Shown: positions 1 to 64,000 of the stretch, one piece after another
Layout: the number at the start of each line of letters is the position of its first letter
How positions within the stretch are numbered: position 1 is the stretch's first letter
Source of the DNA: Methanolinea sp.
Lineage (GTDB): Archaea > Halobacteriota > Methanomicrobia > Methanomicrobiales > Methanospirillaceae
Assembly: GCA_030019395.1 (NCBI GenBank)
Contig: JASEES010000047.1
Span: forward strand, 62,001 to 126,000
Reading direction: 5' to 3'
DNA: 64,000 bases
Translations under genes and position numbers: made by a program
Notes under the pieces: model-generated
What the model was told of the DNA's origin: nothing
What the model saw: the letters and a program-made list of their open reading frames with translations, nothing else
The model's database searches: none

Positions 1-134
1 GCGCCGTCGTCCCAGATATGACCCTCGAGTTTCATCACCATCTCGTACATCTGGGGGTCCTTTTCCGCCAGTTCCCTGAAAAACTTCGGGACCTTGCCGA
101 TCATCTTTTCCAGATTTTTCGTGTCCTTTGCCAT
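1..134 (-). CDS. Carboxymuconolactone decarboxylase-like (AhpD-fold) protein, 5' part only
   Basis: Only the first 44 codons are in the window; the rest lies beyond the left edge. The N-terminus (MAKDTKNLEKMIGKVPKFF, then a helix ending GHIWDDG) matches the start of small archaeal carboxymuconolactone decarboxylase family proteins. Family members are all-helical AhpD-fold proteins, often thiol-dependent peroxide reductases, but the CxxC region that would show this is outside the window. The ATG follows directly on the desulforedoxin gene on the same strand, so the two may be co-transcribed as part of an oxygen-defence group. The family call is fairly safe; the exact reaction cannot be judged. 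Confidence 0.75.
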   Translation of the reverse strand, partial: MAKDTKNLEKMIGKVPKFFRELAEKDPQMYEMVMKLEGHIWDDG

Positions 135-141
135 ACGTCGA

Positions 142-267
142 TCACTTCACGAGTTTCATGGGCTGCCCGCAGCAGACGAGCTCTCCGCCGCCGACTTCCT
201 TGACTACAACAACGTTACCGCAAATCTCGCATTCGAAGACCTGCCCGACCTTTGAGACATTGACCAT
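142..267 (-). CDS. Free-standing desulforedoxin-type iron protein (41 aa)
   Basis: This short reading frame encodes 41 residues with the desulforedoxin ligand pattern CEIC (residues 13-16) and CCGQPM (residues 32-37), that is Cys-X2-Cys and Cys-Cys-Gly binding one Fe(SCys)4 centre. In many anaerobes this domain is the N-terminus of desulfoferrodoxin; here it ends in a stop after the second cysteine pair and no superoxide reductase domain follows. A GGAGTGA-like Shine-Dalgarno lies about 8 nt before the ATG. Likely role: small electron carrier in superoxide/peroxide reduction with the neighbouring AhpD-like protein and the rubrerythrin. Only six residues shorter frames would be missed by routine gene callers. 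Confidence 0.85.
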
Positions 268-406
268 TTCCTTTCACTCCTCATCGTTGGACATTCATCA
301 TTCCATTCTGTTCGGGGCTGCATGGGAACCGGACATTCATCCCTGTTCCGGCTGCCTGTTTTCTCTGCCCTGCACTGCGCAGTGGCAAATCGGGTAAAAA
401 TGGGTG

Positions 407-640
407 TTACAGGTTGCTCTTGCCGCGCTTGGGCGGGTTCATCGCATCCTCCGGGGTCTTGATGTCCGGGCGGATGTGGGTCATCGGGAAACACTGGTAT
501 TCTTCGCAGGCACACTGGGGGCACTTTCGCAGGTCCTGTTCAGCCTTGTCCAGCACCATTTCACGCCCGCAGTCCAGGCAGACGTACTTGCCGGGCCCGA
601 CTTTCTGCCCGGCCTTAGCCTTCTCGGTCAGATCTATCAC
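407..640 (-). CDS. Small zinc-ribbon / rubredoxin-like protein
   Basis: About 77 residues with a ribbon of the form GKYVCLDCG ... LRKCPQC, followed by two more cysteines in CEEYQCF. The four CxxC cysteines suit a zinc or iron knuckle. The start is read as the GTG at 640, because a TATA-like ATATATGA lies about 30 bp upstream and would give a nearly leaderless transcript; a TTG one codon earlier is the alternative. Similar zinc-ribbon proteins are common in methanogens beside rubrerythrin-type genes. The function is not known; a redox or nucleic-acid-binding role are both possible. Confidence 0.75.
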   Translation of the reverse strand: MIDLTEKAKAGQKVGPGKYVCLDCGREMVLDKAEQDLRKCPQCACEEYQCFPMTHIRPDIKTPEDAMNPPKRGKSNL

Positions 641-798
641 CAAGACACTACATGGTTGGAGAGATTCATATATCTTTGGTTCTTCACCCGTTTCGGATGA
701 AGGGGCGTATTTTTTGAGTCTTTCTGATTATTCGTGTTCCGGACCGCGGTCCTTTGCGGACCATCGCAGTTAAGTGGATGGGGGTTGATTCCAGCTCC

Positions 799-1401
799 AT
801 GGGATTCCGGATTGTTGGTCTCCTGGGAAGCCCGCTTGCGGGAGGAAACACGGCAAAACTCCTCGACCAGGCGCTCCTCGGGGCACGCGACGCGGGCTGC
901 GAGGTTGAGCGGATCGATGTCGGCGACCTGGTGTTTCGCCCCTGCAGGGAGATCTTCTACTGCCGGGAACACGGGACGTGTGCCATGAAGGACGACATGA
1001 TCCCCCTGTACCGGACATTCGCGGAACTGGACAGCCTAATCGTTGCGACACCCGTGATGACCATGGGAATCCCCGGGGCCCTCAAGTCATTCATGGACCG
1101 GTTCCAGGTCTTTTTCATGGCGAAGTACATGAGGAACAGCCCGCTCGTTCCTGAAGAGAAGAGGGCCCATCGTCGCGGCCTCTATATCGGGATAGCCGGG
1201 ATGAACGTGCCATACGTCTTCGATGGTGCGAAACTCACGATGAAGGCATTCTTCTCCATCATCGACGTGGAGTACTGGGACGAGCTCCTGACGCGTGACA
1301 TGGACAACATCAGGGACATAACGACACGCCCGGACATCATGGATGAAGCGTACCGCAAGGGTTTCCGCCTCGGGGAACTCCTCTTTGAAAAAAATCCCTG
1401 A
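799..1401 (+). CDS. Flavodoxin-fold NADPH-dependent FMN reductase family protein
   Basis: A 200-residue flavodoxin-like fold starting MGFRIVGLLGSP, where GSP (residues 10-12) begins the FMN phosphate loop, then N-rich GGNTAKLL. The TPVMTMGIPGALKSFMDR stretch is the typical second FMN-binding segment. A cysteine group CREIFYCREHGTC lies where iron-sulfur flavoproteins carry their 4Fe-4S ligands, but only three cysteines with wide spacing are present, so a cluster is doubtful. The start at 799 is chosen because homology begins there; ATG 778 is possible. It likely moves electrons from ferredoxin or NAD(P)H to small acceptors or oxygen species. It is convergent with radC. Confidence 0.8.
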   Translation: MGFRIVGLLGSPLAGGNTAKLLDQALLGARDAGCEVERIDVGDLVFRPCREIFYCREHGTCAMKDDMIPLYRTFAELDSLIVATPVMTMGIPGALKSFMDRFQVFFMAKYMRNSPLVPEEKRAHRRGLYIGIAGMNVPYVFDGAKLTMKAFFSIIDVEYWDELLTRDMDNIRDITTRPDIMDEAYRKGFRLGELLFEKNP

Positions 1402-1402
1402 A

Positions 1403-2068
1403 TCAGAAGGACCCTCTCTCCCGGAGGCTCGTGTATCCTGACCGGGCCACGATGACGTGGTCGAGAAGCCTGATCCCGAGGATCTCGCCTGCCTCCTTCA
1501 GCTGCCTCGTTATTGCAAGGTCCTGCTGGCTCGGCTCCAGCGAACCGGACGGGTGATTGTGAACGCAGATGACTGCAGCGGCACGGTCCGTGATCGCATC
1601 GGCAAAGACCTCGCGGGGGTGAACGAGACTGTGGTTGAGGAGGCCGACGGTGATCGTCCTCTTCTCGATCACCTCGTTTGCACCGTTGAGCGTGATGCAG
1701 ACGAAGTGTTCCTGGCTCTTTGTGGCGAGATCTGCAACGAACTGGAGGATGTCTGCGGGACACTGGATACGTGTCCGGGCTTCTTCCCGCCGGAGGTAAC
1801 GCCGTGCCAGTTCGAGGGAGGCAAGGATCTGCGCCGCCCTGCTCTGCCCGATCCCCGGGACACCAACGAGGTCATTGTAGGAGACATCCCCGTCCCGGCT
1901 GGAAAAGAGTCCCGCGATATCTTTTGCAAGGGAAAAAACATCGCGGTCAGGTGTCCCGTGGCCGATGATTGCCGCGATCAGCTCGTGGTCCGAGAGGGCC
2001 CGGGCTCCCTTTTTTGCAATCTTTTCCCTCGGCCGGTCACAGGCAGCAATGTCCCTCATCCGCTTCAT
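1403..2068 (-). CDS. radC: RadC-like JAB/MPN domain protein
   Basis: A 221-residue protein of normal RadC length. It carries a helix-hairpin-helix (VGVPGIGQSRAAQI, residues 68-81) and a C-terminal JAMM metalloprotease-like motif: Glu119/120, HNHPSG at residues 170-175 and Asp183. RadC was long called a DNA repair protein but its biochemical role is unsettled; the JAMM motif suggests a zinc-dependent hydrolase. ATG 2068 is preferred over an upstream frame extension because similarity begins at MRDIAACDRPREKI. RadC is widespread in bacteria and present in a minority of archaea, so this copy may be acquired. It is divergent from rubrerythrin. Confidence 0.88.
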   Translation of the reverse strand: MKRMRDIAACDRPREKIAKKGARALSDHELIAAIIGHGTPDRDVFSLAKDIAGLFSSRDGDVSYNDLVGVPGIGQSRAAQILASLELARRYLRREEARTRIQCPADILQFVADLATKSQEHFVCITLNGANEVIEKRTITVGLLNHSLVHPREVFADAITDRAAAVICVHNHPSGSLEPSQQDLAITRQLKEAGEILGIRLLDHVIVARSGYTSLRERGSF

Positions 2069-2177
2069 GCGATTGCAGGATGATCGGTTGCAGTGCGGGG
2101 AGAAAAAGGCGGGTGATCTGTTCCCGGGAACGGGGGTCTCCTGCAAGGATATGTATTTACCTCACTTCTCCCGATAT

Positions 2178-2684
2178 ATGACCATGGCGACAATGGAAAA
2201 TGCAATGGAGGCCTTTGCAGGCGAATCCCAGGCAAACCGAAAGTATGCCGCATTTGCCGAGCAGGCCGAGTCGGAAGGATTCAAAAATATTGCACGTCTC
2301 TTCCGGGCTGCATCGGAAGCCGAGGCAATCCACGCAAAGAAACTCCTCAAGGCGATGGGAAAGATCAGCTCCACGAAGGAGAACCTTGCCGGGGCCGTCT
2401 CCGGCGAGACGCACGAGTATACGGAGATGTATCCCGCATTTCTCAAGGAGGCCGAGGCGGAGAAGAAGAGTGATGTTGCCCTCGTGTTCACGTATGCAAT
2501 GAAAGCAGAGGAGGTCCATGCGACCCTCTACAGGGAAGCCCTCAACAATCTCAGCCACGGCCAGGACATGTCGAACCGGACTGTCTACCTCTGCCCGGTG
2601 TGCGGGAACGTTTTCCTCGGGAACCCTCCCGACAAGTGCCCGATCTGCATGGCGGTCAGGAAAGTATTCAAGACCATCGAATAG
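2178..2684 (+). CDS. Rubrerythrin
   Basis: A 168-residue protein with an N-terminal four-helix ferritin-like diiron domain (Glu16, EAEAIH at 47-52, GETHEYTE at 77-83, EEVH at 111-114) and a C-terminal rubredoxin domain with CPVC (139-142) and CPIC (154-157). Rubrerythrin reduces hydrogen peroxide to water with electrons from rubredoxin or ferredoxin partners, protecting strict anaerobes. An archaeal TATA-like TATTTAC about 20-25 bp before the ATG suggests a near-leaderless mRNA. All metal ligands are present and the length is standard. Confidence 0.95.
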   Translation: MTMATMENAMEAFAGESQANRKYAAFAEQAESEGFKNIARLFRAASEAEAIHAKKLLKAMGKISSTKENLAGAVSGETHEYTEMYPAFLKEAEAEKKSDVALVFTYAMKAEEVHATLYREALNNLSHGQDMSNRTVYLCPVCGNVFLGNPPDKCPICMAVRKVFKTIE

Positions 2685-2691
2685 GACATCC

Positions 2692-2698
2692 TTTTTTT
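2692..2698 (+). terminator. T-run terminator after rubrerythrin
   Basis: Seven consecutive T residues start 7 bp after the rubrerythrin stop codon. Archaeal RNA polymerase terminates at such runs without needing a hairpin. Confidence 0.5.
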
Positions 2699-2806
2699 CT
2701 CCCGGAAGTATTGAACAGAAGCCGGGGCGGAGCCGACCCCGGAGAAAGAGATACCCGGGGTGCCGGACTGACACTTTTATTAGGCATCCCCGTCAATTCC
2801 CCAGAC

Positions 2807-3964
2807 ATGCCCAGGGTGACTGTCTATTACACCCAGAACTGTCCTTACTGCCGCATGGCAAAGGCCTACCTGGACCGGCACGGTGTCGACTACATGGCAA
2901 TCGACGTGGGTTCTGACCGGGAACAGGCAGAAAAGATGGTCAGGCTGTCAGGCCAGTACGGCGTCCCGGTCATCACCGTCGATGACGAGGTCATCGTCGG
3001 GTTTGACGCGGAAAGGTTGAACGAGCTCTTCGGCACTGCACAGGGAAAGGGAGGGGAGATCTTCGATGTCCTGATCATCGGGGCAGGACCCGCGGGGCTT
3101 ACGGCTGCCGTGTACTGCTCGCGCAAGATGCTGAAAACAATCATCGTTTCCGAGAATATCGGGGGTCAGGCTCTCGAGAGCTGGGCCATCGAGAACTACA
3201 TGGGATACCGGATGGTCTCGGGGGCAGACCTGATGCGGAAATTCGAGGAACAGGTCAGAACCGAGCAGAACATCCACATCGACCTTGACCGCGTGCAGTC
3301 GCTCGGGCGGGAGGGGGAGTCCTTTGTGGCGCAGACCGCGGGCGGAAAGACGTACAGTGCGAGGTCCGTGATACTCGCCCAGGGCAAGAGGCCCCGCAAG
3401 CTCGGTGTCGAAGGGGAGGAGCGTTACCTCGGCCGGGGGCTCTCCGTCTGTTCCACCTGCGACGGTCCCCTGTTCCGCGACAAGGTTGTCGCAGTCGTCG
3501 GAGGCGGAAACTCGGCCCTGCAGACAGCAATCGAGATGAGCAAGATCGCAAGGGAGGTCCACCTCCTCGTCCGGAGCACGATCAAAGCAGACCCTGCCTA
3601 CGTCAAGCAGTACGAAGAGAGGAAGAACATCATCACCCACCTCAACCATACAGTCTCCGCTCTCCACGGGAACGGCATGCTGACCGGGATCACAATACGG
3701 GACGGCAGGAGCGGGAAAGAGACGACGATTAACCTCGATGGCGTTTTTGCAGAGGTCGGATGGGTCCCGAACACGGATTTCCTGGGAGATCTCGTCCCCC
3801 TCAACGACCAAAAAGAGGTAATTGTTGATATCAACTGCACCACGGGGACCCCCGGTGTCTTTGCAGCAGGGGACGTGACGAACATCCGGACAAAACAGAT
3901 CATAACTGCCGCCGGGGAGGGTGCAAAAGCCGCGCTCGAGGCCTATGCATACCTTACCCGGTGA
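2807..3964 (+). CDS. Glutaredoxin-thioredoxin reductase fusion
   Basis: A 385-residue fusion. Residues 1-78 are a glutaredoxin-like domain with CPYC (12-15) and the cis-proline segment GVPVITVDD; residues 86-385 are a full thioredoxin reductase with FAD loop GAGPAGLTAA (92-101), NADPH loop GGGNSA (232-237), redox pair CSTC (215-218) and the C-terminal FAD site FAAGDV. The reductase should pass electrons from a pyridine nucleotide or F420-type donor through CSTC to the attached CPYC, making a self-contained disulfide reductase. A TTTTATTA TATA box about 30 bp upstream supports ATG 2807 as start. The in-frame extension upstream is GC-rich read-through without homology. The neighbours (rubrerythrin, flavoprotein) fit redox stress. 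Confidence 0.92.
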   Translation: MPRVTVYYTQNCPYCRMAKAYLDRHGVDYMAIDVGSDREQAEKMVRLSGQYGVPVITVDDEVIVGFDAERLNELFGTAQGKGGEIFDVLIIGAGPAGLTAAVYCSRKMLKTIIVSENIGGQALESWAIENYMGYRMVSGADLMRKFEEQVRTEQNIHIDLDRVQSLGREGESFVAQTAGGKTYSARSVILAQGKRPRKLGVEGEERYLGRGLSVCSTCDGPLFRDKVVAVVGGGNSALQTAIEMSKIAREVHLLVRSTIKADPAYVKQYEERKNIITHLNHTVSALHGNGMLTGITIRDGRSGKETTINLDGVFAEVGWVPNTDFLGDLVPLNDQKEVIVDINCTTGTPGVFAAGDVTNIRTKQIITAAGEGAKAALEAYAYLTR

Positions 3965-4612
3965 TTTTTTAGTAATTTACCAATTTAGATCAGGATTTTA
4001 TACTAACCGCAGGTTTCCGGTTGAATAAACTATCATAGGACTCACTCAATGCACGAATGCCAAAGAGATTGAAGAGACCTGTTTCATGGATCAGGGAATC
4101 CTCATGACACTCGAGGAATGACCATGTTGGCAAAGCAAAGGTTCAACCGAGTCAGGAGGTTCAATAACAAGTGTAACTCCAGTCATCGGGAATAGTGAGT
4201 CAGGTGTGAGAGTATCCTTGGAGTTCTGAAAAATTTTTAAAGATCAATGAGACTGCTTCAATCGGTTATCGTAAAGATTTAACGGCCCGAGGCGGAGTAT
4301 ATCAATATCTTCTGTTTTTATCAAAATTGGCCCCAGGGATACTCCCTGATAACCCGGTCAAATAGATCTTACACAACTTTGGTGAGACGAAAACCAACAG
4401 AAGGAAAGATACTTCCATAAACATACTAATAAACTTTATTATTTTTAAGGATTATTTTTTCCCTATTATTTCATTTTATTCTGGTTAAGAAGAGACATTC
4501 AAGTAATTAATTGTCATCCGAACTTATTTTGAGAAAAAAAGGAAGGGGGATTCCTTGCACATACTTCAGTGACAAGTCCATTGCCCCCGGATATCAGGAT
4601 AAAAAGATGTTA

Positions 4613-4649
4613 AAACTCAATAAAAAAGCTCTAAATGAAAATTGAGTTT
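4613..4649. repeat. Inverted repeat upstream of the amt promoter
   Basis: AAACTCAAT (4613-4621) is repeated in exact inverse as ATTGAGTTT (4641-4649), with 19 bp between. It lies about 50 bp upstream of the amt TATA box, where an activator or repressor could bind, or it may be the 3' hairpin of a decayed transcript. Confidence 0.4.
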
Positions 4650-4698
4650 AAATTTCAAATATCACATCTTCAAGGCGGTAAAATTAAAAAACAAAAAA

Positions 4699-4729
4699 TA
4701 TAAATAATAAATGGTAGAAGTAATATTCC
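4699..4729 (+). promoter_or_regulatory. amt-glnK promoter with candidate NrpR-type operator
   Basis: TATAAATA (4699-4706) is a strong archaeal TATA box that predicts transcription start near 4729, about 11 nt before the ATG. Between them lies AGAAGTAATATTCC (4716-4729), a near-palindrome that differs by one base from the GGAA-N6-TTCC operator bound by the archaeal nitrogen repressor NrpR. A repressor at this position would block RNA polymerase and be released by 2-oxoglutarate. The match is seen in the sequence; the regulator assignment is inference. Confidence 0.5.
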
Positions 4730-4739
4730 AAGTGATAAG

Positions 4740-6496
<1,757 letters not shown>

Positions 6497-6543
6497 CCGA
6501 TCCTGAAGGCCCGCCTCTTCCCTCTTTGGGGGTCTAAAAACCA

Positions 6544-6550
6544 TTTTTTT
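6544..6550 (+). terminator. T-run terminator after glnK
   Basis: A run of seven T residues about 47 bp after the glnK stop, followed by an A-rich stretch, in the gap before the next gene. It is a plausible archaeal termination site for the amt-glnK transcript. Confidence 0.4.
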
Positions 6551-6604
6551 AACAAAAAAGAAGATTTTGAATCAGGCAAGAAGATTGATTTGATCTTTAA
6601 GGAT

Positions 6605-7312
6605 ATGCACCAACGGAAAGTCACTATTTTCCAGCATGTAAGGAATGAACACGGCGGTCTGTTTGAGGAATATATCTGGGAGCGCGGGATGGATATTTTT
6701 CATGTTCCTATCGATGAAACTAATGAAATTCTTCCATTTCATTCGACGCATCTTCTTATCCTTGGCGGCCCGATGAGTGTCAATGACGAGAAAGAGTACC
6801 CTTGGTTGAAGGAAGAAAAGCAGATTATCCGGGACTGGGTGGCGGAAGGACGACCTGTTCTCGGTATTTGTCTTGGTGCACAACTGATAGCTTCTTCCAT
6901 TGGAGCAGAAGTCCATCCTTGTCAGGAAGAACGAGGATGGTCGTCGGTTATTTCCGTAAATCCCAGGATTTTTCCCGATCTTCCCCTCCGATTCAGGGTG
7001 TTTCAGATGCACGGGGAAACTTTCGAACTCCCTCACAAAGCAGAATTGGTTTTTCGTGGAGAGAACGTGTGCAATCAGGGACTCTGTATTGGAAGTGCAC
7101 TGGGCATACAATTCCATGTCGAACTTACTATCAGAATGATCCAGGACTGGATTTCATGCCTTCCTGATCAGGAACAGTCATTTATTCTTGCACAAAGCAG
7201 GCAGTATCTTCCGGAAAGCGAGAACATTTGCAGAATTATTGCAGACCGGTTTCTATCTGCTGCCCCGTATGATTTTTCATGGGTACATCCCGGAAATGGC
7301 ATTCCGGTGTGA
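6605..7312 (+). CDS. Class I glutamine amidotransferase domain protein
   Basis: A 235-residue single-domain class I glutamine amidotransferase. The nucleophile elbow LGICLGAQ gives Cys89; the His-Glu pair is in IQFHVE (His171, Glu173); the oxyanion segment LGGPMSVND is present. Such stand-alone proteins resemble the GuaA amidotransferase domain and may supply ammonia to an unknown partner or act as peptidases on gamma-glutamyl substrates. ATG 6605 is preferred over an upstream TTG, with AAGGAT just before it. Its position after amt-glnK hints at nitrogen metabolism, but a T-run separates them, so it may be an independent unit. Confidence 0.88.
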   Translation: MHQRKVTIFQHVRNEHGGLFEEYIWERGMDIFHVPIDETNEILPFHSTHLLILGGPMSVNDEKEYPWLKEEKQIIRDWVAEGRPVLGICLGAQLIASSIGAEVHPCQEERGWSSVISVNPRIFPDLPLRFRVFQMHGETFELPHKAELVFRGENVCNQGLCIGSALGIQFHVELTIRMIQDWISCLPDQEQSFILAQSRQYLPESENICRIIADRFLSAAPYDFSWVHPGNGIPV

Positions 7313-7463
7313 GTCCTTTGTATTGTTATCGTCTCTCTCGCACCGAAGAAATGTGAGGCATCGCCTGCATCGCATCGCCGGGATTCACCTGGTTATCATG
7401 GAAAGGTGCTGAAGTTGTCTCAATGCGCCTTATCGCAATCAGGTCAGAATCGCAAAGAGATCT

Positions 7464-8759
7464 TTACCCCTCACTCCCTTTCCGGAACACCACGATCCTG
7501 TTCGTGTTCGTCCCGGAAGAGTTGTTATCCACGCCCCAGATGTGGGACGTCTTGGTGAAGTGCTGGGTATTGACGAGGATGCCCTCGCAGGAAAAGCCGG
7601 CCCGCACGCCGAGGGGAACGACGACCTCGTCGAGGCACAACGTTCCTCTCCGGATCTCCCCCACCTCGAATGCAACGTAACCGCCCTCCCGGGTGATGCG
7701 GAAGAGCTCCAAAAACGTCTGTTGCATGACCCGTTTCCACTCGGTGAGTGACCGGGTAACAGTCATCAGCCTCTCTGTTGCCTCCGTGTCGATCCCGCAG
7801 AACCAGCACCGGAGCCAGTTGTCCTTCGAATACTGGACAACGTCAAGAAAAGGCGGCGACGTGACGGTGAGTTGCACGGAACAGTCGGGGATGCGGGGAG
7901 TATTGCGCGCGTCACACGAAAGGAAGAGACCGCTCTCCCCGGCAGCACGCAGGCGCTCCCTCTCTCCCGGTGTGACGGTCCGGAGCAGCGACCGCGTTTT
8001 TTTGAGAATGAGGGCTTTTGTATCCCTGTATTCCGGGACGAGGCCGCGTTCCCTGTTTATCTTTGCCTGCCGTTCGGGAGAGACGGCCTGGTTTGGCGGC
8101 AGGGTATACACCGAGAAGAAGCCGGCGGAGTGTCCGGTCAGCCTGTTGGTTGCAACCATCCTGATCCACTCGTCGAGGTAATCGAGTGACCCTTCCCTTT
8201 CCCGCGAGAGGAGGTAGTCCCGCAGGGAGACGATTTCAGCCTCTGTTTTTTCGTGGTAGAACATGGAGAGGTCAGGAGCAGTATCCTGCCTGCAGTCCCG
8301 GCAGGGTATCCCGCTAAGCCGTGCAGCGACCCCGGGCAGGTCAGGCGGGAAGAACCGGGGGCGGGTGAGGATGCAGGAGAGGGGATTGATGTCGTTTGCA
8401 GCAACGCGTCTCCCCCGGAGCCCGGCCTCGATCACTGTCGTCCCCCTCCCGCTGAAGGGGTCGTACACGAGGTCGCCTTCCCGCGTGAACCTCTCGATGA
8501 AGAATGCCGGGAGCTGCGGCTTGAAACACCCCCTGTAGGAGATCTCGTGGATCGAGGAGGCCTGCCTCTGCCCCGATGTCCAGAACTCACCATGGATCCT
8601 TTCAACCCGGGTCCCGCGGATATCAAGGTGTTCGACGGTGGTCGCATTCTCCTGCAGTATCTCTCCTGCCGGAGTGTCCAGCACGGTCATTCCAGTGGGT
8701 ATGGGGCATTCCACCACTAAAAGATCACGATTCTTTGCCACCCCCTCCTTTCCAGCCAT
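7464..8759 (-). CDS. Orphan DNA methyltransferase (N4-cytosine/N6-adenine type)
   Basis: A 431-residue protein with the two hallmark motifs of amino-methylating DNA enzymes: the AdoMet loop DPFSGRGTTVIEA (starting at residue 100) and the catalytic SPPF (301-304), within TVTSPPFLD. The AdoMet motif comes before the catalytic motif with some 190 residues between, so the target-recognition region probably sits in the middle. No restriction endonuclease gene is adjacent, so this is an orphan methylase, with a role in regulation, repair marking or anti-restriction rather than classical restriction. ATG 8759 is preferred; an upstream in-frame TTG adds six residues. Confidence 0.85.
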   Translation of the reverse strand: MAGKEGVAKNRDLLVVECPIPTGMTVLDTPAGEILQENATTVEHLDIRGTRVERIHGEFWTSGQRQASSIHEISYRGCFKPQLPAFFIERFTREGDLVYDPFSGRGTTVIEAGLRGRRVAANDINPLSCILTRPRFFPPDLPGVAARLSGIPCRDCRQDTAPDLSMFYHEKTEAEIVSLRDYLLSREREGSLDYLDEWIRMVATNRLTGHSAGFFSVYTLPPNQAVSPERQAKINRERGLVPEYRDTKALILKKTRSLLRTVTPGERERLRAAGESGLFLSCDARNTPRIPDCSVQLTVTSPPFLDVVQYSKDNWLRCWFCGIDTEATERLMTVTRSLTEWKRVMQQTFLELFRITREGGYVAFEVGEIRRGTLCLDEVVVPLGVRAGFSCEGILVNTQHFTKTSHIWGVDNNSSGTNTNRIVVFRKGSEG

Positions 8760-8795
8760 TCCTGTTATGGCATCCAAACAACCATCTCATATCCA

Positions 8796-9347
8796 ATGAA
8801 GGAAGAGGCCCGAAAACTCGTCCACCTCTGCTTTGGTGCAGCCATCGCGGGAGCAGTCTTCGTTTTCCCGCGTGAGCAGGCCATCCTGCTGCTTGCGGGC
8901 TCGCTCCTGCCCGGCCTCATCCTCGCAGAGCTCGTAAAGACCGGTCACCGCGTCCCGCTCATCTCGTTCCTCGTTGCCCGGCTGGAACGGGAGGGAGAGT
9001 TTCCGGGAAAGGGTGCCATCTATTTCGTCGTCAGTTCGCTCTTCTGCGTCGCCTTCTTTCCCTCCGCCATGGCAGCAGCAGGTGTGCTGTCCCTCGCCGT
9101 CCTCGATTCGGTATCGGCCCTTGCAGGACTCCGGTTCGGAAAAACAAGGGTGAACGGGAGAAAGACTCTCGAGGGGTTCCTCGCGGGAGTGGCTGCAAAC
9201 TCTCTTGTCCTCTGTGCATTCCTCGACCCGGTCCGGGCGACCCTCGTCTCCCTTGTTGCGGGTGCAGTGGAGCTTGCCGTCCCCCTCGATGACAACCTCC
9301 TCATACCGCCTGCCGCCTGCCTCTGCCTCTCCCTCGTGGGCATGTAA
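8796..9347 (+). CDS. Dolichol/phytol kinase-like (SEC59/VTE5 family) membrane protein
   Basis: A 183-residue polytopic protein with six or so hydrophobic segments. The block GKGAIYFVVSS and the later DSVSALAGLRFGK...GRKTLEG are the conserved CTP-binding signature of the dolichol kinase/phytol kinase/CDP-diglyceride synthetase-like superfamily. Such enzymes phosphorylate polyprenols, here possibly archaeal dolichol or a geranylgeranyl alcohol for lipid or glycan-carrier synthesis. It is divergent from the DNA methylase (36 bp apart) and lies upstream of nreA in the same direction. The exact substrate cannot be read from the sequence. Confidence 0.82.
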   Translation: MKEEARKLVHLCFGAAIAGAVFVFPREQAILLLAGSLLPGLILAELVKTGHRVPLISFLVARLEREGEFPGKGAIYFVVSSLFCVAFFPSAMAAAGVLSLAVLDSVSALAGLRFGKTRVNGRKTLEGFLAGVAANSLVLCAFLDPVRATLVSLVAGAVELAVPLDDNLLIPPAACLCLSLVGM

Positions 9348-9409
9348 GGGGTGCACTTTCTCCCCGCATCCTCCAGGTTTATCTTGCTGGCCGGCAAGTA
9401 CAGGTCAGG

Positions 9410-10597
9410 ATGGCGCTTGGAAAAGCCGCGTACCTCAAATCGATCACAAGGCCCGCGATGGGAACGTCCCGCCCCGTTGGAAAGACCCTCGAAGGGGCGA
9501 CGCCGCCCTCGGTCTTCGTGGGGAGCTGGAATTACCCCCGGGTCTTTGCCGGGCCGCTCGTTGCACCCGTCCGGGAGGAGTGCGGGATCATGGACACCCC
9601 CGAGTCCTGGATCCCGTCGGGGTGGACGCAGGAGCAGATCCTCGCCTGCCGCCTCGACCTCGTCCGGGGCAAGCGTGCCCACGACGTCTTCCGGGTCGAG
9701 GATCCGTTCGCTCTCCGGCTCCAGGAGGTTGTCCTCTCCTCCTCGTCCCTCGAGAGCGAGGTCTCGTTTCTCCATGCCCCGACAGGTGTCTCCCTGTCGG
9801 AGGAATTTACTCCCTACGGCCCGAGCGCACCCCTCGAGAACTTCCGTGCGGACAGCGGGCGCTTCGATCCGCACCTGGAACGCTGCTATTATGACCGGGA
9901 CCTCTGTGCAGCCGATGCGATCATCGACCTCCACCGGAAAGGTGTCCCCTTCTCCCGGATCCAAAAGGCCCTCTCCACGGGTGCCCTCGGCCAGGGAAAG
10001 AGGAGGAGGCTTGTCCCGACGCGGTGGTCGATCACGGCATGCGACACGGTACTCGCTGACTTCTATCTCCGGCAGGTCAGGCAAAACAGCATCATCGACA
10101 CGGTCAGGGTCCACGAGTTCTCGAGCCTCAATAACCACTATGCAGTCATCCTTCTCCCCGTCCCGTGGGAGTACGAATGGATGGAGGCGTTCCTGCGGGT
10201 CAGGGGGAACGAAGAGGTCATCTTCTCGGACCACGAGGGGCCGGGGGGAAAAAAGGAGTATTCGAGCGTCGGTGGCTGCTACTACTCGTGCAAGATGGCG
10301 GTTCTCGAGGCCCTTGCAAGGGAGGGTCTCCAGGCGGGGGCGATCGTCCTGCGGGAGGCGAGAGCGGGATACATCCCTCTCGGCGTCTTCAACGTGCGGG
10401 AGAATGTCAGGCAGGCCATGCAGCAGCCGTACCGTGAATTCGAAGACCTTGCAGGTGCCCTTGCAGACGTCGCGCGCCGTATGACCCTCCCTCCCGAACG
10501 CTTTGTCGCGGAAAGCACTCTCCTCGCAGAGATGCTGCGGTCCCGCCAGACGACGCTTGATCAGTTTCTTGAGGACAGCAGGCCCGGCCCGGCCTGA
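9410..10597 (+). CDS. nreA: Archaeal DNA repair protein NreA
   Basis: A 395-residue protein matching the archaeal Nre family through its SVFVGSWNYPRVFAGPL and SSVGGCYYSCKMAVLE blocks. The C-terminus carries a PCNA-interacting peptide-like box QTTLDQFL (residues 380-387), the feature by which NreA proteins bind the sliding clamp. In haloarchaea NreA is involved in repair of mitomycin-type DNA damage. No N-terminal zinc finger is evident (the NreB form has one), which supports NreA. A TTTATCTT TATA element about 30 bp upstream gives a near-leaderless start at ATG 9410. Confidence 0.92.
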   Translation: MALGKAAYLKSITRPAMGTSRPVGKTLEGATPPSVFVGSWNYPRVFAGPLVAPVREECGIMDTPESWIPSGWTQEQILACRLDLVRGKRAHDVFRVEDPFALRLQEVVLSSSSLESEVSFLHAPTGVSLSEEFTPYGPSAPLENFRADSGRFDPHLERCYYDRDLCAADAIIDLHRKGVPFSRIQKALSTGALGQGKRRRLVPTRWSITACDTVLADFYLRQVRQNSIIDTVRVHEFSSLNNHYAVILLPVPWEYEWMEAFLRVRGNEEVIFSDHEGPGGKKEYSSVGGCYYSCKMAVLEALAREGLQAGAIVLREARAGYIPLGVFNVRENVRQAMQQPYREFEDLAGALADVARRMTLPPERFVAESTLLAEMLRSRQTTLDQFLEDSRPGPA

Positions 10598-10752
10598 TTT
10601 CCCGCAAGGAAAAACAACATTTTTACCGTCGAATCACGGGTCTAAAAAAAAGGAGGGGTCATTTTCCCGGTAACCACCCGTGACCTTCGTGCGGCCGGGT
10701 ATCATGGTTAAAAAAAACACGACGTGGATTTCGTCCGGGGGGGTACTGTTTT

Positions 10753-10977
10753 TTAATCAAAGACGATCCGATAGAGACCTTCCATCGCGGCACGGGCCGC
10801 ACTTTCGGAGTTCTCCTTCACCGGGACGATGAACTCCGGGTTGTCAGGCCTGGGGCGTCCGCGTTCGACCGTCCCTGCAGGCAGGTTGTACACGATGTCT
10901 TCGATCTGCACAACGCCGGGGGCGAGGATGTATGCCCGGAGAGGGGGCATTTTGTAGGGTAACCAGGGGTTTGTCAT
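10753..10977 (-). CDS. Conserved-looking small protein of unknown function (74 aa)
   Basis: A 74-residue protein, MTNPWLPYKMPPLRAYIL at the start and AAMEGLYRIVFD at the end, with a mixed alpha/beta pattern, no membrane segment and no cysteine. No family was recognised. Support as a real gene comes from its own promoter: ATTTTTAATA about 30 bp before ATG 10977. It stands alone between nreA (convergent) and the histidine kinase remnant. Confidence 0.6.
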   Translation of the reverse strand: MTNPWLPYKMPPLRAYILAPGVVQIEDIVYNLPAGTVERGRPRPDNPEFIVPVKENSESAARAAMEGLYRIVFD

Positions 10978-11076
10978 GGAACTCAATCTCACGCACCGGA
11001 GTATTAAAAATGTGTGTGAGGCCATCCCCGTCCGGGGAACAGGGTTCCCGGAAAAATGGTTGGGATGTGGGTTTGG

Positions 11077-11556
11077 TCAGGGAGGGGTTGCGTCATCGTG
11101 CCTTTTTTTGGGCCCTCGGGCGTCCCGGGAAAATTGCGGAGGATTCTGCCCGGCAAACCTGTAACCTCCCCTGGGAACGACAATCTCGAACCGTGTCCCC
11201 TTCCCGTATCCTCCGGTCTCGCGCAGGGAGATATCAGTTATAGAAAGTATCTCGCGGGCAAGGAAGAGCAAAAAGCCCCGCTCCTTCCCTATCACCGTCT
11301 CGAAAAGGGCAGCTTTCTCCTCATCCGGGATACCGGAACCGTTGTCCTCGAAAGAGAGGATCAGCCCCTCCGGCGACTCGCACGATGAGAGTGAGATCTC
11401 TGTTGCTCCCCCTCCATACCTGATCACGTTCTCGATCAGGAAGAAAAAGACCTTTTCAAGGAGGGGATCAGCGTAGATCTCGAGCCCCGCAACATCGAGA
11501 TGGCGTGAAAGGCCGGTGGTGTCCGTATGGGAAGCAGCAAGGAGGAAGGTGTACAT
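11077..11556 (-). pseudogene. Truncated histidine kinase (ATPase domain only)
   Basis: The 159-residue frame is a histidine kinase HATPase domain: N box FLIENVIRYGG, G1 box DNGSGIPDEE, and G2 box GKGTRFEIVVP. The sensory and phospho-acceptor parts are absent. Kinase-like residues (LWQDV) continue upstream of the ATG in the same frame, which stays open back to the tfrB stop codon at 11620-11622, only 21 codons away. The 5' part of a PAS-type sensor kinase therefore seems to have been deleted, leaving the end attached behind tfrB. It could still be made from ATG 11556 as a stand-alone ATPase domain, or be dead. Confidence 0.7.
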
Positions 11557-11619
11557 GACATCCTGCCAGAGGGGCGGTCTCCCCGTCCTGCCTCCCCGTG
11601 GGAAACGGAAATGAAAAAA

Positions 11620-13089
11620 TTACCCCTGTACCTGTTGTTCTGCCTTCTTCCGGTCTTTCTCGCGGTACCCCTCGAGGAGGAGGGAGGTTACATTCCTGAC
11701 AGGGCGGTCGGTGTGCTCCGAGAGATGGAACTCGCAGAACGGGCAGGAACTCACCACGATCTCCGCCCCCGTCTTTTCTATCTCCTTTCTCCGGTTCTCG
11801 CCGAGTGCGGAAGCGACGTCGGGCATCCCGGAGCGGACTCCGCCGCCCGAACCGCAGCAGACGGAAGGCATCTCGACGAGGTCGGCCACCTGCGTGATCA
11901 GTTCCCGGGGCTCGTCACGGATCCCCTGCCCGCGCAGGAGGTGGCACGGGTCATGGTAGGTGACCCGGATCGGGAGCCTTGCAGGGGCTTCTATCCCGAA
12001 CTTCGTGAGCACCTCGTTGATGTCCATGACCCGGAAAGGCGTCCTGTAGTCGTTCTTGAGGGTGGATCCGCAGCCGGCGCACATGGTGAGGACGGTATCG
12101 ATGTTCCGGAAGACGAATGCATCGATGTTTCGCTTCTTGAGCGTGTCGATGAAGTCGATCTGGCCGGTCCGGATGAGCGGTGACCCGCAGCAGACCTGCT
12201 CTCTCGGAATGATGACACGGATACCGTTCCTTTTTAAGACTTCCATCGCGTCACGGGCAGTTGCCGGGAGGCGGCCGTTGTACATGCAGCCGACAAAGAA
12301 ACCGACGGTTGCCCTGACCGGGCCGTCGGGCTCGATGACCTCGGGAGCGTCCTCGAGGAACGTCGGACCGGTCCGGACGATACTCCTCCCGCTCTCCCGG
12401 ATAAACCGTGCAACTTCCTGGTGGCGGGGGAGCGTCAGGCCCTTCCTGTTTGCAAGGGCCCGCAGTTTCTCGATCGCCTTGCCCGGTATCTCGATGTCTT
12501 TCGGGCAGACCTTCCAGCAGGCCTGGCACGATGTGCAGGCGAAAAGCCCGCGGGAGACTGCCTCCGTAACCCTGTCTTTCCTGTCACGCGGGTCGAGTGC
12601 AAGCCGCTGTTCCTGGCGCATCGCTGCCGGACCGTCGAACCGGGTGACGTCCATGGCGGGGCAGACTGAGACGCAGCAGAGGCACTCGATGCAACTCCGG
12701 AGCGGCTTGATGAGCTCGACCTTCTCCCTGTCAGGGACAAATGCCTCCCCGCCCGGCTGGATGCGGGGCAGGGTGTTGAGGTACGGCAGGAGGTCGACGA
12801 CGAGGTCCTTTTTCACCGGCAGGTCGAGGGGCTCGACGGTCATGTCGTCTCTTGCCTCTTCCATGCATGCAAGTCCCGGGACACCGTTGATGCGGACCGC
12901 ACAGCTTCCGCACTGGCCTGCCCCGCAGCAGTAGCGGAACGAGAGGGTCGGGTCGATCTCGTCGTGGATGGCCTGGAGGACATGGAGGACGCGGGCACCC
13001 TCGTTGACCTCCACGACGTAGTTCTGGTAATGGGGCCGGGCGTCTCCCTCCGGGTCGTACCTGGACACACGGACATGTATCTTCTTCAT
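11620..13089 (-). CDS. tfrB: Thiol:fumarate reductase subunit B (iron-sulfur/CCG-domain)
   Basis: 489 residues. The N-terminal third is a fumarate reductase iron-sulfur subunit: 2Fe-2S ligands CCGAGQC..C (54-63) with Cys75, then two ferredoxin sets around CIECLCC..C (133-143) and CTSCQAC...C (185-195). The C-terminal half carries two CCG domains (CCGSP; CCGSGGG), as in heterodisulfide reductase HdrB and glycolate oxidase GlpC. This architecture is the methanogen TfrB, which with TfrA oxidises coenzyme M and coenzyme B thiols to the heterodisulfide while reducing fumarate to succinate for biosynthesis. Its ATG overlaps the tfrA stop by 4 bp. Confidence 0.94.
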   Translation of the reverse strand: MKKIHVRVSRYDPEGDARPHYQNYVVEVNEGARVLHVLQAIHDEIDPTLSFRYCCGAGQCGSCAVRINGVPGLACMEEARDDMTVEPLDLPVKKDLVVDLLPYLNTLPRIQPGGEAFVPDREKVELIKPLRSCIECLCCVSVCPAMDVTRFDGPAAMRQEQRLALDPRDRKDRVTEAVSRGLFACTSCQACWKVCPKDIEIPGKAIEKLRALANRKGLTLPRHQEVARFIRESGRSIVRTGPTFLEDAPEVIEPDGPVRATVGFFVGCMYNGRLPATARDAMEVLKRNGIRVIIPREQVCCGSPLIRTGQIDFIDTLKKRNIDAFVFRNIDTVLTMCAGCGSTLKNDYRTPFRVMDINEVLTKFGIEAPARLPIRVTYHDPCHLLRGQGIRDEPRELITQVADLVEMPSVCCGSGGGVRSGMPDVASALGENRRKEIEKTGAEIVVSSCPFCEFHLSEHTDRPVRNVTSLLLEGYREKDRKKAEQQVQG

Positions 13090-14711
13090 GACCGCACCGC
13101 CGTCTCTATCCCGGACCGGTCAAGCGACTGGTACGTGTGCCCGTAGGGTGAATTGCGTGCATCCCATGTCTGGACCACGTCTTTTCTCATGTGTGCACCG
13201 CGACTCTCCTTGCGCAGGATTGCACCCCTGACAACGAGGGAGGCAGAGAGCAGCATGTTCTGCGCCGTGCAGCACTCGGCAAGGTTCTCTCTTGTCCGGG
13301 CAAGGAGGCGGAGAGAGGACAGATGGCTGATGACCCCGAGTGTCTTATTCAGGCCGGCTTCAGTCCTGAATATTCCCGCGCCCTCCCACATCGCGGTTTT
13401 GAGCGACCGGATCACCGTTGAGGGAGGCACCTGCCCATCGAGGAAGGCGGCGAGACGCTCTTCCTGTGCCTCGATTGCCTTTGGGTCAATGCAGGAGTCC
13501 CTCCTTGGAGACCTGCCGGCAGACTCACCGGCACGTTTTCCAAAGACCTGGGTATCGGCAAGGGCGTTTCCACCCAGCCGGTTTGCGCCGTGGACGCCCC
13601 CCGTCACCTCGCCGCAGGCAAAGAGGCCCGGGACCGTTGTCCCGGCATCCGGCGTGATGCGGAGGCCCCCCATGACGTGGTGAGCGGTCGGGGCGACCTC
13701 CATCGGCTCTTCCCGGATATCCACGCCAAACTTGAGGAACTGCTCGAGCATGACGGGCAGTTTCTCCTCTACCTGCTGCCTTGGCAGGTGTGTCACGTCC
13801 AGGAACACACCGCCGTGGGGTGTTCCCCTCCCCTCGAGGATCTCGGTCGCAATCGCCCGGGAAACGACATCTCGCGTGGAGAGCTCCATCCTTTCGGGAT
13901 CGTAACGGGACATGAACCGTTCACCCGCGGCATTCCGGAGGATACCCCCCTCGCCCCTGACAGCCTCGGTGATGAGGCGGCCCCGGGCATCGTAAGGATA
14001 GACAGCACCCGTCGGGTGGAACTGGACCATCTCCATGTCGATCAGCTCGGCCCCGGCCCGGTACCCGATGGCAAACCCGTCGCCGGTTCCGCTCGAGGAA
14101 TTCGTGGAAATATCGTAAATCTGCGTGCCCCCTCCGGTTGCAAGGACCGTTGCGTCTGCACGGATGACCATGACCTCACCCTTTCCGTCGAGGCAGAGGG
14201 CACCGACCACTCTTTCTCCTTCCCGCACGAGGTCAAGGGCGGTCACCTCGTTTTCTATCTCGACGTTGGTCGACGCCAGCCGCTCGATGAGGGTCATCAT
14301 CATCTCGTGTCCGGTCCTGTCCCCCGCGTAGCAGGTCCGGGGAAATGTCTGTCCCCCAAACGGCCTCTGGGCAACATCGCAGGAGTCTGTCACGTCAAAG
14401 ACAGCACCCCACGCAAGCAGGTCATTGATCCTCTGCGGGGCTTCCGCAACGAGGATACTGACGAGTTCGGGATCGTTGAGGTAGGCCCCGCCCTTCATCG
14501 TGTCCTCAAAGTGAATCCCGCAGGAATCCTCCTCCCTCAGGACGGCGTTGTAGCCCCCCTCTGCCATGGTGGTACACCCGCCCTTGCCCGCCAGCGTCTT
14601 GGAGACGAGGATGGTCTCCCCATACCCAGAAGCCTCGATAGCAGCCCTGACTCCCGCTCCGCCACTCCCGATGACGAGGACGTGGCAGTCCAAAACCTCG
14701 GCTGACCGCAT
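13086..14711 (-). CDS. tfrA: Thiol:fumarate reductase subunit A (flavoprotein)
   Basis: A 541-residue flavoprotein of the succinate dehydrogenase/fumarate reductase type. The FAD loop VIGSGGAGVRAAIEAS is near the N-terminus, followed by the GGCTTMAEGG region that carries the histidine linking FAD in relatives, and the substrate block EMVQFHPTGA. It is the catalytic subunit that reduces fumarate. The start ATG 14711 is chosen because homology begins at MRSAEVLDCHV; the frame reads 30 codons further into the promoter. It is first in the tfrAB operon and shares a 61-bp divergent promoter with lysC. Confidence 0.94.
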   Translation of the reverse strand: MRSAEVLDCHVLVIGSGGAGVRAAIEASGYGETILVSKTLAGKGGCTTMAEGGYNAVLREEDSCGIHFEDTMKGGAYLNDPELVSILVAEAPQRINDLLAWGAVFDVTDSCDVAQRPFGGQTFPRTCYAGDRTGHEMMMTLIERLASTNVEIENEVTALDLVREGERVVGALCLDGKGEVMVIRADATVLATGGGTQIYDISTNSSSGTGDGFAIGYRAGAELIDMEMVQFHPTGAVYPYDARGRLITEAVRGEGGILRNAAGERFMSRYDPERMELSTRDVVSRAIATEILEGRGTPHGGVFLDVTHLPRQQVEEKLPVMLEQFLKFGVDIREEPMEVAPTAHHVMGGLRITPDAGTTVPGLFACGEVTGGVHGANRLGGNALADTQVFGKRAGESAGRSPRRDSCIDPKAIEAQEERLAAFLDGQVPPSTVIRSLKTAMWEGAGIFRTEAGLNKTLGVISHLSSLRLLARTRENLAECCTAQNMLLSASLVVRGAILRKESRGAHMRKDVVQTWDARNSPYGHTYQSLDRSGIETAVRS

Positions 14712-14772
14712 CTTATTATAATGTGGGTCATATACGTACATAAAGAGATAGTAAAGGACAGCGTGAGCCCAA
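14712..14772. promoter_or_regulatory. Divergent promoter tfrA / lysC
   Basis: The 61-bp gap between two divergent starts contains TTTATGTACG reading toward tfrA and ATATACGTACATA reading toward lysC, centred on a self-complementary TACGTA. Leaders must be short. Shared control of fumarate and aspartate-family synthesis is possible but unproven. Confidence 0.5.
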
Positions 14773-16173
14773 ATGAGGTTTTTGATGAAATTTGGCGGCA
14801 CTTCCGTTGCAGATGGCGGAAGTGTCTCCCGCGTGGTTGATATCGTGGAGTCCTGCTACCGCGCAGGGAACGAGGTCGCAGTCGTGGTCTCGGCGCAGAG
14901 GGGAGTGACTGACCAGCTCATCGCCATTGCATCGGAACTGGCCAATAACCATAACTCCGACGAGATCGGACGGTTCATCAACTCCCTGCGTGTCCGGCAC
15001 GGGAAGGTTCTCCTCGAGACTGCCGAGGATTATGCCGACGAAGTGGGAATCCTCCTCGAGGAGCAGCTCTGCAACCTCGAAAACATCCTCACCGCGGTGC
15101 ACAACCTCCGGGAACTTACTCCCCGCTCCCGCGACTATATCATCACTTTCGGCGAGAGGCTCAACAGCCTCGTCGTTTCTGCCGCACTGAAACAGAGGGG
15201 TATCCCGTCCATGATTCTCGACGGCTGCGAGGCCGGCATCGTGACGACAGCCAGCCACGGCGAGGCTGTTGCCATCCCTGCAAGCGAGGGGAAAATAAAG
15301 AGCCGCGTGCTGCCCCTCTTAACGAACACCGTACCCGTCATCATGGGATTCATGGGGTGCACGGAGAAGGGTGTTGTCACGACTCTCGGGAGGTCGGGGT
15401 CCGACTACTCCGCAGCGCTGATCGGGGCGGCAATCGATGCGGACGAGATCGTGATCTGGACGGATGTCGATGGCATCATGACATCGGACCCGCGCATCAT
15501 CAACGATGCCCGGGTGATCCCGGTGATATCCTACCACGAGGTCATGGAACTCTCGTATTTCGGGGCAAAGGTCATGCACCCCCGGTCCATCGAGCCTGCC
15601 ATGAAAAAGGACATCCTCGTCCGGGTGAAGAACACGTTCAACCCCGATCACCCGGGAACAGCCATCGTCCGCGGTCAGAAGAGGGACAGCCGCGTCGTCA
15701 AGGCCCTCACCTACATCGAGAAGGTTGCCCTCGTCAACATCTGCGGGGCCCAGATGATCGGGAGACCCGGGGTTGCCAAGGCAATTTTCACGCTCCTTGC
15801 CGACCGGGACATCAACGTGATGATGATCTCTCAGGGCTCGTCGGAGGCCAATATCTCCCTCGTCATCGATGAAAGCCAGGAGGATGCAGCAAAGGAAGCA
15901 CTCTCCGTGCTCGTCGCGGAAGGCCGGGTCAGGGAGGTGACCACGAACAGCGATGTCTGTGCCGTCGCCGTCGTGGGGGCAGGCATGGCAGGTGCGAGGG
16001 GGACGGGAGGAAGGATCTTTTCTGCGCTGGGAAACGGCGGTGTCAACGTGATGATGATCTCTCAGGGTTCGTCCGAGCTGAACATCTCGTTCGTTGTGAC
16101 CAAGGCGGACGGGCCAAAGGCAGTCCGGATCCTGCACGACGAGTTCCGGCTCTCCGAGGAGGACAATGGGTAA
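14773..16173 (+). CDS. lysC: Aspartate kinase
   Basis: A 466-residue aspartokinase. The N-terminal KFGGTSV (6-12) and the TLGRSGSDYSA block form the ATP and aspartate sites; residues after about 320 form two ACT domains (AIFTLLADRDINVMM and RIFSALGNGGVNVMM) for feedback by lysine or threonine. It makes aspartyl phosphate for lysine, threonine and methionine synthesis. The two ACT domains share a 24-base identical DNA stretch starting near 15812 and 16041. The gene overlaps purM by 8 bp, so the two are translated together. Confidence 0.95.
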   Translation: MRFLMKFGGTSVADGGSVSRVVDIVESCYRAGNEVAVVVSAQRGVTDQLIAIASELANNHNSDEIGRFINSLRVRHGKVLLETAEDYADEVGILLEEQLCNLENILTAVHNLRELTPRSRDYIITFGERLNSLVVSAALKQRGIPSMILDGCEAGIVTTASHGEAVAIPASEGKIKSRVLPLLTNTVPVIMGFMGCTEKGVVTTLGRSGSDYSAALIGAAIDADEIVIWTDVDGIMTSDPRIINDARVIPVISYHEVMELSYFGAKVMHPRSIEPAMKKDILVRVKNTFNPDHPGTAIVRGQKRDSRVVKALTYIEKVALVNICGAQMIGRPGVAKAIFTLLADRDINVMMISQGSSEANISLVIDESQEDAAKEALSVLVAEGRVREVTTNSDVCAVAVVGAGMAGARGTGGRIFSALGNGGVNVMMISQGSSELNISFVVTKADGPKAVRILHDEFRLSEEDNG

Positions 16174-17167
16174 CGGTCCACCGAGGACGTACCGCGAGGC
16201 AGGGGTCGACATCGACCTCGAGGCAGAAGCCATCTCCGCCCTCGTCCGGAACCTCTCTTTCCGGCGCGAGGGTAGGTTCCGGATGGTCTCCCCGCCCGGG
16301 CATTTTGCCGGTTTCGTCGAGTGCGGCAGGTACGTCCTTGCCCTCACCGTGGACGGTGTCGGGACGAAGATGAAGGTCGCAGACCGGCTCCGCGACTGGA
16401 CAACGGTCGGGATCGACTGCATGGCCATGAACGTCAACGACCTCTACGTCATGAACATCGAGCCGGTGGCCTTCGTGGACTATATCGCGGCAGACTCGCT
16501 CTCCGTCGAGCAGATGGCCCAGATCGGTGCGGGCTTAAACGAGGGGGCACGGCAGGCGAACGTGAGCATCGTCGGAGGCGAGACGGCGACCCTTAAGGGC
16601 CTCGTCAACGGCCTCGACCTTGCAGGCACGTGCCTTGGCATCCAGGAAAAGGAGAGGGTGATCTGCGGCGGGAAGATCCGGCCGGGAGACGTCATCATCG
16701 GGGTTGCTTCCTCGGGGATTCACAGCAACGGGCTCTCGCTGGCGAGGAGGATCGTCAAAAGCCTGGATGCCTGGGACGAGAGGCTCTCCTCGGGGCGGAC
16801 GATCGCCCGTGAACTCCTTGTCCCGACGCGTATCTACCGGGAAGCCCTTGACGTTGCCTCTGAAACGGAGGTCCACGGAATGTGCCATATCACGGGAGGG
16901 GGCCTCCTCAACTTCACGCGGCTCTCGCGATACGGGTTCGATATCACCGATCCCATGCCCCCCCACGAGATTTTCACATGGATCAGGGAGAAGGGAAAAA
17001 TCGGCACGGTCGAGATGTACCGGACCTTCAACATGGGAATGGGCTATGCCTACATCGTGCCCGGACCTTCCGTGGACACTGTCCTCTCCCGCGTGGAGGG
17101 GAGCAGGGTCGTGGGCAGTGTATCGGAAACGCCCGGTGTCCGGCTCGCGGGAACCCCCATCCAGTGA
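16166..17167 (+). CDS. purM: Phosphoribosylformylglycinamidine cyclo-ligase
   Basis: A 333-residue PurM. Typical blocks are YREAGVDID at the N-terminus, TVDGVGTKMK, the GIDCMAMNVNDLYV segment and GMCHITGGGLLN. It performs the fifth step of purine synthesis, closing FGAM to aminoimidazole ribotide with ATP. The ATG lies within the last codons of lysC (8-bp overlap). Another purine gene, purF, lies 2 kb downstream. Length and motifs are complete. Confidence 0.95.
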   Translation: MGNGPPRTYREAGVDIDLEAEAISALVRNLSFRREGRFRMVSPPGHFAGFVECGRYVLALTVDGVGTKMKVADRLRDWTTVGIDCMAMNVNDLYVMNIEPVAFVDYIAADSLSVEQMAQIGAGLNEGARQANVSIVGGETATLKGLVNGLDLAGTCLGIQEKERVICGGKIRPGDVIIGVASSGIHSNGLSLARRIVKSLDAWDERLSSGRTIARELLVPTRIYREALDVASETEVHGMCHITGGGLLNFTRLSRYGFDITDPMPPHEIFTWIREKGKIGTVEMYRTFNMGMGYAYIVPGPSVDTVLSRVEGSRVVGSVSETPGVRLAGTPIQ

Positions 17168-17197
17168 CGGGCCGGGACGGAATCTATCCCGACCCCG

Positions 17198-17749
17198 TCA
17201 GGTTTCCTGACCTTCGTTTTCCCCGTCCGGTTCCACGGTAAGGGGATAGACCAGTGCCCGGTCGTCGAGGATTGCAGAGTTGCCCGTCGGGTCCTCGATG
17301 ACCAGCGTGACGGGAAAACGACCGTCCCGTGCGCTGGCAATCTTCTCGCGGAGGGCGCGGGCACGGCCCCGCTCATCCTCGTCCTCTGCCCAGAGGATGA
17401 CGCTCTCGACGACCCTCTCCACGCGGTCGAGGACGCCTTCCACGTTCGAGACGAAACCCTCGCATGCAGGCCCGGGCGCTATCTCCACCCCGAGCTCGGG
17501 AATGGTGATGGTCCCGTTCATGCTCCTGACGACGCGTGCGGAGAGGTCTTCCTCGGACACGACGGAGAACTCCCACCGCGAAGGCTCGGCATGCTCCATG
17601 AGCTGCGTATCGACGAACCGGAAACCGCAGGAGGGGCAGCGGGTGCTGATGATGAGGAGTCCAAAAAAGTATGGAATATCTTCAGTCTGGTAGATGTACT
17701 CGATCTCTGTGTTGCAGACGGGGCAGGGACCAGGTACGACCTTGCGCAC
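17198..17749 (-). CDS. ZPR1-type zinc finger protein
   Basis: A 183-residue archaeal ZPR1-related protein. A single C4 finger is formed by CPVC (9-12) and CPSC (38-41), followed by the RFVDTQLM and beta-rich ZPR1 body (IPELGVEI). Eukaryotic ZPR1 has two such units and binds EF-1A; archaeal forms have one and are of unknown function. It starts 3 bp after the sepF stop on the same strand, so the two form an operon with the PUA protein upstream. Confidence 0.88.
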   Translation of the reverse strand: MRKVVPGPCPVCNTEIEYIYQTEDIPYFFGLLIISTRCPSCGFRFVDTQLMEHAEPSRWEFSVVSEEDLSARVVRSMNGTITIPELGVEIAPGPACEGFVSNVEGVLDRVERVVESVILWAEDEDERGRARALREKIASARDGRFPVTLVIEDPTGNSAILDDRALVYPLTVEPDGENEGQET

Positions 17750-17752
17750 AGA

Positions 17753-18124
17753 TCAGCTGACCCCGCCGATCTTTTCCCGCGAGATCTTCACGGAATTGGG
17801 CGTGATTACCACGTAGCGCTGGTCACCGAGGCCGATGATGTCGCCGTTGACGTCCTTTGCAACCTCTTTTAAGTCTTTTAAGACCCGCTCGTACATGACC
17901 TTGTCGGCTTTCAGCTTCGCGATATCAACGATCACGATGTTCCCGTTATAAACTTCGTCCTTGACACGCGGGCTGTCCTTGATGTCCCCGACCGATGCAA
18001 TCTTGACAAAAAGCGCGGGTGCCCCCTCCTCTTCCGCTTCGAGGGCTTCGAGGTCGAGGTCCATATAATCGTCTTCCGACGACGGAGTACTCTTTCCAAG
18101 CAGGGTATCCAGGAATTTTACCAT
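17753..18124 (-). CDS. sepF: Archaeal cell division protein SepF
   Basis: A 123-residue SepF. The first 11 residues (MVKFLDTLLGK) can form an amphipathic membrane-anchoring helix, followed by an acidic linker (about 15-35) and the SepF fold with VYNGNIVIVDIAKLKAD and the C-terminal ITPNSVKISREKI. In archaea with FtsZ, SepF is the membrane anchor of the division ring. Its own TATA box (TATTAAATAAATAA) lies about 30 bp upstream on the minus strand. It is followed by the ZPR1 gene. Confidence 0.92.
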   Translation of the reverse strand: MVKFLDTLLGKSTPSSEDDYMDLDLEALEAEEEGAPALFVKIASVGDIKDSPRVKDEVYNGNIVIVDIAKLKADKVMYERVLKDLKEVAKDVNGDIIGLGDQRYVVITPNSVKISREKIGGVS

Positions 18125-18239
18125 GGAAAAATTGTCTATTGTTATTTATTTAATAGTATCTATGCAATCGGCGATATCTCCCTTCCAGAAGCCCGGATTG
18201 CCTGATCCCCGGAAGTCGGGGGTAGCGGGGGTCTGCTCC

Positions 18240-18737
18240 CTAGAATTCGAGCGCCCAGATCTCGTCTCCAACGAAGTGGATGGTCTTGACGACCTTCCCG
18301 GTCTCTCTCTCCTGCATCGGGGCAGCATCGAGGAGGGCAATCCCGACTGCAAGGGGTTTTCCGTACTTTTCCTCCACCACCTGGACGGGCCGGCCTGCCC
18401 GGACGTCGGGTGAGATCGACGTGATGCCGGGCCGCATCACGTCTGCACCCTTTGCAACGAAAGGGACTGCGCCCGAGTCAACCACGATCTTCCGTTCCGG
18501 AAACGGGTGCTCGAGGAGCCCGCGGAGAGTGGGAAAGACGATGCCCTTCGTCTCCATGACGAGGGGTTTTTTCCCGACGAGGAAGAGGGTGACCTCCCCA
18601 TCCGTCTCGACGATCTCTATACCCTCCCATGGGAAAAGGCTCGTGGAGTCCCCGATCTCTGCACGCAACCTGTTTTTGAGGTCTTCTGCCTGCGACTTCC
18701 GCAGGGTGTGCCGCTTCTTCGGCGTGATCCTGGCCAT
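18240..18737 (-). CDS. PUA-domain RNA-binding protein (MCT-1-like)
   Basis: A 165-residue protein. Residues 1-80 are an alpha/beta pre-PUA region; residues about 82-160 form a PUA domain (VVDSGAVPFVAKGADVMRPGI) that binds structured RNA. The layout matches archaeal relatives of MCT-1 and the eIF2D N-terminus, thought to act in translation or RNA modification. It lies 115 bp upstream of sepF on the same strand; a sepF promoter lies between, so the units may be separate. Confidence 0.85.
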   Translation of the reverse strand: MARITPKKRHTLRKSQAEDLKNRLRAEIGDSTSLFPWEGIEIVETDGEVTLFLVGKKPLVMETKGIVFPTLRGLLEHPFPERKIVVDSGAVPFVAKGADVMRPGITSISPDVRAGRPVQVVEEKYGKPLAVGIALLDAAPMQERETGKVVKTIHFVGDEIWALEF

Positions 18738-18938
18738 CTCTTGCTCCCTCTGGAATTATGGCTGCCGGATACAAAAAAGCCGTCGTCACGGGAAAAAGCC
18801 TGAAAAATGGCCGGGACCGGAACAGCGGGAGGAGAACAAAAGGGAAAGCCGCAGGCGATACCCTTTCCCCTGCAGTACATTTATGTATCCGGGTTGCTCA
18901 CATATAGTACCCCAAACTGACAGAACGCGGGTACGATT

Positions 18939-19166
18939 ATGACCAAACGGCCGTTGGATATTTTGGATCAGGTGCTGAACCGGCAGCCTGTCATCGTATC
19001 CCTCAAGGGCGGAAGGGAACTTCGCGGGGTCCTGCAGGGTTATGATGTGCACATGAACCTCGTGCTGGACAAGGCAGAGGAGATTGAGGGTGGACAGTCG
19101 CGGAGCGTTGGCACCCTGATCGTGCGTGGGGACAACGTGATCTACATTTCCCCTTCCCTGGAATAA
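18939..19166 (+). CDS. Sm-like archaeal RNA-binding protein (LSm)
   Basis: A 75-residue LSm protein. Sm1 motif: [36 protein letters not shown] in outline (conserved Gly, Asp, Asn of the MNL segment); Sm2 motif: [12 protein letters not shown]. LSm proteins form heptameric rings that bind U-rich RNA. It is followed by rpl37e 19 bp later and then purF, a gene order common in euryarchaea. A CATATAGT TATA element lies about 35 bp upstream of the ATG. Confidence 0.95.
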
Positions 19167-19185
19167 AAAGAAGATAAGGTGAGTT

Positions 19186-19368
19186 ATGTCGAAAGGAACA
19201 CCATCAATGGGAAAAAGGCAGAAAAAGACGCACATTGCCTGTCGCAGGTGCGGGAGTATCTCGTACCACGTGCGTCACAAGACCTGTTCTGCCTGTGGCT
19301 TTGGAAGAAGTTCGAGATTGCGCAGTTACAAGTGGACGATGAAACGGCCAAAGGTCCCGACTCCGTAA
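19186..19368 (+). CDS. rpl37e: Ribosomal protein L37e
   Basis: A 60-residue L37e with its zinc finger CRRCG ... CSACGFG and basic ends. It is a component of the large ribosomal subunit. A GGTGA Shine-Dalgarno lies 4 bp before ATG 19186. It lies between LSm and purF, which begins 10 bp after its stop, so the three genes form one operon. Confidence 0.96.
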
Positions 19369-19378
19369 GCGACCCATC

Positions 19379-20809
19379 ATGTGCGGTATCGTTGGCATCA
19401 GGGATGCTGGCGGGGTCTCTTTTTCCATTTATTATGCACTCTATGCACTCCAGCACAGGGGCCAGGAGAGTGCCGGGATCTCCACGTTCGACGGGACACG
19501 TCTCTTCAAGCACAAGGGCCAGGGCCTCGTTGCCGAGGTCTTTGATTCCACCATCCTCGAGTCCCTCGATGGGAATGTGGGAATAGGTCATGTCCGGTAC
19601 CCGACGACGGGCGCAAACCGGCCTGAAAACGCCCAGCCCTTCAACTTCGCGTTCCGCGACCATGTCATCTCGATCGCCCACAACGGCAACCTCGTCAACG
19701 GCCGCCAGCTCCGGGACGAGTACGAGTGCCGCGGCCAGATATTCTGTTCCACGACCGATACGGAACTGATTGCAAAGGTCATTACCGAGGAGATGAGCAA
19801 CTCGGGGTGCATCGAGGACGCAGTCCACAGGTGCATGAGAGTACTCCGCGGCTCCTATTCCGTCGTGATGATGATCGATGGCGTGCTCTACGGGTTCCGC
19901 GATCCCCTGGGTATCAAGCCGCTCTGCCTCGGCAGGACCCCAAAAGGGCTGATCATTGCCTCCGAGAGCGTTGCCATCGATGCACTCGGCGGGACGTTCC
20001 TTCGGGATGTCGCTCCCGGCGAGCTCATCTGCATCGACGGGGAGGGGATGCGGAGCATGCAGATCGCCCGGGCATCGCGCAGGGCCCACTGCATATTCGA
20101 GTATATCTACTTCGCCCGGGCAGATGCCGTTCTCGACGGGGCACTCGTGTATGACGTCAGGCTGAGGATAGGCGCAAAACTCCACGAGGAAGCGCCGGTG
20201 CCAGCGGATTCGGTCTGCCCGGTCCCGGATTCGGGCACAGCATATGCAGTGGGGTACTCGGCCCGTTCAGGCATCCCGTTCATGGAAAGCCTTCTCAAGA
20301 ACCGGTACATGGGCAGGACGTTCATCATGTCCACCCAGACCGAGAGGGAAAGGGCCGTCCGGATCAAGCTCAACCCCATCCGCAAGCACCTCGAGAACGG
20401 ATCTGTCGTGCTCGTGGATGACAGTATCGTGCGCGGGACAACATCCCGCCGGATCATCGGCATCATGCGCGATGCGGGTGCCCGCGAGATACACGTCCGG
20501 ATCGGGTCACCCCCGATCGTTGCCCCCTGTTACCTCGGTGTCGACATGCCCACCCGCGAGGAACTGATCGCACACCGGAGGGACGAGGATGAGGTCCGGA
20601 GACACATCACGGCCACCTCCCTGCACCACGTCACAATCGACGCCCTTGTCGAGTCCATCGGGATCGGGAGGGAGAACCTCTGCATGGGCTGCCTGACGGG
20701 GACATACCCTGTCGATATCCCCGGGGAGGTCTCGTCTCCGGTCGCCGTTGACTTCCTCGACGGGACGTACCAGACCCGCCTTGAAAAGTTCGGGACCGGG
20801 AAAGAGTAG
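19379..20809 (+). CDS. purF: Amidophosphoribosyltransferase
   Basis: A 476-residue PurF. It begins MCGIVGI, so Cys2 becomes the N-terminal nucleophile of the glutaminase once Met is removed. The glutaminase half ends near residue 230; the phosphoribosyltransferase half has the PRPP loop VVLVDDSIVRGTTS. It makes phosphoribosylamine from PRPP and glutamine, the first step of purine synthesis. It is third in an operon with LSm and L37e. Confidence 0.96.
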   Translation: MCGIVGIRDAGGVSFSIYYALYALQHRGQESAGISTFDGTRLFKHKGQGLVAEVFDSTILESLDGNVGIGHVRYPTTGANRPENAQPFNFAFRDHVISIAHNGNLVNGRQLRDEYECRGQIFCSTTDTELIAKVITEEMSNSGCIEDAVHRCMRVLRGSYSVVMMIDGVLYGFRDPLGIKPLCLGRTPKGLIIASESVAIDALGGTFLRDVAPGELICIDGEGMRSMQIARASRRAHCIFEYIYFARADAVLDGALVYDVRLRIGAKLHEEAPVPADSVCPVPDSGTAYAVGYSARSGIPFMESLLKNRYMGRTFIMSTQTERERAVRIKLNPIRKHLENGSVVLVDDSIVRGTTSRRIIGIMRDAGAREIHVRIGSPPIVAPCYLGVDMPTREELIAHRRDEDEVRRHITATSLHHVTIDALVESIGIGRENLCMGCLTGTYPVDIPGEVSSPVAVDFLDGTYQTRLEKFGTGKE

Positions 20810-20922
20810 TCTCCCAAACTGCAGGGCTTTTAAAAAAAAAATCTCTTCTCCTGCCGCAAATGGTCAAACCCGGCACGGGGCTTTGCAACAGGTTTCAAAA
20901 CGCGAAAAACAGGATTACTCCA

Positions 20923-20997
20923 TAGCGAGGGATGGATTTGAACCATCGGTCTACGGGTTATGAGCCCGTCGGGATATCCTGACTACCCCACCTCGCT
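20923..20997 (-). tRNA. Initiator tRNA-Met (CAU)
   Basis: A 75-nt cloverleaf. The acceptor stem AGCGAGG pairs with CCTCGCT with discriminator A, and no CCA is encoded. The anticodon loop CTCATAA has anticodon CAT, flanked by an ACGGG/CCCGT stem with three consecutive G-C pairs; together with the A1-U72 end pair these mark the initiator. The T arm GATGGTTCAAATCCATC is standard. A TATA-like AATTAATTAC lies about 25 bp upstream. Confidence 0.95.
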
Positions 20998-21124
20998 GAG
21001 ACGTATGTGGTGGGTAATTAATTCACTATCCGCAGAGATATAGTTTGCCCCGGAATGAAAGCCGGGCAGGCAGGAGACGGACGGAAGAAGTGATTATCTG
21101 GACGATGCACCATAGGAAGGATAC

Positions 21125-21544
21125 ATGGACGACGACGAACTGCAACGCATCAGGGAAAAGAGGCTCCGCGAGCTCGAGGCCCGGCTCCTGGAGCAGAAGG
21201 GGAAAGGACAGCCGCAGCCTGCCCGCGTCCTGACGGTCGACGAGTCCCGGTTTTCCACCCTCCTTGCCGGTCACCCGAGGCTAGTGATCGATTTCTGGGC
21301 GGAATGGTGCGGGCCGTGCCGCATGGTGGCCCCGGTTATCGAGGAACTCGCATTGGAAATGGCCGGCCGCGTCACATTCGGGAAGTGCAATACAGACCAT
21401 AACCCCCGGCTCGCAGCGCGGTTTGGAATCTCCGCTATCCCGACCATCCTCCTCTTCCGCGAGGGAGCACTCCTGGACAGGATCATCGGGGCATACCCCA
21501 AAGAGACGATACGGGCACGCATCATCCGGTCGTTCGGGCTGTAA
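21125..21544 (+). CDS. trxA: Thioredoxin with N-terminal helical extension
   Basis: A 139-residue protein. Residues 1-32 are a charged helical extension (LQRIREKRLRELEARLLEQ) predicted to be a short coiled coil; residues 33-139 are a classical thioredoxin with WCGPC (about 58-62) and the cis-proline loop AIPTILLF. It reduces protein disulfides. The extension is not part of ordinary thioredoxin and could mediate dimerisation or docking. The Grx-TrxR fusion at 2807-3964 is a candidate reductase. ATG 21125 is preceded by GAAGGAT. Confidence 0.93.
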   Translation: MDDDELQRIREKRLRELEARLLEQKGKGQPQPARVLTVDESRFSTLLAGHPRLVIDFWAEWCGPCRMVAPVIEELALEMAGRVTFGKCNTDHNPRLAARFGISAIPTILLFREGALLDRIIGAYPKETIRARIIRSFGL

Positions 21545-21667
21545 GGGTGATGTGCCCTTTTTCGGGAATATCGCCCCATTTCGGGATGGAAACACCCGGT
21601 CTTCCCTGCTGTTGCCCCCCATCCCACGCAACCCTATTTATGCCATGGCCGTCACATCTCTATCTGA

Positions 21668-22243
21668 ATGGCAAAAACCCGCATCATCGTCGCGCTCTCG
21701 GGTGCAAGCGGCATCGTTTACGGGATCCGCCTCCTCGAAGCCGCCCGCGAGCTCGGCCTCGAGACAGACCTCATCATGACGGATCTTGCCGCCCGGATGA
21801 TTGGGATAGAGACGTCCCTGGAACCCGACCAGGTCAATGCCCTCGCAACGAGGGTCCATGACAGTTTCGATTTCACGTCTCCCCTCGCGTCGGGCGGGAT
21901 CAGGCACCAGGGCATGGTAGTTATCCCGTGCAGCATGAAGACAGTGGCGGGAATAGCCTGCGGCTTTTCCGACAACCTCCTCCTGCGTGCCGCCGACTGC
22001 ACGCTGAAGGAACGCCGTCCGCTCGTCCTCGTTCCCCGCGAGACGCCGCTTTCTGCCATACACCTCCGCAACATGCTCACGCTCGCAGAGGCAGGGGCAG
22101 TCATCCTTCCCGCATGCCCGGGGTTCTACCACAGGCCCCGGAATATCCAGGGCCTCGTGGACCATGTCGTCGGGAAGGTCTTTGACATCCTCGGCATCGA
22201 GCACCAGCTCTACCGGAAATGGAGAGAAGGGGAGACGACGTAA
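21668..22243 (+). CDS. ubiX: Flavin prenyltransferase UbiX
   Basis: A 191-residue UbiX/Pad1 protein: ALSGASGIVYGIRLLE at the N-terminus is the FMN phosphate loop, and VIPCSMKTVAGIA and VPRETPLSAIHLRNM are the conserved prenylation-site blocks. It makes prenylated FMN for UbiD decarboxylases; no ubiD is in the window. A TATTTATG TATA box about 28 bp upstream predicts a leaderless message starting at or near ATG 21668. Confidence 0.95.
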   Translation: MAKTRIIVALSGASGIVYGIRLLEAARELGLETDLIMTDLAARMIGIETSLEPDQVNALATRVHDSFDFTSPLASGGIRHQGMVVIPCSMKTVAGIACGFSDNLLLRAADCTLKERRPLVLVPRETPLSAIHLRNMLTLAEAGAVILPACPGFYHRPRNIQGLVDHVVGKVFDILGIEHQLYRKWREGETT

Positions 22244-22339
22244 TACCCGCACGCCGGATCGGGCAACCGGGCACGGAGCACCGGGCCCGGACGGTCGATG
22301 ACAGGGGCGGGAGCCGACAGAAGGAGGGGCAACTGCGCA

Positions 22340-22876
22340 ATGGCCCGGACCGGACAAAAGGAGAAGGGAGAGGGCGGGCATGATTCCGGCGGGAACTCCG
22401 ATCGCCTGGCAGAACTATTTTCGAGACCCGTTTTTCTCTCCCTCACGATCGGCATCCCGTTCTGCACGTTCAAGCTCCTGTTTGGATTAACAGCGTTCCG
22501 CGTCGGAGCGAGTCTCCCCAATGGATTTCTCATCGTCACAGGGCTCGCCATTGCGGCCTGGGCACTTGCAGACCTCATCATGAACGCAGGGAGAGCCCTC
22601 TTTGACCTGGTCCGGAGGGAGGCCCGGTTCGAGTACTGCACCATAGCCCAGGTCGGCGCCTTCTTCGGAGTACCGTCCGTGTTCCTGGCACTGGATACGC
22701 TGGTGACGTTCCTCATCATCAGTGCGATGCTCTGGTCAGGGTGGATCGCCCTCCTCTCCCCCGTGGAGGCCTGGTTCTGGTACGCGGCGACCACGCTGAA
22801 CCTTGTCTCCCTCTCCCTCGTCCTCCTCCACGCCGAGATCCGGCGGGCGGGGGCCCGCGGGGCGGAACCGCGGTAG
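22340..22876 (+). CDS. Membrane protein of unknown function, four predicted helices
   Basis: A 178-residue protein with a charged N-terminus (about 40 residues) and four hydrophobic segments (roughly residues 45-65, 75-95, 120-145 and 150-172). No family was recognised. A GGAGG Shine-Dalgarno at 22324-22328 sets ATG 22340 as start; the frame could begin at 22298. It may be co-transcribed with ubiX, 96 bp upstream. Confidence 0.65.
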   Translation: MARTGQKEKGEGGHDSGGNSDRLAELFSRPVFLSLTIGIPFCTFKLLFGLTAFRVGASLPNGFLIVTGLAIAAWALADLIMNAGRALFDLVRREARFEYCTIAQVGAFFGVPSVFLALDTLVTFLIISAMLWSGWIALLSPVEAWFWYAATTLNLVSLSLVLLHAEIRRAGARGAEPR

Positions 22877-22980
22877 AAGACCTCTCCACGCGGTCCGGTG
22901 CGCTTCAGCCAACAGTCACCCCCGGCTCCGGGGGACACGCATTTATGTAGTATCCCAAAAGACGATGTACTACCAGGTCA

Positions 22981-23664
22981 ATGGACGATCACGCAGGGCA
23001 CTCCCCTTTTCCAACAGATCACCTTGTATTCAGGGTTTCCGTGCCCTTCCTCCTCGGAGGGATTTATTATGGGCTCTGCTTCCTGTTCCTTCCCAGGGAA
23101 CCTGCACTCCTCCTCGGGGCGCTCATGCTGGCATACGTGATCCCGCCGGCAGGAAAGGAGACGGTCATCCCGCTCGGTATCGCCCTCGGTCTCCCGTGGT
23201 GGCTGGTCGGGACGTCAATGGCGCTCCTGGATGTCCTCGCCGGCCTGTTCATGGCCCTGAACTTCGATGCAGCCCTCCGTATCCCCCTGCTCGGTACCTG
23301 GATAAAACGTTTCATGGGCCATGGGCAGGAGTACCTCTCCCGCCGCCCGTGGCTGCAGAGGTTCTGCTTTACGGGGGTCGTCCTCTTCGTGATGTTCCCC
23401 CTCCAGGGCTCGGGAGGTGTCGGGGCCACCCTGCTCGGCAGGCTGCTCGGGATGCAGCGGTGGGACGTCTTTTGGGCCATCGTCATCGGGGCGTTCCTTG
23501 GCTGTTACCTGATCGCTCTCGGCTCGGCATTTGTCTGGGAGATGATCGTTGCAAGTCCTGCTGTCGGCATTTCCCTTGCGGTGGGGATCATCGGCACCCT
23601 CGCGGCAGCATACCTCGTTTACCGCTGGAAAATGGAAAAGTCGGTGGGACCGGGGCACCAGTGA
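22981..23664 (+). CDS. Small multi-drug export family membrane protein
   Basis: A 227-residue protein with five or six hydrophobic segments and the GxGGVGATLLGRLLGM block typical of the small multi-drug export protein family (Pfam Sm_multidrug_ex). The name is historical; transport activity is not well shown. An ATTTATGTAG TATA element lies about 35 bp upstream of ATG 22981. Confidence 0.78.
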   Translation: MDDHAGHSPFPTDHLVFRVSVPFLLGGIYYGLCFLFLPREPALLLGALMLAYVIPPAGKETVIPLGIALGLPWWLVGTSMALLDVLAGLFMALNFDAALRIPLLGTWIKRFMGHGQEYLSRRPWLQRFCFTGVVLFVMFPLQGSGGVGATLLGRLLGMQRWDVFWAIVIGAFLGCYLIALGSAFVWEMIVASPAVGISLAVGIIGTLAAAYLVYRWKMEKSVGPGHQ

Positions 23665-23793
23665 TTTGGTGGGGCGACGATGTGCGGAGGTAATGGTGTG
23701 GAAGAGCCATCCCTCCCCGTTTTCACCACCCGGTTAAAATTATCGGGTAACCGTGCGATAACCGCGGATAGGCAGTTCACGCGAAAAAAATAA

Positions 23794-25359
23794 TCAGGAG
23801 AGGCCTGCCTTTGCCCCTTCCGGACGGTGGAGGTACTGGAGGACGAGGATCACAGCGGCAGAGAGCGGCAGACCGATGATGAGGGGGTCCATTGCACTCC
23901 ACGGGAATGGCAGGACGCTCGTTTTCCCGATGAGTGCGGAGGAGAGCCCGAACACAGCGGAATACCGGGCGTTCACGAAGAGGGCCCAGGCAAACCAGAC
24001 CAGGGCCCCGGTCACGAGGCTGGCCTTGGCCGCAAGGGGACTTGGATTTTTGCAGTAGACGGCCACGGCAAAGACGGGCAGGAAGGCACAGGCGCACAGC
24101 CCCATGAACATGGCGGTCGCGATGGCGATGATGCTTCCCGGCATCAGGAATGCGATGACAACGCTCGCGACGATCATGGCGATGACACCGGCCTGGTTTG
24201 CCTTCAGGGAGAGGGCACACTCCCTCCCCCTCCCCCAGAGGTCGCAGATGAGAGCGGTTCCCATGGTATGGAAGAGCGATGACAGCGTCGACATGGCTGC
24301 GGCAAGCAGGGTGACCATGAAGACAACGGTGAACCATTCGGGTGTCGCAAGGTTGATGAACAGGGGAATAACGGCATCAACGTTTCCCCCGGCAGCCGCA
24401 ATCGCGATCTTCCCCTGCGTATTGACGAAGTAGACGTTGGTGAGTGCACCGACCGTGAACGCGACACCGGTCATCATGAGGATGAACGGCCCCCCGACGA
24501 GGACCGCCCTGTTGAGGGAACGGTTGTCCTTTGCCGTCATGAAGCGGACCACGAGCTGCGGCTGGGCGAGGACACCGATCCCGACACCGAGGACGAGGGT
24601 CGTGACGAGAGTATACCAGATGGGGGATCCGAAATCCGGCATGACGGTCCAGCCGTGCATCCCCTGCTCGGCAAGTTTCTGGGGAACCATGTCCGCGATC
24701 GCGGTCAGCGCGGAATGGGCGGCAGTCACGCCCCCCAGAATGACGTAGGTCAGGATAAGGAGAAACGTCATCCCGACGAGCATGATCGCCCCCTGGACTG
24801 CGTCCGTGTACATCACGGCGATGAGTCCGCCGAAGACAACATAGATGGCCACGATCACGGCAAACCCGATCAGGGACGCGGCATAGGAGATCCCGAGCGT
24901 CTCCTTGATGAACTGGGCACCCCCGATGAGGACGGCCGCGGAATAAAGCGGCATCCCCACGACGATGACGAGGCCGGAGACGACCTGCATGAACGTCGAC
25001 GAGTAGATCTTGCCCATCAGGTCGGGAAACGTGACTGCCCTGAGGCGCTGCCCGACCTCCCGTGTCTTTTTCCCGAACACAACGAAGGCGAGCAGGATGC
25101 CCACGCCGATATTGAAGACCGTCAGCCAGATCAGGCCCATCCCGAGGTTTGCAGCCTGGCCACCGAACCCCACGATGGCAGATGTGGAGATGAAGGTGGC
25201 ACCGTACGAGAGGGCAATGACAACCGGATGGGCTTTCCGCCCGGCAACGAGATAGTCCTCTGCCTCGCGGGTCTTCTTGTAACCCAGGTACCCGAGGCAG
25301 AGAATGACGACCAGGTAGATGAGGGTGATGCTTGCAACCAGGAGAACGTTGACCGCCAT
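23794..25359 (-). CDS. Sodium:solute symporter (SSS family)
   Basis: A 521-residue transporter with about 13 transmembrane helices. SSS-family features are AEDYLVAGRKAHP after helix 1, the GATFISTSAIVGFGGQA segment of the sodium site, and GGLIAVMYTDAVQG. It takes up a small molecule with sodium; the substrate could be acetate, another carboxylate, or an amino acid. Its ATG starts 3 bp after the stop of a 36-residue membrane peptide gene on the same strand, so the two are translated as a unit. Confidence 0.93.
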   Translation of the reverse strand: MAVNVLLVASITLIYLVVILCLGYLGYKKTREAEDYLVAGRKAHPVVIALSYGATFISTSAIVGFGGQAANLGMGLIWLTVFNIGVGILLAFVVFGKKTREVGQRLRAVTFPDLMGKIYSSTFMQVVSGLVIVVGMPLYSAAVLIGGAQFIKETLGISYAASLIGFAVIVAIYVVFGGLIAVMYTDAVQGAIMLVGMTFLLILTYVILGGVTAAHSALTAIADMVPQKLAEQGMHGWTVMPDFGSPIWYTLVTTLVLGVGIGVLAQPQLVVRFMTAKDNRSLNRAVLVGGPFILMMTGVAFTVGALTNVYFVNTQGKIAIAAAGGNVDAVIPLFINLATPEWFTVVFMVTLLAAAMSTLSSLFHTMGTALICDLWGRGRECALSLKANQAGVIAMIVASVVIAFLMPGSIIAIATAMFMGLCACAFLPVFAVAVYCKNPSPLAAKASLVTGALVWFAWALFVNARYSAVFGLSSALIGKTSVLPFPWSAMDPLIIGLPLSAAVILVLQYLHRPEGAKAGLS

Positions 25360-25362
25360 CCC

Positions 25363-25473
25363 TCAATCTCCCCCGTTGTTCCAGTTGAGGTAGCCGTAGA
25401 CGATGCATGCGAACGCGAGGGCTATGCAGAGCAGGTACGCGATCCAGATTTGCGGGTCAGGAATTCCGAGCAT
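25363..25473 (-). CDS. 36-residue symporter accessory membrane peptide
   Basis: A 36-residue protein, MLGIPDPQIW then a single hydrophobic helix and ending WNNGGD. It starts behind a strong GGAGG ribosome site (rc of 25484-25488) and stops 3 bp before the symporter ATG. Short one-helix peptides just upstream of SSS symporters are known in archaea and bacteria and are annotated as small accessory proteins. A role in assembly or gating is inferred. Confidence 0.85.
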   Translation of the reverse strand: MLGIPDPQIWIAYLLCIALAFACIVYGYLNWNNGGD

Positions 25474-25694
25474 GAGAGAAACCTCCGGTAAACTCGAGGG
25501 ATGATACCGTTACAGGGGACCAGAAAGAAGGACCGGTCCCCTACCTAAACAGGAAGAAGAATACGCCGGCGCCGGAAAGTGAAGAGCTTGTCGAAAGCGT
25601 CGTCGTCATCCCTGTAAGTTACGTGGATAAGACCATGTATTTATGGGTTTTTCTTTGGAACAGCACAAGTGATAACCGGGGAGGGAGAGAACAT

Positions 25695-27857
25695 GTGGAT
25701 CAGCGAATGGATTCCGAGGTCTTTTTCGGCCTGCACGAGGCCCTTCAGGACGTGCTCTCCCACAGGCTGGGATGGTCCCATCTACGGGAAGTCCAGGCCC
25801 GGACCTACCGGGCGGTCAGGACAGGAAAGGATGTCCTCGCGATCGCCCCCACGGCAGGAGGAAAGACCGAGGCAGCCCTCATCCCGGTCATCGATGCGAT
25901 CCTCAAAGAGGGACGCTCCGGGGTCGCATGCCTGTACATCTCGCCGCTCAAGGCCCTGATCAACGACCAGGAAGAGCGGTTCCTCTCTTTCTGCATCCCG
26001 ACGGGACTCGACCTGAAGGTCTGGCACGGGGACGTGCCCAGGGGAGACCGGTCATGGGACGACGGGGAACCCCCCCACGTCCTGATGATCACGCCCGAGT
26101 CCCTCGAGGTCCTGATGGGAGAGAAGGCCCTGGCGCGGGACCTCGCCCGCACGCGGTTCGTCATCGTGGACGAGCTCCACTCGTTCGTGGAGTCTGAACG
26201 GGGGGTGCACCTCCGTATCCTCCTCGACAGGCTGAACGCGCTGGCCGGGTCTCCCGTGCAGAGGATAGGGCTCTCGGCAACGGTGGGAAACCCGGCCGAG
26301 GTGCTCGCATGGTTCTCGGGTCCCCGACGCGGGGGAGAAGTCGTGGAAGTCCTGCAGCCTCCCCGGGAAAAGAAGTTCTCCTTCAGCGTCCAGGCGGATC
26401 CCAAACGGCGTACGCAGGTCGTGGCGGGTCTCGTCGCGGGAAAAAAAGCCCTTGTCTTTGTCAACAGCCGGGCAGAGGCAGAGGAGCTGGGCAGCGCATT
26501 GCGGGGGACTGTCCGGCACCTCTTCGTGCACCACTCGTCCCTCTCGCCCCAGATGCGGAGGGCTGCCGAAGAGTCCCTCGAGGGGAGCGAGAGCGCGTGC
26601 ATCATCTGCACGAGCACGCTCGAACTCGGGATCGACATCGGTGACCTTGACATCGTCGTCCAGGTCGGGGCACCGGCATCGGTCTCCTCCTTCCTCCAGA
26701 GGATGGGGCGGAGCGGGAGGCGGGGCGGGTCACCCTACATGGCATTCGTCCTCCCTGACGCGTGGGCACTCCTCGTGAGCACCGCGGTTATCGAGAGTGC
26801 CCGCAAAAAGAGGGTCGAGCCTCTCATTCCGAAAAGGAAACCATATAACGTCCTCGTCCAGCAGGTCTTCCTTGCAGTCCTCAGGCACCGGCGGACGACT
26901 GCGGCCCGCATCGAGAAGGAGACAGGGGCCCTTCCCGGGTTCTGCGACCTTCCGGCCGGCGCAGTCAGGGAACTCATCGCGTTCCTCGAACGGGAGGGAT
27001 TCCTTGTCAGGGACGGCGAGTTCCTGATGAGCGGTCCCCGCATGGAATCCCTGTACGGCAGGTCACAGGGAAAGGACCTGTACTCCGTCATCCAGGGCGG
27101 CGGCGAGGTGAGGGCCGTGACGCCGGACGGGGAACAGATCGGGAGGCTGGATGCAAGGTTCGTTGCAGGAAGGGGCCGGGAGGGGTTCTCGCTTGGCGGA
27201 AGGGACTGGACGCTGGTCGGGAGGGACGACCAGCACGGGCTCGTCGTTGTCGTCCCCGGCGGGGAAACCGGGGGACGGGCCTTCTGGACGGGCGGTCAAC
27301 AGGCAGGACTGTCGCCCGAAGTCTGCCGTTCGGTGCAGCGGATCCTCGGGCGTGGGCGCACGCTCCTTCCCCTCGGACCGCGGGAGGAGGAAGAGATTGC
27401 ATCCTGCATCGCATCGTTCCCCCCGCTGCATTCCCGGGGAATCCACGTGTGGGAGACCGGGCAGGGGAAGAAACGCGACGTCGTCGCGCTCACGTTCCTG
27501 TCCCGCGGCAGGAATGCCCTCCTCGCGCTGCTCGCCCGGTCGGTTCTCGGTGAACGCACGAAGGTCCGGTATGACGACATATCCCTCCTCTTTCCCCGCG
27601 TGGGAGGATCCGGATCGGCGGACCGGGTGTTGGAAGCATTCCGGAAGATACAGGAGATGTCCGTTTCCGGGATCGAGGCGGCCATTCCCGTTCCGCACCC
27701 GTCGGCATGGAAGTTCGGCGCAGCATTACCCCCCGCGTTCCTCCACGAAATGGCAGCCTCTGACACCTGGCAGGTACAGGAGTTTGCAGAGGAGTTTAGA
27801 AGTCTCCCGCTGTACCGGGTCCAGGCCCCCGGCGAACCGGCCGGCCCCGGGTCCTGA
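25695..27857 (+). CDS. Lhr-like DEAD/DEAH-box helicase
   Basis: A superfamily 2 helicase of about 720 residues. Visible motifs: Walker A APTAGGKTEAAL, motif Ia SPLKALINDQ, motif II VDELHSF (DELH), motif III SATVGN, and motif VI QRMGRSGRRGG. After the two RecA domains is a winged-helix and Lhr-type C-terminal region. Lhr enzymes unwind RNA:DNA or DNA with 3'-5' polarity in repair. A TATTTATG TATA box lies about 55 bp upstream; GTG 25695 has a GGGAGG Shine-Dalgarno 10 bp ahead, so it is taken as start, with ATG 25707 as the alternative. Confidence 0.88.
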   Translation: MDQRMDSEVFFGLHEALQDVLSHRLGWSHLREVQARTYRAVRTGKDVLAIAPTAGGKTEAALIPVIDAILKEGRSGVACLYISPLKALINDQEERFLSFCIPTGLDLKVWHGDVPRGDRSWDDGEPPHVLMITPESLEVLMGEKALARDLARTRFVIVDELHSFVESERGVHLRILLDRLNALAGSPVQRIGLSATVGNPAEVLAWFSGPRRGGEVVEVLQPPREKKFSFSVQADPKRRTQVVAGLVAGKKALVFVNSRAEAEELGSALRGTVRHLFVHHSSLSPQMRRAAEESLEGSESACIICTSTLELGIDIGDLDIVVQVGAPASVSSFLQRMGRSGRRGGSPYMAFVLPDAWALLVSTAVIESARKKRVEPLIPKRKPYNVLVQQVFLAVLRHRRTTAARIEKETGALPGFCDLPAGAVRELIAFLEREGFLVRDGEFLMSGPRMESLYGRSQGKDLYSVIQGGGEVRAVTPDGEQIGRLDARFVAGRGREGFSLGGRDWTLVGRDDQHGLVVVVPGGETGGRAFWTGGQQAGLSPEVCRSVQRILGRGRTLLPLGPREEEEIASCIASFPPLHSRGIHVWETGQGKKRDVVALTFLSRGRNALLALLARSVLGERTKVRYDDISLLFPRVGGSGSADRVLEAFRKIQEMSVSGIEAAIPVPHPSAWKFGAALPPAFLHEMAASDTWQVQEFAEEFRSLPLYRVQAPGEPAGPGS

Positions 27858-27918
27858 CGCTGCCCGTGGTCCAGGACACGGCGGAACGACGGGGAGATAC
27901 AAGGACCCCGGGCTTTTT

Positions 27919-28761
27919 TCAGGTCACGACTGCCTTTCCAAATCTCCAGAGCGCGATTCCGAACATGGCGGCTGCAAAGGCGACGAGCACTCCGAGGGAG
28001 AGCACCATGTCCTGCACCGTTACCGCGTAGTGGACACCGATGACCTGGAAGTCCGGCCCGATGGTGAAATACCGTACCCCGTTGATCAGGTGCGTCAGGG
28101 GGTTTGCAGCCGAGAGGGCATTGAGGGCCGGGGGAAAAGCCGCTGCAGGGTAGAGTGCATTGCTCACGAAGAAGAGCGGGAGGGAGAGGAGTGTCATGAT
28201 TCCCTGGAGCCCCTCGGGGCTCTCCAGGGACGCGGCGATTGCAGAGGAGAGGAAGACGAACCCAAGCGAGAATATCCCGACGAAGAGGAACATGCCCAGC
28301 AGGGAGGCGAGGATCCGGACCGCCGTGTAACCGGAGAAGAACTCCACGCCGATGAGGATGCCAAAGACCGTTATGATAGAGACCTGGATGAACGACTTGG
28401 TCATTCCTGAGAGACCGATCCCCACTATGACGTGTTCCCGGGGAAGGGGGCTTGCCATCACCTCACGCATCAGGCCCCAGTTCTTGTCAAAGAGGATCAC
28501 GATACCCGCAAAGAGGCTCGTAAAAAGCGTCGTCAAAGCGATGACCCCTGCTGCCATGAATGTCAGGTACCTGACCTCCCGGATACCGGGGAGGGGGGCC
28601 ATCCCGGACGAGAGCCTGGCAAAGTTTGCCGACATCGCGATGCCAAAAAAGGCAAGCCAGAGTGCCGGCTGGACAAGCGAGGAGAAGAGGAGGGTCTTGA
28701 ACCGGAAGAACCGGAGCATGTCGCGCCAGTATATCGTGAGAAAGCCTGTCCACTGCCTCAT
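27919..28761 (-). CDS. ABC-2 type transporter permease
   Basis: A 280-residue membrane protein with six hydrophobic segments and the ABC-2 signature region (VSNALYPAAAFPPALNALSAANPLTHLINGVRY in outline: conserved Pro, Asn-Pro-Leu and Arg-Tyr). It pairs with the DrrA-like ATPase whose stop overlaps its start by 4 bp. The system probably exports a drug, lipid or sugar-lipid. Confidence 0.9.
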   Translation of the reverse strand: MRQWTGFLTIYWRDMLRFFRFKTLLFSSLVQPALWLAFFGIAMSANFARLSSGMAPLPGIREVRYLTFMAAGVIALTTLFTSLFAGIVILFDKNWGLMREVMASPLPREHVIVGIGLSGMTKSFIQVSIITVFGILIGVEFFSGYTAVRILASLLGMFLFVGIFSLGFVFLSSAIAASLESPEGLQGIMTLLSLPLFFVSNALYPAAAFPPALNALSAANPLTHLINGVRYFTIGPDFQVIGVHYAVTVQDMVLSLGVLVAFAAAMFGIALWRFGKAVVT

Positions 28762-29753
28762 TTTGACCTCCCCCCTGCTGTGCCTGCGTGCTGGGTCTCC
28801 TGTCCCCGTCCCTCGTCGCGGAGTTCCCGCCCGGTATAGTGGACGAAGACATCGTCAAGCGATGGTTTCTTGAGATTCACGGCATTGACCCTGATGCCTT
28901 CCGAATTGAGCCTCTCGATCAGGACGGGCAAAAGGAACGTCCCGTCTTTCCTGACCGTTGCAAGGAGTCCGTGGGACTTCTCCCCAAGGTCCCCGACATC
29001 CGGCACGCCGAGGAGCACATCGCGGGCCCGGGTGTTATCGCTTGTTTCCAAGTAAATGACATCCTCACCGAGCCTGTTCTTGAGTTCCCACCCCGTGCCG
29101 GTCGTAACGATCGTGCCATGGTCCATGATACTGATACGGTCGCTCAAGCTGTCGGCCTCGTCCATGTAGTGGGTTGTTAAGAATATCGTCGTCCCCTCGC
29201 CGTTGACAGCCCTGATATAGTCCCACATCCTCCGCCGGGTCTGCGGGTCGAGGCCGATTGTCGGCTCGTCCAGGAAAAGGATGCGGGGACGGGTCATGAG
29301 CCCCCGGGCTATCTCCAGGCGGCGCTTCATCCCGCCCGAAAGGTGCCGGGTGAGGGTGTCGGCTTTTCCCTCGAGTTCAACGAGCGCGAGAAGTTCCTCT
29401 ATCCGTGCCTTCCGTTCCGCCCCCGGCATCTGGTAGAGCCTGCCGTGAAACTCGAGGATCTCCCTGCAGGTCATGTCGCGGTCGAGCGTGACCTCCTGGA
29501 AGACTATCCCGATTGACCTGCGGACGTGCGCCGGATCGCGGGCGAGGTCGTATCCCGCGATCGTGACGGTGCCCTTCTGGAGCGGGAGAAGGGTGATCAG
29601 CACGTTGATGACAGTACTCTTCCCCGCACCGTTCGGGCCGAGGAGCGAGAAGATCTCTCCCTCCCGGACCGAGAACGAGACTCCCCTGACGGCCTCTGTC
29701 TCACCGTAGGAATGGAAGAGCGAGGAGACTTCGATGATGGGAGGGCTTTCCAT
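28758..29753 (-). CDS. ABC transporter ATPase (DrrA/CcmA-like)
   Basis: A 331-residue ATPase: Walker A GPNGAGKST (39-47), signature LSGGMKRRLEIARG, Walker B RILFLDEP, and the long C-terminal domain ending KKPSLDDVFVHYTGREL typical of daunorubicin-resistance (DrrA) type ATPases. It powers the adjacent ABC-2 permease. Downstream of the iron-sulfur flavoprotein, 25 bp away on the same strand, it may form a three-gene operon. Confidence 0.94.
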   Translation of the reverse strand: MESPPIIEVSSLFHSYGETEAVRGVSFSVREGEIFSLLGPNGAGKSTVINVLITLLPLQKGTVTIAGYDLARDPAHVRRSIGIVFQEVTLDRDMTCREILEFHGRLYQMPGAERKARIEELLALVELEGKADTLTRHLSGGMKRRLEIARGLMTRPRILFLDEPTIGLDPQTRRRMWDYIRAVNGEGTTIFLTTHYMDEADSLSDRISIMDHGTIVTTGTGWELKNRLGEDVIYLETSDNTRARDVLLGVPDVGDLGEKSHGLLATVRKDGTFLLPVLIERLNSEGIRVNAVNLKKPSLDDVFVHYTGRELRDEGRGQETQHAGTAGGRSK

Positions 29754-29778
29754 GGTGTCGCGGAACTCTCCGGTAGTT

Positions 29779-30345
29779 TCATCCCGAGATCTTTGTAATC
29801 AGGCGTGCCACGTTCTCGGCAAAGACACGCACGGTGGTCATCCCCTCCACGTCTTTCCAGCACTCGCCGGGGTCCCTGCCAAAGACGATGTTCCAGTACG
29901 TGGAACCGGGCACGATCATGTTGTTGATCAAGAAGAACATGAGCATCTCCTGGATGGTCGCAGTATGGCCCCCTCTCCTGGCGACCGTGATCGGTCCCCC
30001 GACTTTCCAGGAGAGGAAACGGTCGGTCGAGCGTGATACCATACCTATCCTCTGGAGGGCTGCCATGACGTCTCCCCTGGCAGTCCCGAAGTAGACAGGG
30101 GATGCCACGATAAATCCTTCGGCTCCCCGGATGGCGTCGATGATATCGGCGAGGCCATCCTCAAGAACGCAGTTGCCTTCTGTTGCGCACCGGTTGCACG
30201 CCGTGCAGGACTCGATCTTCTTCCCTGCAAGCGAGAATACCTCTGTCTCAAGCCCTTTCTCCTGGATAACCCGGGCACATTCCTCGACGATCTGGGATGT
30301 GTTTCCCCCCGGTCGCGGGCTCCCGCAGAGCAGTATGACTTTCAT
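29779..30345 (-). CDS. Iron-sulfur flavoprotein (Isf family)
   Basis: A 188-residue flavodoxin-fold protein beginning MKVILLCGSPRPGGNT (FMN loop). It carries the compact Isf cluster motif with Cys47, Cys50, Cys53 and Cys59 (CX2CX2CX5C), for one 4Fe-4S cluster beside FMN. Isf of methanogens takes electrons from ferredoxin and reduces oxygen or hydrogen peroxide. It is upstream of the ABC genes in the same direction. Compare the related protein at 799-1401, which lacks the compact motif. Confidence 0.9.
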   Translation of the reverse strand: MKVILLCGSPRPGGNTSQIVEECARVIQEKGLETEVFSLAGKKIESCTACNRCATEGNCVLEDGLADIIDAIRGAEGFIVASPVYFGTARGDVMAALQRIGMVSRSTDRFLSWKVGGPITVARRGGHTATIQEMLMFFLINNMIVPGSTYWNIVFGRDPGECWKDVEGMTTVRVFAENVARLITKISG

Positions 30346-30607
30346 ATCTATCTCTCCGGGAAAGTGTGCGTGCGCTTTTTATTTAGGTATGGGGGTCACC
30401 GGGTGCCCCGCGAACACAAAAAAGAGATCGCTTTTGTCCTGTTCCCCTGCAGGCAATATACCATTATAACCTTATCCCGCCAATTCTCTGGAAAAACCCG
30501 TGGCAGGGGGGCGGTTTACCCCCTCCGAAAAAAAGGGCGGAGGAGAGATGGCGGAAACCATCTCTCCATCGTGCGGAAGAGCGCCACGGTGTGTGACGGA
30601 GAGGCTG

Positions 30608-32116
30608 ATGGAGAACAGTGACCTTGCATTCGAAGAATCGCGGCAGGAGAAGGTAAAAGAGCTGAGGGCAAGGGGGATCGAACCCTACCCCTATGTTTTT
30701 CCGGGGAGGGAGACGATTGCCGCGGTCCGGGAACGGTCAGCAGGTGCAGGACATGAGAAGGGAACGGAACTCTTCCGGGTCGCCGGCAGGCTTTATACGG
30801 TCAGGAACCACGGCAAGACAATCTTTTCCGATCTCCAGGACGAGAGCGGGAGGATCCAGCTGTACATCCGGAAGAATGATCTCGGGGAGGAGAAGTTCAC
30901 CCTCTTCGAGACGTGCTTTGAGAGGGGGGACATCGTCGGGGTGCAGGGATATGCGTTCCGGACGAAGGTTGGAGAACTCACGCTCTGGGTCGAGGATATC
31001 ACCATCCTTTCCAAGGCACTCTGCTCTCTTCCCGAGAAGTTCCATGGCCTGCGTGACGTCGAGAAGAGGTACCGGCAGAGGTATGTCGACCTCATCGTGA
31101 ACCCGGACGTGCGCGAGACCTTCCGGACCAGGAGCAGGATCGTTGCAGCTCTCCGGAAATTCCTCGGTGACCGCGGGTTCCTCGAGTTCGAAACCCCCAT
31201 CCTCCAGCCCGTGTACGGCGGTGCAAATGCCCGGCCCTTCACGACGTTCCACCATTACCTCCAGCAGACGCTTTTCCTCCGGATTGCCCCGGAACTGTAC
31301 TTAAAGAGGCTCGTTGTCGGGGGATTCGAGAAGGTCTACGAGATCTCGCGGAACTTCCGGAACGAGGACATCGATACCCAGCACAACCCCGAATTTACCA
31401 TGGTGGAGATCTACGAGGCGTACCGTGACTACACCGACATGATGGCACTCTGCGAGGGGATCATCTCGACGATTACGCAGGAAATCCATGGAAAGACGCT
31501 CGTTGCCTTCGGGGAGACCAGCCTCGATTTTACCCCGCCGTTCCGGAGGATGACGATGGACGGGGCAGTTCGGGAGCTTGCCGGGATCGACATATGGAGC
31601 CACACCCTCGATGAGCTCCAGGCGATCGCACGGGACCGGGGTATCGAGGAGTGGGAAAACGCGAAAAACCACCGGGAGATGCTCGTCGTCCTCTTCGAGG
31701 GACTCGTCGAGGAACAGCTCATCCAGCCGACGTTCATCCACGATTTTCCCGTCGAGAACTCGCCCCTCGCAAAGCGGCACAGGTCGCGGGAGGGCTTCAC
31801 CGAGAGGTTCGAGCTCTTCGTTGCGGGCATGGAACTTGCAAACGGCTTTTCAGAACTGAACGACCCGGTCGACCAGCTCGGCCGGTTCCAGCGCCAGGAG
31901 GAGAAGAGGAAAGCCGGGGACCTCGAGGCCCAGATGCTGGACTATGACTTCATCAACGCACTGGGCTACGGGATGCCCCCGACAGGGGGTGTCGGGATCG
32001 GGATCGACCGCCTGGTGATGCTGCTCTCCAACCGACCCTCGATAAAGGAGGTCATTCTCTTTCCCCAGATGAAACCGGAACCCGGGGCCGGGAAAAAGGA
32101 CGAAACCGATGCCTGA
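30608..32116 (+). CDS. lysS: Class II lysyl-tRNA synthetase
   Basis: A 502-residue class II LysRS: N-terminal OB-fold anticodon domain (RVAGRLYTVRNHGKTIFSDL) followed by class II motifs 1 (FLEFETPIL), 2 (FRNEDIDTQHNPEFTMVE) and 3 (GVGIGIDRLVM). Many archaea use a class I LysRS; Methanomicrobiales members have class II. A GGAGAGG ribosome site lies 8 nt before ATG 30608; longer in-frame starts have no homology. A T-run (32139-32144) follows the gene. Confidence 0.95.
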   Translation: MENSDLAFEESRQEKVKELRARGIEPYPYVFPGRETIAAVRERSAGAGHEKGTELFRVAGRLYTVRNHGKTIFSDLQDESGRIQLYIRKNDLGEEKFTLFETCFERGDIVGVQGYAFRTKVGELTLWVEDITILSKALCSLPEKFHGLRDVEKRYRQRYVDLIVNPDVRETFRTRSRIVAALRKFLGDRGFLEFETPILQPVYGGANARPFTTFHHYLQQTLFLRIAPELYLKRLVVGGFEKVYEISRNFRNEDIDTQHNPEFTMVEIYEAYRDYTDMMALCEGIISTITQEIHGKTLVAFGETSLDFTPPFRRMTMDGAVRELAGIDIWSHTLDELQAIARDRGIEEWENAKNHREMLVVLFEGLVEEQLIQPTFIHDFPVENSPLAKRHRSREGFTERFELFVAGMELANGFSELNDPVDQLGRFQRQEEKRKAGDLEAQMLDYDFINALGYGMPPTGGVGIGIDRLVMLLSNRPSIKEVILFPQMKPEPGAGKKDETDA

Positions 32117-32434
32117 AACGGTTGGCCGATACCCCATCTTTTTTCTTCCACTTTCTTTGTCGTTTCAGGTGGTAAACAGCACGAGGGTTCTTTACCCACT
32201 CGCAATTCCGGATTGGTTGATCCAAATAAGAAATATCTGGTTTTTAGTTGATTGTTGAAAAAGCCGCCGGGGCAGTTCTCACGTGAGAGTACGGGGATGT
32301 TCATTCCCCCTTGCAGTTCTTCTACCCACCAAAAGAACAAAGAGCCCTCCTGGTATAGTTCCACGATGTCCCCGGGTGGTTATTTCACCGGGCCGATGAA
32401 AAAGGGAAAAAAGGGGGTCTCTCTTCGGGATGAC
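32117..32434. other. Intergenic gap after lysS
   Basis: 318 bp between convergent lysS and the DUF350 gene. It holds a T6 run (32139-32144) suited to end lysS, an A/T-rich middle, and no ORF with a start, ribosome site or homology. A symmetric CTCACGTGAG lies near 32278. No gene is supported. Confidence 0.6.
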
Positions 32435-32935
32435 TCAAAGGAGAGCCGAGGTGACCCCGATGACCCCGGACTGGATGATGACAGCGGTGGCAACGATGAC
32501 TCCCGCCATCTCCAGGGCGACTGCCACGTTGCCCTTCCTGATCTCCTCGAACTCCGAGACACCCTTGGTCAGCCTGTCGAGGATCGAGAGTGCGAGGTAA
32601 ATGGCACCCACCGCAAGGACGATGCCGAGGATGAGCTGGAGTATCGCCACGCCGATTGCGACGATCCCGTCCATCGAGAAGAGACCGACAGAGAGGGCCT
32701 TTGAGACTCCGAGCGATATCCCTGATACCCCCGACTGGACGACGAGTGCAATGGCAAAGAAGACAGCCGCGACGATGATTCCAACCGCAGCGTTACCTTT
32801 TGCAAGTTCCTTCTCCTCCTCGATACCCTTCGTGATCCGTGAGAGCACGGAAAATCCGATGTAGAGCGCGATAACTGCCAGGATGATGGCAATTACCAGC
32901 TGAATAATACCGACGACAGCATTTGCAAGCAACAT
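32435..32935 (-). CDS. DUF350 membrane protein with two tandem halves
   Basis: A 166-residue protein with four transmembrane helices arranged as two similar halves: VLSRITKGIEEEKELAKGNAA in the first corresponds to ILDRLTKGVSEFEEIRKGNVA in the second, each between helices, each followed by the QSGV segment. This is the DUF350 repeat. The function is unknown; the family is often near glutathionylspermidine synthase-like genes in bacteria, none of which is here. A GGTGA ribosome site precedes ATG 32935 and AAATTTATCG about 55 bp upstream is the likely TATA box. Confidence 0.85.
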   Translation of the reverse strand: MLLANAVVGIIQLVIAIILAVIALYIGFSVLSRITKGIEEEKELAKGNAAVGIIVAAVFFAIALVVQSGVSGISLGVSKALSVGLFSMDGIVAIGVAILQLILGIVLAVGAIYLALSILDRLTKGVSEFEEIRKGNVAVALEMAGVIVATAVIIQSGVIGVTSALL

Positions 32936-33440
32936 GTGAATTCACCTTCCTGATGGTATTGCTTCTAGTTGTCTGCACAGGCTCACGATAAATTTTTTGG
33001 CGGAAAGGGAAAAGACCTTCGATTTCTCCTCTTTTTGGGGAACCATGACTCCAATCCGGGGACTTCTGCGCTCCGGGAAGGTGTCGCAGGTGAACCCTGA
33101 GTCACGGTGGTTAACCCGTGATATTTGAATCCCTGCCCTGAAAATTTCCTTGCGGGGTAAAGGACCGTGAAATGAACCGACACGACTCAGGTACAGGACC
33201 CTGATCGATGGATGCATGTTTTTTGTTTCTGTTATGGAAAAAGGAGAAAATTTCTGGCACATTCAGGGAAATATTTATAAGCATGGAGAAGAGAGGGTTT
33301 TTTATAAAGGAATCTGATCAGAAACCACCCCTTTCCCTGGCCTGGGATTCCCTGGGTTCTGGGTCGTGTTCCTCTCAAGGTGGCGGGAATGCACCTCCCC
33401 ACGGGGTCTGCCATGCCGGTCATGACTGGAGGCGAAATTC
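32936..33440. other. Intergenic gap with divergent promoters
   Basis: 505 bp between two divergent genes. Toward the minus strand lies the DUF350 promoter near 32990. Toward the plus strand the TATA box TTTATAA (33274-33280) predicts transcription start near 33304, leaving an unusually long leader of about 137 nt for an archaeal gene. The leader contains palindromic CTGATCAG and a C-rich/G-rich pairing region. No ORF here has homology. Confidence 0.6.
33274..33280 (+). promoter_or_regulatory. TATA box of the SBBP/PKD surface gene
   Basis: TTTATAA within ATATTTATAAGC is the best archaeal TATA box upstream of ATG 33441, 160 bp away. GGAGG 8-10 nt before the ATG is the ribosome site, which agrees with a leadered message. 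Confidence 0.55.
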
Positions 33441-36400
33441 ATGAGTTCGAGTCAAAGAAACACAGTGCTATTTGTTGCCGTCATTGTTCTCCTTGCACTG
33501 GCAGTATCACCGGCAACAGCCGGGACGTCCCTGTCAGTGGATGTATCCGGGCTGCCCCTCGTTTTCATCCAGAACGAAGGACAGGTGAGCGATGACGTGC
33601 TCTACCACGCGAATGCACCAGCACACAGCATCCTCTTCACGAAGGATGCAGTGGTATTCACCGTGGGAAGCGGGGGCATTTCCCCGGCATCAGTCGAAAT
33701 CGCGCTCGAGGGGCATTCCCCCGGCGTGGTGGTAACAGGTGAAGACAAGCTTGGAGGAAAAGCAAACTTCTTCATCGGGAACGATCCCTCAAAATGGGTC
33801 CGGGACGTCCCGACGTTTGGAAGGGTGCGGTACAGCAATATCCTCCCCGGAGTCGATATCGTCTATTCCGGAACGCAGGGAGTCCTCAAGCGCGATATCG
33901 TCCTTTCCCCGGGAGCCGATCCCTCGGCTCTCCTCTTCCGGTATTCAGGCCAGGATGACCTTGCCCTCGATGCCGACGGAAACCTCCTCGTGAAGTCGTC
34001 GGCAGGCACGATCAGGGAGGCAGCCCCGGTCTGTTACCAGGAGCGGAACGGAGAAAGGGTGCCGGTCTCCTGCAGGTACGTCCTCTCCGGCAACGGGCTC
34101 GTCGGTTTTGACACCGGTGCGTACGATCCTGCCCTCCCGCTCGTCATTGACCCCTACCTTGATTTTTCCACGTACCTCGGGGGGAGCATGGATGACCGGG
34201 GGTATGCCGTAGCCGTCGATTCCTTGGGAGGAACATATGTGACGGGGAGCACGCAGTCAATCGACTTCCCGTATCCGTCCTGGAAGGCACAGTACCAGGA
34301 AGATCCCGGTGGCGGGCTGGACGCGTTTGTCACAAAGTTCGAGCCTGATGGTCTTTCCATGAACTACTCGACGTACCTTGGGGGGTATTATGACGATATC
34401 GGGCACGGAATTGCCGTGAACGACTCGGGTTACGCGTTTGTCACGGGAGAGACGATCTCGCCTGATTTCCCCGTCCTCAAAGCCTTCCAGGAGAATATCA
34501 GTTACAGCGGGACCTGTTGTTCCTCTGCGGATGCGTTTATCACCGTCCTGACACCCGAGGGTTACGACCTCGAGTTCTCCTCGTACCTGGGCGGGAACAT
34601 GACCGATATCGGCCAGGCCATTGCGCTCACCAGTTCAGGGGTGGCGGTCATTGCCGGTTCCACGGCATCGGACAACTTCCCGACGACAACGGGAGCGTAT
34701 GATACAACATTGAACGGTACTTGGGACGCATTCGTTACAGGAATATCCTATGATGGATCAGCTTCATCCATCGCAAATTCGACATACCTCGGCGGTGGGA
34801 ACATCGACAGGGCCAATGGAATCGCATTGGGCGCAAACGGGGACATTTTCGTAACCGGGTTGACGAAATCTTCGGATTTCCCCACCCTAAACGCGTACCG
34901 TAGCTCGCTTTCCGGAGGCCAGGATGCCTTCGTGACACATTTTGATCCCACGGCAGGCTCCATTATATCTTCCACGTACCTGGGGGGCACTGACGAGGAA
35001 TCCGGGAATGGTATTGCCGTGGATAATACCGGGGCAATGTACGTGACGGGGTTCACACGGTCAATGGATTTCATCAAGATAACCTCCCCCCCACCGCACT
35101 ATCAGTTACAGCTGAAAGGTCTCCAGGACGCGTTCCTGACAAAACTGAACCCGGAAGGGCGCACGGTGAACTTTTCCACGTACCTGGGCGGACAGCTGGT
35201 CGAGGACGGCAGGGGGGTTGCTGTCGATAACATGGGATCAATATTCGTGACCGGCTACACGGATTCGCTCGATTTCCCGGTGAAGAATGCCGTCCAGTCA
35301 GCCCTTAATTCCTACACGTACGACGCATTTGTGACCCGGTTCTACCCGAACGGGACAGCGCTCATGTACTCGACGTACCTGGGTGGCCGGCTCGATGACA
35401 GGGCCATGGGAATAGCACTCTTAGACTCCAATGTAACGATCGTCGGATATACGGAGTCAGCAAACTTCCCGGTAAAGAATGCCGTCCAGCCGACACTTGC
35501 AGGGATTAGCGACGCATTCGTCGCCCGGATTGCCTCCGTTCCGCCGGTAGCAAACTTCACGGCGGAAGCCAACGGCGTGGAAAACTATACCCTCATCAGG
35601 GGCCTGCCCCCGCTGCTCGTCAACTTTACCGATCTCTCGACCGGTGAACCGACGGCCTGGTCATGGCTCTTTGGCGATGGCAACACGTCGACCCTCCAGC
35701 ACCCCAGCCATATCTACTATACCGGTAACTGGACGGTCAACCTGACGGTGAGCAACCTCGACGGGAGCAACTCGACCGGAAAATACGAATACATCCAGGT
35801 CGGAGACCCGCTCATCGTGAATTTCTCTGCAAACGTCTCGGGAGTGGAGTGCACATTCTGCCAGGGACAGGTTCCCTTCGACGTGAACTTCACGGACCTT
35901 ACGAACGATGCACCGGTCGCATGGAACTGGAGTTTCGGTGACGGGAACTTCAGCACGGACCAGTATACCAACTGGACGTACCATATCCCCGGGCTCTACG
36001 ATGTCAGACTGACCGCAACCAACGAGTATGGTTCCAACAGTACAACGAAGTGGGGGCTCGTGGAGGCAGGGGACGTTCCGACCGCCAATTTCACTGCCAA
36101 TGTCACGTTCGGTCTGGCACCCCTTGCCGTGCAGTTCACTGACCTCTCGACCGCCATTCCTGCAGTAACCTCCTGGAACTGGACGTTTGGTGACGGTTCG
36201 CCCAACGGAACTGCCAGTAACCCCGTCCACGTGTTCACGGCGATGGGGAACTACACGGTCAACCTCACGGTGAGGAACCTCTACGGCAACGACACGATGT
36301 CCCGGTTCGAGTACATCCGGGTCGGCGAGATCCCGGTAGCGGATTTCACGGCTGATCCCGTGATCGGCGTCGAGCCCCTCAATGTTACCTTCACCGACTT

Positions 36401-37223
36401 CTCTACGGGATACCCGGCCTGGTGGTTGTGGACATTTGGCGACGGTCAGACTGAGAACAGGACGAACAACCTCACGTTCAACCACACGTACCTCCACGCC
36501 GGTAACTACACAGTCTCCCTGACGGCCGGAAACGAGTTCGGAACGAACACGATGACCCGCAGCAGGTACATATCCGTCGCAGGAAATGCAACGACAGTGA
36601 ACCTGACGTTCGTCCCGTCCTCTGCGATCATTCCGACCAATTCCACGACGGCAATGAAACTCGTCCTCGAGTACGCGGAGAGGGGGCTTTCCGGGTACAA
36701 CATCACGATCTTCTTCACGAATGCCTCCGCGGCAGACATGGTGACGTTCCGTCCACCCTCGTGGCTGAACGAGAGTTTCGTTATTACCAGCACGGTCCCG
36801 GCGCCGTCGGTCTGGATAAAGGCGTCAGACATCGATGACGTCATCAGGCCCGGTGCAACGAACGTCGAGCTCGCGCTCTTCAACAGCACGGGAAAAACAC
36901 CGATGACAACCACCCTCGACGTCACCGTCTCGCAGATCGATACCGACACGGGGGACCCGGTCTATACGTGGGTCAACAAGGCACCCGTCCAGGTTGTTGT
37001 CCTCCTCCCCCTGCCAGGCTATACGAACCCGCCAACCGACCCGTTCCATGACGGGGTATACTGGGATGTCAACGGGAACGGAAGGATAGACTTCGATGAC
37101 GTGGTCCAGTACTTCCTCTACCTCGAGTGGATCCAGGAGAACGAGCCCGTGAGCCTGTTTGACTACAACAACAACGGTCGTATCGATTTCGACGACCTCT
37201 ACATCCTCTTTACGATGGTGTAA
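33441..37223 (+). CDS. Large secreted protein: SBBP propeller, PKD, cohesin-like and dockerin-like modules
   Basis: A 1260-residue secreted protein. Residues 1-27 are a Sec signal. About 38-230 is the globular domain that usually precedes SBBP repeats. Residues 235-695 contain seven STYLGG repeats, enough for one seven-bladed beta-propeller. Four PKD domains follow (about 697-1047; each with the WxFGDG-type core). Residues about 1050-1185 resemble the cohesin-like domain of the next gene (GLSGY, PSW, ASD, PGAT, DxDxGDP). The end (1209-1260) has two calcium-loop repeats, DVNGNGRIDFDD and DYNNNGRIDFDD, the dockerin pattern. No C-terminal membrane anchor is seen, so attachment may be through the dockerin. 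It is rich in Asn-X-Ser/Thr, so glycosylation is likely. Confidence 0.9.
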   Translation: MSSSQRNTVLFVAVIVLLALAVSPATAGTSLSVDVSGLPLVFIQNEGQVSDDVLYHANAPAHSILFTKDAVVFTVGSGGISPASVEIALEGHSPGVVVTGEDKLGGKANFFIGNDPSKWVRDVPTFGRVRYSNILPGVDIVYSGTQGVLKRDIVLSPGADPSALLFRYSGQDDLALDADGNLLVKSSAGTIREAAPVCYQERNGERVPVSCRYVLSGNGLVGFDTGAYDPALPLVIDPYLDFSTYLGGSMDDRGYAVAVDSLGGTYVTGSTQSIDFPYPSWKAQYQEDPGGGLDAFVTKFEPDGLSMNYSTYLGGYYDDIGHGIAVNDSGYAFVTGETISPDFPVLKAFQENISYSGTCCSSADAFITVLTPEGYDLEFSSYLGGNMTDIGQAIALTSSGVAVIAGSTASDNFPTTTGAYDTTLNGTWDAFVTGISYDGSASSIANSTYLGGGNIDRANGIALGANGDIFVTGLTKSSDFPTLNAYRSSLSGGQDAFVTHFDPTAGSIISSTYLGGTDEESGNGIAVDNTGAMYVTGFTRSMDFIKITSPPPHYQLQLKGLQDAFLTKLNPEGRTVNFSTYLGGQLVEDGRGVAVDNMGSIFVTGYTDSLDFPVKNAVQSALNSYTYDAFVTRFYPNGTALMYSTYLGGRLDDRAMGIALLDSNVTIVGYTESANFPVKNAVQPTLAGISDAFVARIASVPPVANFTAEANGVENYTLIRGLPPLLVNFTDLSTGEPTAWSWLFGDGNTSTLQHPSHIYYTGNWTVNLTVSNLDGSNSTGKYEYIQVGDPLIVNFSANVSGVECTFCQGQVPFDVNFTDLTNDAPVAWNWSFGDGNFSTDQYTNWTYHIPGLYDVRLTATNEYGSNSTTKWGLVEAGDVPTANFTANVTFGLAPLAVQFTDLSTAIPAVTSWNWTFGDGSPNGTASNPVHVFTAMGNYTVNLTVRNLYGNDTMSRFEYIRVGEIPVADFTADPVIGVEPLNVTFTDFSTGYPAWWLWTFGDGQTENRTNNLTFNHTYLHAGNYTVSLTAGNEFGTNTMTRSRYISVAGNATTVNLTFVPSSAIIPTNSTTAMKLVLEYAERGLSGYNITIFFTNASAADMVTFRPPSWLNESFVITSTVPAPSVWIKASDIDDVIRPGATNVELALFNSTGKTPMTTTLDVTVSQIDTDTGDPVYTWVNKAPVQVVVLLPLPGYTNPPTDPFHDGVYWDVNGNGRIDFDDVVQYFLYLEWIQENEPVSLFDYNNNGRIDFDDLYILFTMV

Positions 37224-37237
37224 GGAGGGGGATTCAC

Positions 37238-38473
37238 ATGTATTTCACCAAGTGGAAAGAAACGGTCATCCTGTGCGCATGCATCTGCCTGCTCGCTGTT
37301 CCGGCACTGGCAACGACCGTCACAGTCAGTCCCGCCACGATACCTGACGCAGGCTCGAGTGTCGATGTGACAATCGTGGCCGACAGCCTCCCGACAGGGC
37401 TCTCGGGTTACATCATGACTGCATCAGTTGCAGACCCGTCCGTTGCAGAGATAACGGCGGTTACATTCCCGTCATGGGCGTCGATGAAGCTGAACTCGGC
37501 TGTGCCTGCATCGGAAGTCTCCTTGCGGGCAAGTGATCTCTCCCTCGGCGTTTCACCGGGGGCCACGGGCGTCACTCTCGTGACCCTGACGGTGAAGGGG
37601 AAGATCGCGGGAGCGACAACCCTCGGTCTCACTGTGAGGCAGATGGACCCTGACGGAGCTGGCGACCCGATCAATCCGACAGTCATCCCGGGCACCATCT
37701 CTGTCGGAGGCGTCGTTCCGACAGCGACAGTAACACCCACGACGACCCCGACGGCAACCCCGACGGCAACACCAACAGCGACAGTAACACCCACGGCGAC
37801 CCCGACGGCAACACCAACAGCGACAGTAACACCCACGGCGACCCCGACGGCAACACCGACAGCGACAGTAACACCCACGGCGACCCCGACTGCAACCCCG
37901 ACACAACCCGGGCAGGAACCCGGATACATCACGGTCTTCTCCTATCCGCTCGGGGGGTCGGTTGCCCTCGACGGGATCGTTATAGGGACAACGCCGCTCC
38001 AGGATTACGCGGTTGAACCGGGGACGCACACCCTCACGGCTGCCTATCCGGGGTACAGGGAATACACAACGACGGTGACGGTCAGCCCCGGCGAACACAA
38101 GCGGGTCCCGCTGATTATTTTCATGAAGGGGATACCGACGATGTTCCCGACGATGTTCCCGACGACATCCGTGACCACGAATATCCCAACTGCAGTCCCG
38201 ACAGCGACGCTGACCCCAACGGCAACCGTCACAGGGAGCACAGGGACGGGGGCACTCAAGATCAGTACCGTTCCGCGGGGAGCAACCATCTACATCGATG
38301 ACGTGGTAAAAGGTATCAGCCCGGCCACGATCTCCGATATACCTGCCGGAAACCACGAACTGAAGGTAGCCAAACAGAACTACAAGACGACCGTGAAAAC
38401 GGTGACCGTACAGGCAGGAAAGACGATACAAGTGCCCCTCATCGTGCTCAGTCCGACAAGGTCCGGTTTCTGA
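37238..38473 (+). CDS. Secreted cohesin-like / PEGA-domain protein
   Basis: A 411-residue secreted protein starting 14 bp after the previous gene. Residues 1-25 are a signal peptide; about 26-158 form a cohesin-like domain whose blocks GLSGY, FPSW, RASD, PGATGV and QMDPDGAGDP match the domain in the upstream protein. Residues about 161-227 are a Thr/Pro/Ala repeat; 228-295 and 337-405 are two PEGA domains (YPLGGSVALDG and VPRGATIYIDD starts), common in surface proteins. No membrane anchor is evident. It may be the binding partner of the dockerin next door. Confidence 0.88.
   Translation: MYFTKWKETVILCACICLLAVPALATTVTVSPATIPDAGSSVDVTIVADSLPTGLSGYIMTASVADPSVAEITAVTFPSWASMKLNSAVPASEVSLRASDLSLGVSPGATGVTLVTLTVKGKIAGATTLGLTVRQMDPDGAGDPINPTVIPGTISVGGVVPTATVTPTTTPTATPTATPTATVTPTATPTATPTATVTPTATPTATPTATVTPTATPTATPTQPGQEPGYITVFSYPLGGSVALDGIVIGTTPLQDYAVEPGTHTLTAAYPGYREYTTTVTVSPGEHKRVPLIIFMKGIPTMFPTMFPTTSVTTNIPTAVPTATLTPTATVTGSTGTGALKISTVPRGATIYIDDVVKGISPATISDIPAGNHELKVAKQNYKTTVKTVTVQAGKTIQVPLIVLSPTRSGF
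37721..37905 (+). repeat. 42-bp coding minisatellite (TATVTPTATPTATP units)
   Basis: Starts of the unit at 37721, 37775, 37817 and 37859 are spaced 54, 42 and 42 bp. Each 42-bp copy encodes 14 residues of Thr, Pro, Ala and Val. The later copies are nearly identical, so copy number may vary between strains. The encoded linker would be extended and O-glycosylated. Confidence 0.9.
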
Positions 38474-38533
38474 TAGAGCGGGATATCCTCTTTTTTTATC
38501 TGTATTGTTGATGCCGGGACAACGAACCGGCAC

Positions 38534-38556
38534 ACTCCTGTAAATCAGGAGTTTTT
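38534..38556 (+). terminator. Hairpin plus T-run terminator
   Basis: ACTCCTG (38534-38540) pairs with CAGGAGT (38546-38552) across a TAAAT loop and is followed by TTTTT. It lies 60 bp after the PEGA gene and looks like an intrinsic terminator for the two-gene surface operon. Confidence 0.7.
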
Positions 38557-38739
38557 CGAAATCGAAAGCTGGGGTTCGCGTTGTGTCCTCACCGGAGTCC
38601 ATCTGCGGCAGGGAGGGGAATGACAAACCGGGGACTGTCCCGGGGACTTTTCGACCCTTTTTTTGCCTGGCACGGCACCTACCCCGGGGTATTATGCCAG
38701 ACCCCTGCCCCGTTACTTACAGTGAAGAACCGCGCCCGC

Positions 38740-40968
38740 TCACGACCCTTCCCGTTCGAGTGTCCCGGCAACGATGCACTGGCCATAGGATATGCACCCG
38801 TCCCCGAGGGGGTACCCGCGGTTCATGTGGAATGCAAGCCCTGCCTTCGTCACCTCGGCCCGGATGGTCTCGCGGATGGACCTGTTGTAAGCGACGCCTC
38901 CCGAGAGGGCAACGAGGGGAACACCCCTTTCCTGTGCGGCATGGATGGCAAGCCCGGCGATCCCGCGTGCGAGATTGAACTGGAATGATGCTGCAACGGA
39001 CCGGAGCCCAGCCCGGTCCCCCGCTTTTCCGGCTTCCGAAAGCGCCCTTTTCACGAGGGCACGTGTGGAGAGCACTTCCCGACCCCCGTCGCTCCTGTAT
39101 ACGAGGTCCCAGGGGACCGCCTTCCCGCCGGTGGCAAAAGACTCGAGTTTCATCGCCGGTTCACCATCGTATGTCCTCTCCCGGCAGACGCCCAGCAGTG
39201 CAGACACCGCGTCGAGGACCCTGCCCGTGCTGGACGTGGGGACCACGTTGAGGTTCCGGCCAAGCTGCGTCTCGAGGAACGTGATCTCGACGTCTGTCCA
39301 GCCCCTCGCGGCAAGGAGGGCCGTCACCTCCGGCACGGGGAGAATCCCGTAGAGCATTCTTTCGGGAAAACGCGTCGCGAGGTCGCCGCCGGGCATGGGA
39401 ACGACCTCGAGGTGCCCGACACGCTCGTACCCGGCAGGGGATCCTGCAAAGACTTCCCCGCCCCAGACCGTGCCATCCGTGCCGTACCCGACACCGTCTA
39501 TCGCTATCCCGATGCACTCTTCCCGGGTCGTCGCAGCGATATGGGCCTGGTGGTGCTGGACGGGGACGAGGGTCGCATCCCAGCGGTGGGATAGTTCCCT
39601 TGCATACCGGGTGGACAGGAACTGGGGATGGGCGTCGTGGGCAATGACATCGAACCCTTCCCCGAGGAACCGGCAGAGTGTGGCGATCGTCTCCTGGTGG
39701 TAGGCATAGGTCTGGGGATTGCGCACGTTGCCGACGTGGGGAGAGGTCGTGCAGAAACCCTGGCGGTAAACGGTCACGTTCGCGTTCAGTTCCGGCCCGA
39801 CGGCAAGGATGGATGCATCCCCAAGATCAATCCGTGTTCTCTTCGGCGCAAGCCCGCGGGAGAGCCGGATGATGAACCCATCCCTGACGACGGAATCGTC
39901 GCACCGGTTCACGATCGCCCGGTTGTGGGTGAGGAAGAAATCGGCCATGTCGTGCAACTTCGCCATCGCGACGTCGATCTCCGTGATCATGGGGTAGCCG
40001 GGAAGGTTGGCACTCGTCATGATCAGGAGCGGATGGGCAAGGTGGGAGAAGAGGAGGTGGTGGAGGCCCGTATACGGGAACATGCACCCGATGGTGTGGA
40101 GGTTCGAGATCGTGGCGTGGGCTTCCGGGTCCCGCTTTTCCAAAACGACAATCGGCCTTTCGTGGCCCTGCAGTGCAGCCATCTCTTCCGGGGAGACGAA
40201 AGCGATCCGTTCCACGTGGTCCGGCCTGACCATGACGGCAAAAGGCTGTTCCTGGCGACCGAGCCGCCGCTTCAGCTCACCGGCGAGTTCCTCGGTGCAG
40301 GTGAGGTGGAAACCGCCGATTCCCCGGATGGCAACGATAGACCCTGCATCGAGGAGCCGGGCAGTTTCGCGTATGACGTCAGGAGAGGGCACTTCCTTTC
40401 CGGACGCGTCGAGGAGGCGCAATGCCGGACCGCAGGCGGCACACGCAATCGTCTGGGCATGGTGCCTCCTGCTGGAAGGGTCGCCGTATTCCCCTGCGCA
40501 TGCCGGGCAGGGCGGGAACGCGGCCATCGACGTCCTCTCCCTGTCGTAGGGCAGGTCCCGGATGATGCTGTACCGGGGACCGCAGTTGACGCAGGACGTT
40601 GCCCAGTAACCCGCGTACCGCCCGCCCGGAGTGCCGATATCCCGGATGCACTCGGCGCACGTGGCGATATCCGGGGGAATCATGCCCGAGAGCGAACCCC
40701 TGTCGCTCTCCGCGATCAGGAACATGTCGGGAAAGGGCCCCGGATCAGAAATGACTTCGACACTGTCGATCTCCGCCATCGGCGGTCCCCGCGAGACTGC
40801 CGCCAGGAACTCTTCGAACCGGTCGCCATGGGCCTGGATCTCGACTTCGCTCCCCCTGTTTTTCACGAAACCGACGATGCCAAGCTTTTTTGCGGTGGCA
40901 TACACAAAAGGCCGGAAGCCAACCCCCTGCACGATTCCGCGGATTTTTATCCGTCCACTCCTGCGCAT
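38740..40968 (-). CDS. hypF: Carbamoyltransferase HypF
   Basis: A 742-residue HypF. Order: acylphosphatase domain (IVQGVGFRPFVY), two zinc fingers (CAEC...CVNC and CPAC...CAAC), a YrdC-like domain, and a Kae1-like domain with HHQAH. It transfers carbamoyl from carbamoyl phosphate to HypE to make the cyanide ligands of NiFe hydrogenases. The ATG at 40968 starts the homology; a TTG is 9 bp upstream. Divergent from the winged-helix operon with 57 bp between. No other hyp genes are in the window. Confidence 0.96.
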   Translation of the reverse strand: MRRSGRIKIRGIVQGVGFRPFVYATAKKLGIVGFVKNRGSEVEIQAHGDRFEEFLAAVSRGPPMAEIDSVEVISDPGPFPDMFLIAESDRGSLSGMIPPDIATCAECIRDIGTPGGRYAGYWATSCVNCGPRYSIIRDLPYDRERTSMAAFPPCPACAGEYGDPSSRRHHAQTIACAACGPALRLLDASGKEVPSPDVIRETARLLDAGSIVAIRGIGGFHLTCTEELAGELKRRLGRQEQPFAVMVRPDHVERIAFVSPEEMAALQGHERPIVVLEKRDPEAHATISNLHTIGCMFPYTGLHHLLFSHLAHPLLIMTSANLPGYPMITEIDVAMAKLHDMADFFLTHNRAIVNRCDDSVVRDGFIIRLSRGLAPKRTRIDLGDASILAVGPELNANVTVYRQGFCTTSPHVGNVRNPQTYAYHQETIATLCRFLGEGFDVIAHDAHPQFLSTRYARELSHRWDATLVPVQHHQAHIAATTREECIGIAIDGVGYGTDGTVWGGEVFAGSPAGYERVGHLEVVPMPGGDLATRFPERMLYGILPVPEVTALLAARGWTDVEITFLETQLGRNLNVVPTSSTGRVLDAVSALLGVCRERTYDGEPAMKLESFATGGKAVPWDLVYRSDGGREVLSTRALVKRALSEAGKAGDRAGLRSVAASFQFNLARGIAGLAIHAAQERGVPLVALSGGVAYNRSIRETIRAEVTKAGLAFHMNRGYPLGDGCISYGQCIVAGTLEREGS

Positions 40969-41025
40969 GCCTTTCAAACAAAGATTTATTGATTTATCAC
41001 GCCATATAATAATAGGGTTTTAGCA

Positions 41026-41541
41026 GTGACCGGCCATATCAGGATAGTCAACGATCCCGTCGACCTCATTCCCCTCCTCATCACTTTTCATAACGCAACC
41101 TACAAGAAAGTCTACGATCTGTTGACGCGGTCCTGGATGACCGAGGAGGAGCTCTGTGCCCAGGTGACAGACGGTGACGTGGGCCAGTGCCTGATGGTCC
41201 TCAAGAAGGGAAGCCTGATCGAGGAACAGTGGAGGATGCCGGTTCCCGGCCAGAAACCGTCCAAGGAGTACCGGGCGACATACAACAAGTTCCGGGCAAA
41301 TTTCCAGTGCAACTTCGCCGACCTCTCCGACCTGCTCTTCATCGCTGTCTCCAACGACGAGTACCTCCGTGAACTCGTCGAGAAGGTGGAAGAAGAACTC
41401 CGTTCCGGGAACTCGTCGATCAACGACATTGCACGGAAATTCGGGGTCAATCCCGTCTTCATCAAGGGACTTGCCAAGCGTATTCCCCACCTTGATGTGA
41501 AAGGGCAGGGGCTGGTTCTCCTTGACCGCGACAGACACTGA
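41026..41541 (+). CDS. Winged-helix (ArsR-like) regulator
   Basis: A 171-residue predicted DNA-binding protein with an N-terminal winged helix (about 22-75: LLTRSWMTEEELCAQV) and a second helical region near residues 128-160 (SSINDIARKFGVNP) that looks like another helix-turn-helix. The start is the GTG at 41026; TATATAATAA 15-22 bp upstream predicts a leaderless transcript beginning near it. It overlaps the next gene by 20 bp and that gene overlaps a helicase gene, so all three are one operon. Confidence 0.75.
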   Translation: MTGHIRIVNDPVDLIPLLITFHNATYKKVYDLLTRSWMTEEELCAQVTDGDVGQCLMVLKKGSLIEEQWRMPVPGQKPSKEYRATYNKFRANFQCNFADLSDLLFIAVSNDEYLRELVEKVEEELRSGNSSINDIARKFGVNPVFIKGLAKRIPHLDVKGQGLVLLDRDRH

Positions 41542-42331
41542 CCCGCTCTCGACGCTCCTGCGCAGCAAGCGGGAGGTCACGAGACTCCAGATCCTCGTCG
41601 AGATCGCAGAACACCAGCCTGCCATCCGCCAGCAGGAGGTCGCCCGGAAACTGGGGGTCACGCCTCAGGCAGTCTCCGAGTACATCCGGGAACTCGTCGA
41701 GGAGGACATGGTTGCAGCCCATGGCCGGGGACATTACAGCGTGACCCGGAGCGGGATCGAGTGGATCCAGTCCCAGGCCGAAGTCCTCGAAGCGTATGCA
41801 CGCCACATCAGGAGGGACGTCATCCAGCAGGTCTCCACCTGGACTGCGATCGCTGCAACCGACCTCCGCGAGGGGGAACCGGTCGGTGTCTACATGCAGG
41901 GCGGTTTCCTGTACGCGTCCCGCGAGCCGAGGAGTGCCATGGGGACCGTTGTCCGGGATGCCCGGGAGGGCGAGGACGTCGGTGTCGCCCGGCTCTCGGG
42001 TTTAATCGACCATACCGAGGGGGTCATCCACGTCTGCAAGGTCCCCCGGATCGAGCGGGGCGGGTCCCGCCGCGTGAGAAAGGACCTCCTCCGCGACCTC
42101 GTGCAGGATGCAGCTGTTGTCGCTGCTGTCGGGCTCGAGGCGTACGTTGCCCTGGAGCAGATCGGGAGGAAGCCGGACATGTTCTTCGGTGCCCGGGAAG
42201 GGGTGATCGAGGCTGCATTCCACGGGCTGGAGTGCGTCATCATCATCGTCGACGAGGAGTTCACCGACTTTCTCAAGCGGCTCGAGGGTGTCGGGCTCTC
42301 CTACACACTCCATGACCTCATCTCTCCATGA
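41522..42331 (+). CDS. Winged-helix regulator with C-terminal sensor-like domain
   Basis: A 269-residue protein. Residues 10-70 form a helix-turn-helix (QQEVARKLGVTPQAVSEYIR); residues 90-265 form an unrecognised alpha/beta region that may bind a ligand (the segment DVGVARLSGLIDHTEGVIHV). The start must be the TTG at 41522: a stop codon lies eight codons upstream and homology-like helix residues start soon after. It overlaps the first regulator by 20 bp and its stop overlaps the helicase ATG (ATGA). Confidence 0.72.
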   Translation: MTATDTDPLSTLLRSKREVTRLQILVEIAEHQPAIRQQEVARKLGVTPQAVSEYIRELVEEDMVAAHGRGHYSVTRSGIEWIQSQAEVLEAYARHIRRDVIQQVSTWTAIAATDLREGEPVGVYMQGGFLYASREPRSAMGTVVRDAREGEDVGVARLSGLIDHTEGVIHVCKVPRIERGGSRRVRKDLLRDLVQDAAVVAAVGLEAYVALEQIGRKPDMFFGAREGVIEAAFHGLECVIIIVDEEFTDFLKRLEGVGLSYTLHDLISP

Positions 42332-44379
42332 ACATACTTGTCGCGCCGCAGAAGGGTGACTACAGGGTCCTCTTCCTGGACAACCTCAAGGTGGTTGCCG
42401 TCGGGATCGCGGAGGTCGAGAAGACCCCGCGGGGATACCGGCCCGGGCGGTACAGGGTGCGGTGGGGCGGCAGGCAGCAGTTCCGCCACACGCCGTCAAA
42501 GGAACTTGTCGTCTCCCTGCGGAAGGGTTCCGTTTACCTGTCGGGAAAAGACGAGGCATTCGAAGGGTTCCTCAAGGACTTCCAGATCCCTTATACCATC
42601 ACGAACGTGTGCCGGATCTGCCTGATGGAGGACCGGGTCACGCCGCTCTCCCGGAAAAACAGCGTCCTTTACACAACGGGAGAGAGGATCTGCTTCGAGT
42701 GCGGCAAGAGGGAACTGCGCCGGGAACTTGCGACGATGGGAAAGGTCGGCAAGGGGGCGCTCGGGCATCTTGAGGAGCTCCTCTCATCGCTCCGCGACGT
42801 CGGGAAGGTCCTTGCGTCCGTTGGACCGGAGAAGGCCCGTATCTCGCAGGCCCTCTACGACCGTCTCGAAGCGCACCCCGTCCAGAAGACCCAGGCCCTG
42901 GTCGAGCTGCCCCTCCCCCGCGGGTTCGTGGATGCTTCGGGGGTCGAAAAACTCATGCCGGTCCAGCAGATGGCAGTCGACGCGGGGCTGCTCCACGGAA
43001 AACACCTCCTGATCGTCTCTGCCACCGCGAGCGGAAAGACGTTCATCGGCGAGATGGCGGGTCTGAAAAACTTCATGGAGGGGAGGGGACACTGCCTCTT
43101 CCTCGTTCCGCTCGTTGCCCTCGCCGTCCAGAAGTACCAGAGGTTCGAGGAACGGTACGGGAAGATCGCGGGCGTGGGCCTCCTCGTCGGGCAGGCACGA
43201 ATCAACATCCCCGAGAACCGGCCGGCCGGCGACAGGAACATCCGGGCACCCCTTGTTGTCGGGACGTACGAGGGTGTGGACCACTTCATCCGTACCGGGG
43301 GGACTCTTCCGCCCATCGGGACAGTCGTGATCGACGAGGTCCAGATGCTCACCGACCCTGACCGGGGTCACCGGCTCGACGGGCTCATCGCACGGCTCAA
43401 GTACCTGTACCCCGGCGCCCAGTTCCTGTACCTCTCGGCAACGATCGGGGTGCCGAAGGTCCTTGCAAAGAAGCTTGGTGCGACCCTCGTCCGGTACGAC
43501 GACCGGCCCGTCCCGCTCGAGCGTTACCTCCTTTTCATCGAGAACAAGCAGAAGATACCGACGATTAAGCGCCTGTGCACGCAGGAGTACTCCCGGGTCT
43601 CCTCGAAGGGATTCCACGGGCAGTCGATCGTCTTTACGAACTCCCGGGCGAGGACGCACGTGATCGCCGATGCACTCGGCCCCGGTTACGCGGCGTACCA
43701 CGCAGGGCTCACGTCGCAGGAAAAGCGCGAGATCGAGGCCAAATTTCTGTCCGGGAAAATAAAGGCCGTTGTCACCACTGCGGCGCTCGGTGCGGGGGTT
43801 GACTTCCCGGCGTCCCAGGTCATCTTCGACTCGCTCGCCATGGGAATATCGTGGCTCTCTGTCCAGGAGTTTGGCCAGATGTCGGGCAGGGCGGGCCGGC
43901 CTGACTTCCATGACCTCGGAAAGGTCGTTGTGCTCGCCGAACCGGGGGCTTCCTATTCCCGGACGTCGGGCATCACAGAGGAAGAGGTCGCGATGAAACT
44001 GCTGCGGGGCGAGATGGAAGAGGTCGCACCCGATCACGACCTCGAACAGAGCTCCGAGGAGTACGTCGCAAATGCCGTGGTCTGCAGGGGAAAACTCGCA
44101 GACCTGGAGAAGATCAACGCATCCATGGTGGGAACGATGGAGCCGGTCCTCGACGTCCTTGTCGACAAGGGTCTCGTGAAACGGGAAGACGGCAGGGTTG
44201 CGCTCTCGCCGCTCGCACGGGTTATGGCCGAGCACTTCATCGGGGTGGAACGCCTCCTCGAGGTCCGGGAACTGGCCCGGAAGATGGAGGATCCCCTCGA
44301 CATCGTGGCCGAACTTGCATGTGCAGACGCGGAGAGGAGAAAGGAGAAGGAGAAAGAGAAGAAGAGGACGAAAAGGTAA
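42328..44379 (+). CDS. Archaeal SF2 helicase with N-terminal DUF5814-type domain
   Basis: A 683-residue protein. The first 200 residues hold a beta-rich region and a possible zinc finger (CRIC ... CFECGKRELRREL), the pattern of the DUF5814 family. The helicase core follows: VSATASGKTFIGE (Walker A), IDEVQML (motif II, DEVQ), LSATIG (III) and QMSGRAGRPDF (VI). The C-terminus is Lys/Glu-rich. It is a DNA/RNA helicase related to Hel308/Ski2 that is found in archaea. Co-transcribed with two regulators, so its expression is probably autoregulated with them. Confidence 0.87.
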   Translation: MNILVAPQKGDYRVLFLDNLKVVAVGIAEVEKTPRGYRPGRYRVRWGGRQQFRHTPSKELVVSLRKGSVYLSGKDEAFEGFLKDFQIPYTITNVCRICLMEDRVTPLSRKNSVLYTTGERICFECGKRELRRELATMGKVGKGALGHLEELLSSLRDVGKVLASVGPEKARISQALYDRLEAHPVQKTQALVELPLPRGFVDASGVEKLMPVQQMAVDAGLLHGKHLLIVSATASGKTFIGEMAGLKNFMEGRGHCLFLVPLVALAVQKYQRFEERYGKIAGVGLLVGQARINIPENRPAGDRNIRAPLVVGTYEGVDHFIRTGGTLPPIGTVVIDEVQMLTDPDRGHRLDGLIARLKYLYPGAQFLYLSATIGVPKVLAKKLGATLVRYDDRPVPLERYLLFIENKQKIPTIKRLCTQEYSRVSSKGFHGQSIVFTNSRARTHVIADALGPGYAAYHAGLTSQEKREIEAKFLSGKIKAVVTTAALGAGVDFPASQVIFDSLAMGISWLSVQEFGQMSGRAGRPDFHDLGKVVVLAEPGASYSRTSGITEEEVAMKLLRGEMEEVAPDHDLEQSSEEYVANAVVCRGKLADLEKINASMVGTMEPVLDVLVDKGLVKREDGRVALSPLARVMAEHFIGVERLLEVRELARKMEDPLDIVAELACADAERRKEKEKEKKRTKR

Positions 44380-44518
44380 TTTTTTGATAAAACGCATCAT
44401 CCGTCATTTCGGAGGGGGGGGAACACGGGGGCTTTCCCGTCTCCCATTTCACGTTTCCCGGTTCCCCGCCCTGACTCCATAGAGAACAAAAACTTTTTTG
44501 GGGTATGCACTTCCCCGT

Positions 44519-45382
44519 TCACGCCCTTTCCAGCTCGCAGACCCACCGGTCGTAGATGGGATCGCGGGTGTTTTCCGCTGTTTCGACCCGGCAGCCCCGG
44601 CTTTTTCCCCAGGACCGGATGAGGTCCGCCTCGCGCTCCGTCCCGACGGTAATCAGGCAGTATTCCGCAAGGCCGAGGAGGACGTCCGTGATCGCCTCCC
44701 ATGTGCCCTCGTTGAAGGTATTGATCTCCCCGAACATCAGGCCGAGGCCTGCGTCTGCTCCCCGGCAGTAGTGTTCCGCAAGGGTCCCGTCGATGTACAT
44801 CGTTTTTTCGGGCAGGAGGCGCCCCCGCGAGATGCCCAACGAGAGGAGCGAAGGATCGTTGTCGTAGGCAAGGGGGGCAATCCCGCGTTCCCTCAAAACG
44901 AGGGACCCAAGGCCCGACCCGCAACAGCAGTCAAGGCACGAGGAAAATGACCTCCCCTTCCAGAACTCGGAGAGGAGGTCGCGGGCCTTCCCGATCCTGT
45001 CGGGGTTGAGGTCATCGAGGGCGGGTGTGACGGTCCGGGCAAGGTCGAGGCTGTAGTATTCCCGGACGGCATCCTCGAAGACCGCCCGCTCCTCCTGGAA
45101 TATCTCCCCGGGGATCTCCTCGAAGTGCTCGATGAGGGCAAGGGTCGGCTCTTTGAGGTGGAACGAGCCCATCAGCCAGCCCTGTTCCGTGTGGAATGCG
45201 AATGCGAGCGGCTCATCCCCCTCGTCGACGAGCATCCTTCCCTCGTCGGCAGGGACGTCCTCGAGCCAGGCGGTGTATGCGTCGTCGATGAGGTCTGCAA
45301 AGGACGGCTCGATGCAACGCAGACCGGCAACCTCCATGACACCCTCGAGGAGAGGGGTTTTTCGTGGTGCTCCCGTATCCAT
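44519..45382 (-). CDS. SAM-dependent methyltransferase-like protein
   Basis: A 287-residue protein with a Rossmann-type motif I SCLDCCCGSGLGSLVL (near residue 145) and GIAPLAYDNDPSLLSLG as motif II, the pattern of class I methyltransferases. The N-terminal 120 residues are helical and specific to archaeal relatives. The substrate is unknown. Its ATG is 6 bp downstream of the apgM stop on the same strand, so it belongs to the ribosomal/apgM run. Parts of motif I are unusually Cys-rich. Confidence 0.72.
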   Translation of the reverse strand: MDTGAPRKTPLLEGVMEVAGLRCIEPSFADLIDDAYTAWLEDVPADEGRMLVDEGDEPLAFAFHTEQGWLMGSFHLKEPTLALIEHFEEIPGEIFQEERAVFEDAVREYYSLDLARTVTPALDDLNPDRIGKARDLLSEFWKGRSFSSCLDCCCGSGLGSLVLRERGIAPLAYDNDPSLLSLGISRGRLLPEKTMYIDGTLAEHYCRGADAGLGLMFGEINTFNEGTWEAITDVLLGLAEYCLITVGTEREADLIRSWGKSRGCRVETAENTRDPIYDRWVCELERA

Positions 45383-45388
45383 GGCAGG

Positions 45389-46624
45389 TCACGCCCCGTA
45401 CTTGGGCGACCGGTTCAGGAGGTCGAGAAGGATCGGCATCAGGGAGGATCCGCGTATCCTGTGGAGCCCGCCTTCGGCGCAGGAGATCTCGTTGAAGCTG
45501 GTCACGCGATCGACCCGGACACCCTCCCCCGCGATGACGACAGGGACAGGGTCGGCACTGTGATCCTTCACGCTGCAGGGCGTGGAGTGGTCTGCGCAGA
45601 CGACGATGAGCGTATCCGGCAATCTTGCAAGAGGTGCAAGGGCAAGGTCGATCTTCTCGATGAAAGCCACCTTTTCACGGACGTTTCCGTCGTGTCCTGC
45701 CTCGTCGGCCCCCTTGATGTTGACGAGGACGAAGTCTGCCGAAGAGAGCGCCTCCCTCGCGGCCCGGACCTTTGCACCCAGGTCCGAGTCGACCGATCCG
45801 GTGATCCCCGGCACGTCAACGCGGGTAAGCCCGACGGCGGTCCCGATCCCGGAGATGAGGGCGGCAGCCGATATGACCTTCCCGGACAGGCCATACTTCG
45901 TGGAGAAAGGCTCGAAGTATCCCATCTTCCCGGCTCCCCTGACAAGGACCGTGTTTGCAGGCAAAAGACCCTCTGCCCGCCTCGATGCGTTAACGGGATG
46001 GTCCCGGAGGATCTCTTCTGCCTGGGCCACGAAGGCGGCCAGGGCCCGGGCCGTCATCCTGTCTGCCTCGTCCCCGCTCCGTGCCTCGAAGGGGAGGGGC
46101 GGCACACCCTCCTTCTTCGGGTCGTTCGACGTGACCGCGACACCGAGTCCCTCTCCCCGGAACGCGAGGGCTGCCCGGTGCCCGGCGCCGGAACGGAAGA
46201 AAAATTCCACACCCAGCGGGGAGAGGTCGACGCCCTCCTGGATGGCCTGCGAAAGGGGTTCTGTCCTGTGTATCCTGCCGGCCCTCCGGTCGACCACACG
46301 GCCCTGATCGTCCAGCGTCGCGTAGTTGCACCGAAATCCGATCATGCCAGGTTCCATGTGGATACCGCAGCCCTCGGCCTCGAGCGGCCCTCTCCCGGTA
46401 TAGTACTTTTCGGGTTCGTACCCGAGCAGGCTCAGGTGGGCCGTGTCGGAACCGGGCCGGATACCGGGGGCGATCGTGTCCATGATGCCGCAGGCACCTT
46501 CGGCCGCGATCCCGTCGAGGATGGGGGTTACTGCCGCCTGGAGTGGTGTCCGGTTGCCGAGTTCCGGGCAGGGCCGGTCGGAGATGCCGTCGAGGACGAG
46601 AAAGAGGATCTTGTGTGCCGTCAT
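45389..46624 (-). CDS. apgM: 2,3-bisphosphoglycerate-independent phosphoglycerate mutase
   Basis: A 411-residue archaeal iPGM (ApgM). Alkaline-phosphatase fold motifs are visible: FLVLDGISDRPCPELGNRTPLQAA at the N-terminus with the metal-binding Asp and substrate Thr, PGSDTAHLSLLGY with the nucleophilic Ser, and ADHSTPCSVKDHSADPVP near the C-terminus with metal-binding residues. It interconverts 3- and 2-phosphoglycerate in gluconeogenesis and glycolysis. Confidence 0.95.
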   Translation of the reverse strand: MTAHKILFLVLDGISDRPCPELGNRTPLQAAVTPILDGIAAEGACGIMDTIAPGIRPGSDTAHLSLLGYEPEKYYTGRGPLEAEGCGIHMEPGMIGFRCNYATLDDQGRVVDRRAGRIHRTEPLSQAIQEGVDLSPLGVEFFFRSGAGHRAALAFRGEGLGVAVTSNDPKKEGVPPLPFEARSGDEADRMTARALAAFVAQAEEILRDHPVNASRRAEGLLPANTVLVRGAGKMGYFEPFSTKYGLSGKVISAAALISGIGTAVGLTRVDVPGITGSVDSDLGAKVRAAREALSSADFVLVNIKGADEAGHDGNVREKVAFIEKIDLALAPLARLPDTLIVVCADHSTPCSVKDHSADPVPVVIAGEGVRVDRVTSFNEISCAEGGLHRIRGSSLMPILLDLLNRSPKYGA

Positions 46625-46754
46625 GACAGGGAAGTTTTGTCACCACGCTCACTTATGTTTCACCCCCGCCGGATGCCGGGAGGAAAAAGGGCGCGTGCCC
46701 CTCCTCCCGGGAGCGGTGAGAAAAAAGATGTTTCCAAAAAAAGGCGGTATTTTC

Positions 46755-47348
46755 CTACACGACCTTGGCCGTGGTCAGCTTTGACTTGATGACCTCGACA
46801 CGCCGGACCGGGAAGACGGGCTTGACCGCCTTGAAGACCTCGCGGGAGAAGTCGCCGTTGACGATGCCGGAAATGATCCCGTTCATGTCTGCTTCCGATC
46901 CCATCTTCGAGATCATTGAGGAGATGATGCTCCGGATCTCGTGGGCCTGGGAGAGGTTTGCACGCGTGAGCGTAAAGCACGTCACCGTGAGATCTACCCT
47001 TTTTCCATCCTTTGTCGTGACCGGGACGTGGCAGTCGATGCGCGACGTGCGCCTCTTGATCATCGACCGCAGGTAGTCGCGGGTGATCTCGTGGCCCACG
47101 AACTCGGTGTACGCCGAGTCCCCTGCCACGTTTGCGATCTTGAACTTCATCTTGACGTTCTGCCGGGCGTAATCGTTGATGATCTCGCCCAGCGTGGTCT
47201 GCAGGATCCGCCCGACCACGCTCTCCGGGTCGTTGGCGATCGTATCCCCGATGTAGGTCTTTCCAAGGACCTCGGGTGCAAACACCTTGTACCAGCTCTT
47301 GGCTTTCCAGCCTTCCACTCGTCTTCCTGATTGTTTCTTCTTTGCCAT
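46755..47348 (-). CDS. rps3ae: Ribosomal protein S3Ae (S1e)
   Basis: A 197-residue archaeal S3Ae. Features: basic N-terminus (MAKKKQSGRR), APEVLGKTYIGDTIANDPESVVGR, and DYLRSMIKRRTSRIDC. It is part of the small ribosomal subunit, specific to archaea and eukaryotes. It lies behind pcc1 on the same strand, a gene order widely kept in archaea. Confidence 0.96.
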   Translation of the reverse strand: MAKKKQSGRRVEGWKAKSWYKVFAPEVLGKTYIGDTIANDPESVVGRILQTTLGEIINDYARQNVKMKFKIANVAGDSAYTEFVGHEITRDYLRSMIKRRTSRIDCHVPVTTKDGKRVDLTVTCFTLTRANLSQAHEIRSIISSMISKMGSEADMNGIISGIVNGDFSREVFKAVKPVFPVRRVEVIKSKLTTAKVV

Positions 47349-47414
47349 TGTATCACCAGGTTCCGTCCTGTCTTTCTTCTTTTTGTCCTTCCCTTCGGGG
47401 CGTTGTCCGCCCTG

Positions 47415-47708
47415 TCACCGGGTCTCTCCCTGCCCGTCGCACGGCGGTTTTGGCCTGCGCGGAGCCGGGTCCCTCTCTTCTCCTTTTTCCGGGACGAGGC
47501 TGCAGAGGTCTTCTGCAATTGCCAGGTTCATGAGGTAGTCGTCCACTGATGCGATCACCGACCGGAGCGAGTCTCCCCGGATCTCGGTCACGACCTGCCC
47601 GCCTTCGGACCACGTCCGCATGCTCTGGAGGTTGTCCGGCCGCAGGGACGCCGCGATGCACTCCGCCCGGGAATGCCGGGTCCGCAGGATGCCCCGGATC
47701 TCCATCAT
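47415..47708 (-). CDS. pcc1: KEOPS complex subunit Pcc1
   Basis: A 97-residue Pcc1 with the typical alpha/beta domain (IAASLRPDN; IRGDSLRSVIASVDDYLMNLAIAEDL) and a C-terminal charged tail of about 25 residues. Pcc1 dimerises the KEOPS complex that makes the t6A37 base of tRNA. Two ATG codons in a row (47708, 47705) open it; the first is inside the stop region of the upstream DHH gene, so the overlap is 4 bp. Confidence 0.9.
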   Translation of the reverse strand: MMEIRGILRTRHSRAECIAASLRPDNLQSMRTWSEGGQVVTEIRGDSLRSVIASVDDYLMNLAIAEDLCSLVPEKGEERDPAPRRPKPPCDGQGETR

Positions 47709-48925
47709 GCAGCCACCGATTTCTGCAGGGCGTCCATGAACCGGGAGAGCTGCCCTGCCGGGACCGTTGCTCCAGCTCTCTGCCTGTGACCGCCCCCGAA
47801 TCCACCGACCTGGACTGCCGCGACGTGCACGTGTTCGCTGATATCGATGTCGCGGCCCGGCGTGACGCGGACCGAGACGAAAGCGAGGTCATCTTTCTGC
47901 GCTGCAACGGCCACAACGGGCCGGTCATGCAGGCAGTCCCGGGAGAAGGCGTCGGCAACGTCGCTTGCAACCGACGGGTCCCCGACCTCCACCACGCCGG
48001 AGACGTCCTTTTGCTCCCAGCACGACCGGAGCGCCCGGATCACGTTGAGCCTGTGCCTGATCGTGCACTCGTATGCCTCGTCGAGACCCGCGGTTGACCG
48101 GAGGCAGAGGGAGGCAGCAAGCCCCCCGTGTCCTGATTTCCCGCATGCGTCCACGACAGCGGTGAGCGTGTGGGCGTCCGGGACGACCTCCCGCTGGAGG
48201 CTGTAGCAGTCCCCGTAGAGCGATTCGAGCGTCTCCACCGGAGCATACAGCGCCACCCGCAGGACGATGAGCGAGAGGAGCTTATCGAGCGAGACCTTCC
48301 CGTCCCCGGCTGCACTCTCCAGGAGGTCGGAGACTGCCATCTCGTCGCCGCTCACCTGGTGGAGATAGGGGTTGAGCGCCCCGTAGAGCCTCTCGTGGTC
48401 GTCCCTGCCGGCAAGCAGCAGGCCTTTGCCGGGGGAGACCAGGCCCAGCGCCACGGCATCGTTGAAGATGGCGAGGTTCTCTCCCGCCAGTTGCTGGCCG
48501 TCGCCGATGATGCCGAGCATGACGAGCCCGGCGAGGTCGCGGTTGTCACCCAGCGCCTGCGCAACCAGGAACGCGGCCCCCGCGGAGGAGAGTTCGCGTT
48601 CCCCGTCGACGCCGCAGAGCCGCGGGTTGACCTGGAGGGCACCGCTGAACCGGGGGACATGGTGGTCGATTACCATGACTTCCGGCGGCAGGTCGGGGAT
48701 CCCTGATCCGAGGTCGCAGAGGAGCGCAGGCGTCTCCGGGGAGAGGGTCGCGGGGCTGATGTGCGAAACGACGCGCAGCCTGAACCGGATACCCTTCCGG
48801 AGGAGTGCCATGCAGACGATGGCACCTGCTGCTATTCCGTCCGCATCATGGTGTGCATACACCTCCACGAACTCCTGCCGGGCAAGGTGCCCGGCGAGGT
48901 GTGCTGCGGCCTCGGCCAGGGTCAT
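47705..48925 (-). CDS. RecJ-like DHH/DHHA1 phosphoesterase
   Basis: A 406-residue protein with the DHH phosphoesterase motifs (HHDADGIAAG near residue 26 and VIDHHVP near residue 85) and a C-terminal DHHA1 domain (FGGGHRQRAGAT). Archaeal RecJ-like proteins include GAN nuclease of the replisome and RNA exonucleases; this one is placed with S15 and Pcc1, as in other archaea. It is probably a manganese-dependent 5'-3' nuclease. Confidence 0.93.
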   Translation of the reverse strand: MTLAEAAAHLAGHLARQEFVEVYAHHDADGIAAGAIVCMALLRKGIRFRLRVVSHISPATLSPETPALLCDLGSGIPDLPPEVMVIDHHVPRFSGALQVNPRLCGVDGERELSSAGAAFLVAQALGDNRDLAGLVMLGIIGDGQQLAGENLAIFNDAVALGLVSPGKGLLLAGRDDHERLYGALNPYLHQVSGDEMAVSDLLESAAGDGKVSLDKLLSLIVLRVALYAPVETLESLYGDCYSLQREVVPDAHTLTAVVDACGKSGHGGLAASLCLRSTAGLDEAYECTIRHRLNVIRALRSCWEQKDVSGVVEVGDPSVASDVADAFSRDCLHDRPVVAVAAQKDDLAFVSVRVTPGRDIDISEHVHVAAVQVGGFGGGHRQRAGATVPAGQLSRFMDALQKSVAA

Positions 48926-48931
48926 GGGATC

Positions 48932-49390
48932 TTAGCGCGAGAGCAGGATCTCGGCACTCTCCGGCTTGTAGCTCCAGTCCTTGGGCAGCCTGCCCGTCCC
49001 GGTATAGTACTTGACCAGGCGGCGGACCTTGGACTCGGTGAGCTGCAGTTGCCTCTTGTTGTGCAGGTCGTTCTTGTTCTCGGCCATGTGCTTGCGAAGA
49101 CCGAGCGCCTTTGCGATCAGGTTCCGCAGGTCTTCCGGGATCTCGGGTTCCATCCCCTTTTCTTTCAGGATTTGGCTGATCCGTTTTCCCGTCACCAGTT
49201 TCACGTCGGGGACGCCGTGGCGGTCCCGCAGGATCAGGCCGATCCGGCTCGCGGACATGCCTTCCTTCCGCAGGTCGACGATGATCTTCTCGATGGCCGC
49301 GACATCCGTGTTCGCCCATGACGGGGCTTCCTTGCGGAACGGGCGGACCGATCCCGAGTGTCCCCTGCGCCGTGCGTGCATTCGTGCCAT
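48932..49390 (-). CDS. rps15: Ribosomal protein S15
   Basis: A 152-residue archaeal S15 (eukaryotic S13 type). The MARMHARRRGHSGS N-terminus and LRKHMAENKNDLHNKRQL with KVRRLVKYYTGTGRLP core are diagnostic. It binds 16S rRNA at the three-way junction of helices 20-22. The gene has a strong GGAGGTGA ribosome site (rc of 49400-49407) and a leader of at least 110 nt that contains inverted repeats. Confidence 0.97.
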   Translation of the reverse strand: MARMHARRRGHSGSVRPFRKEAPSWANTDVAAIEKIIVDLRKEGMSASRIGLILRDRHGVPDVKLVTGKRISQILKEKGMEPEIPEDLRNLIAKALGLRKHMAENKNDLHNKRQLQLTESKVRRLVKYYTGTGRLPKDWSYKPESAEILLSR

Positions 49391-49418
49391 AGTCTTGTGT
49401 CACCTCCGAAATACCCAA

Positions 49419-49513
49419 ATGTAAATCCGAAAAGAGCCACAGGCTGACTCTCCGTAATCCCAGGAGGCCCGGGTTACCCGGGCCCGTGCATGGTCTGCAC
49501 GTCGGACTTACAT
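49419..49513 (-). ncRNA. Structured leader or RNA element upstream of rps15
   Basis: Read on the minus strand the element has an outer pairing of 49503-49513 with 49419-49429 (11 bp, one G-U), a hairpin 49485-49501 (6 bp), a perfect 8-bp hairpin 49466-49484 with a 3-nt loop, and a hairpin 49435-49445 (4 bp). The single non-Watson-Crick pair is a G-U on the minus strand but a C-A mismatch on the plus strand, which favours RNA from the minus strand. The TATA box at 49525-49532 would start transcription near 49502, just inside the outer stem, so that stem may need a promoter further upstream. An autoregulatory S15 leader is the simplest idea. Confidence 0.45.
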
Positions 49514-49524
49514 CTGCCAGCACC

Positions 49525-49532
49525 CTTATAAG
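49525..49532 (-). promoter_or_regulatory. TATA box of rps15 operon
   Basis: CTTATAAG on the minus strand, a perfectly symmetric TATA box flanked by GCAC and GTGC, lies about 135 bp upstream of the S15 ATG. It is the best promoter of the S15-RecJ-Pcc1-S3Ae run. Confidence 0.6.
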
Positions 49533-49579
49533 TGCTGTCTATCCATTTGGCAGGCGTACTCTTAATGATATCGCGGGGG

Positions 49580-50812
49580 CTACAGCGGCTCCCCGTAGCG
49601 GTTGATGAGCCGGATCAGGTCGGCGAATGCCTCCATCTCCAGGGCGAGCACCGCGTTCCTGTCCATGCCCATGCTCGTCTCGGCGTCTGCCGTGAGGCAC
49701 TCGGGTCCCCGCAGGACGGTCCTTGCAACACCGTCCCGCGAGAGGACGGATTGGGCCTCCCTGTCATACACGAATGCCCTGCCCGGGATGATGACCAGGG
49801 GCTCGAGGTCCCGGGGGTCCAGCGCCCGGAGGTCATCGATGGTGATCAGGCAGGCAATGTCCTTTTCGACCGGGACGACTGATGCCCCCTTCCCGCACTG
49901 CGAGAGGATGGACGCGATGTAGGGAGCGGCGATCCTGCCGGAGATGACGCTTGCCCGCCTCCCGATACGGGGGAGTTTTGCGACCAGGTCCGGTTCTGCG
50001 GCGAGGGCAAACGGTGACCCGATCTGGGGATCCCAGAGGGGTGTCCCGCTAATCTTTATCCGGAACTTCCGGGAGAGCGCGGTGACCATGTCGCGGAACC
50101 CGGCGACATCCTGCACGGGGTGGCCGGGAATAACGGGGGCGTTTCCGAGGATCAGGCCCTGGTCCGTCCGGTTGGCAAACCGCATCAGGATGATGCCCTT
50201 TGCACCTCTCTCCTCGAGCCAGCGGCACGTCTCCTCGAGGACGGGGCCGTCGTTGACTCCCGGCAGGACGACGCAGGCAGCGTACACGTCGATCTCAGCA
50301 CATAGTCTCTCGAGGACCGCAAGCGAGGCTTCCGGTGTCGGGTCGTGCATGTAGCGCCTCCGGAGATCGGGGCGGACGGAGAAGACAGTGAACGATATCT
50401 CGGAAAGGCCGGACTGGACAAGGAAATCTGCGATGCCGGGATCATCGAACCCCTTGCCGCTCGTGTACCCGATGTGGAGCGGGGCCTCCATGCTCGCCAG
50501 GAGCTCGATGAGATCCCGGAAACGGGGGTAACAGCTGGGATCCCCGCCGCCGCTGATCGTGATGCGGCTCACCTCGTCGGGGATGGCCTGGAGGCGGGCG
50601 AGGACATCATCGGCAACGTCGCGGAGGTCCCGAAAACCGCTGTAATACTCGCGGACGCTCCGGCTGCAGTAGTCGCATCCCTTCCGGAAGGGCGGGCAGT
50701 ACCGGCAGCCGAAGGGGGGCGTATCCCGGACGTGCTTGAAGTAACAGTACTCGCAGAACCCCCGGCAGTCGACACCGGGGCGTCCCCCGATGTCCACGGT
50801 GAGGTGTGCCAT
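49580..50812 (-). CDS. mmp10: Methanogenesis marker 10 (McrA arginine C-methyltransferase)
   Basis: A 410-residue radical SAM protein. The N-terminus reads DIGGRPGVDCRGFCEYCYFK with Cys16, Cys20 and Cys23 holding the radical SAM cluster, then Cys36, Cys39, Cys46 and Cys49 (CRYC, CDYC) as a second metal site. This is Mmp10, which installs the 5-C-(S)-methylarginine of methyl-coenzyme M reductase and uses a corrinoid cofactor. It is diagnostic of methanogens and their relatives. It lies 190 bp downstream of the S15 leader on the same strand but with its own start. Confidence 0.95.
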   Translation of the reverse strand: MAHLTVDIGGRPGVDCRGFCEYCYFKHVRDTPPFGCRYCPPFRKGCDYCSRSVREYYSGFRDLRDVADDVLARLQAIPDEVSRITISGGGDPSCYPRFRDLIELLASMEAPLHIGYTSGKGFDDPGIADFLVQSGLSEISFTVFSVRPDLRRRYMHDPTPEASLAVLERLCAEIDVYAACVVLPGVNDGPVLEETCRWLEERGAKGIILMRFANRTDQGLILGNAPVIPGHPVQDVAGFRDMVTALSRKFRIKISGTPLWDPQIGSPFALAAEPDLVAKLPRIGRRASVISGRIAAPYIASILSQCGKGASVVPVEKDIACLITIDDLRALDPRDLEPLVIIPGRAFVYDREAQSVLSRDGVARTVLRGPECLTADAETSMGMDRNAVLALEMEAFADLIRLINRYGEPL

Positions 50813-50869
50813 TGTTCCAGTACCTGTCTTCTTTTTTTTGCGGTTAATGCCTTTGGATGGAGACTGTCG

Positions 50870-51385
50870 TCATGCACGGACAACGGCCGTGTCGTTGCCC
50901 TCCCACCCGATGAAAAGCTCCGAATAGCCAACGGTTCCCCGTCCCCCGTGGGTTACCCGTTCCGTCTCGACGACGAGCCGCACCCTGACAGGGGGTTTTT
51001 CCCTCCCCATGTCCTGCGGAGGATAGGACCAGTAAATCGATGGTTCCACGGTCCGGACGGTCGCGTTATGGATGACAACCCTGGGATCCGTCGAATTCCA
51101 CGAGACGAAGTGGCCATAACTCGCAGTCCACGTGTAGATCACCGGAATGGTTGGGCTGAACTCCGGTTCGAGGCGGATACCGACAGTGGACGACATGAGC
51201 GGGATGTAGCGGTCGGGCGTTGCACGGATTGAGATAGCGACCGGCGTGGGTGGGACGGTCGATCCTGCTGTCATTGTTTGCGTTCCCGGCAAAGACCCGG
51301 AGGAACCGCCGTGAGGCTGGCTGCACCCCGAACAGAGGATGAGGGCGAGGAGGAATAAGCAGGCAGGGAGGAAACGTACCTTCAT
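50870..51385 (-). CDS. Predicted lipoprotein of unknown function
   Basis: A 171-residue secreted protein. The start ATG 51385 gives a signal peptide with lipobox LCSGC, so Cys20 or so would carry the lipid. The rest is a single domain of beta strands (YTWTASYGHFVSWNSTDPRVVIH) with no recognised family. It is divergent from a second lipoprotein gene 346 bp away. Confidence 0.7.
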   Translation of the reverse strand: MKVRFLPACLFLLALILCSGCSQPHGGSSGSLPGTQTMTAGSTVPPTPVAISIRATPDRYIPLMSSTVGIRLEPEFSPTIPVIYTWTASYGHFVSWNSTDPRVVIHNATVRTVEPSIYWSYPPQDMGREKPPVRVRLVVETERVTHGGRGTVGYSELFIGWEGNDTAVVRA

Positions 51386-51731
51386 GGCACAGAGGTTCCC
51401 GCCCGGGGACGATAAAGGAGACCGTTTTTCCGTCCTTCCGCCGGGAGGGACGCATCCTTCCGGCAGGCTGCGATACTTCCCTCTATCCCGTTTCAATCTC
51501 CCGGCCGGTGAATCCCCTTGATCACGTGGTACTGCCGGATCACTACGGAGAAAGGTCATATCTTGCAGGGAAGATCTGTTGATAGATCGGCGCTTGTGTC
51601 CGTACCCTGTTATCACCTGCCTGTTGACACCCTGCCCGGGTGCATCCCCTGCAATGCACTCCGGAAAACCCGGATCATTCCCTGCCATCCACTGCGGGAT
51701 TAATGGGCTCTCGCGGATATCTCTTGGGTAT
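51386..51731. other. Gap between two divergent lipoproteins
   Basis: 346 bp with no supported gene. Open frames here lack homology, start sites and ribosome sites. It should hold two divergent promoters, but no convincing TATA box stands out on either side. Confidence 0.5.
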
Positions 51732-52127
51732 ATGAACCGCTCAATCTATTGCGGATGCCTCCTCCTCTGTGCGGCCCTCGCCCTCCTCGCTGCGGGCTGC
51801 CTTGCACCGGCGGCTACCGGGCCCGGCGCACACATTGCGTCTTTGCCCGTGTACGCGCGGGGCGACGTCCTTGCCGGGAACATGACAGCGGCCGGCTACG
51901 ATACGCCCGATCCGGATATTGCAGGAGTGCGGGCCCTCGTGCTCGGGTTTGAGCCCGGGAGCGACATGTATGTCTATACATTCGTAAGAACGCTCCCCAA
52001 CGGGAGCTACGGCTACGTCTTTTCCGAGAGCTGGGAAGCCAAGCTTGCCCGCCCGCGACCGGTCTTCGAGGCATACGGCCTTGGGAAGGTCGGGATGATG
52101 GCAGAGGAGTACCTCTGGAAAGTCTGA
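51732..52127 (+). CDS. Predicted small lipoprotein
   Basis: A 131-residue protein. ATG 51732 gives the signal peptide MNRSIYCGCLLLCAALALLAAGC with lipobox LAAGC (in outline) and a short body ending SWEAKLARPRPVFEAYGLGKVG. No family is recognised. It follows a divergent gap and precedes a DUF504 gene. Confidence 0.68.
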   Translation: MNRSIYCGCLLLCAALALLAAGCLAPAATGPGAHIASLPVYARGDVLAGNMTAAGYDTPDPDIAGVRALVLGFEPGSDMYVYTFVRTLPNGSYGYVFSESWEAKLARPRPVFEAYGLGKVGMMAEEYLWKV

Positions 52128-52393
52128 ATGCGAGTGGACTGCCGGGTTGTTCGAACGCATGGAATCCCGCTATTCATCCCGGAATATCCCGGGCAAAGCC
52201 GGAGCCGGAACCACGGCCGGGGTAATCCTTTCCCATTTTTTACCACGAATACGCGATGGAGGCCTTGCGGCCCGGTGCAGCACGGGATGACAGGTGACGG
52301 CGTGATATTGTGTTCCGGATGGAGGGGAACTGCCGACCGGACGCCAGCAGGCCTCCGGGGCCGGTATCCATTCATCCCCTCGGGAAAACAGCC

Positions 52394-52657
52394 ATGATGC
52401 GGAGCAGGGAAATCCTCCTCCAGCTCCTCCACGACTCCCGGTATTCCCTTTCCGATGCCGAGGTCTGGTACATTGACCGCGGTGCACCAGGGAACACGAG
52501 CCGGGTTTCGGGCAGGGGCATCGTCTCCGTGGAGGCGTTCTCCTTCGGGGTGGCAACGGAGAACGGGACAAAAGACATCCCTTACCACCGGATCCTCCGG
52601 ATTCTCCACAGGGGAGAGACGCTCTGGGAGAGGGGGATGAAGAGGGACAGGAGATGA
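52394..52657 (+). CDS. DUF504 (MJ1316) family protein
   Basis: An 87-residue protein: MMRSREILLQLLHDSRYSL, then WYIDRG and the DIPYHRILRILHRGETLWERG end match the DUF504/MJ1316 domain, which is thought to recognise RNA cyclic phosphate ends. The start is placed at ATG 52394 because homology begins there. Confidence 0.8.
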   Translation: MMRSREILLQLLHDSRYSLSDAEVWYIDRGAPGNTSRVSGRGIVSVEAFSFGVATENGTKDIPYHRILRILHRGETLWERGMKRDRR

Positions 52658-53243
52658 TGTGCGGGGGGGAAACACACCCGGGGTGTTTCGCAACCGGCCC
52701 TTGTTCATGAAAACGCCGGTGCATTTTTGCCAGGAGAATCGCTGGTTCTTTGCCTTCTGGGTGGGTGATGGGAACCGAATGCGGGGGCTGACGCATGCAG
52801 AGGTCAGAGGGTAAAAGGCCGGGCGGTCACAGGAACGAGACCAAAAGTGCATGGACTGCCCCGCATCCACTCCCGCATTGAGGATGGCCCGGGCAGCCCA
52901 CCCAAAAACCATCGCCGGCGGTTCTCCTCTCCATGTCATGGAAAGTTAAAAATCCTCTTTTCATCAACCACCTGGAGAAAAAGAAACCTGCTGGTAAACC
53001 CTCATGCAACGCATCTCCTTGACATAACGAAAGGTAAAATTCCTCTGGTTCGTCCGTCTCCCGGAGAAGGACCCCGGTGCAAAGTGCCGGAACAACCCCG
53101 AATGCTCATCCTGCTGCAGGGAACGGACGGCTCGCCTTTTATTAGTGACTGCGAGGCAGGGCTCCCGGACGGTCATCCGGAAGGGGAGAAAAAGACCCGA
53201 CTGTCGCCACATTTTTCAGGCACCGGCTGCAACATTATATGGC
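52658..53243. other. 586-bp intergenic gap before tRNA-Thr
   Basis: No protein gene is supported. A perfect inverted repeat GAAACAC (52669-52675) and GTGTTTC (52683-52689), loop 7, follows the DUF504 stop by 12 bp and may end its transcript. TTTTATTA near 53136 is a TATA candidate for the tRNA, but lies about 100 bp upstream. No small RNA could be assigned. Confidence 0.5.
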
Positions 53244-53316
53244 GCCCCAGTGGCTTAGCTGGCAGAGCGGCTGACTTGTAATCAGCAGGTCCCGTGTTCA
53301 AATCACGGCTGGGGCT
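53244..53316 (+). tRNA. tRNA-Thr (UGU)
   Basis: A 73-nt cloverleaf: acceptor stem GCCCCAG/CTGGGGC, anticodon arm GCTGA-CTTGTAA-TCAGC with anticodon TGT, T arm CCGTG-TTCAAAT-CACGG, discriminator T. No CCA is encoded and no intron is present. A TATA-like ATTATATG lies only about 7 bp upstream, too close to be the promoter. Confidence 0.95.
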
Positions 53317-53428
53317 TTTGCTCTTTGTGTCCGGTTCTATATCGCAATCATTTTGCCTTATTTTTTATTTTCATGAACTGATCTTTCCAAGATACCTTTG
53401 ACGTCACCCCTGTGTATTCTTCTGTCGT

Positions 53429-53686
53429 ATGGACATAGTATCAGGTCTCATGAAACAGGTTGGGACAGGAGACAACCTTTCCCTGATCAGCAGGTCAGTT
53501 GGTAGCGATGAAAAGGGTGTGCAGTCAGCACTCGGCATGGGACTTCCGGTGATCATGGGTGCTCTGTCAAACTCTGCACACTACCAGGCACTGCGAGTCA
53601 CTAGGCGTCAGTGGTTATACGGAATACAGCGACGGACACGCTGCGAAGGAGGGTGCGAGGAGCGGGAGAGAGCAGCATGCCGGTGA
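53429..53686 (+). pseudogene. Broken DUF937 protein gene
   Basis: The first 50 residues (MDIVSGLMKQVGTGDNLSLISRSVGSDEKGVQSALGMGLPV in outline) match the N-terminus of DUF937/YidB-like proteins. After about residue 50 similarity ends abruptly and the frame runs into unrelated, Arg-rich sequence to a stop at 53686. The C-terminal half of the family is missing, so the gene is broken by deletion or insertion. A possible remnant of another reading frame follows. Confidence 0.75.
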
Positions 53687-53995
53687 GGAGTGAAAACGAC
53701 GAAACCGGGAGTGTCATCATACCATGATCAATCATGAGAGAATAGGACCGGTATGTGAGCGGAGCAGAATGGAGGAGCACCGGATGGAATGGAGCGGAGA
53801 CGAACATTCCGGGCCGTCTAAAGTGTTCCGATCAATTAAATGATAGCGAGAGCAACCAGTTCCTCAATTTCCTCTTGCTCTTCTTCCTTTCTTCGGGAGG
53901 TTTTACGAGAAAAAGAAGAAGAGTTCGAAGTGAACAGACTCTTCAACCAATCAAGAAATCCCAAAGTCAAGTCCCGGTATACTGGTAATCATCTT
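53687..53995. other. Gap of unclear origin next to the UvrD-like gene
   Basis: 309 bp between the broken DUF937 gene and the helicase. It contains short G/A-rich near-repeats, an AT-rich stretch and open frames without homology. It may be the scar of the event that truncated DUF937. Confidence 0.45.
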
Positions 53996-56900
53996 TCAAT
54001 CACCTTCTTCACAGAAGTCCTTGTAATCACACCACTTGCACGTCTGGTAATCTGGCCTTGGGGAGAACTCTTCTGCACATATCGACTTGATCAGATTTAC
54101 CACCCGCTCTTCAAATGTGCCTATTGTCTCTAATGTTGGAGTGTAGTCGTAGGTCTTGTTAGGTCCAAGATAATACAGCGATGCTTTTACCGGGAGCTTC
54201 CCGTAAATCTCGCGAATAGCAAGACTGTAGAGGTTCATCTGTATGTCCTCCCGGATGGTGTTCTTCGAGAGATTCCCTGGCTTGGAGCCCGTCTTGAAAT
54301 CGATCACCACAATCTCGCCGTCAGGCGTCTCTTCAATACGGTCGATAACTCCATTTAGACGTCTTCCCCCAAGAGAGATCTGGAACCTTTTCTCCGCTTC
54401 GAGAATACGGTTCGGGTTGCCTGCCTGCCAGGTGAGGTAGGTATCAAGGAGAGCCTCCGCCGTAGCGCGGTCTTTCATCTCGTGGCTTTTCGATTCGTAC
54501 GCAGCAGTAGACCATGCGGTATCCAGCAGGGCCAGGGCCATCTCTTTCGTGGGCGCAACCCCCTCTCTTTGCTTCTTCGAGAGATGTTCAATGACAGTAT
54601 GAACTGCAGATCCTAAATCGAAGAAGGTCCGGGAAAGAGACGGGATCTGGATGACATATTGAAATTTGTACTTGAGAGGGCAACGTTCATAGGTGCTCAG
54701 TCCGGACGCAGAGAAGGTATGGGATTCTCCAACGAGGCAGGGGGTACGTCCCTGCATGAGTGTCTCGATTTCTGCATCGTTCTCCGTGAAGGTCAGGAAT
54801 GCATTGCGATTGAATGATGAGAGGTCTTTTCCTTCTGATATAAGCCGGATTTTTTCGAGGGTGACAATGTGCTGGAGAGCCGTCTGGAGATGCAATTGAT
54901 GGATGGCTCTCTTTGCCTGGTATTGGAGGGTTTGCTGATATTTTTCCAGGGCTGTTTTACCCCCGAGCGCAGGGGCGGATACGACCGCAGGCACTTCTAC
55001 CCTTTGGACAAGTGAGGGATCGTCCAGGGGAAGTTCGTCCAGGAATTTTGACTGCTTGGTAGGGTTTTTGTTGTTCCCATACCACGTTGCCCTCGTGAGA
55101 TAGAGGAGATCTTCAGCCCGGGTCATGGCAACGTACAGCAGGCGGCGTTCCTCCTGCTCAAAGAGGGCTTTCTCGTCATGGGTGGTCTTCATCCCCTTCG
55201 AGAGGTCATTGGGGACAAAGAACTCCTTCGCCTGGTACTGGAGCGGGAACCGGTTCACGGCAAGGTCCGCCACGAACACAACAGGAAACTCCTTGCCTTT
55301 GCTCTTGTGCACGGTAAGGACTTTCACAGAATCTGCAACATCGGTCTCGCCCACCTCGATAGAGAATCCTGAAAGGAATCGAAGGTAGGTAAGGAAGCTA
55401 TCAACTGTTGCATCCTTGGTAATCTCCTCGTATTCGCGGGTTATGGTCAGGAAATGGTTGAGGAGGAGGATATCTTGCCCTGTCTCGTCTTCGAGGGCCC
55501 GGGCATACAGATCGGTGGCTTGCATCATGAGGTGGTGGACCAGGGCGGTGAGTGGCCCCCGGTCTTTCTCCATGATCAGGGCATCCAAAGTACCGAGGAG
55601 CTCACGGATTGCGGTTGCATGGTGAGGCGCGAGGGAGTCAATGCTCCGCATCGCCTCAAACACGCCGTCGTTGTAGGGGTTGCCGAAGGTTGCTCTCCGG
55701 GCAACCGCGTTGATCTTCTGCACCTCGGTCTCCGGAATTCCTGATATTTTCATGACCCGGTTGAGAGGGATTCCTGCGGTGAGGGGATTGTTGATGATCT
55801 TCAGGTATGCCAGCAGGTCACGGATTACCGGTGCGGAAAAAAACTCCATCTCACCCACAAATTCTGCGGGAATACCCCGGTCCCGGAGGAGCTGGTAGAA
55901 CTTCGCACCATCCCTCCTCCTCCGACAGATGATCGCGAAATCCTTGTATGTATAGGGACGTTCCACCTTCTCCCGGCGGGACAGGAAGCGAGTGCCGAGC
56001 AATCGTTCGATCTCGCCGATTACATACGAGGCCTCGGTGGTTTCATTCTCGCAGTGTACCACCTTGACAGGCTCTCCGGGAGGATTATCGGTGAGCAGCT
56101 GTTTCTCCCGCCGGTTGGGTACATGACGCATCAGGGCCAGCGCCAGAGTAAGAATGGTTTGCGTGCTCCGGTAGTTGTGGGTGAGGAGGATCACCTGTGC
56201 GTCCCGGAAGTGCTGGAGAAAATCCTGCATGTTCGTGAGGTACGCGCCCCGGAACCGGTAGATGGTCTGGTCATCGTCGCCGACCACGCAGAGGTGGTCC
56301 CCGGCAAGCATCTTGATCAGCTGCAATTGTGCATAATTCGTATCCTGGAATTCGTCCACCAGTATGTGGGTGAACCGCTCCCGGTATCTCCGGAGGATGA
56401 GAGGTTTTCGTTCGAACAGCCGGCAGGTCTCATGGATCATGTCATCGTAATCGAGGAGCATCTCTTCTCGTTTGAAGCGTTCGTAGGCCCGGTAGACCTT
56501 GATGAGATCCGAGAGTTTTTCGAGGTATGCGGATTCTTCTGCGGAAACGGTGACATTTTCTTTCTTTTTGAGATAGTGGGCAAGTTCATCCGGTGAAATT
56601 AGTTCGTCCCGGAATGCACTGATACCATCAATTATTGCTTCAATAACGTCAACGGCATTGTTCCCCACTTCGATATGCTCGAACCCGAACGAGTCGATGT
56701 TCTTCAGTCCCCAGACGAGTTGGTTCGCCCGGCTGATAACGCCGGAACTGAAATTGATACCTGAATCTAGCCGATTCTCTTCCAATACCGAGAGGCAGAA
56801 TGAGTGGAATGTGCTGATAGTGAGATCGGCACTCTGAGGTACGGAGTCCGAACGGTCCCGCATCTCTTGGGCGGCTTTGTCTGAAAAGGTGAGGGCCAGG

Positions 56901-57043
56901 ATATTTGACGGAGGCACCCCCATTGAGATGAGGTAACGGATCTTTTCAGTGATGACCCGTGTCTTTCCTGACCCGGGACCGGCGAGGATTAGCTGGATGC
57001 CCTGACGGGTAACGGCATCGAGTTGGGCGGGATTGAGATGCAT
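53996..57043 (-). CDS. UvrD-type helicase fused to RecB-like nuclease
   Basis: A 1015-residue protein. The N-terminal two thirds is a superfamily 1A helicase: Walker A AGPGSGKT (21-28), motif II LVDEFQDT, motif III GDDDQTIYRFRGA, motif VI VAMTRAEDLLYL. The C-terminal part has a PD-(D/E)XK nuclease: NGVIDRIEETPDGEIVVIDFKTG, with Cys residues CPLKYKF upstream and CKWCDYKDFC at the end that would hold a 4Fe-4S cluster, as in AddB and Cas4. It is an AdnA/AddA-like end-processing machine in one chain. GC content is lower than its neighbours. Confidence 0.93.
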   Translation of the reverse strand: MHLNPAQLDAVTRQGIQLILAGPGSGKTRVITEKIRYLISMGVPPSNILALTFSDKAAQEMRDRSDSVPQSADLTISTFHSFCLSVLEENRLDSGINFSSGVISRANQLVWGLKNIDSFGFEHIEVGNNAVDVIEAIIDGISAFRDELISPDELAHYLKKKENVTVSAEESAYLEKLSDLIKVYRAYERFKREEMLLDYDDMIHETCRLFERKPLILRRYRERFTHILVDEFQDTNYAQLQLIKMLAGDHLCVVGDDDQTIYRFRGAYLTNMQDFLQHFRDAQVILLTHNYRSTQTILTLALALMRHVPNRREKQLLTDNPPGEPVKVVHCENETTEASYVIGEIERLLGTRFLSRREKVERPYTYKDFAIICRRRRDGAKFYQLLRDRGIPAEFVGEMEFFSAPVIRDLLAYLKIINNPLTAGIPLNRVMKISGIPETEVQKINAVARRATFGNPYNDGVFEAMRSIDSLAPHHATAIRELLGTLDALIMEKDRGPLTALVHHLMMQATDLYARALEDETGQDILLLNHFLTITREYEEITKDATVDSFLTYLRFLSGFSIEVGETDVADSVKVLTVHKSKGKEFPVVFVADLAVNRFPLQYQAKEFFVPNDLSKGMKTTHDEKALFEQEERRLLYVAMTRAEDLLYLTRATWYGNNKNPTKQSKFLDELPLDDPSLVQRVEVPAVVSAPALGGKTALEKYQQTLQYQAKRAIHQLHLQTALQHIVTLEKIRLISEGKDLSSFNRNAFLTFTENDAEIETLMQGRTPCLVGESHTFSASGLSTYERCPLKYKFQYVIQIPSLSRTFFDLGSAVHTVIEHLSKKQREGVAPTKEMALALLDTAWSTAAYESKSHEMKDRATAEALLDTYLTWQAGNPNRILEAEKRFQISLGGRRLNGVIDRIEETPDGEIVVIDFKTGSKPGNLSKNTIREDIQMNLYSLAIREIYGKLPVKASLYYLGPNKTYDYTPTLETIGTFEERVVNLIKSICAEEFSPRPDYQTCKWCDYKDFCEEGD

Positions 57044-57130
57044 ATAACACTATTAGGTGGGATCCGGAAAAATGTGATGAAAAATCCATAATGGGGAATA
57101 ATCTTTGCAATCTAACACTATCTCTTGGAT

Positions 57131-57649
57131 TTATCTCCGTATCTCGACCCCGACCTCATTTCTTCGCAGGGATCCGGGGGTGAACGGCGAATTGTACCGC
57201 ATGAGGAACGGCGTTCCCACGGGGGAAATATTTGCCCTTGCAAGGGATGCGAGGAGCCGTTCGCGAACGAGGGAGACATCGCGGTCCGAAGCATTTCCCC
57301 GGAACCGGATGACTGCAAGTTCCCGTGAGGGGACTTCCTGGATGCTGACCCGCATGTCGAGGGGCTCTGGAATATCTTTTCTTGTATAGGTCGCGGGCAT
57401 GACGAATGACATCGAATGTGCATCGGACAGGACGGGCGCCGTCATGGCAATCTTTTCGGGGGTGATGACCGGTGCGGTCATGGGCACCTTTTTCCTGGAC
57501 TGGTTATTTCCCGAGATGAAGCGAAAGAGTATCGTGAATGCCTCGTTTTCATCGGTTCCTGAAACGGTTGCGAGAATGAGGGGTGGATACGTGCGGAATT
57601 CGATATCTCCCAGGTGCCCGGTTACTTCGTAAGCGATGGTCTTGGTCAT
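57131..57649 (-). CDS. SOUL family heme-binding protein
   Basis: A 172-residue SOUL-domain protein: IEFRTYPPLILATV, RFISGNNQSRKKVPMTAPV, EKIAMTAPVL and VPSRELAVIRFRG are the conserved blocks. SOUL/HBP proteins bind heme or other tetrapyrroles in animals and plants; archaeal members could handle heme or other tetrapyrroles. It is followed by a small ORF on the opposite strand. Confidence 0.9.
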   Translation of the reverse strand: MTKTIAYEVTGHLGDIEFRTYPPLILATVSGTDENEAFTILFRFISGNNQSRKKVPMTAPVITPEKIAMTAPVLSDAHSMSFVMPATYTRKDIPEPLDMRVSIQEVPSRELAVIRFRGNASDRDVSLVRERLLASLARANISPVGTPFLMRYNSPFTPGSLRRNEVGVEIRR

Positions 57650-57714
57650 GGCCTCTCGTTCATGGCATGGGACCTTTGGGGTAAAAGAGTGATGCTTAGG
57701 GAAATACCCAGGGA

Positions 57715-57825
57715 ATGAAAAGGCAGCCTGATGGGACCTTCGAGGAAGGAACCGTCAATGACCTGGTGGACAAGCGCCTGAAAGAGATGGCAGACACCCT
57801 GAAAGAATATTATCCGGCACCCTGA
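57715..57825 (+). CDS. Possible 36-residue small protein
   Basis: A 36-residue frame: MKRQPDGTFEEGTVNDLVDK, then a helix-forming RLKEMADTLKEYYPAP end. It starts after an AGGGA stretch. The charged helix looks coding, but there is no recognised homology and it could be a chance frame. Confidence 0.4.
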   Translation: MKRQPDGTFEEGTVNDLVDKRLKEMADTLKEYYPAP

Positions 57826-57888
57826 TCAGGAAACCTCAGGAAAGGTCAGGGAAAGGATACCAGTTAGGGCATTCCCCGGAGGCTGTCC

Positions 57889-58596
57889 TCATTTTTTCCC
57901 GTAGGGGCAGGCATACAGGCACAGCCCGCAGACCGCAACGCCCTTTTTCCCTTCCATTTCCCTGAAGTACTGGTCGCATGCAGCCGCATCGAGGCGTGCC
58001 TCCCGCGGCTCGGACGGATCGAACATCCTGCCCGTGATTGCCCCTTTCGGACAGGTATCGGCGCATGCCGTGCAAGTCCCGCAACGGGGTTCCATGGGGG
58101 TCCCGGTCACGCTGAGTGGTGCATCGGTAAGCACGCTCACCCACCGGACACGGGGGCCGTTGTCCGGGGTGACGAGGAGGCAGCTCTTCCCTATCCACCC
58201 CAGGCCTGCAAGGTGCGCAGCAAGCTTGTGGGAGAAGACCGACCGGATCTCCCGGTCATCTGTGCGTCTCGATGCGGGAACCGGAAATGCATGGTATCCC
58301 GCACGCTGGAGTTCGCGAGCCACCCGGACCGAGACCTGGTCGAGCGCCTGGTTGAGGACCTCGTAGCCGCTGTGCCGGTAGATGATTGCAGCCTCTGCAT
58401 CGCTGTCGGGGACGAGCTCCACGATGTCATCGGGTATCTGCATGCCGATGGAAATGGCCCGCGGGTAACGGGCGATCCGCTCTCCACCCTGGCGGAGAAT
58501 GAAATCGCGGGCGGGAGCAAGGTCGGCCACCCCGTAGTAAACGGCACCGAGCGAATATGCAAGGGAGTGGATTCGATCCCCGAGTGCGAGAGACAT
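57889..58596 (-). CDS. QueG-like double 4Fe-4S protein
   Basis: A 235-residue protein. The C-terminus holds two ferredoxin clusters CGTCTACADTCP and CDQYF...CGLCLYACP, and the body resembles the epoxyqueuosine reductase (QueG) fold but shorter (QueG is about 380 residues). The front LGAVYYGVADLAPARDF and the HLAGLGWIGKSCLLVTP block are family features. It may be a corrinoid or reductive-dehalogenase-like ferredoxin rather than a true QueG. ATG 58596 is chosen; an upstream ATG at 58632 is possible. Confidence 0.82.
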   Translation of the reverse strand: MSLALGDRIHSLAYSLGAVYYGVADLAPARDFILRQGGERIARYPRAISIGMQIPDDIVELVPDSDAEAAIIYRHSGYEVLNQALDQVSVRVARELQRAGYHAFPVPASRRTDDREIRSVFSHKLAAHLAGLGWIGKSCLLVTPDNGPRVRWVSVLTDAPLSVTGTPMEPRCGTCTACADTCPKGAITGRMFDPSEPREARLDAAACDQYFREMEGKKGVAVCGLCLYACPYGKK

Positions 58597-58736
58597 GGTG
58601 AATGAATGGTGTGCCGGGATGCGACTTGTCATTATCGGCAGGAATGCCCATCCCGTGCCGGGGATGACGCAGGACGCGTTCCCGCTCTCCTCCCCCGATT
58701 CGCTTAAATACCCTGGTCTCCTACTGTCCCCTGAAG

Positions 58737-59018
58737 ATGGAAAGAGGTTTTTTGCAGATGAACACACGGGACATCATAAAAAGGCTTTGGGACGAGGCAG
58801 GACGGGGGAACCTTGCGATCTGGGATGACGAGACCATCACGGTGGTCCCGCAGGACTACCCGGGCGAAACCGGTGGGAAAAGACCGGTCGCGATCCTCAA
58901 ACCCCTTCTCCTCGTAAACAAGTACGATTTCCTCGACTTTGCACTCGCGGACGAAGAACTCCTCACCACCATTGAGGAAGCCATACGGGCAGGCGGGGGC
59001 AGGGTCACGAGGGACTAG
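58737..59018 (+). CDS. Small protein of unknown function
   Basis: A 93-residue protein, RDIIKRLWDEAGRGNLAIWDD early and FALADEELLTTIEEAI late. No family is recognised. TTAAATACC about 30 bp upstream supports ATG 58737; a GAGG at 58742-58745 could instead serve ATG 58758. Its stop overlaps the stop of the convergent AlkD-like gene by 4 bp (CTAG). Confidence 0.65.
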   Translation: MERGFLQMNTRDIIKRLWDEAGRGNLAIWDDETITVVPQDYPGETGGKRPVAILKPLLLVNKYDFLDFALADEELLTTIEEAIRAGGGRVTRD

Positions 59019-59730
59019 CACCGGTCCCGCTTCATTGCCTCTGCCTTCAGGGCGGCTGGCATCAACCCGATTGCGTTCCGGAGTGCGGTTCCCGGCATTT
59101 TATCCCTGTTCTCCATGACAAAAGAGAACACCTCTTCGGCATGTTTCCTGCTTGCCTCCTTGAGGAGCCACCCGTACCCCTCCTGCACCATGTCGTCGCC
59201 GTCGGTCAGGAGGAGTGTCGCAATCGATATCGATTCGTCAAGGATTTTCCGTGCTTTGCCGGTAAGATGAGCGACACGGTTGCTGCCCTCCGCAGCCAGC
59301 GGTTTTCTGATCGTGTCCACTGTTCGAGTTCGCTGATAGAATCCGGGAACCGCCCGATGAAATCACCAGCCGCGTGGTTGCAGAAACCGTCGCAGGACGC
59401 CCAGTTGGAGATATAGGTCTCGATCCAGTGCCGGAAGACCGCACTATCTTCCCGGTCATAGTGCAGGGAAAGGCGGCGTGCCCATTCCGAAGCGATGAAG
59501 GTCTCCTCCAGGTAGCCGGACCGGTACAGCTCCTCGCAAAGAGAGAGGATTTCCTTCTTGTCCCGCGACCGGATCGTTGCCCAGTACTTTTTCGCGATTG
59601 TGGTGGCGGTAGTGGTCTTCATGCCATAGCATGTGACCGGTTCCCTGAAGAACCGCCGGGAACTCTTCCGGATCCCGGGGTCGGCGTGTTTTTCAAGTTC
59701 CTCCCGGATAAGAGAGATGACCGGGTCCAT
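59015..59730 (-). pseudogene. AlkD-like DNA alkylation repair protein, frameshifted
   Basis: Two overlapping frames together encode one HEAT-repeat DNA alkylation repair protein. Frame one (from ATG 59730) runs MDPVISLIREELEKHAD ... RRAATVSLILPAKHGK; the rest of the family (ILDESISIATLLLTDGDDMV, WLLKEASRKHAEEVF) continues in another frame. The join is at a run of four T on the plus strand (59245-59248), four A on the coding strand; one more A restores the frame. It is a recent frameshift, a sequencing error or, less likely, programmed slippage. Confidence 0.85.
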
Positions 59731-59846
59731 GCAGGGAGCAGGTGCGGGGGAGAAGAATATGGGATGCGTTTTCACGCAGGCCGGGGGGAGGGGTAACCAC
59801 GTCCAAAGACTAATCAAAAAATTATTATAATATTATAAATTAGTAA

Positions 59847-59889
59847 TATTTATTAAATAAAAAATTCAATTTTGTCATACTTATGACAA
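59847..59889 (+). promoter_or_regulatory. Promoter and 18-bp palindromic operator of the ABC importer
   Basis: A run ATATTTATTAAATAA (59847-59860) gives a TATA box for a start near 59880. TTGTCATACTTATGACAA (59872-59889) is a perfect 8+2+8 palindrome whose right arm contains the first ATG (59883-59885). A dimeric repressor bound here would block both RNA polymerase and the start codon. A metal-sensing regulator such as NikR is an inference from the transporter type only. Confidence 0.65.
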
Positions 59890-61481
59890 TTTGGAGCCGA
59901 GAAAAACGAGGTATTCAGTGGTCAAAGTTGACTTTGGCCCTAATGATCATTCTTATTTCCGGATACGTGCTCTTTGCCGGTTGTACATCCAACAATCCCC
60001 AGGCATCGGGTAAGGAAAAGACCCTCATCGTCGGTGAGATGTGGAAAGTTTCAGAAATTAATCCCGGAGGGGGTCACAGCGGAGGCACATTTATCACAGA
60101 AAAAGCCATTGTTACGGAAACCCTTGTTGGTGCAGATTCAAATTTTGGATTGGTTCCTAATCTTGCCACATCATGGAAACAGATTAATGATACCGTCTGG
60201 GAGATCTCCATCAGAAAAGGGGTAAAATTCCATAACGGGAAGGAATTGACAGCCGATAGCGTTAAATTCTCCCTTGACAGCGTGGCAAAGAATTCACCAA
60301 CTACTGCAAAACTCATGGATTACAAAATGAGCGAGGTCGTCGATCCCTATACGGTCAGAATCCACACGAATTCTCTCAATCCCCTCATCCCGGCTGTTCT
60401 CCATTATCCGGACACCGCTATCATACACCCGGATTCCTACGATGCAGGCGGAAATTTCATAAAACCGGTGGGAACAGGCCCCATGATGCTCGAGTCATTC
60501 AACGAACAGACCGGAGAAGTCGTCGTTGTGAAAAATTCCAATTGGTGGGGAGGAGTTCCCAATATTGATCGTATGATCATCCGGAGTTACGAGAATCCCG
60601 AAACGAGGGCAATGCTCATTGAGAAAGGGGATGTGGATTTCACCGTCGATCCTCCATATAGTGAAGTCAACCGGATAGATGCTCTCCCGGGCATCCACGT
60701 CGAGAAATACAATACCCCCCGTGTCTACAAACTCGATGTCAACATGAAACATTCCCCGCTCGATGACAAAAACGTGAGAAAAGCAATATCTCATGCAATT
60801 GACCGCGATGGTATCGTTGAACACGTTTTGTACGGGGTAGGCAGTCAGGCAGGAGGGGTTTTCCTGCCGACAATGCGCTGGGCAAACACATCTTTACAGC
60901 CATATTCATACGACCCGGGACTCGCGAAACAATACCTCGAGAAGTCCGGATGGAGAGATACCGATGGTGACGGTTACGTAGACAAGGATGGTCGGAGGTT
61001 AAAACTCAAGGTGCTCACATATATCGAGCGTCCCGGTCTTCCCCCCATGCTCGAGTCAATTTGTGCAAACCTCAAATCAATCGGTATCGATACCGAACCG
61101 GTCGTGATGGAAAACAGTGCATTGAGTCCGCTCCTGAATAACGATGAATGGGACCTTTATCTTGCCGCCTATAACCTGGCTATGGTGCCTGATCCCGAGT
61201 ATGTCCTGAACAGCTGGTACACGACGAACGGTCCCAACAACAGGGCTGGTTACAGCAATCCTGTCGTGGACCGGATGATAGAGGAAGGTCATTACATCAA
61301 CGACCTCAACGAGCGGTATGATCACTTCCGTCGTATCGAGGGTATCATATATGACGATCTCCCGACCATCAACATTGCCTACTACGGGGTTGCGATTGTC
61401 ATGAAAGATAATATAAAAGGCTACAAATTCGATCCGACTGCACATGACTATCGGATCGACCCCTTCATGACTATCACCTGA
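59883..61481 (+). CDS. nikA: Nickel/oligopeptide ABC transporter substrate-binding lipoprotein
   Basis: A 532-residue extracellular binding protein of the SBP_bac_5 (OppA/NikA) family. The N-terminal helix and lipobox LFAGCTS make it a lipoprotein. Family blocks: WEISIRKGVKFHNGKELTADSVKFSL, VGTGPMMLE, RKAISHAIDRDGI. Ligand could be nickel-metallophore, nickel-histidine or peptides. First gene of an operon with methyltransferase and permeases; starts at the ATG within the palindrome, so the message is near leaderless. Confidence 0.88.
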   Translation: MTIWSREKRGIQWSKLTLALMIILISGYVLFAGCTSNNPQASGKEKTLIVGEMWKVSEINPGGGHSGGTFITEKAIVTETLVGADSNFGLVPNLATSWKQINDTVWEISIRKGVKFHNGKELTADSVKFSLDSVAKNSPTTAKLMDYKMSEVVDPYTVRIHTNSLNPLIPAVLHYPDTAIIHPDSYDAGGNFIKPVGTGPMMLESFNEQTGEVVVVKNSNWWGGVPNIDRMIIRSYENPETRAMLIEKGDVDFTVDPPYSEVNRIDALPGIHVEKYNTPRVYKLDVNMKHSPLDDKNVRKAISHAIDRDGIVEHVLYGVGSQAGGVFLPTMRWANTSLQPYSYDPGLAKQYLEKSGWRDTDGDGYVDKDGRRLKLKVLTYIERPGLPPMLESICANLKSIGIDTEPVVMENSALSPLLNNDEWDLYLAAYNLAMVPDPEYVLNSWYTTNGPNNRAGYSNPVVDRMIEEGHYINDLNERYDHFRRIEGIIYDDLPTINIAYYGVAIVMKDNIKGYKFDPTAHDYRIDPFMTIT

Positions 61482-61493
61482 TTTCTGTTGCCT

Positions 61494-62258
61494 ATGGATG
61501 ACTCAACAATCAAGAGAAACATTGCCAGGACATGGGACGAGGAATCCGTGTATTATGATACTTATGTATCGCACGGTATCCACACGGAAGATGAGAAAGA
61601 ACTATGGAAGAGAGCATTCGGAACGGTCCTTCCATCGGGGCAATCACTCAGAATCCTGGACGCGGGGTGTGGAACCGGTGCAATGGGACTGCTCCTTGCA
61701 GAGATGGGTCATCGTGTGACCGGGATTGATCTTTCGAGGGGAATGATGCAGATCGGGGAGATGAAGGCATCTCAGGGCAACCTTCCGATGGCATTCCATG
61801 TTGGTGATGCAGAATCACCCCCCTTTGATCCCGGCAGTTTTGATGCTATCGTGGCGAGGCATCTCCTATGGACACTTCCACAACCGCAAAGAGCACTCTC
61901 CAACTGGTATAGGATTCTCAGACCTAGAGGTACCGTGATGCTGATTGAAGGGATATGGGACGATGGAAAAGTGCTGACGCGGTTAAAACGGGAATTCAGT
62001 GGTATCATGGCCCGGGTTTTCGAGGAACGCCCGCATGGAGACAGGGGATATCCTGCCGCTGTCAAAAATCAGCTGCCATTTCCCGGCGGGCTTCCGGAGT
62101 ATAGGGCCCGGCAGTTCCTTGAAGCGGCCGGTTTTGAACAGGTTTCATGCCTTGATCTGATGCATATCAGGCAAAATCAGCAGAGACGCCAGCCCTGGTA
62201 TCAGAGGATTAACACGGCCACATCGTACTATCTTATGACCGGTAGAAAACCAGAGTGA
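61494..62258 (+). CDS. Class I SAM-dependent methyltransferase in the transporter operon
   Basis: A 254-residue methyltransferase with motif I ILDAGCGTGAMGLLLAEMG, motif II VTGIDLS, and motif IV FDAIVARHLLWTLPQP (methyltransferase_11 type). It lies between the binding protein (12 bp) and the first permease (25 bp), so it is in the operon. A small-molecule substrate linked to the imported ligand is plausible, for instance a metal-binding compound. The start is ATG 61494. Confidence 0.85.
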   Translation: MDDSTIKRNIARTWDEESVYYDTYVSHGIHTEDEKELWKRAFGTVLPSGQSLRILDAGCGTGAMGLLLAEMGHRVTGIDLSRGMMQIGEMKASQGNLPMAFHVGDAESPPFDPGSFDAIVARHLLWTLPQPQRALSNWYRILRPRGTVMLIEGIWDDGKVLTRLKREFSGIMARVFEERPHGDRGYPAAVKNQLPFPGGLPEYRARQFLEAAGFEQVSCLDLMHIRQNQQRRQPWYQRINTATSYYLMTGRKPE

Positions 62259-62283
62259 ACCCTTCATCGTCTATTTGAGTTCT

Positions 62284-63225
62284 ATGCACCGTTATATCAT
62301 CAAGCGGGTCGGTTATCTCGTCTTTACAATCTTCATCGTTTCGGTTTTTACATTTATCGTGGTGAATGCAATTCCGGGAGAGCCAGCCGAGATTCTGACA
62401 AAACACCTCTTCGTGGGACTCGAAGAAGCAGCGCCACCTGAAATGGTCACGGAATTATCCCAGCGTTACGATCTCGATAAATCGCTGTTGGAGCAGTACT
62501 TTAACTGGATCAGGGGGGCAATCGGCGGTGACCTGGGTTATTCGATACTCTTCAACAGGCCCGTGACGCATTTATTAAAGAATGCTCTCCCCCCCACACT
62601 AATCCTTGCAGCTGCAGCAGCCTTTCTCTCGGTCGTCATCGGGCTCCCTCTCGGGATCTATTCTGCACTCCGAAAGGGCAGGTTATCAGACTGGATCGTG
62701 CGCATGATCACGATTTTCTCCATTTCAATGCCGGTCTTCTGGATTGCGGTGATACTCATCCTTGTCTTCAGCGTGGGGTTGGGGATAACACCGGTTGCAG
62801 GCTATGGGGGGTGTGAATATCTCATCCTCCCTGCTTTGTCCCTTGCGATTCATTCCTCGGCATCCCTGGCGAGGATAATGCGCACGAGCCTCATCGACAC
62901 GATGAATAAACCTTTTATCACCTTTGCGAAAGCCAAGGGATTACCGGATAAGCGCATCATCATCCATCATGCGCTCAGAAACTCCCTTCTACCCGTTATT
63001 ACGATGATCGGAATGACATTTGGGTCCCTTCTCGCCGGCGCAGTCGTTATAGAGACAATTTTTTCGTGGCCCGGACTCGGGAACCTCCTCATGAAAGCAA
63101 TTGCGGCAAGGGATGTCGTTCTCATTGAAAGTACCATTGTGGTGATCATCACCCTGTTTCTCCTGGTAAACTTCGTCGTGGATCTCCTGTACCATGTCAT
63201 CGATCCGAGGATAACATATGAGTAG
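62284..63225 (+). CDS. nikB: Nickel/oligopeptide ABC permease (first)
   Basis: A 313-residue permease with six transmembrane helices: MHRYIIKRVGYLVFTIFIVS at the N-terminus, YDLDKSLLEQYFNWI, and the EAA-like loop FAKAKGLPDKRIIIHHALRN. NikB/DppB family. Its stop overlaps the next permease start by 8 bp. No ATPase gene is visible yet; it should lie to the right of the window. Confidence 0.9.
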   Translation: MHRYIIKRVGYLVFTIFIVSVFTFIVVNAIPGEPAEILTKHLFVGLEEAAPPEMVTELSQRYDLDKSLLEQYFNWIRGAIGGDLGYSILFNRPVTHLLKNALPPTLILAAAAAFLSVVIGLPLGIYSALRKGRLSDWIVRMITIFSISMPVFWIAVILILVFSVGLGITPVAGYGGCEYLILPALSLAIHSSASLARIMRTSLIDTMNKPFITFAKAKGLPDKRIIIHHALRNSLLPVITMIGMTFGSLLAGAVVIETIFSWPGLGNLLMKAIAARDVVLIESTIVVIITLFLLVNFVVDLLYHVIDPRITYE

Positions 63226-64000
63226 GGCTTTCGTATATGGAGACAGTGTACGGCAGGATTTGAGAAAAGAGGGTGTTTGGTCAGAGTTGTTCACAAGGGA
63301 ACCCCTTCTCTTCGTGGTATTCTGCCTGATTGGGTTGATATTCCTGCTTGCCCTGATTGGACCTTTTCTGGTCACCCAGGATCCCAATGCAACAGCTCTC
63401 GGTTATAAAAACCGGGGACCCTCCCTGACCCATCTGTTTGGAACCGACTACCTGGGAAGGGACCTCTTTTCCCGGACCATCTATGGTCTCCGTACCTCGT
63501 TGTTTATTGCAGTTAGCACTATACTACTTACGTTCTTTGTAGGTACTGCAGTTGGCTGTTTCTCTGCATACTGCGGTGGGAGGATAGACGAGGTTCTGGC
63601 ACGTATTATTGATTTGTTTCTTGCATTCCCTGCAATCATTCTGGCGCTTGCGCTGGTCACCCTCCTTGGACCCGGATTACTGAACATGATACTGATCCTG
63701 GTTATTGTGCAATGGGCGTCATTTGCACGATTGATGCGTGGACAGGTGCTCTCCGAAAAATTCCAGGAATACATCCTTTCCTCAAAGGCGGCAGGATTAC
63801 CCGGCTGGTGGATAATCGCCCGCCATCTGGTGCCAAATACCATAATGCCTGTGGTTGTCCTCGCAACCATCGATATTGGTCACACCATCCTCACTATCTC
63901 CACCCTCGGATTTCTGGGTCTTGGAATTCCACCAACAATTCCCGAATGGGGATCGATGATCAATGCGGGCTTAAGTTACATGCGCATCGCACCTCTCAAT
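63218..64000 (+). CDS. nikC: Nickel/oligopeptide ABC permease (second), 3' end outside the window
   Basis: Starts with ATG 63218 inside the end of nikB and is open to the right edge (at least 261 codons). The body has HLFGTDYLGRDLFSRTIYGLR (DppC/NikC signature in outline), six membrane segments, an AKA-like EAA loop (SSKAAGLPGWWIIARHLVP) and the STLGFLGLGIPPTIPEWG block. It is the second pore subunit of the importer. The ATPase genes are expected beyond the edge. Confidence 0.9.
   Translation, partial: MSRAFVYGDSVRQDLRKEGVWSELFTREPLLFVVFCLIGLIFLLALIGPFLVTQDPNATALGYKNRGPSLTHLFGTDYLGRDLFSRTIYGLRTSLFIAVSTILLTFFVGTAVGCFSAYCGGRIDEVLARIIDLFLAFPAIILALALVTLLGPGLLNMILILVIVQWASFARLMRGQVLSEKFQEYILSSKAAGLPGWWIIARHLVPNTIMPVVVLATIDIGHTILTISTLGFLGLGIPPTIPEWGSMINAGLSYMRIAPLN

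Follow-up and report, generated by a model that had tools for sequence, protein, structure and literature searches.

The window, a 64,000-nucleotide stretch of Methanolinea sp. DNA, contains two genes with operon-like spacing that encode secreted proteins, referred to here as P1 and P2 (Table 1). P1 opens with a signal peptide and a DUF7948 domain, followed by a seven-bladed SBBP propeller and four PKD domains, and closes with a cohesin-like domain and a dockerin. In P2, the signal peptide leads into a cohesin-like domain, which a Thr/Pro linker joins to a pair of PEGA domains. The count of seven blades comes from the S(T/S)YLGG motif, compared with five SBBP stretches recognised by Pfam, which detected no enzyme domain in P1. 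The calcium loops of P1 read DVNGNGRIDFDD at residues 1209–1220 and DYNNNGRIDFDD at residues 1241–1252. P2 has neither a transmembrane helix nor a sorting signal. Motif, Pfam matches and loop sequences bear out the layout given in an earlier, sequence-only reading of this DNA, which had listed the seven blades, the four PKD domains and the terminal pair of calcium loops in P1, along with a partner gene 14 bp downstream whose product has a Thr/Pro linker followed by two PEGA domains. Divergently oriented to P1 is a gene for a 166-aa all-membrane protein with two similar halves, DUF350-like by eye (32435–32935, minus strand), a gene that keeps to the lysS–P1 interval at most orthologous loci.

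Table 1 Features of the P1–P2 locus (positions in the window; residues in the protein).
Feature	Position	Strand	Basis
P1, 1260 aa, very large secreted SBBP/PKD protein bearing a cohesin-like domain and a dockerin tail	33441..37223	+	orthologues in 17 loci
P1 DUF7948 domain, residues 42–238	33564..34154	+	Pfam PF25778, E 4.4e-59
P1 SBBP propeller, seven blades, residues 242 to about 699	34164..35537	+	Pfam SBBP E 2.8e-27, 5 stretches; S(T/S)YLGG at seven blade starts
P1 four PKD domains, residues 700–1046	35538..36578	+	Pfam PKD_4, 4 stretches, E 1.2e-51
P1 cohesin-fold domain, residues 1047–1189, immediately N-terminal to dockerin	36579..37007	+	AF2 model and Foldseek
P1 dockerin, residues 1200–1258	37038..37214	+	Dockerin_1 score; conserved loop positions
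P1 dockerin calcium-loop repeats (two)	37065–37100 and 37161–37196	+	sequence
Intergenic gap P1–P2, 14 bp, with Shine-Dalgarno-like GGAGGGG	37224..37237	+	sequence
P2, 411 aa, secreted cohesin-PEGA partner	37238..38473	+	directly downstream of P1 orthologue in 17/17 loci
P2 cohesin domain, residues 25–156, just after signal peptide	37310..37705	+	AF2 model and Foldseek
P2 Thr/Pro linker	37718..37912	+	sequence
P2 two PEGA domains, starting at residues 229 and 339	37922..38443	+	Pfam PEGA E 3.8e-30, 2 stretches

All 17 orthologous loci, drawn from five genera, retain the complete pair: a secreted cohesin gene stands directly after the P1 orthologue, mostly in the context lysS / P1 / P2 / hypF. 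P1 orthologues in these loci are 40–92% identical, and complete P2 orthologues have 2–11 PEGA domains each and zero membrane helices. We considered special constraint on the C-terminal P1/P2 region, given its high identity to the MAG G029, and rejected it: identity is likewise 98–99% in the genes flanking it on that side, so that recent common ancestry or recombination is enough to account for the similarity. The cohesins that make up a pair share 23–37% identity in the window's clade, where those of the P1 type form a branch of their own; for this clade, a test led us to reject gene conversion between the cohesins of P1 and P2. Paired cohesins in ANME-2, Archaeoglobaceae and Methanophagales are 68–85% identical, and 77–94% identical in their middle third (L131, L132 and L143). 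This looks like gene conversion in L131:5181-9720 and L132:5862-9556, a pattern found in ANME/Archaeoglobi.

The cohesin-like domains of P1 and P2 share only about 37% identity. The blocks that the sequence-only reading had seen in both (GLSGY, PSW, ASD, PGAT and D..GDP) are genuine, the two domains aligning with a score of 173, compared with a mean of 36.7 (sd 6.4) and a maximum of 64 over 2000 shuffles. Against Pfam Cohesin (PF00963), the P2 domain scored 15.4 bits (E 0.022), under the cut-off of 24.1, and the P1 domain gave no match; just 3 of 36 members of their divergent family reached E<1, and a Pfam Cohesin scan of the window's own genome returned zero matches. Single-sequence searches with the cohesin-like domain, PDB sequences included, produced no credible match, and a profile of the domain had zero matches among PDB sequences. 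Because the Pfam scores of both domains lie below threshold, the label "cohesin-like" required evidence from fold and profile comparison.

AlphaFold models built from family alignments reached a pLDDT of 93.7 and a pTM of 0.83 for P1 residues 1047–1260, spanning cohesin and dockerin, and a pLDDT of 96.7 and a pTM of 0.90 for the P2 cohesin. In Foldseek searches of the PDB, the best 38 matches of the P1 model were all cohesins (top E 3.5e-9), as were nearly all of the best 50 matches listed for the P2 cohesin (E about 2e-8), which include 2XDH from A. fulgidus (TM 0.76) and 4UMS (TM 0.80). Profile–profile comparison by hhalign aligned the divergent family with Pfam-passing archaeal cohesins over 121 columns, the whole domain (P 94.7%, E 6.2e-8), compared with P 0.1% for a PKD control. 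Solved cohesins being the best PDB matches of both models, each domain has the predicted fold that its "cohesin-like" label had implied. With Pfam and HMMER alone, the searches came close to giving no cohesin similarity, an outcome that the sequence-only reading had set against itself and that structure and profile–profile comparison overturned. Together, the fold matches and the hhalign result place the P1 and P2 domains in the cohesin superfamily, of which, judged by models and profiles, they are a divergent branch missed by Pfam.

The tail of P1 is, by its sequence, a dockerin, and was correctly called one from the outset: taken by itself, the C-terminal segment reaches 25.2 bits with Pfam Dockerin_1, passing the cut-off of 22.9, and is the sole Dockerin_1 match in its own genome. 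It follows the type I dockerin pattern of two F-hand calcium loops (D1, N/D3, N/D5, D12) with helices after them, and these helices are present in the AF2 model. In the dockerin alignment, loop positions 1, 3 and 12 are conserved, and D10, N12, D21, D42 and D53 are invariant.

Inventories of related genomes show how few such modules Methanolinea carries. The near-complete congeners G030 (99%) and G027 (100%) each carry a single dockerin alongside three cohesins; the third cohesin protein, besides P1 and P2, measures about 700 aa and combines cohesin, PEGA and PKD domains. The window's own genome gives the same count, one dockerin and three cohesin genes, the third of which (L054:14876-15706) ends at a contig edge. 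This third cohesin-PEGA-PKD protein is conserved through the genus and has no adjoining dockerin gene (L055, L057, L059, L061, L063-L065, L067-L069 and L071). A profile of the divergent family finds five cohesins in G073, which we take to be Methanospirillum hungatei JF-1, where, at L097 (G073:C1:2772000-2782000), a gene for an SBBP-PKD-cohesin-dockerin protein precedes two that encode cohesin-PKD-PEGA proteins. The other extreme is seen in genus g15 (G088-G094; loci L078-L085) and in G072 (L052), with 20–45 dockerin proteins per genome versus zero to six divergent-family cohesins.

Cohesins and dockerins also tend to be found in the same genomes: across 108 genomes of the family, both are present in 61, one alone in 4 and 6, and neither in 37 (p 4e-18), and the 39 genomes of one genus give corresponding cohesin/dockerin counts of 6/1/3/29 (p 1.7e-4), p-values that are descriptive, as the genomes are non-independent (phylogenetic confounding) and tandem cohesin-dockerin proteins score for both. 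In a sample of 296 genomes of the phylum, the divergent family occurs in 78 and supplies cohesins to 48 that have no Pfam Cohesin match, making it the only cohesin type in 48 of the 155 cohesin-positive genomes sampled. It is likewise present in 25 of the 49 genomes of this sample with a Pfam dockerin but without a Pfam cohesin.

The order of the two genes recurs beyond the orthologous locus. Among 69 dockerin-less cohesin genes outside it, 28 have a same-strand dockerin gene immediately upstream, a fraction that is not unbiased, as the 60 further stretches were picked from cohesin-profile matches, a few with dockerin matches in view. None of the 69 has a dockerin gene downstream only, and 41, the third Methanolinea cohesin protein included, have no adjacent dockerin gene. 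Dockerins lie at the extreme C-terminus, with a tail of 2–6 residues in the set examined, and partner cohesins are mostly N-terminal, after the signal peptide. Several dockerin genes precede one cohesin gene in L087, L088 and L112, where many dockerins without a cohesin in their own chain nonetheless adjoin a cohesin gene. A scan of named genomes located the same pair in Archaeoglobaceae (L131), ANME-2 (L132) and Methanophagales (L143); it is also present in haloarchaea (L146, L147, L150, L155, L157, L177, L180, L182 and L183) and Thermoproteaceae (L151 and L164). The cargo differs among pairs, including PhoX, subtilase, glycoside-hydrolase-like and LVIVD propeller proteins. A C-terminal membrane helix with a short charged tail terminates the partner in haloarchaea, Thermoproteaceae L151 and paralogous Methanomicrobiales modules (L056, L058, L066, L077 and L113), suggesting that the cohesin protein acts as an envelope receptor and the dockerin protein as its client.

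Other architectures combine the two modules in a single chain. A Methanoperedenaceae S-layer protein (PF07752; L130:3267-8615) has a C-terminal cohesin and dockerin, which suggests docking to or within the S-layer, and a 472-aa protein of Bipolaricaulota, which are bacterial, is arranged cohesin-dockerin-cohesin-dockerin (L163:7182-8597 and L168:4809-6224).

We consider it likely that P1 and P2 form a non-cellulosomal cohesin–dockerin surface-attachment pair, in which the P1 dockerin docks on the P2 cohesin and P1 is retained at the surface. Both proteins would be exported via their N-terminal signal peptides, P1 presenting its seven-bladed SBBP propeller and PKD stalk without a membrane anchor of its own. 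The C-terminal dockerin of P1 would then dock, in a presumably calcium-dependent manner, on the N-terminal cohesin of P2, its probable partner. P2 may be held in the cell envelope by its PEGA domains, a task that appears to fall to the C-terminal membrane helix in related modules; to our knowledge, PEGA domains have no proven envelope-binding role. The cohesin of P1 itself, seemingly a diverged copy, could pack against the dockerin or take a further P1 dockerin. The low identity of P1 and P2 cohesins in the clade and the separate branch of the P1 type favour P2 as the receptor, and this divergence favours a separate role, packing or chain link, for the cohesin in P1. The sequence-only reading had let the dockerin bind the cohesin of its own protein or of the neighbour; of the two, pairing with a neighbouring cohesin fits the conserved gene order and the Archaeoglobus precedent and is the more probable. 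For the lattice, adhesion or cell–cell contact role proposed at the same time, we found no evidence in any of the three forms, and the simplest account would be that a large propeller/PKD protein is kept at the surface.

It is unlikely that P1 instead assembles into chains, its dockerins docking on the cohesins of other P1 molecules to build fibres head to tail, P2 forming their end at the cell surface. P1 does have both socket and plug, and the close similarity of paired cohesins in ANME-2, Archaeoglobaceae and Methanophagales looks as if both bound the same dockerin; however, in the window's clade, where the P1 type branches separately at about 23–37% identity, shared specificity is not evident, and an adjoining cohesin and dockerin in one chain may pack together instead. 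Such packing is central to a second, quite improbable alternative, in which the P1 cohesin and dockerin are one folded C-terminal unit (compare the X-module/dockerin dyads of cellulosomes) and P2 is an independent PEGA surface protein with little role in it. The AF2 scores of this 214-residue tandem predict a defined mutual placement of the two modules, but at many independent loci the dockerin gene has a P2-type cohesin gene after it, with the dockerin gene invariably first, and this holds also where the dockerins have no in-chain cohesin. A last reading sees nothing more than ordinary Ig-like repeats and EF-hand-like calcium loops, drawn from a common surface-protein toolkit and not binding one another; it would fit the lack of significant cohesin matches in Pfam and PDB sequence searches, but is very improbable given a structure search that is cohesin-specific among beta-sandwiches and a profile comparison, gene order and co-occurrence that all favour a cohesin–dockerin system.

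Beyond the docking of P1 on P2, we regard as evenly balanced the broader proposal that an unrecognised cohesin family underlies general surface docking in archaea (methanogens, haloarchaea, ANME, Archaeoglobi and Thermoproteota), with secreted, dockerin-tailed cargo and a dedicated, anchored cohesin receptor encoded as an ordered gene pair. If this is true, many "orphan" archaeal dockerins would be explained, and Methanolinea would be a reduced case with a single client, P1, and a PEGA-based receptor. The ordered gene pair predicts binding partners, making the role of dockerins in non-cellulolytic archaea directly testable; convenient cases are the small Methanolinea set and its likely counterpart in M. 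hungatei JF-1. A new orthogonal plug–socket pair may also serve protein engineering. Archaeal genomes have been reported to be dockerin-rich with few or no cohesins, as in M. hungatei, with 9 dockerins and 1 cohesin (PMC5244752), compared with the five cohesins that the divergent-family profile gives in G073.

Compared with known systems, P1 and P2 share with the clostridial cellulosome the cohesin fold and an EF-like, two-repeat dockerin at the client C-terminus, but they come without a multi-cohesin scaffoldin, cellulases or a CBM and with one cohesin per partner, and clostridial cellulosome cohesins have about 20% identity or less to the P1/P2 family. Classical type I dockerins carry Ser/Thr at loop positions 10–11, unlike the P1-type loops, which have F-D or F-N. 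A cellulosome was rejected as an identity for the pair, there being no scaffoldin, no cellulase and no enzyme domain in P1, in a genome with the small dockerin and cohesin set described above.

ANME surveys, which relied on InterPro-type domain models, describe archaeal surface proteins with both cohesin and dockerin and no assigned function (PMC9012536, PMC5244752); the divergent family is likewise found in ANME (L132 and L143). The open-licence literature contains dockerin/cohesin surveys of ANME and other archaea, and in it we found nothing on the divergent family in Methanomicrobiales or haloarchaea.

In G207, a propeller-like protein with cohesin and dockerin precedes a secreted cohesin protein of 192 aa that has a membrane helix (L194), a gene pair that we take to be A. 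fulgidus AF2375/AF2376. As in P1/P2, a cohesin-dockerin gene with a propeller or propeller-like domain stands directly before a secreted cohesin gene, and the P2 cohesin has the same fold as the Archaeoglobus structure 2XDH. AF2376 ends in a transmembrane helix after its cohesin, whereas P2 continues into a Thr/Pro linker and PEGA domains; the Methanolinea cohesins are at most 18% identical to 2XDH in fold alignments and sub-threshold in Pfam, and the SBBP/PKD cargo is unlike that of AF2375/AF2376. The Archaeoglobus precedent invoked by the sequence-only reading is thus apt, both for this adjacent-gene plan and for the binding of A. fulgidus Coh76 and Doc75, a complex-forming pair that has been applied for surface attachment (PMC9705933). 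To call the locus an undescribed system, as that reading did, is too strong, the plan being that of AF2375/AF2376. The pair type is already known; what is new is the divergent cohesin family, its breadth, the PEGA-bearing type of partner and the ordered-pair rule.
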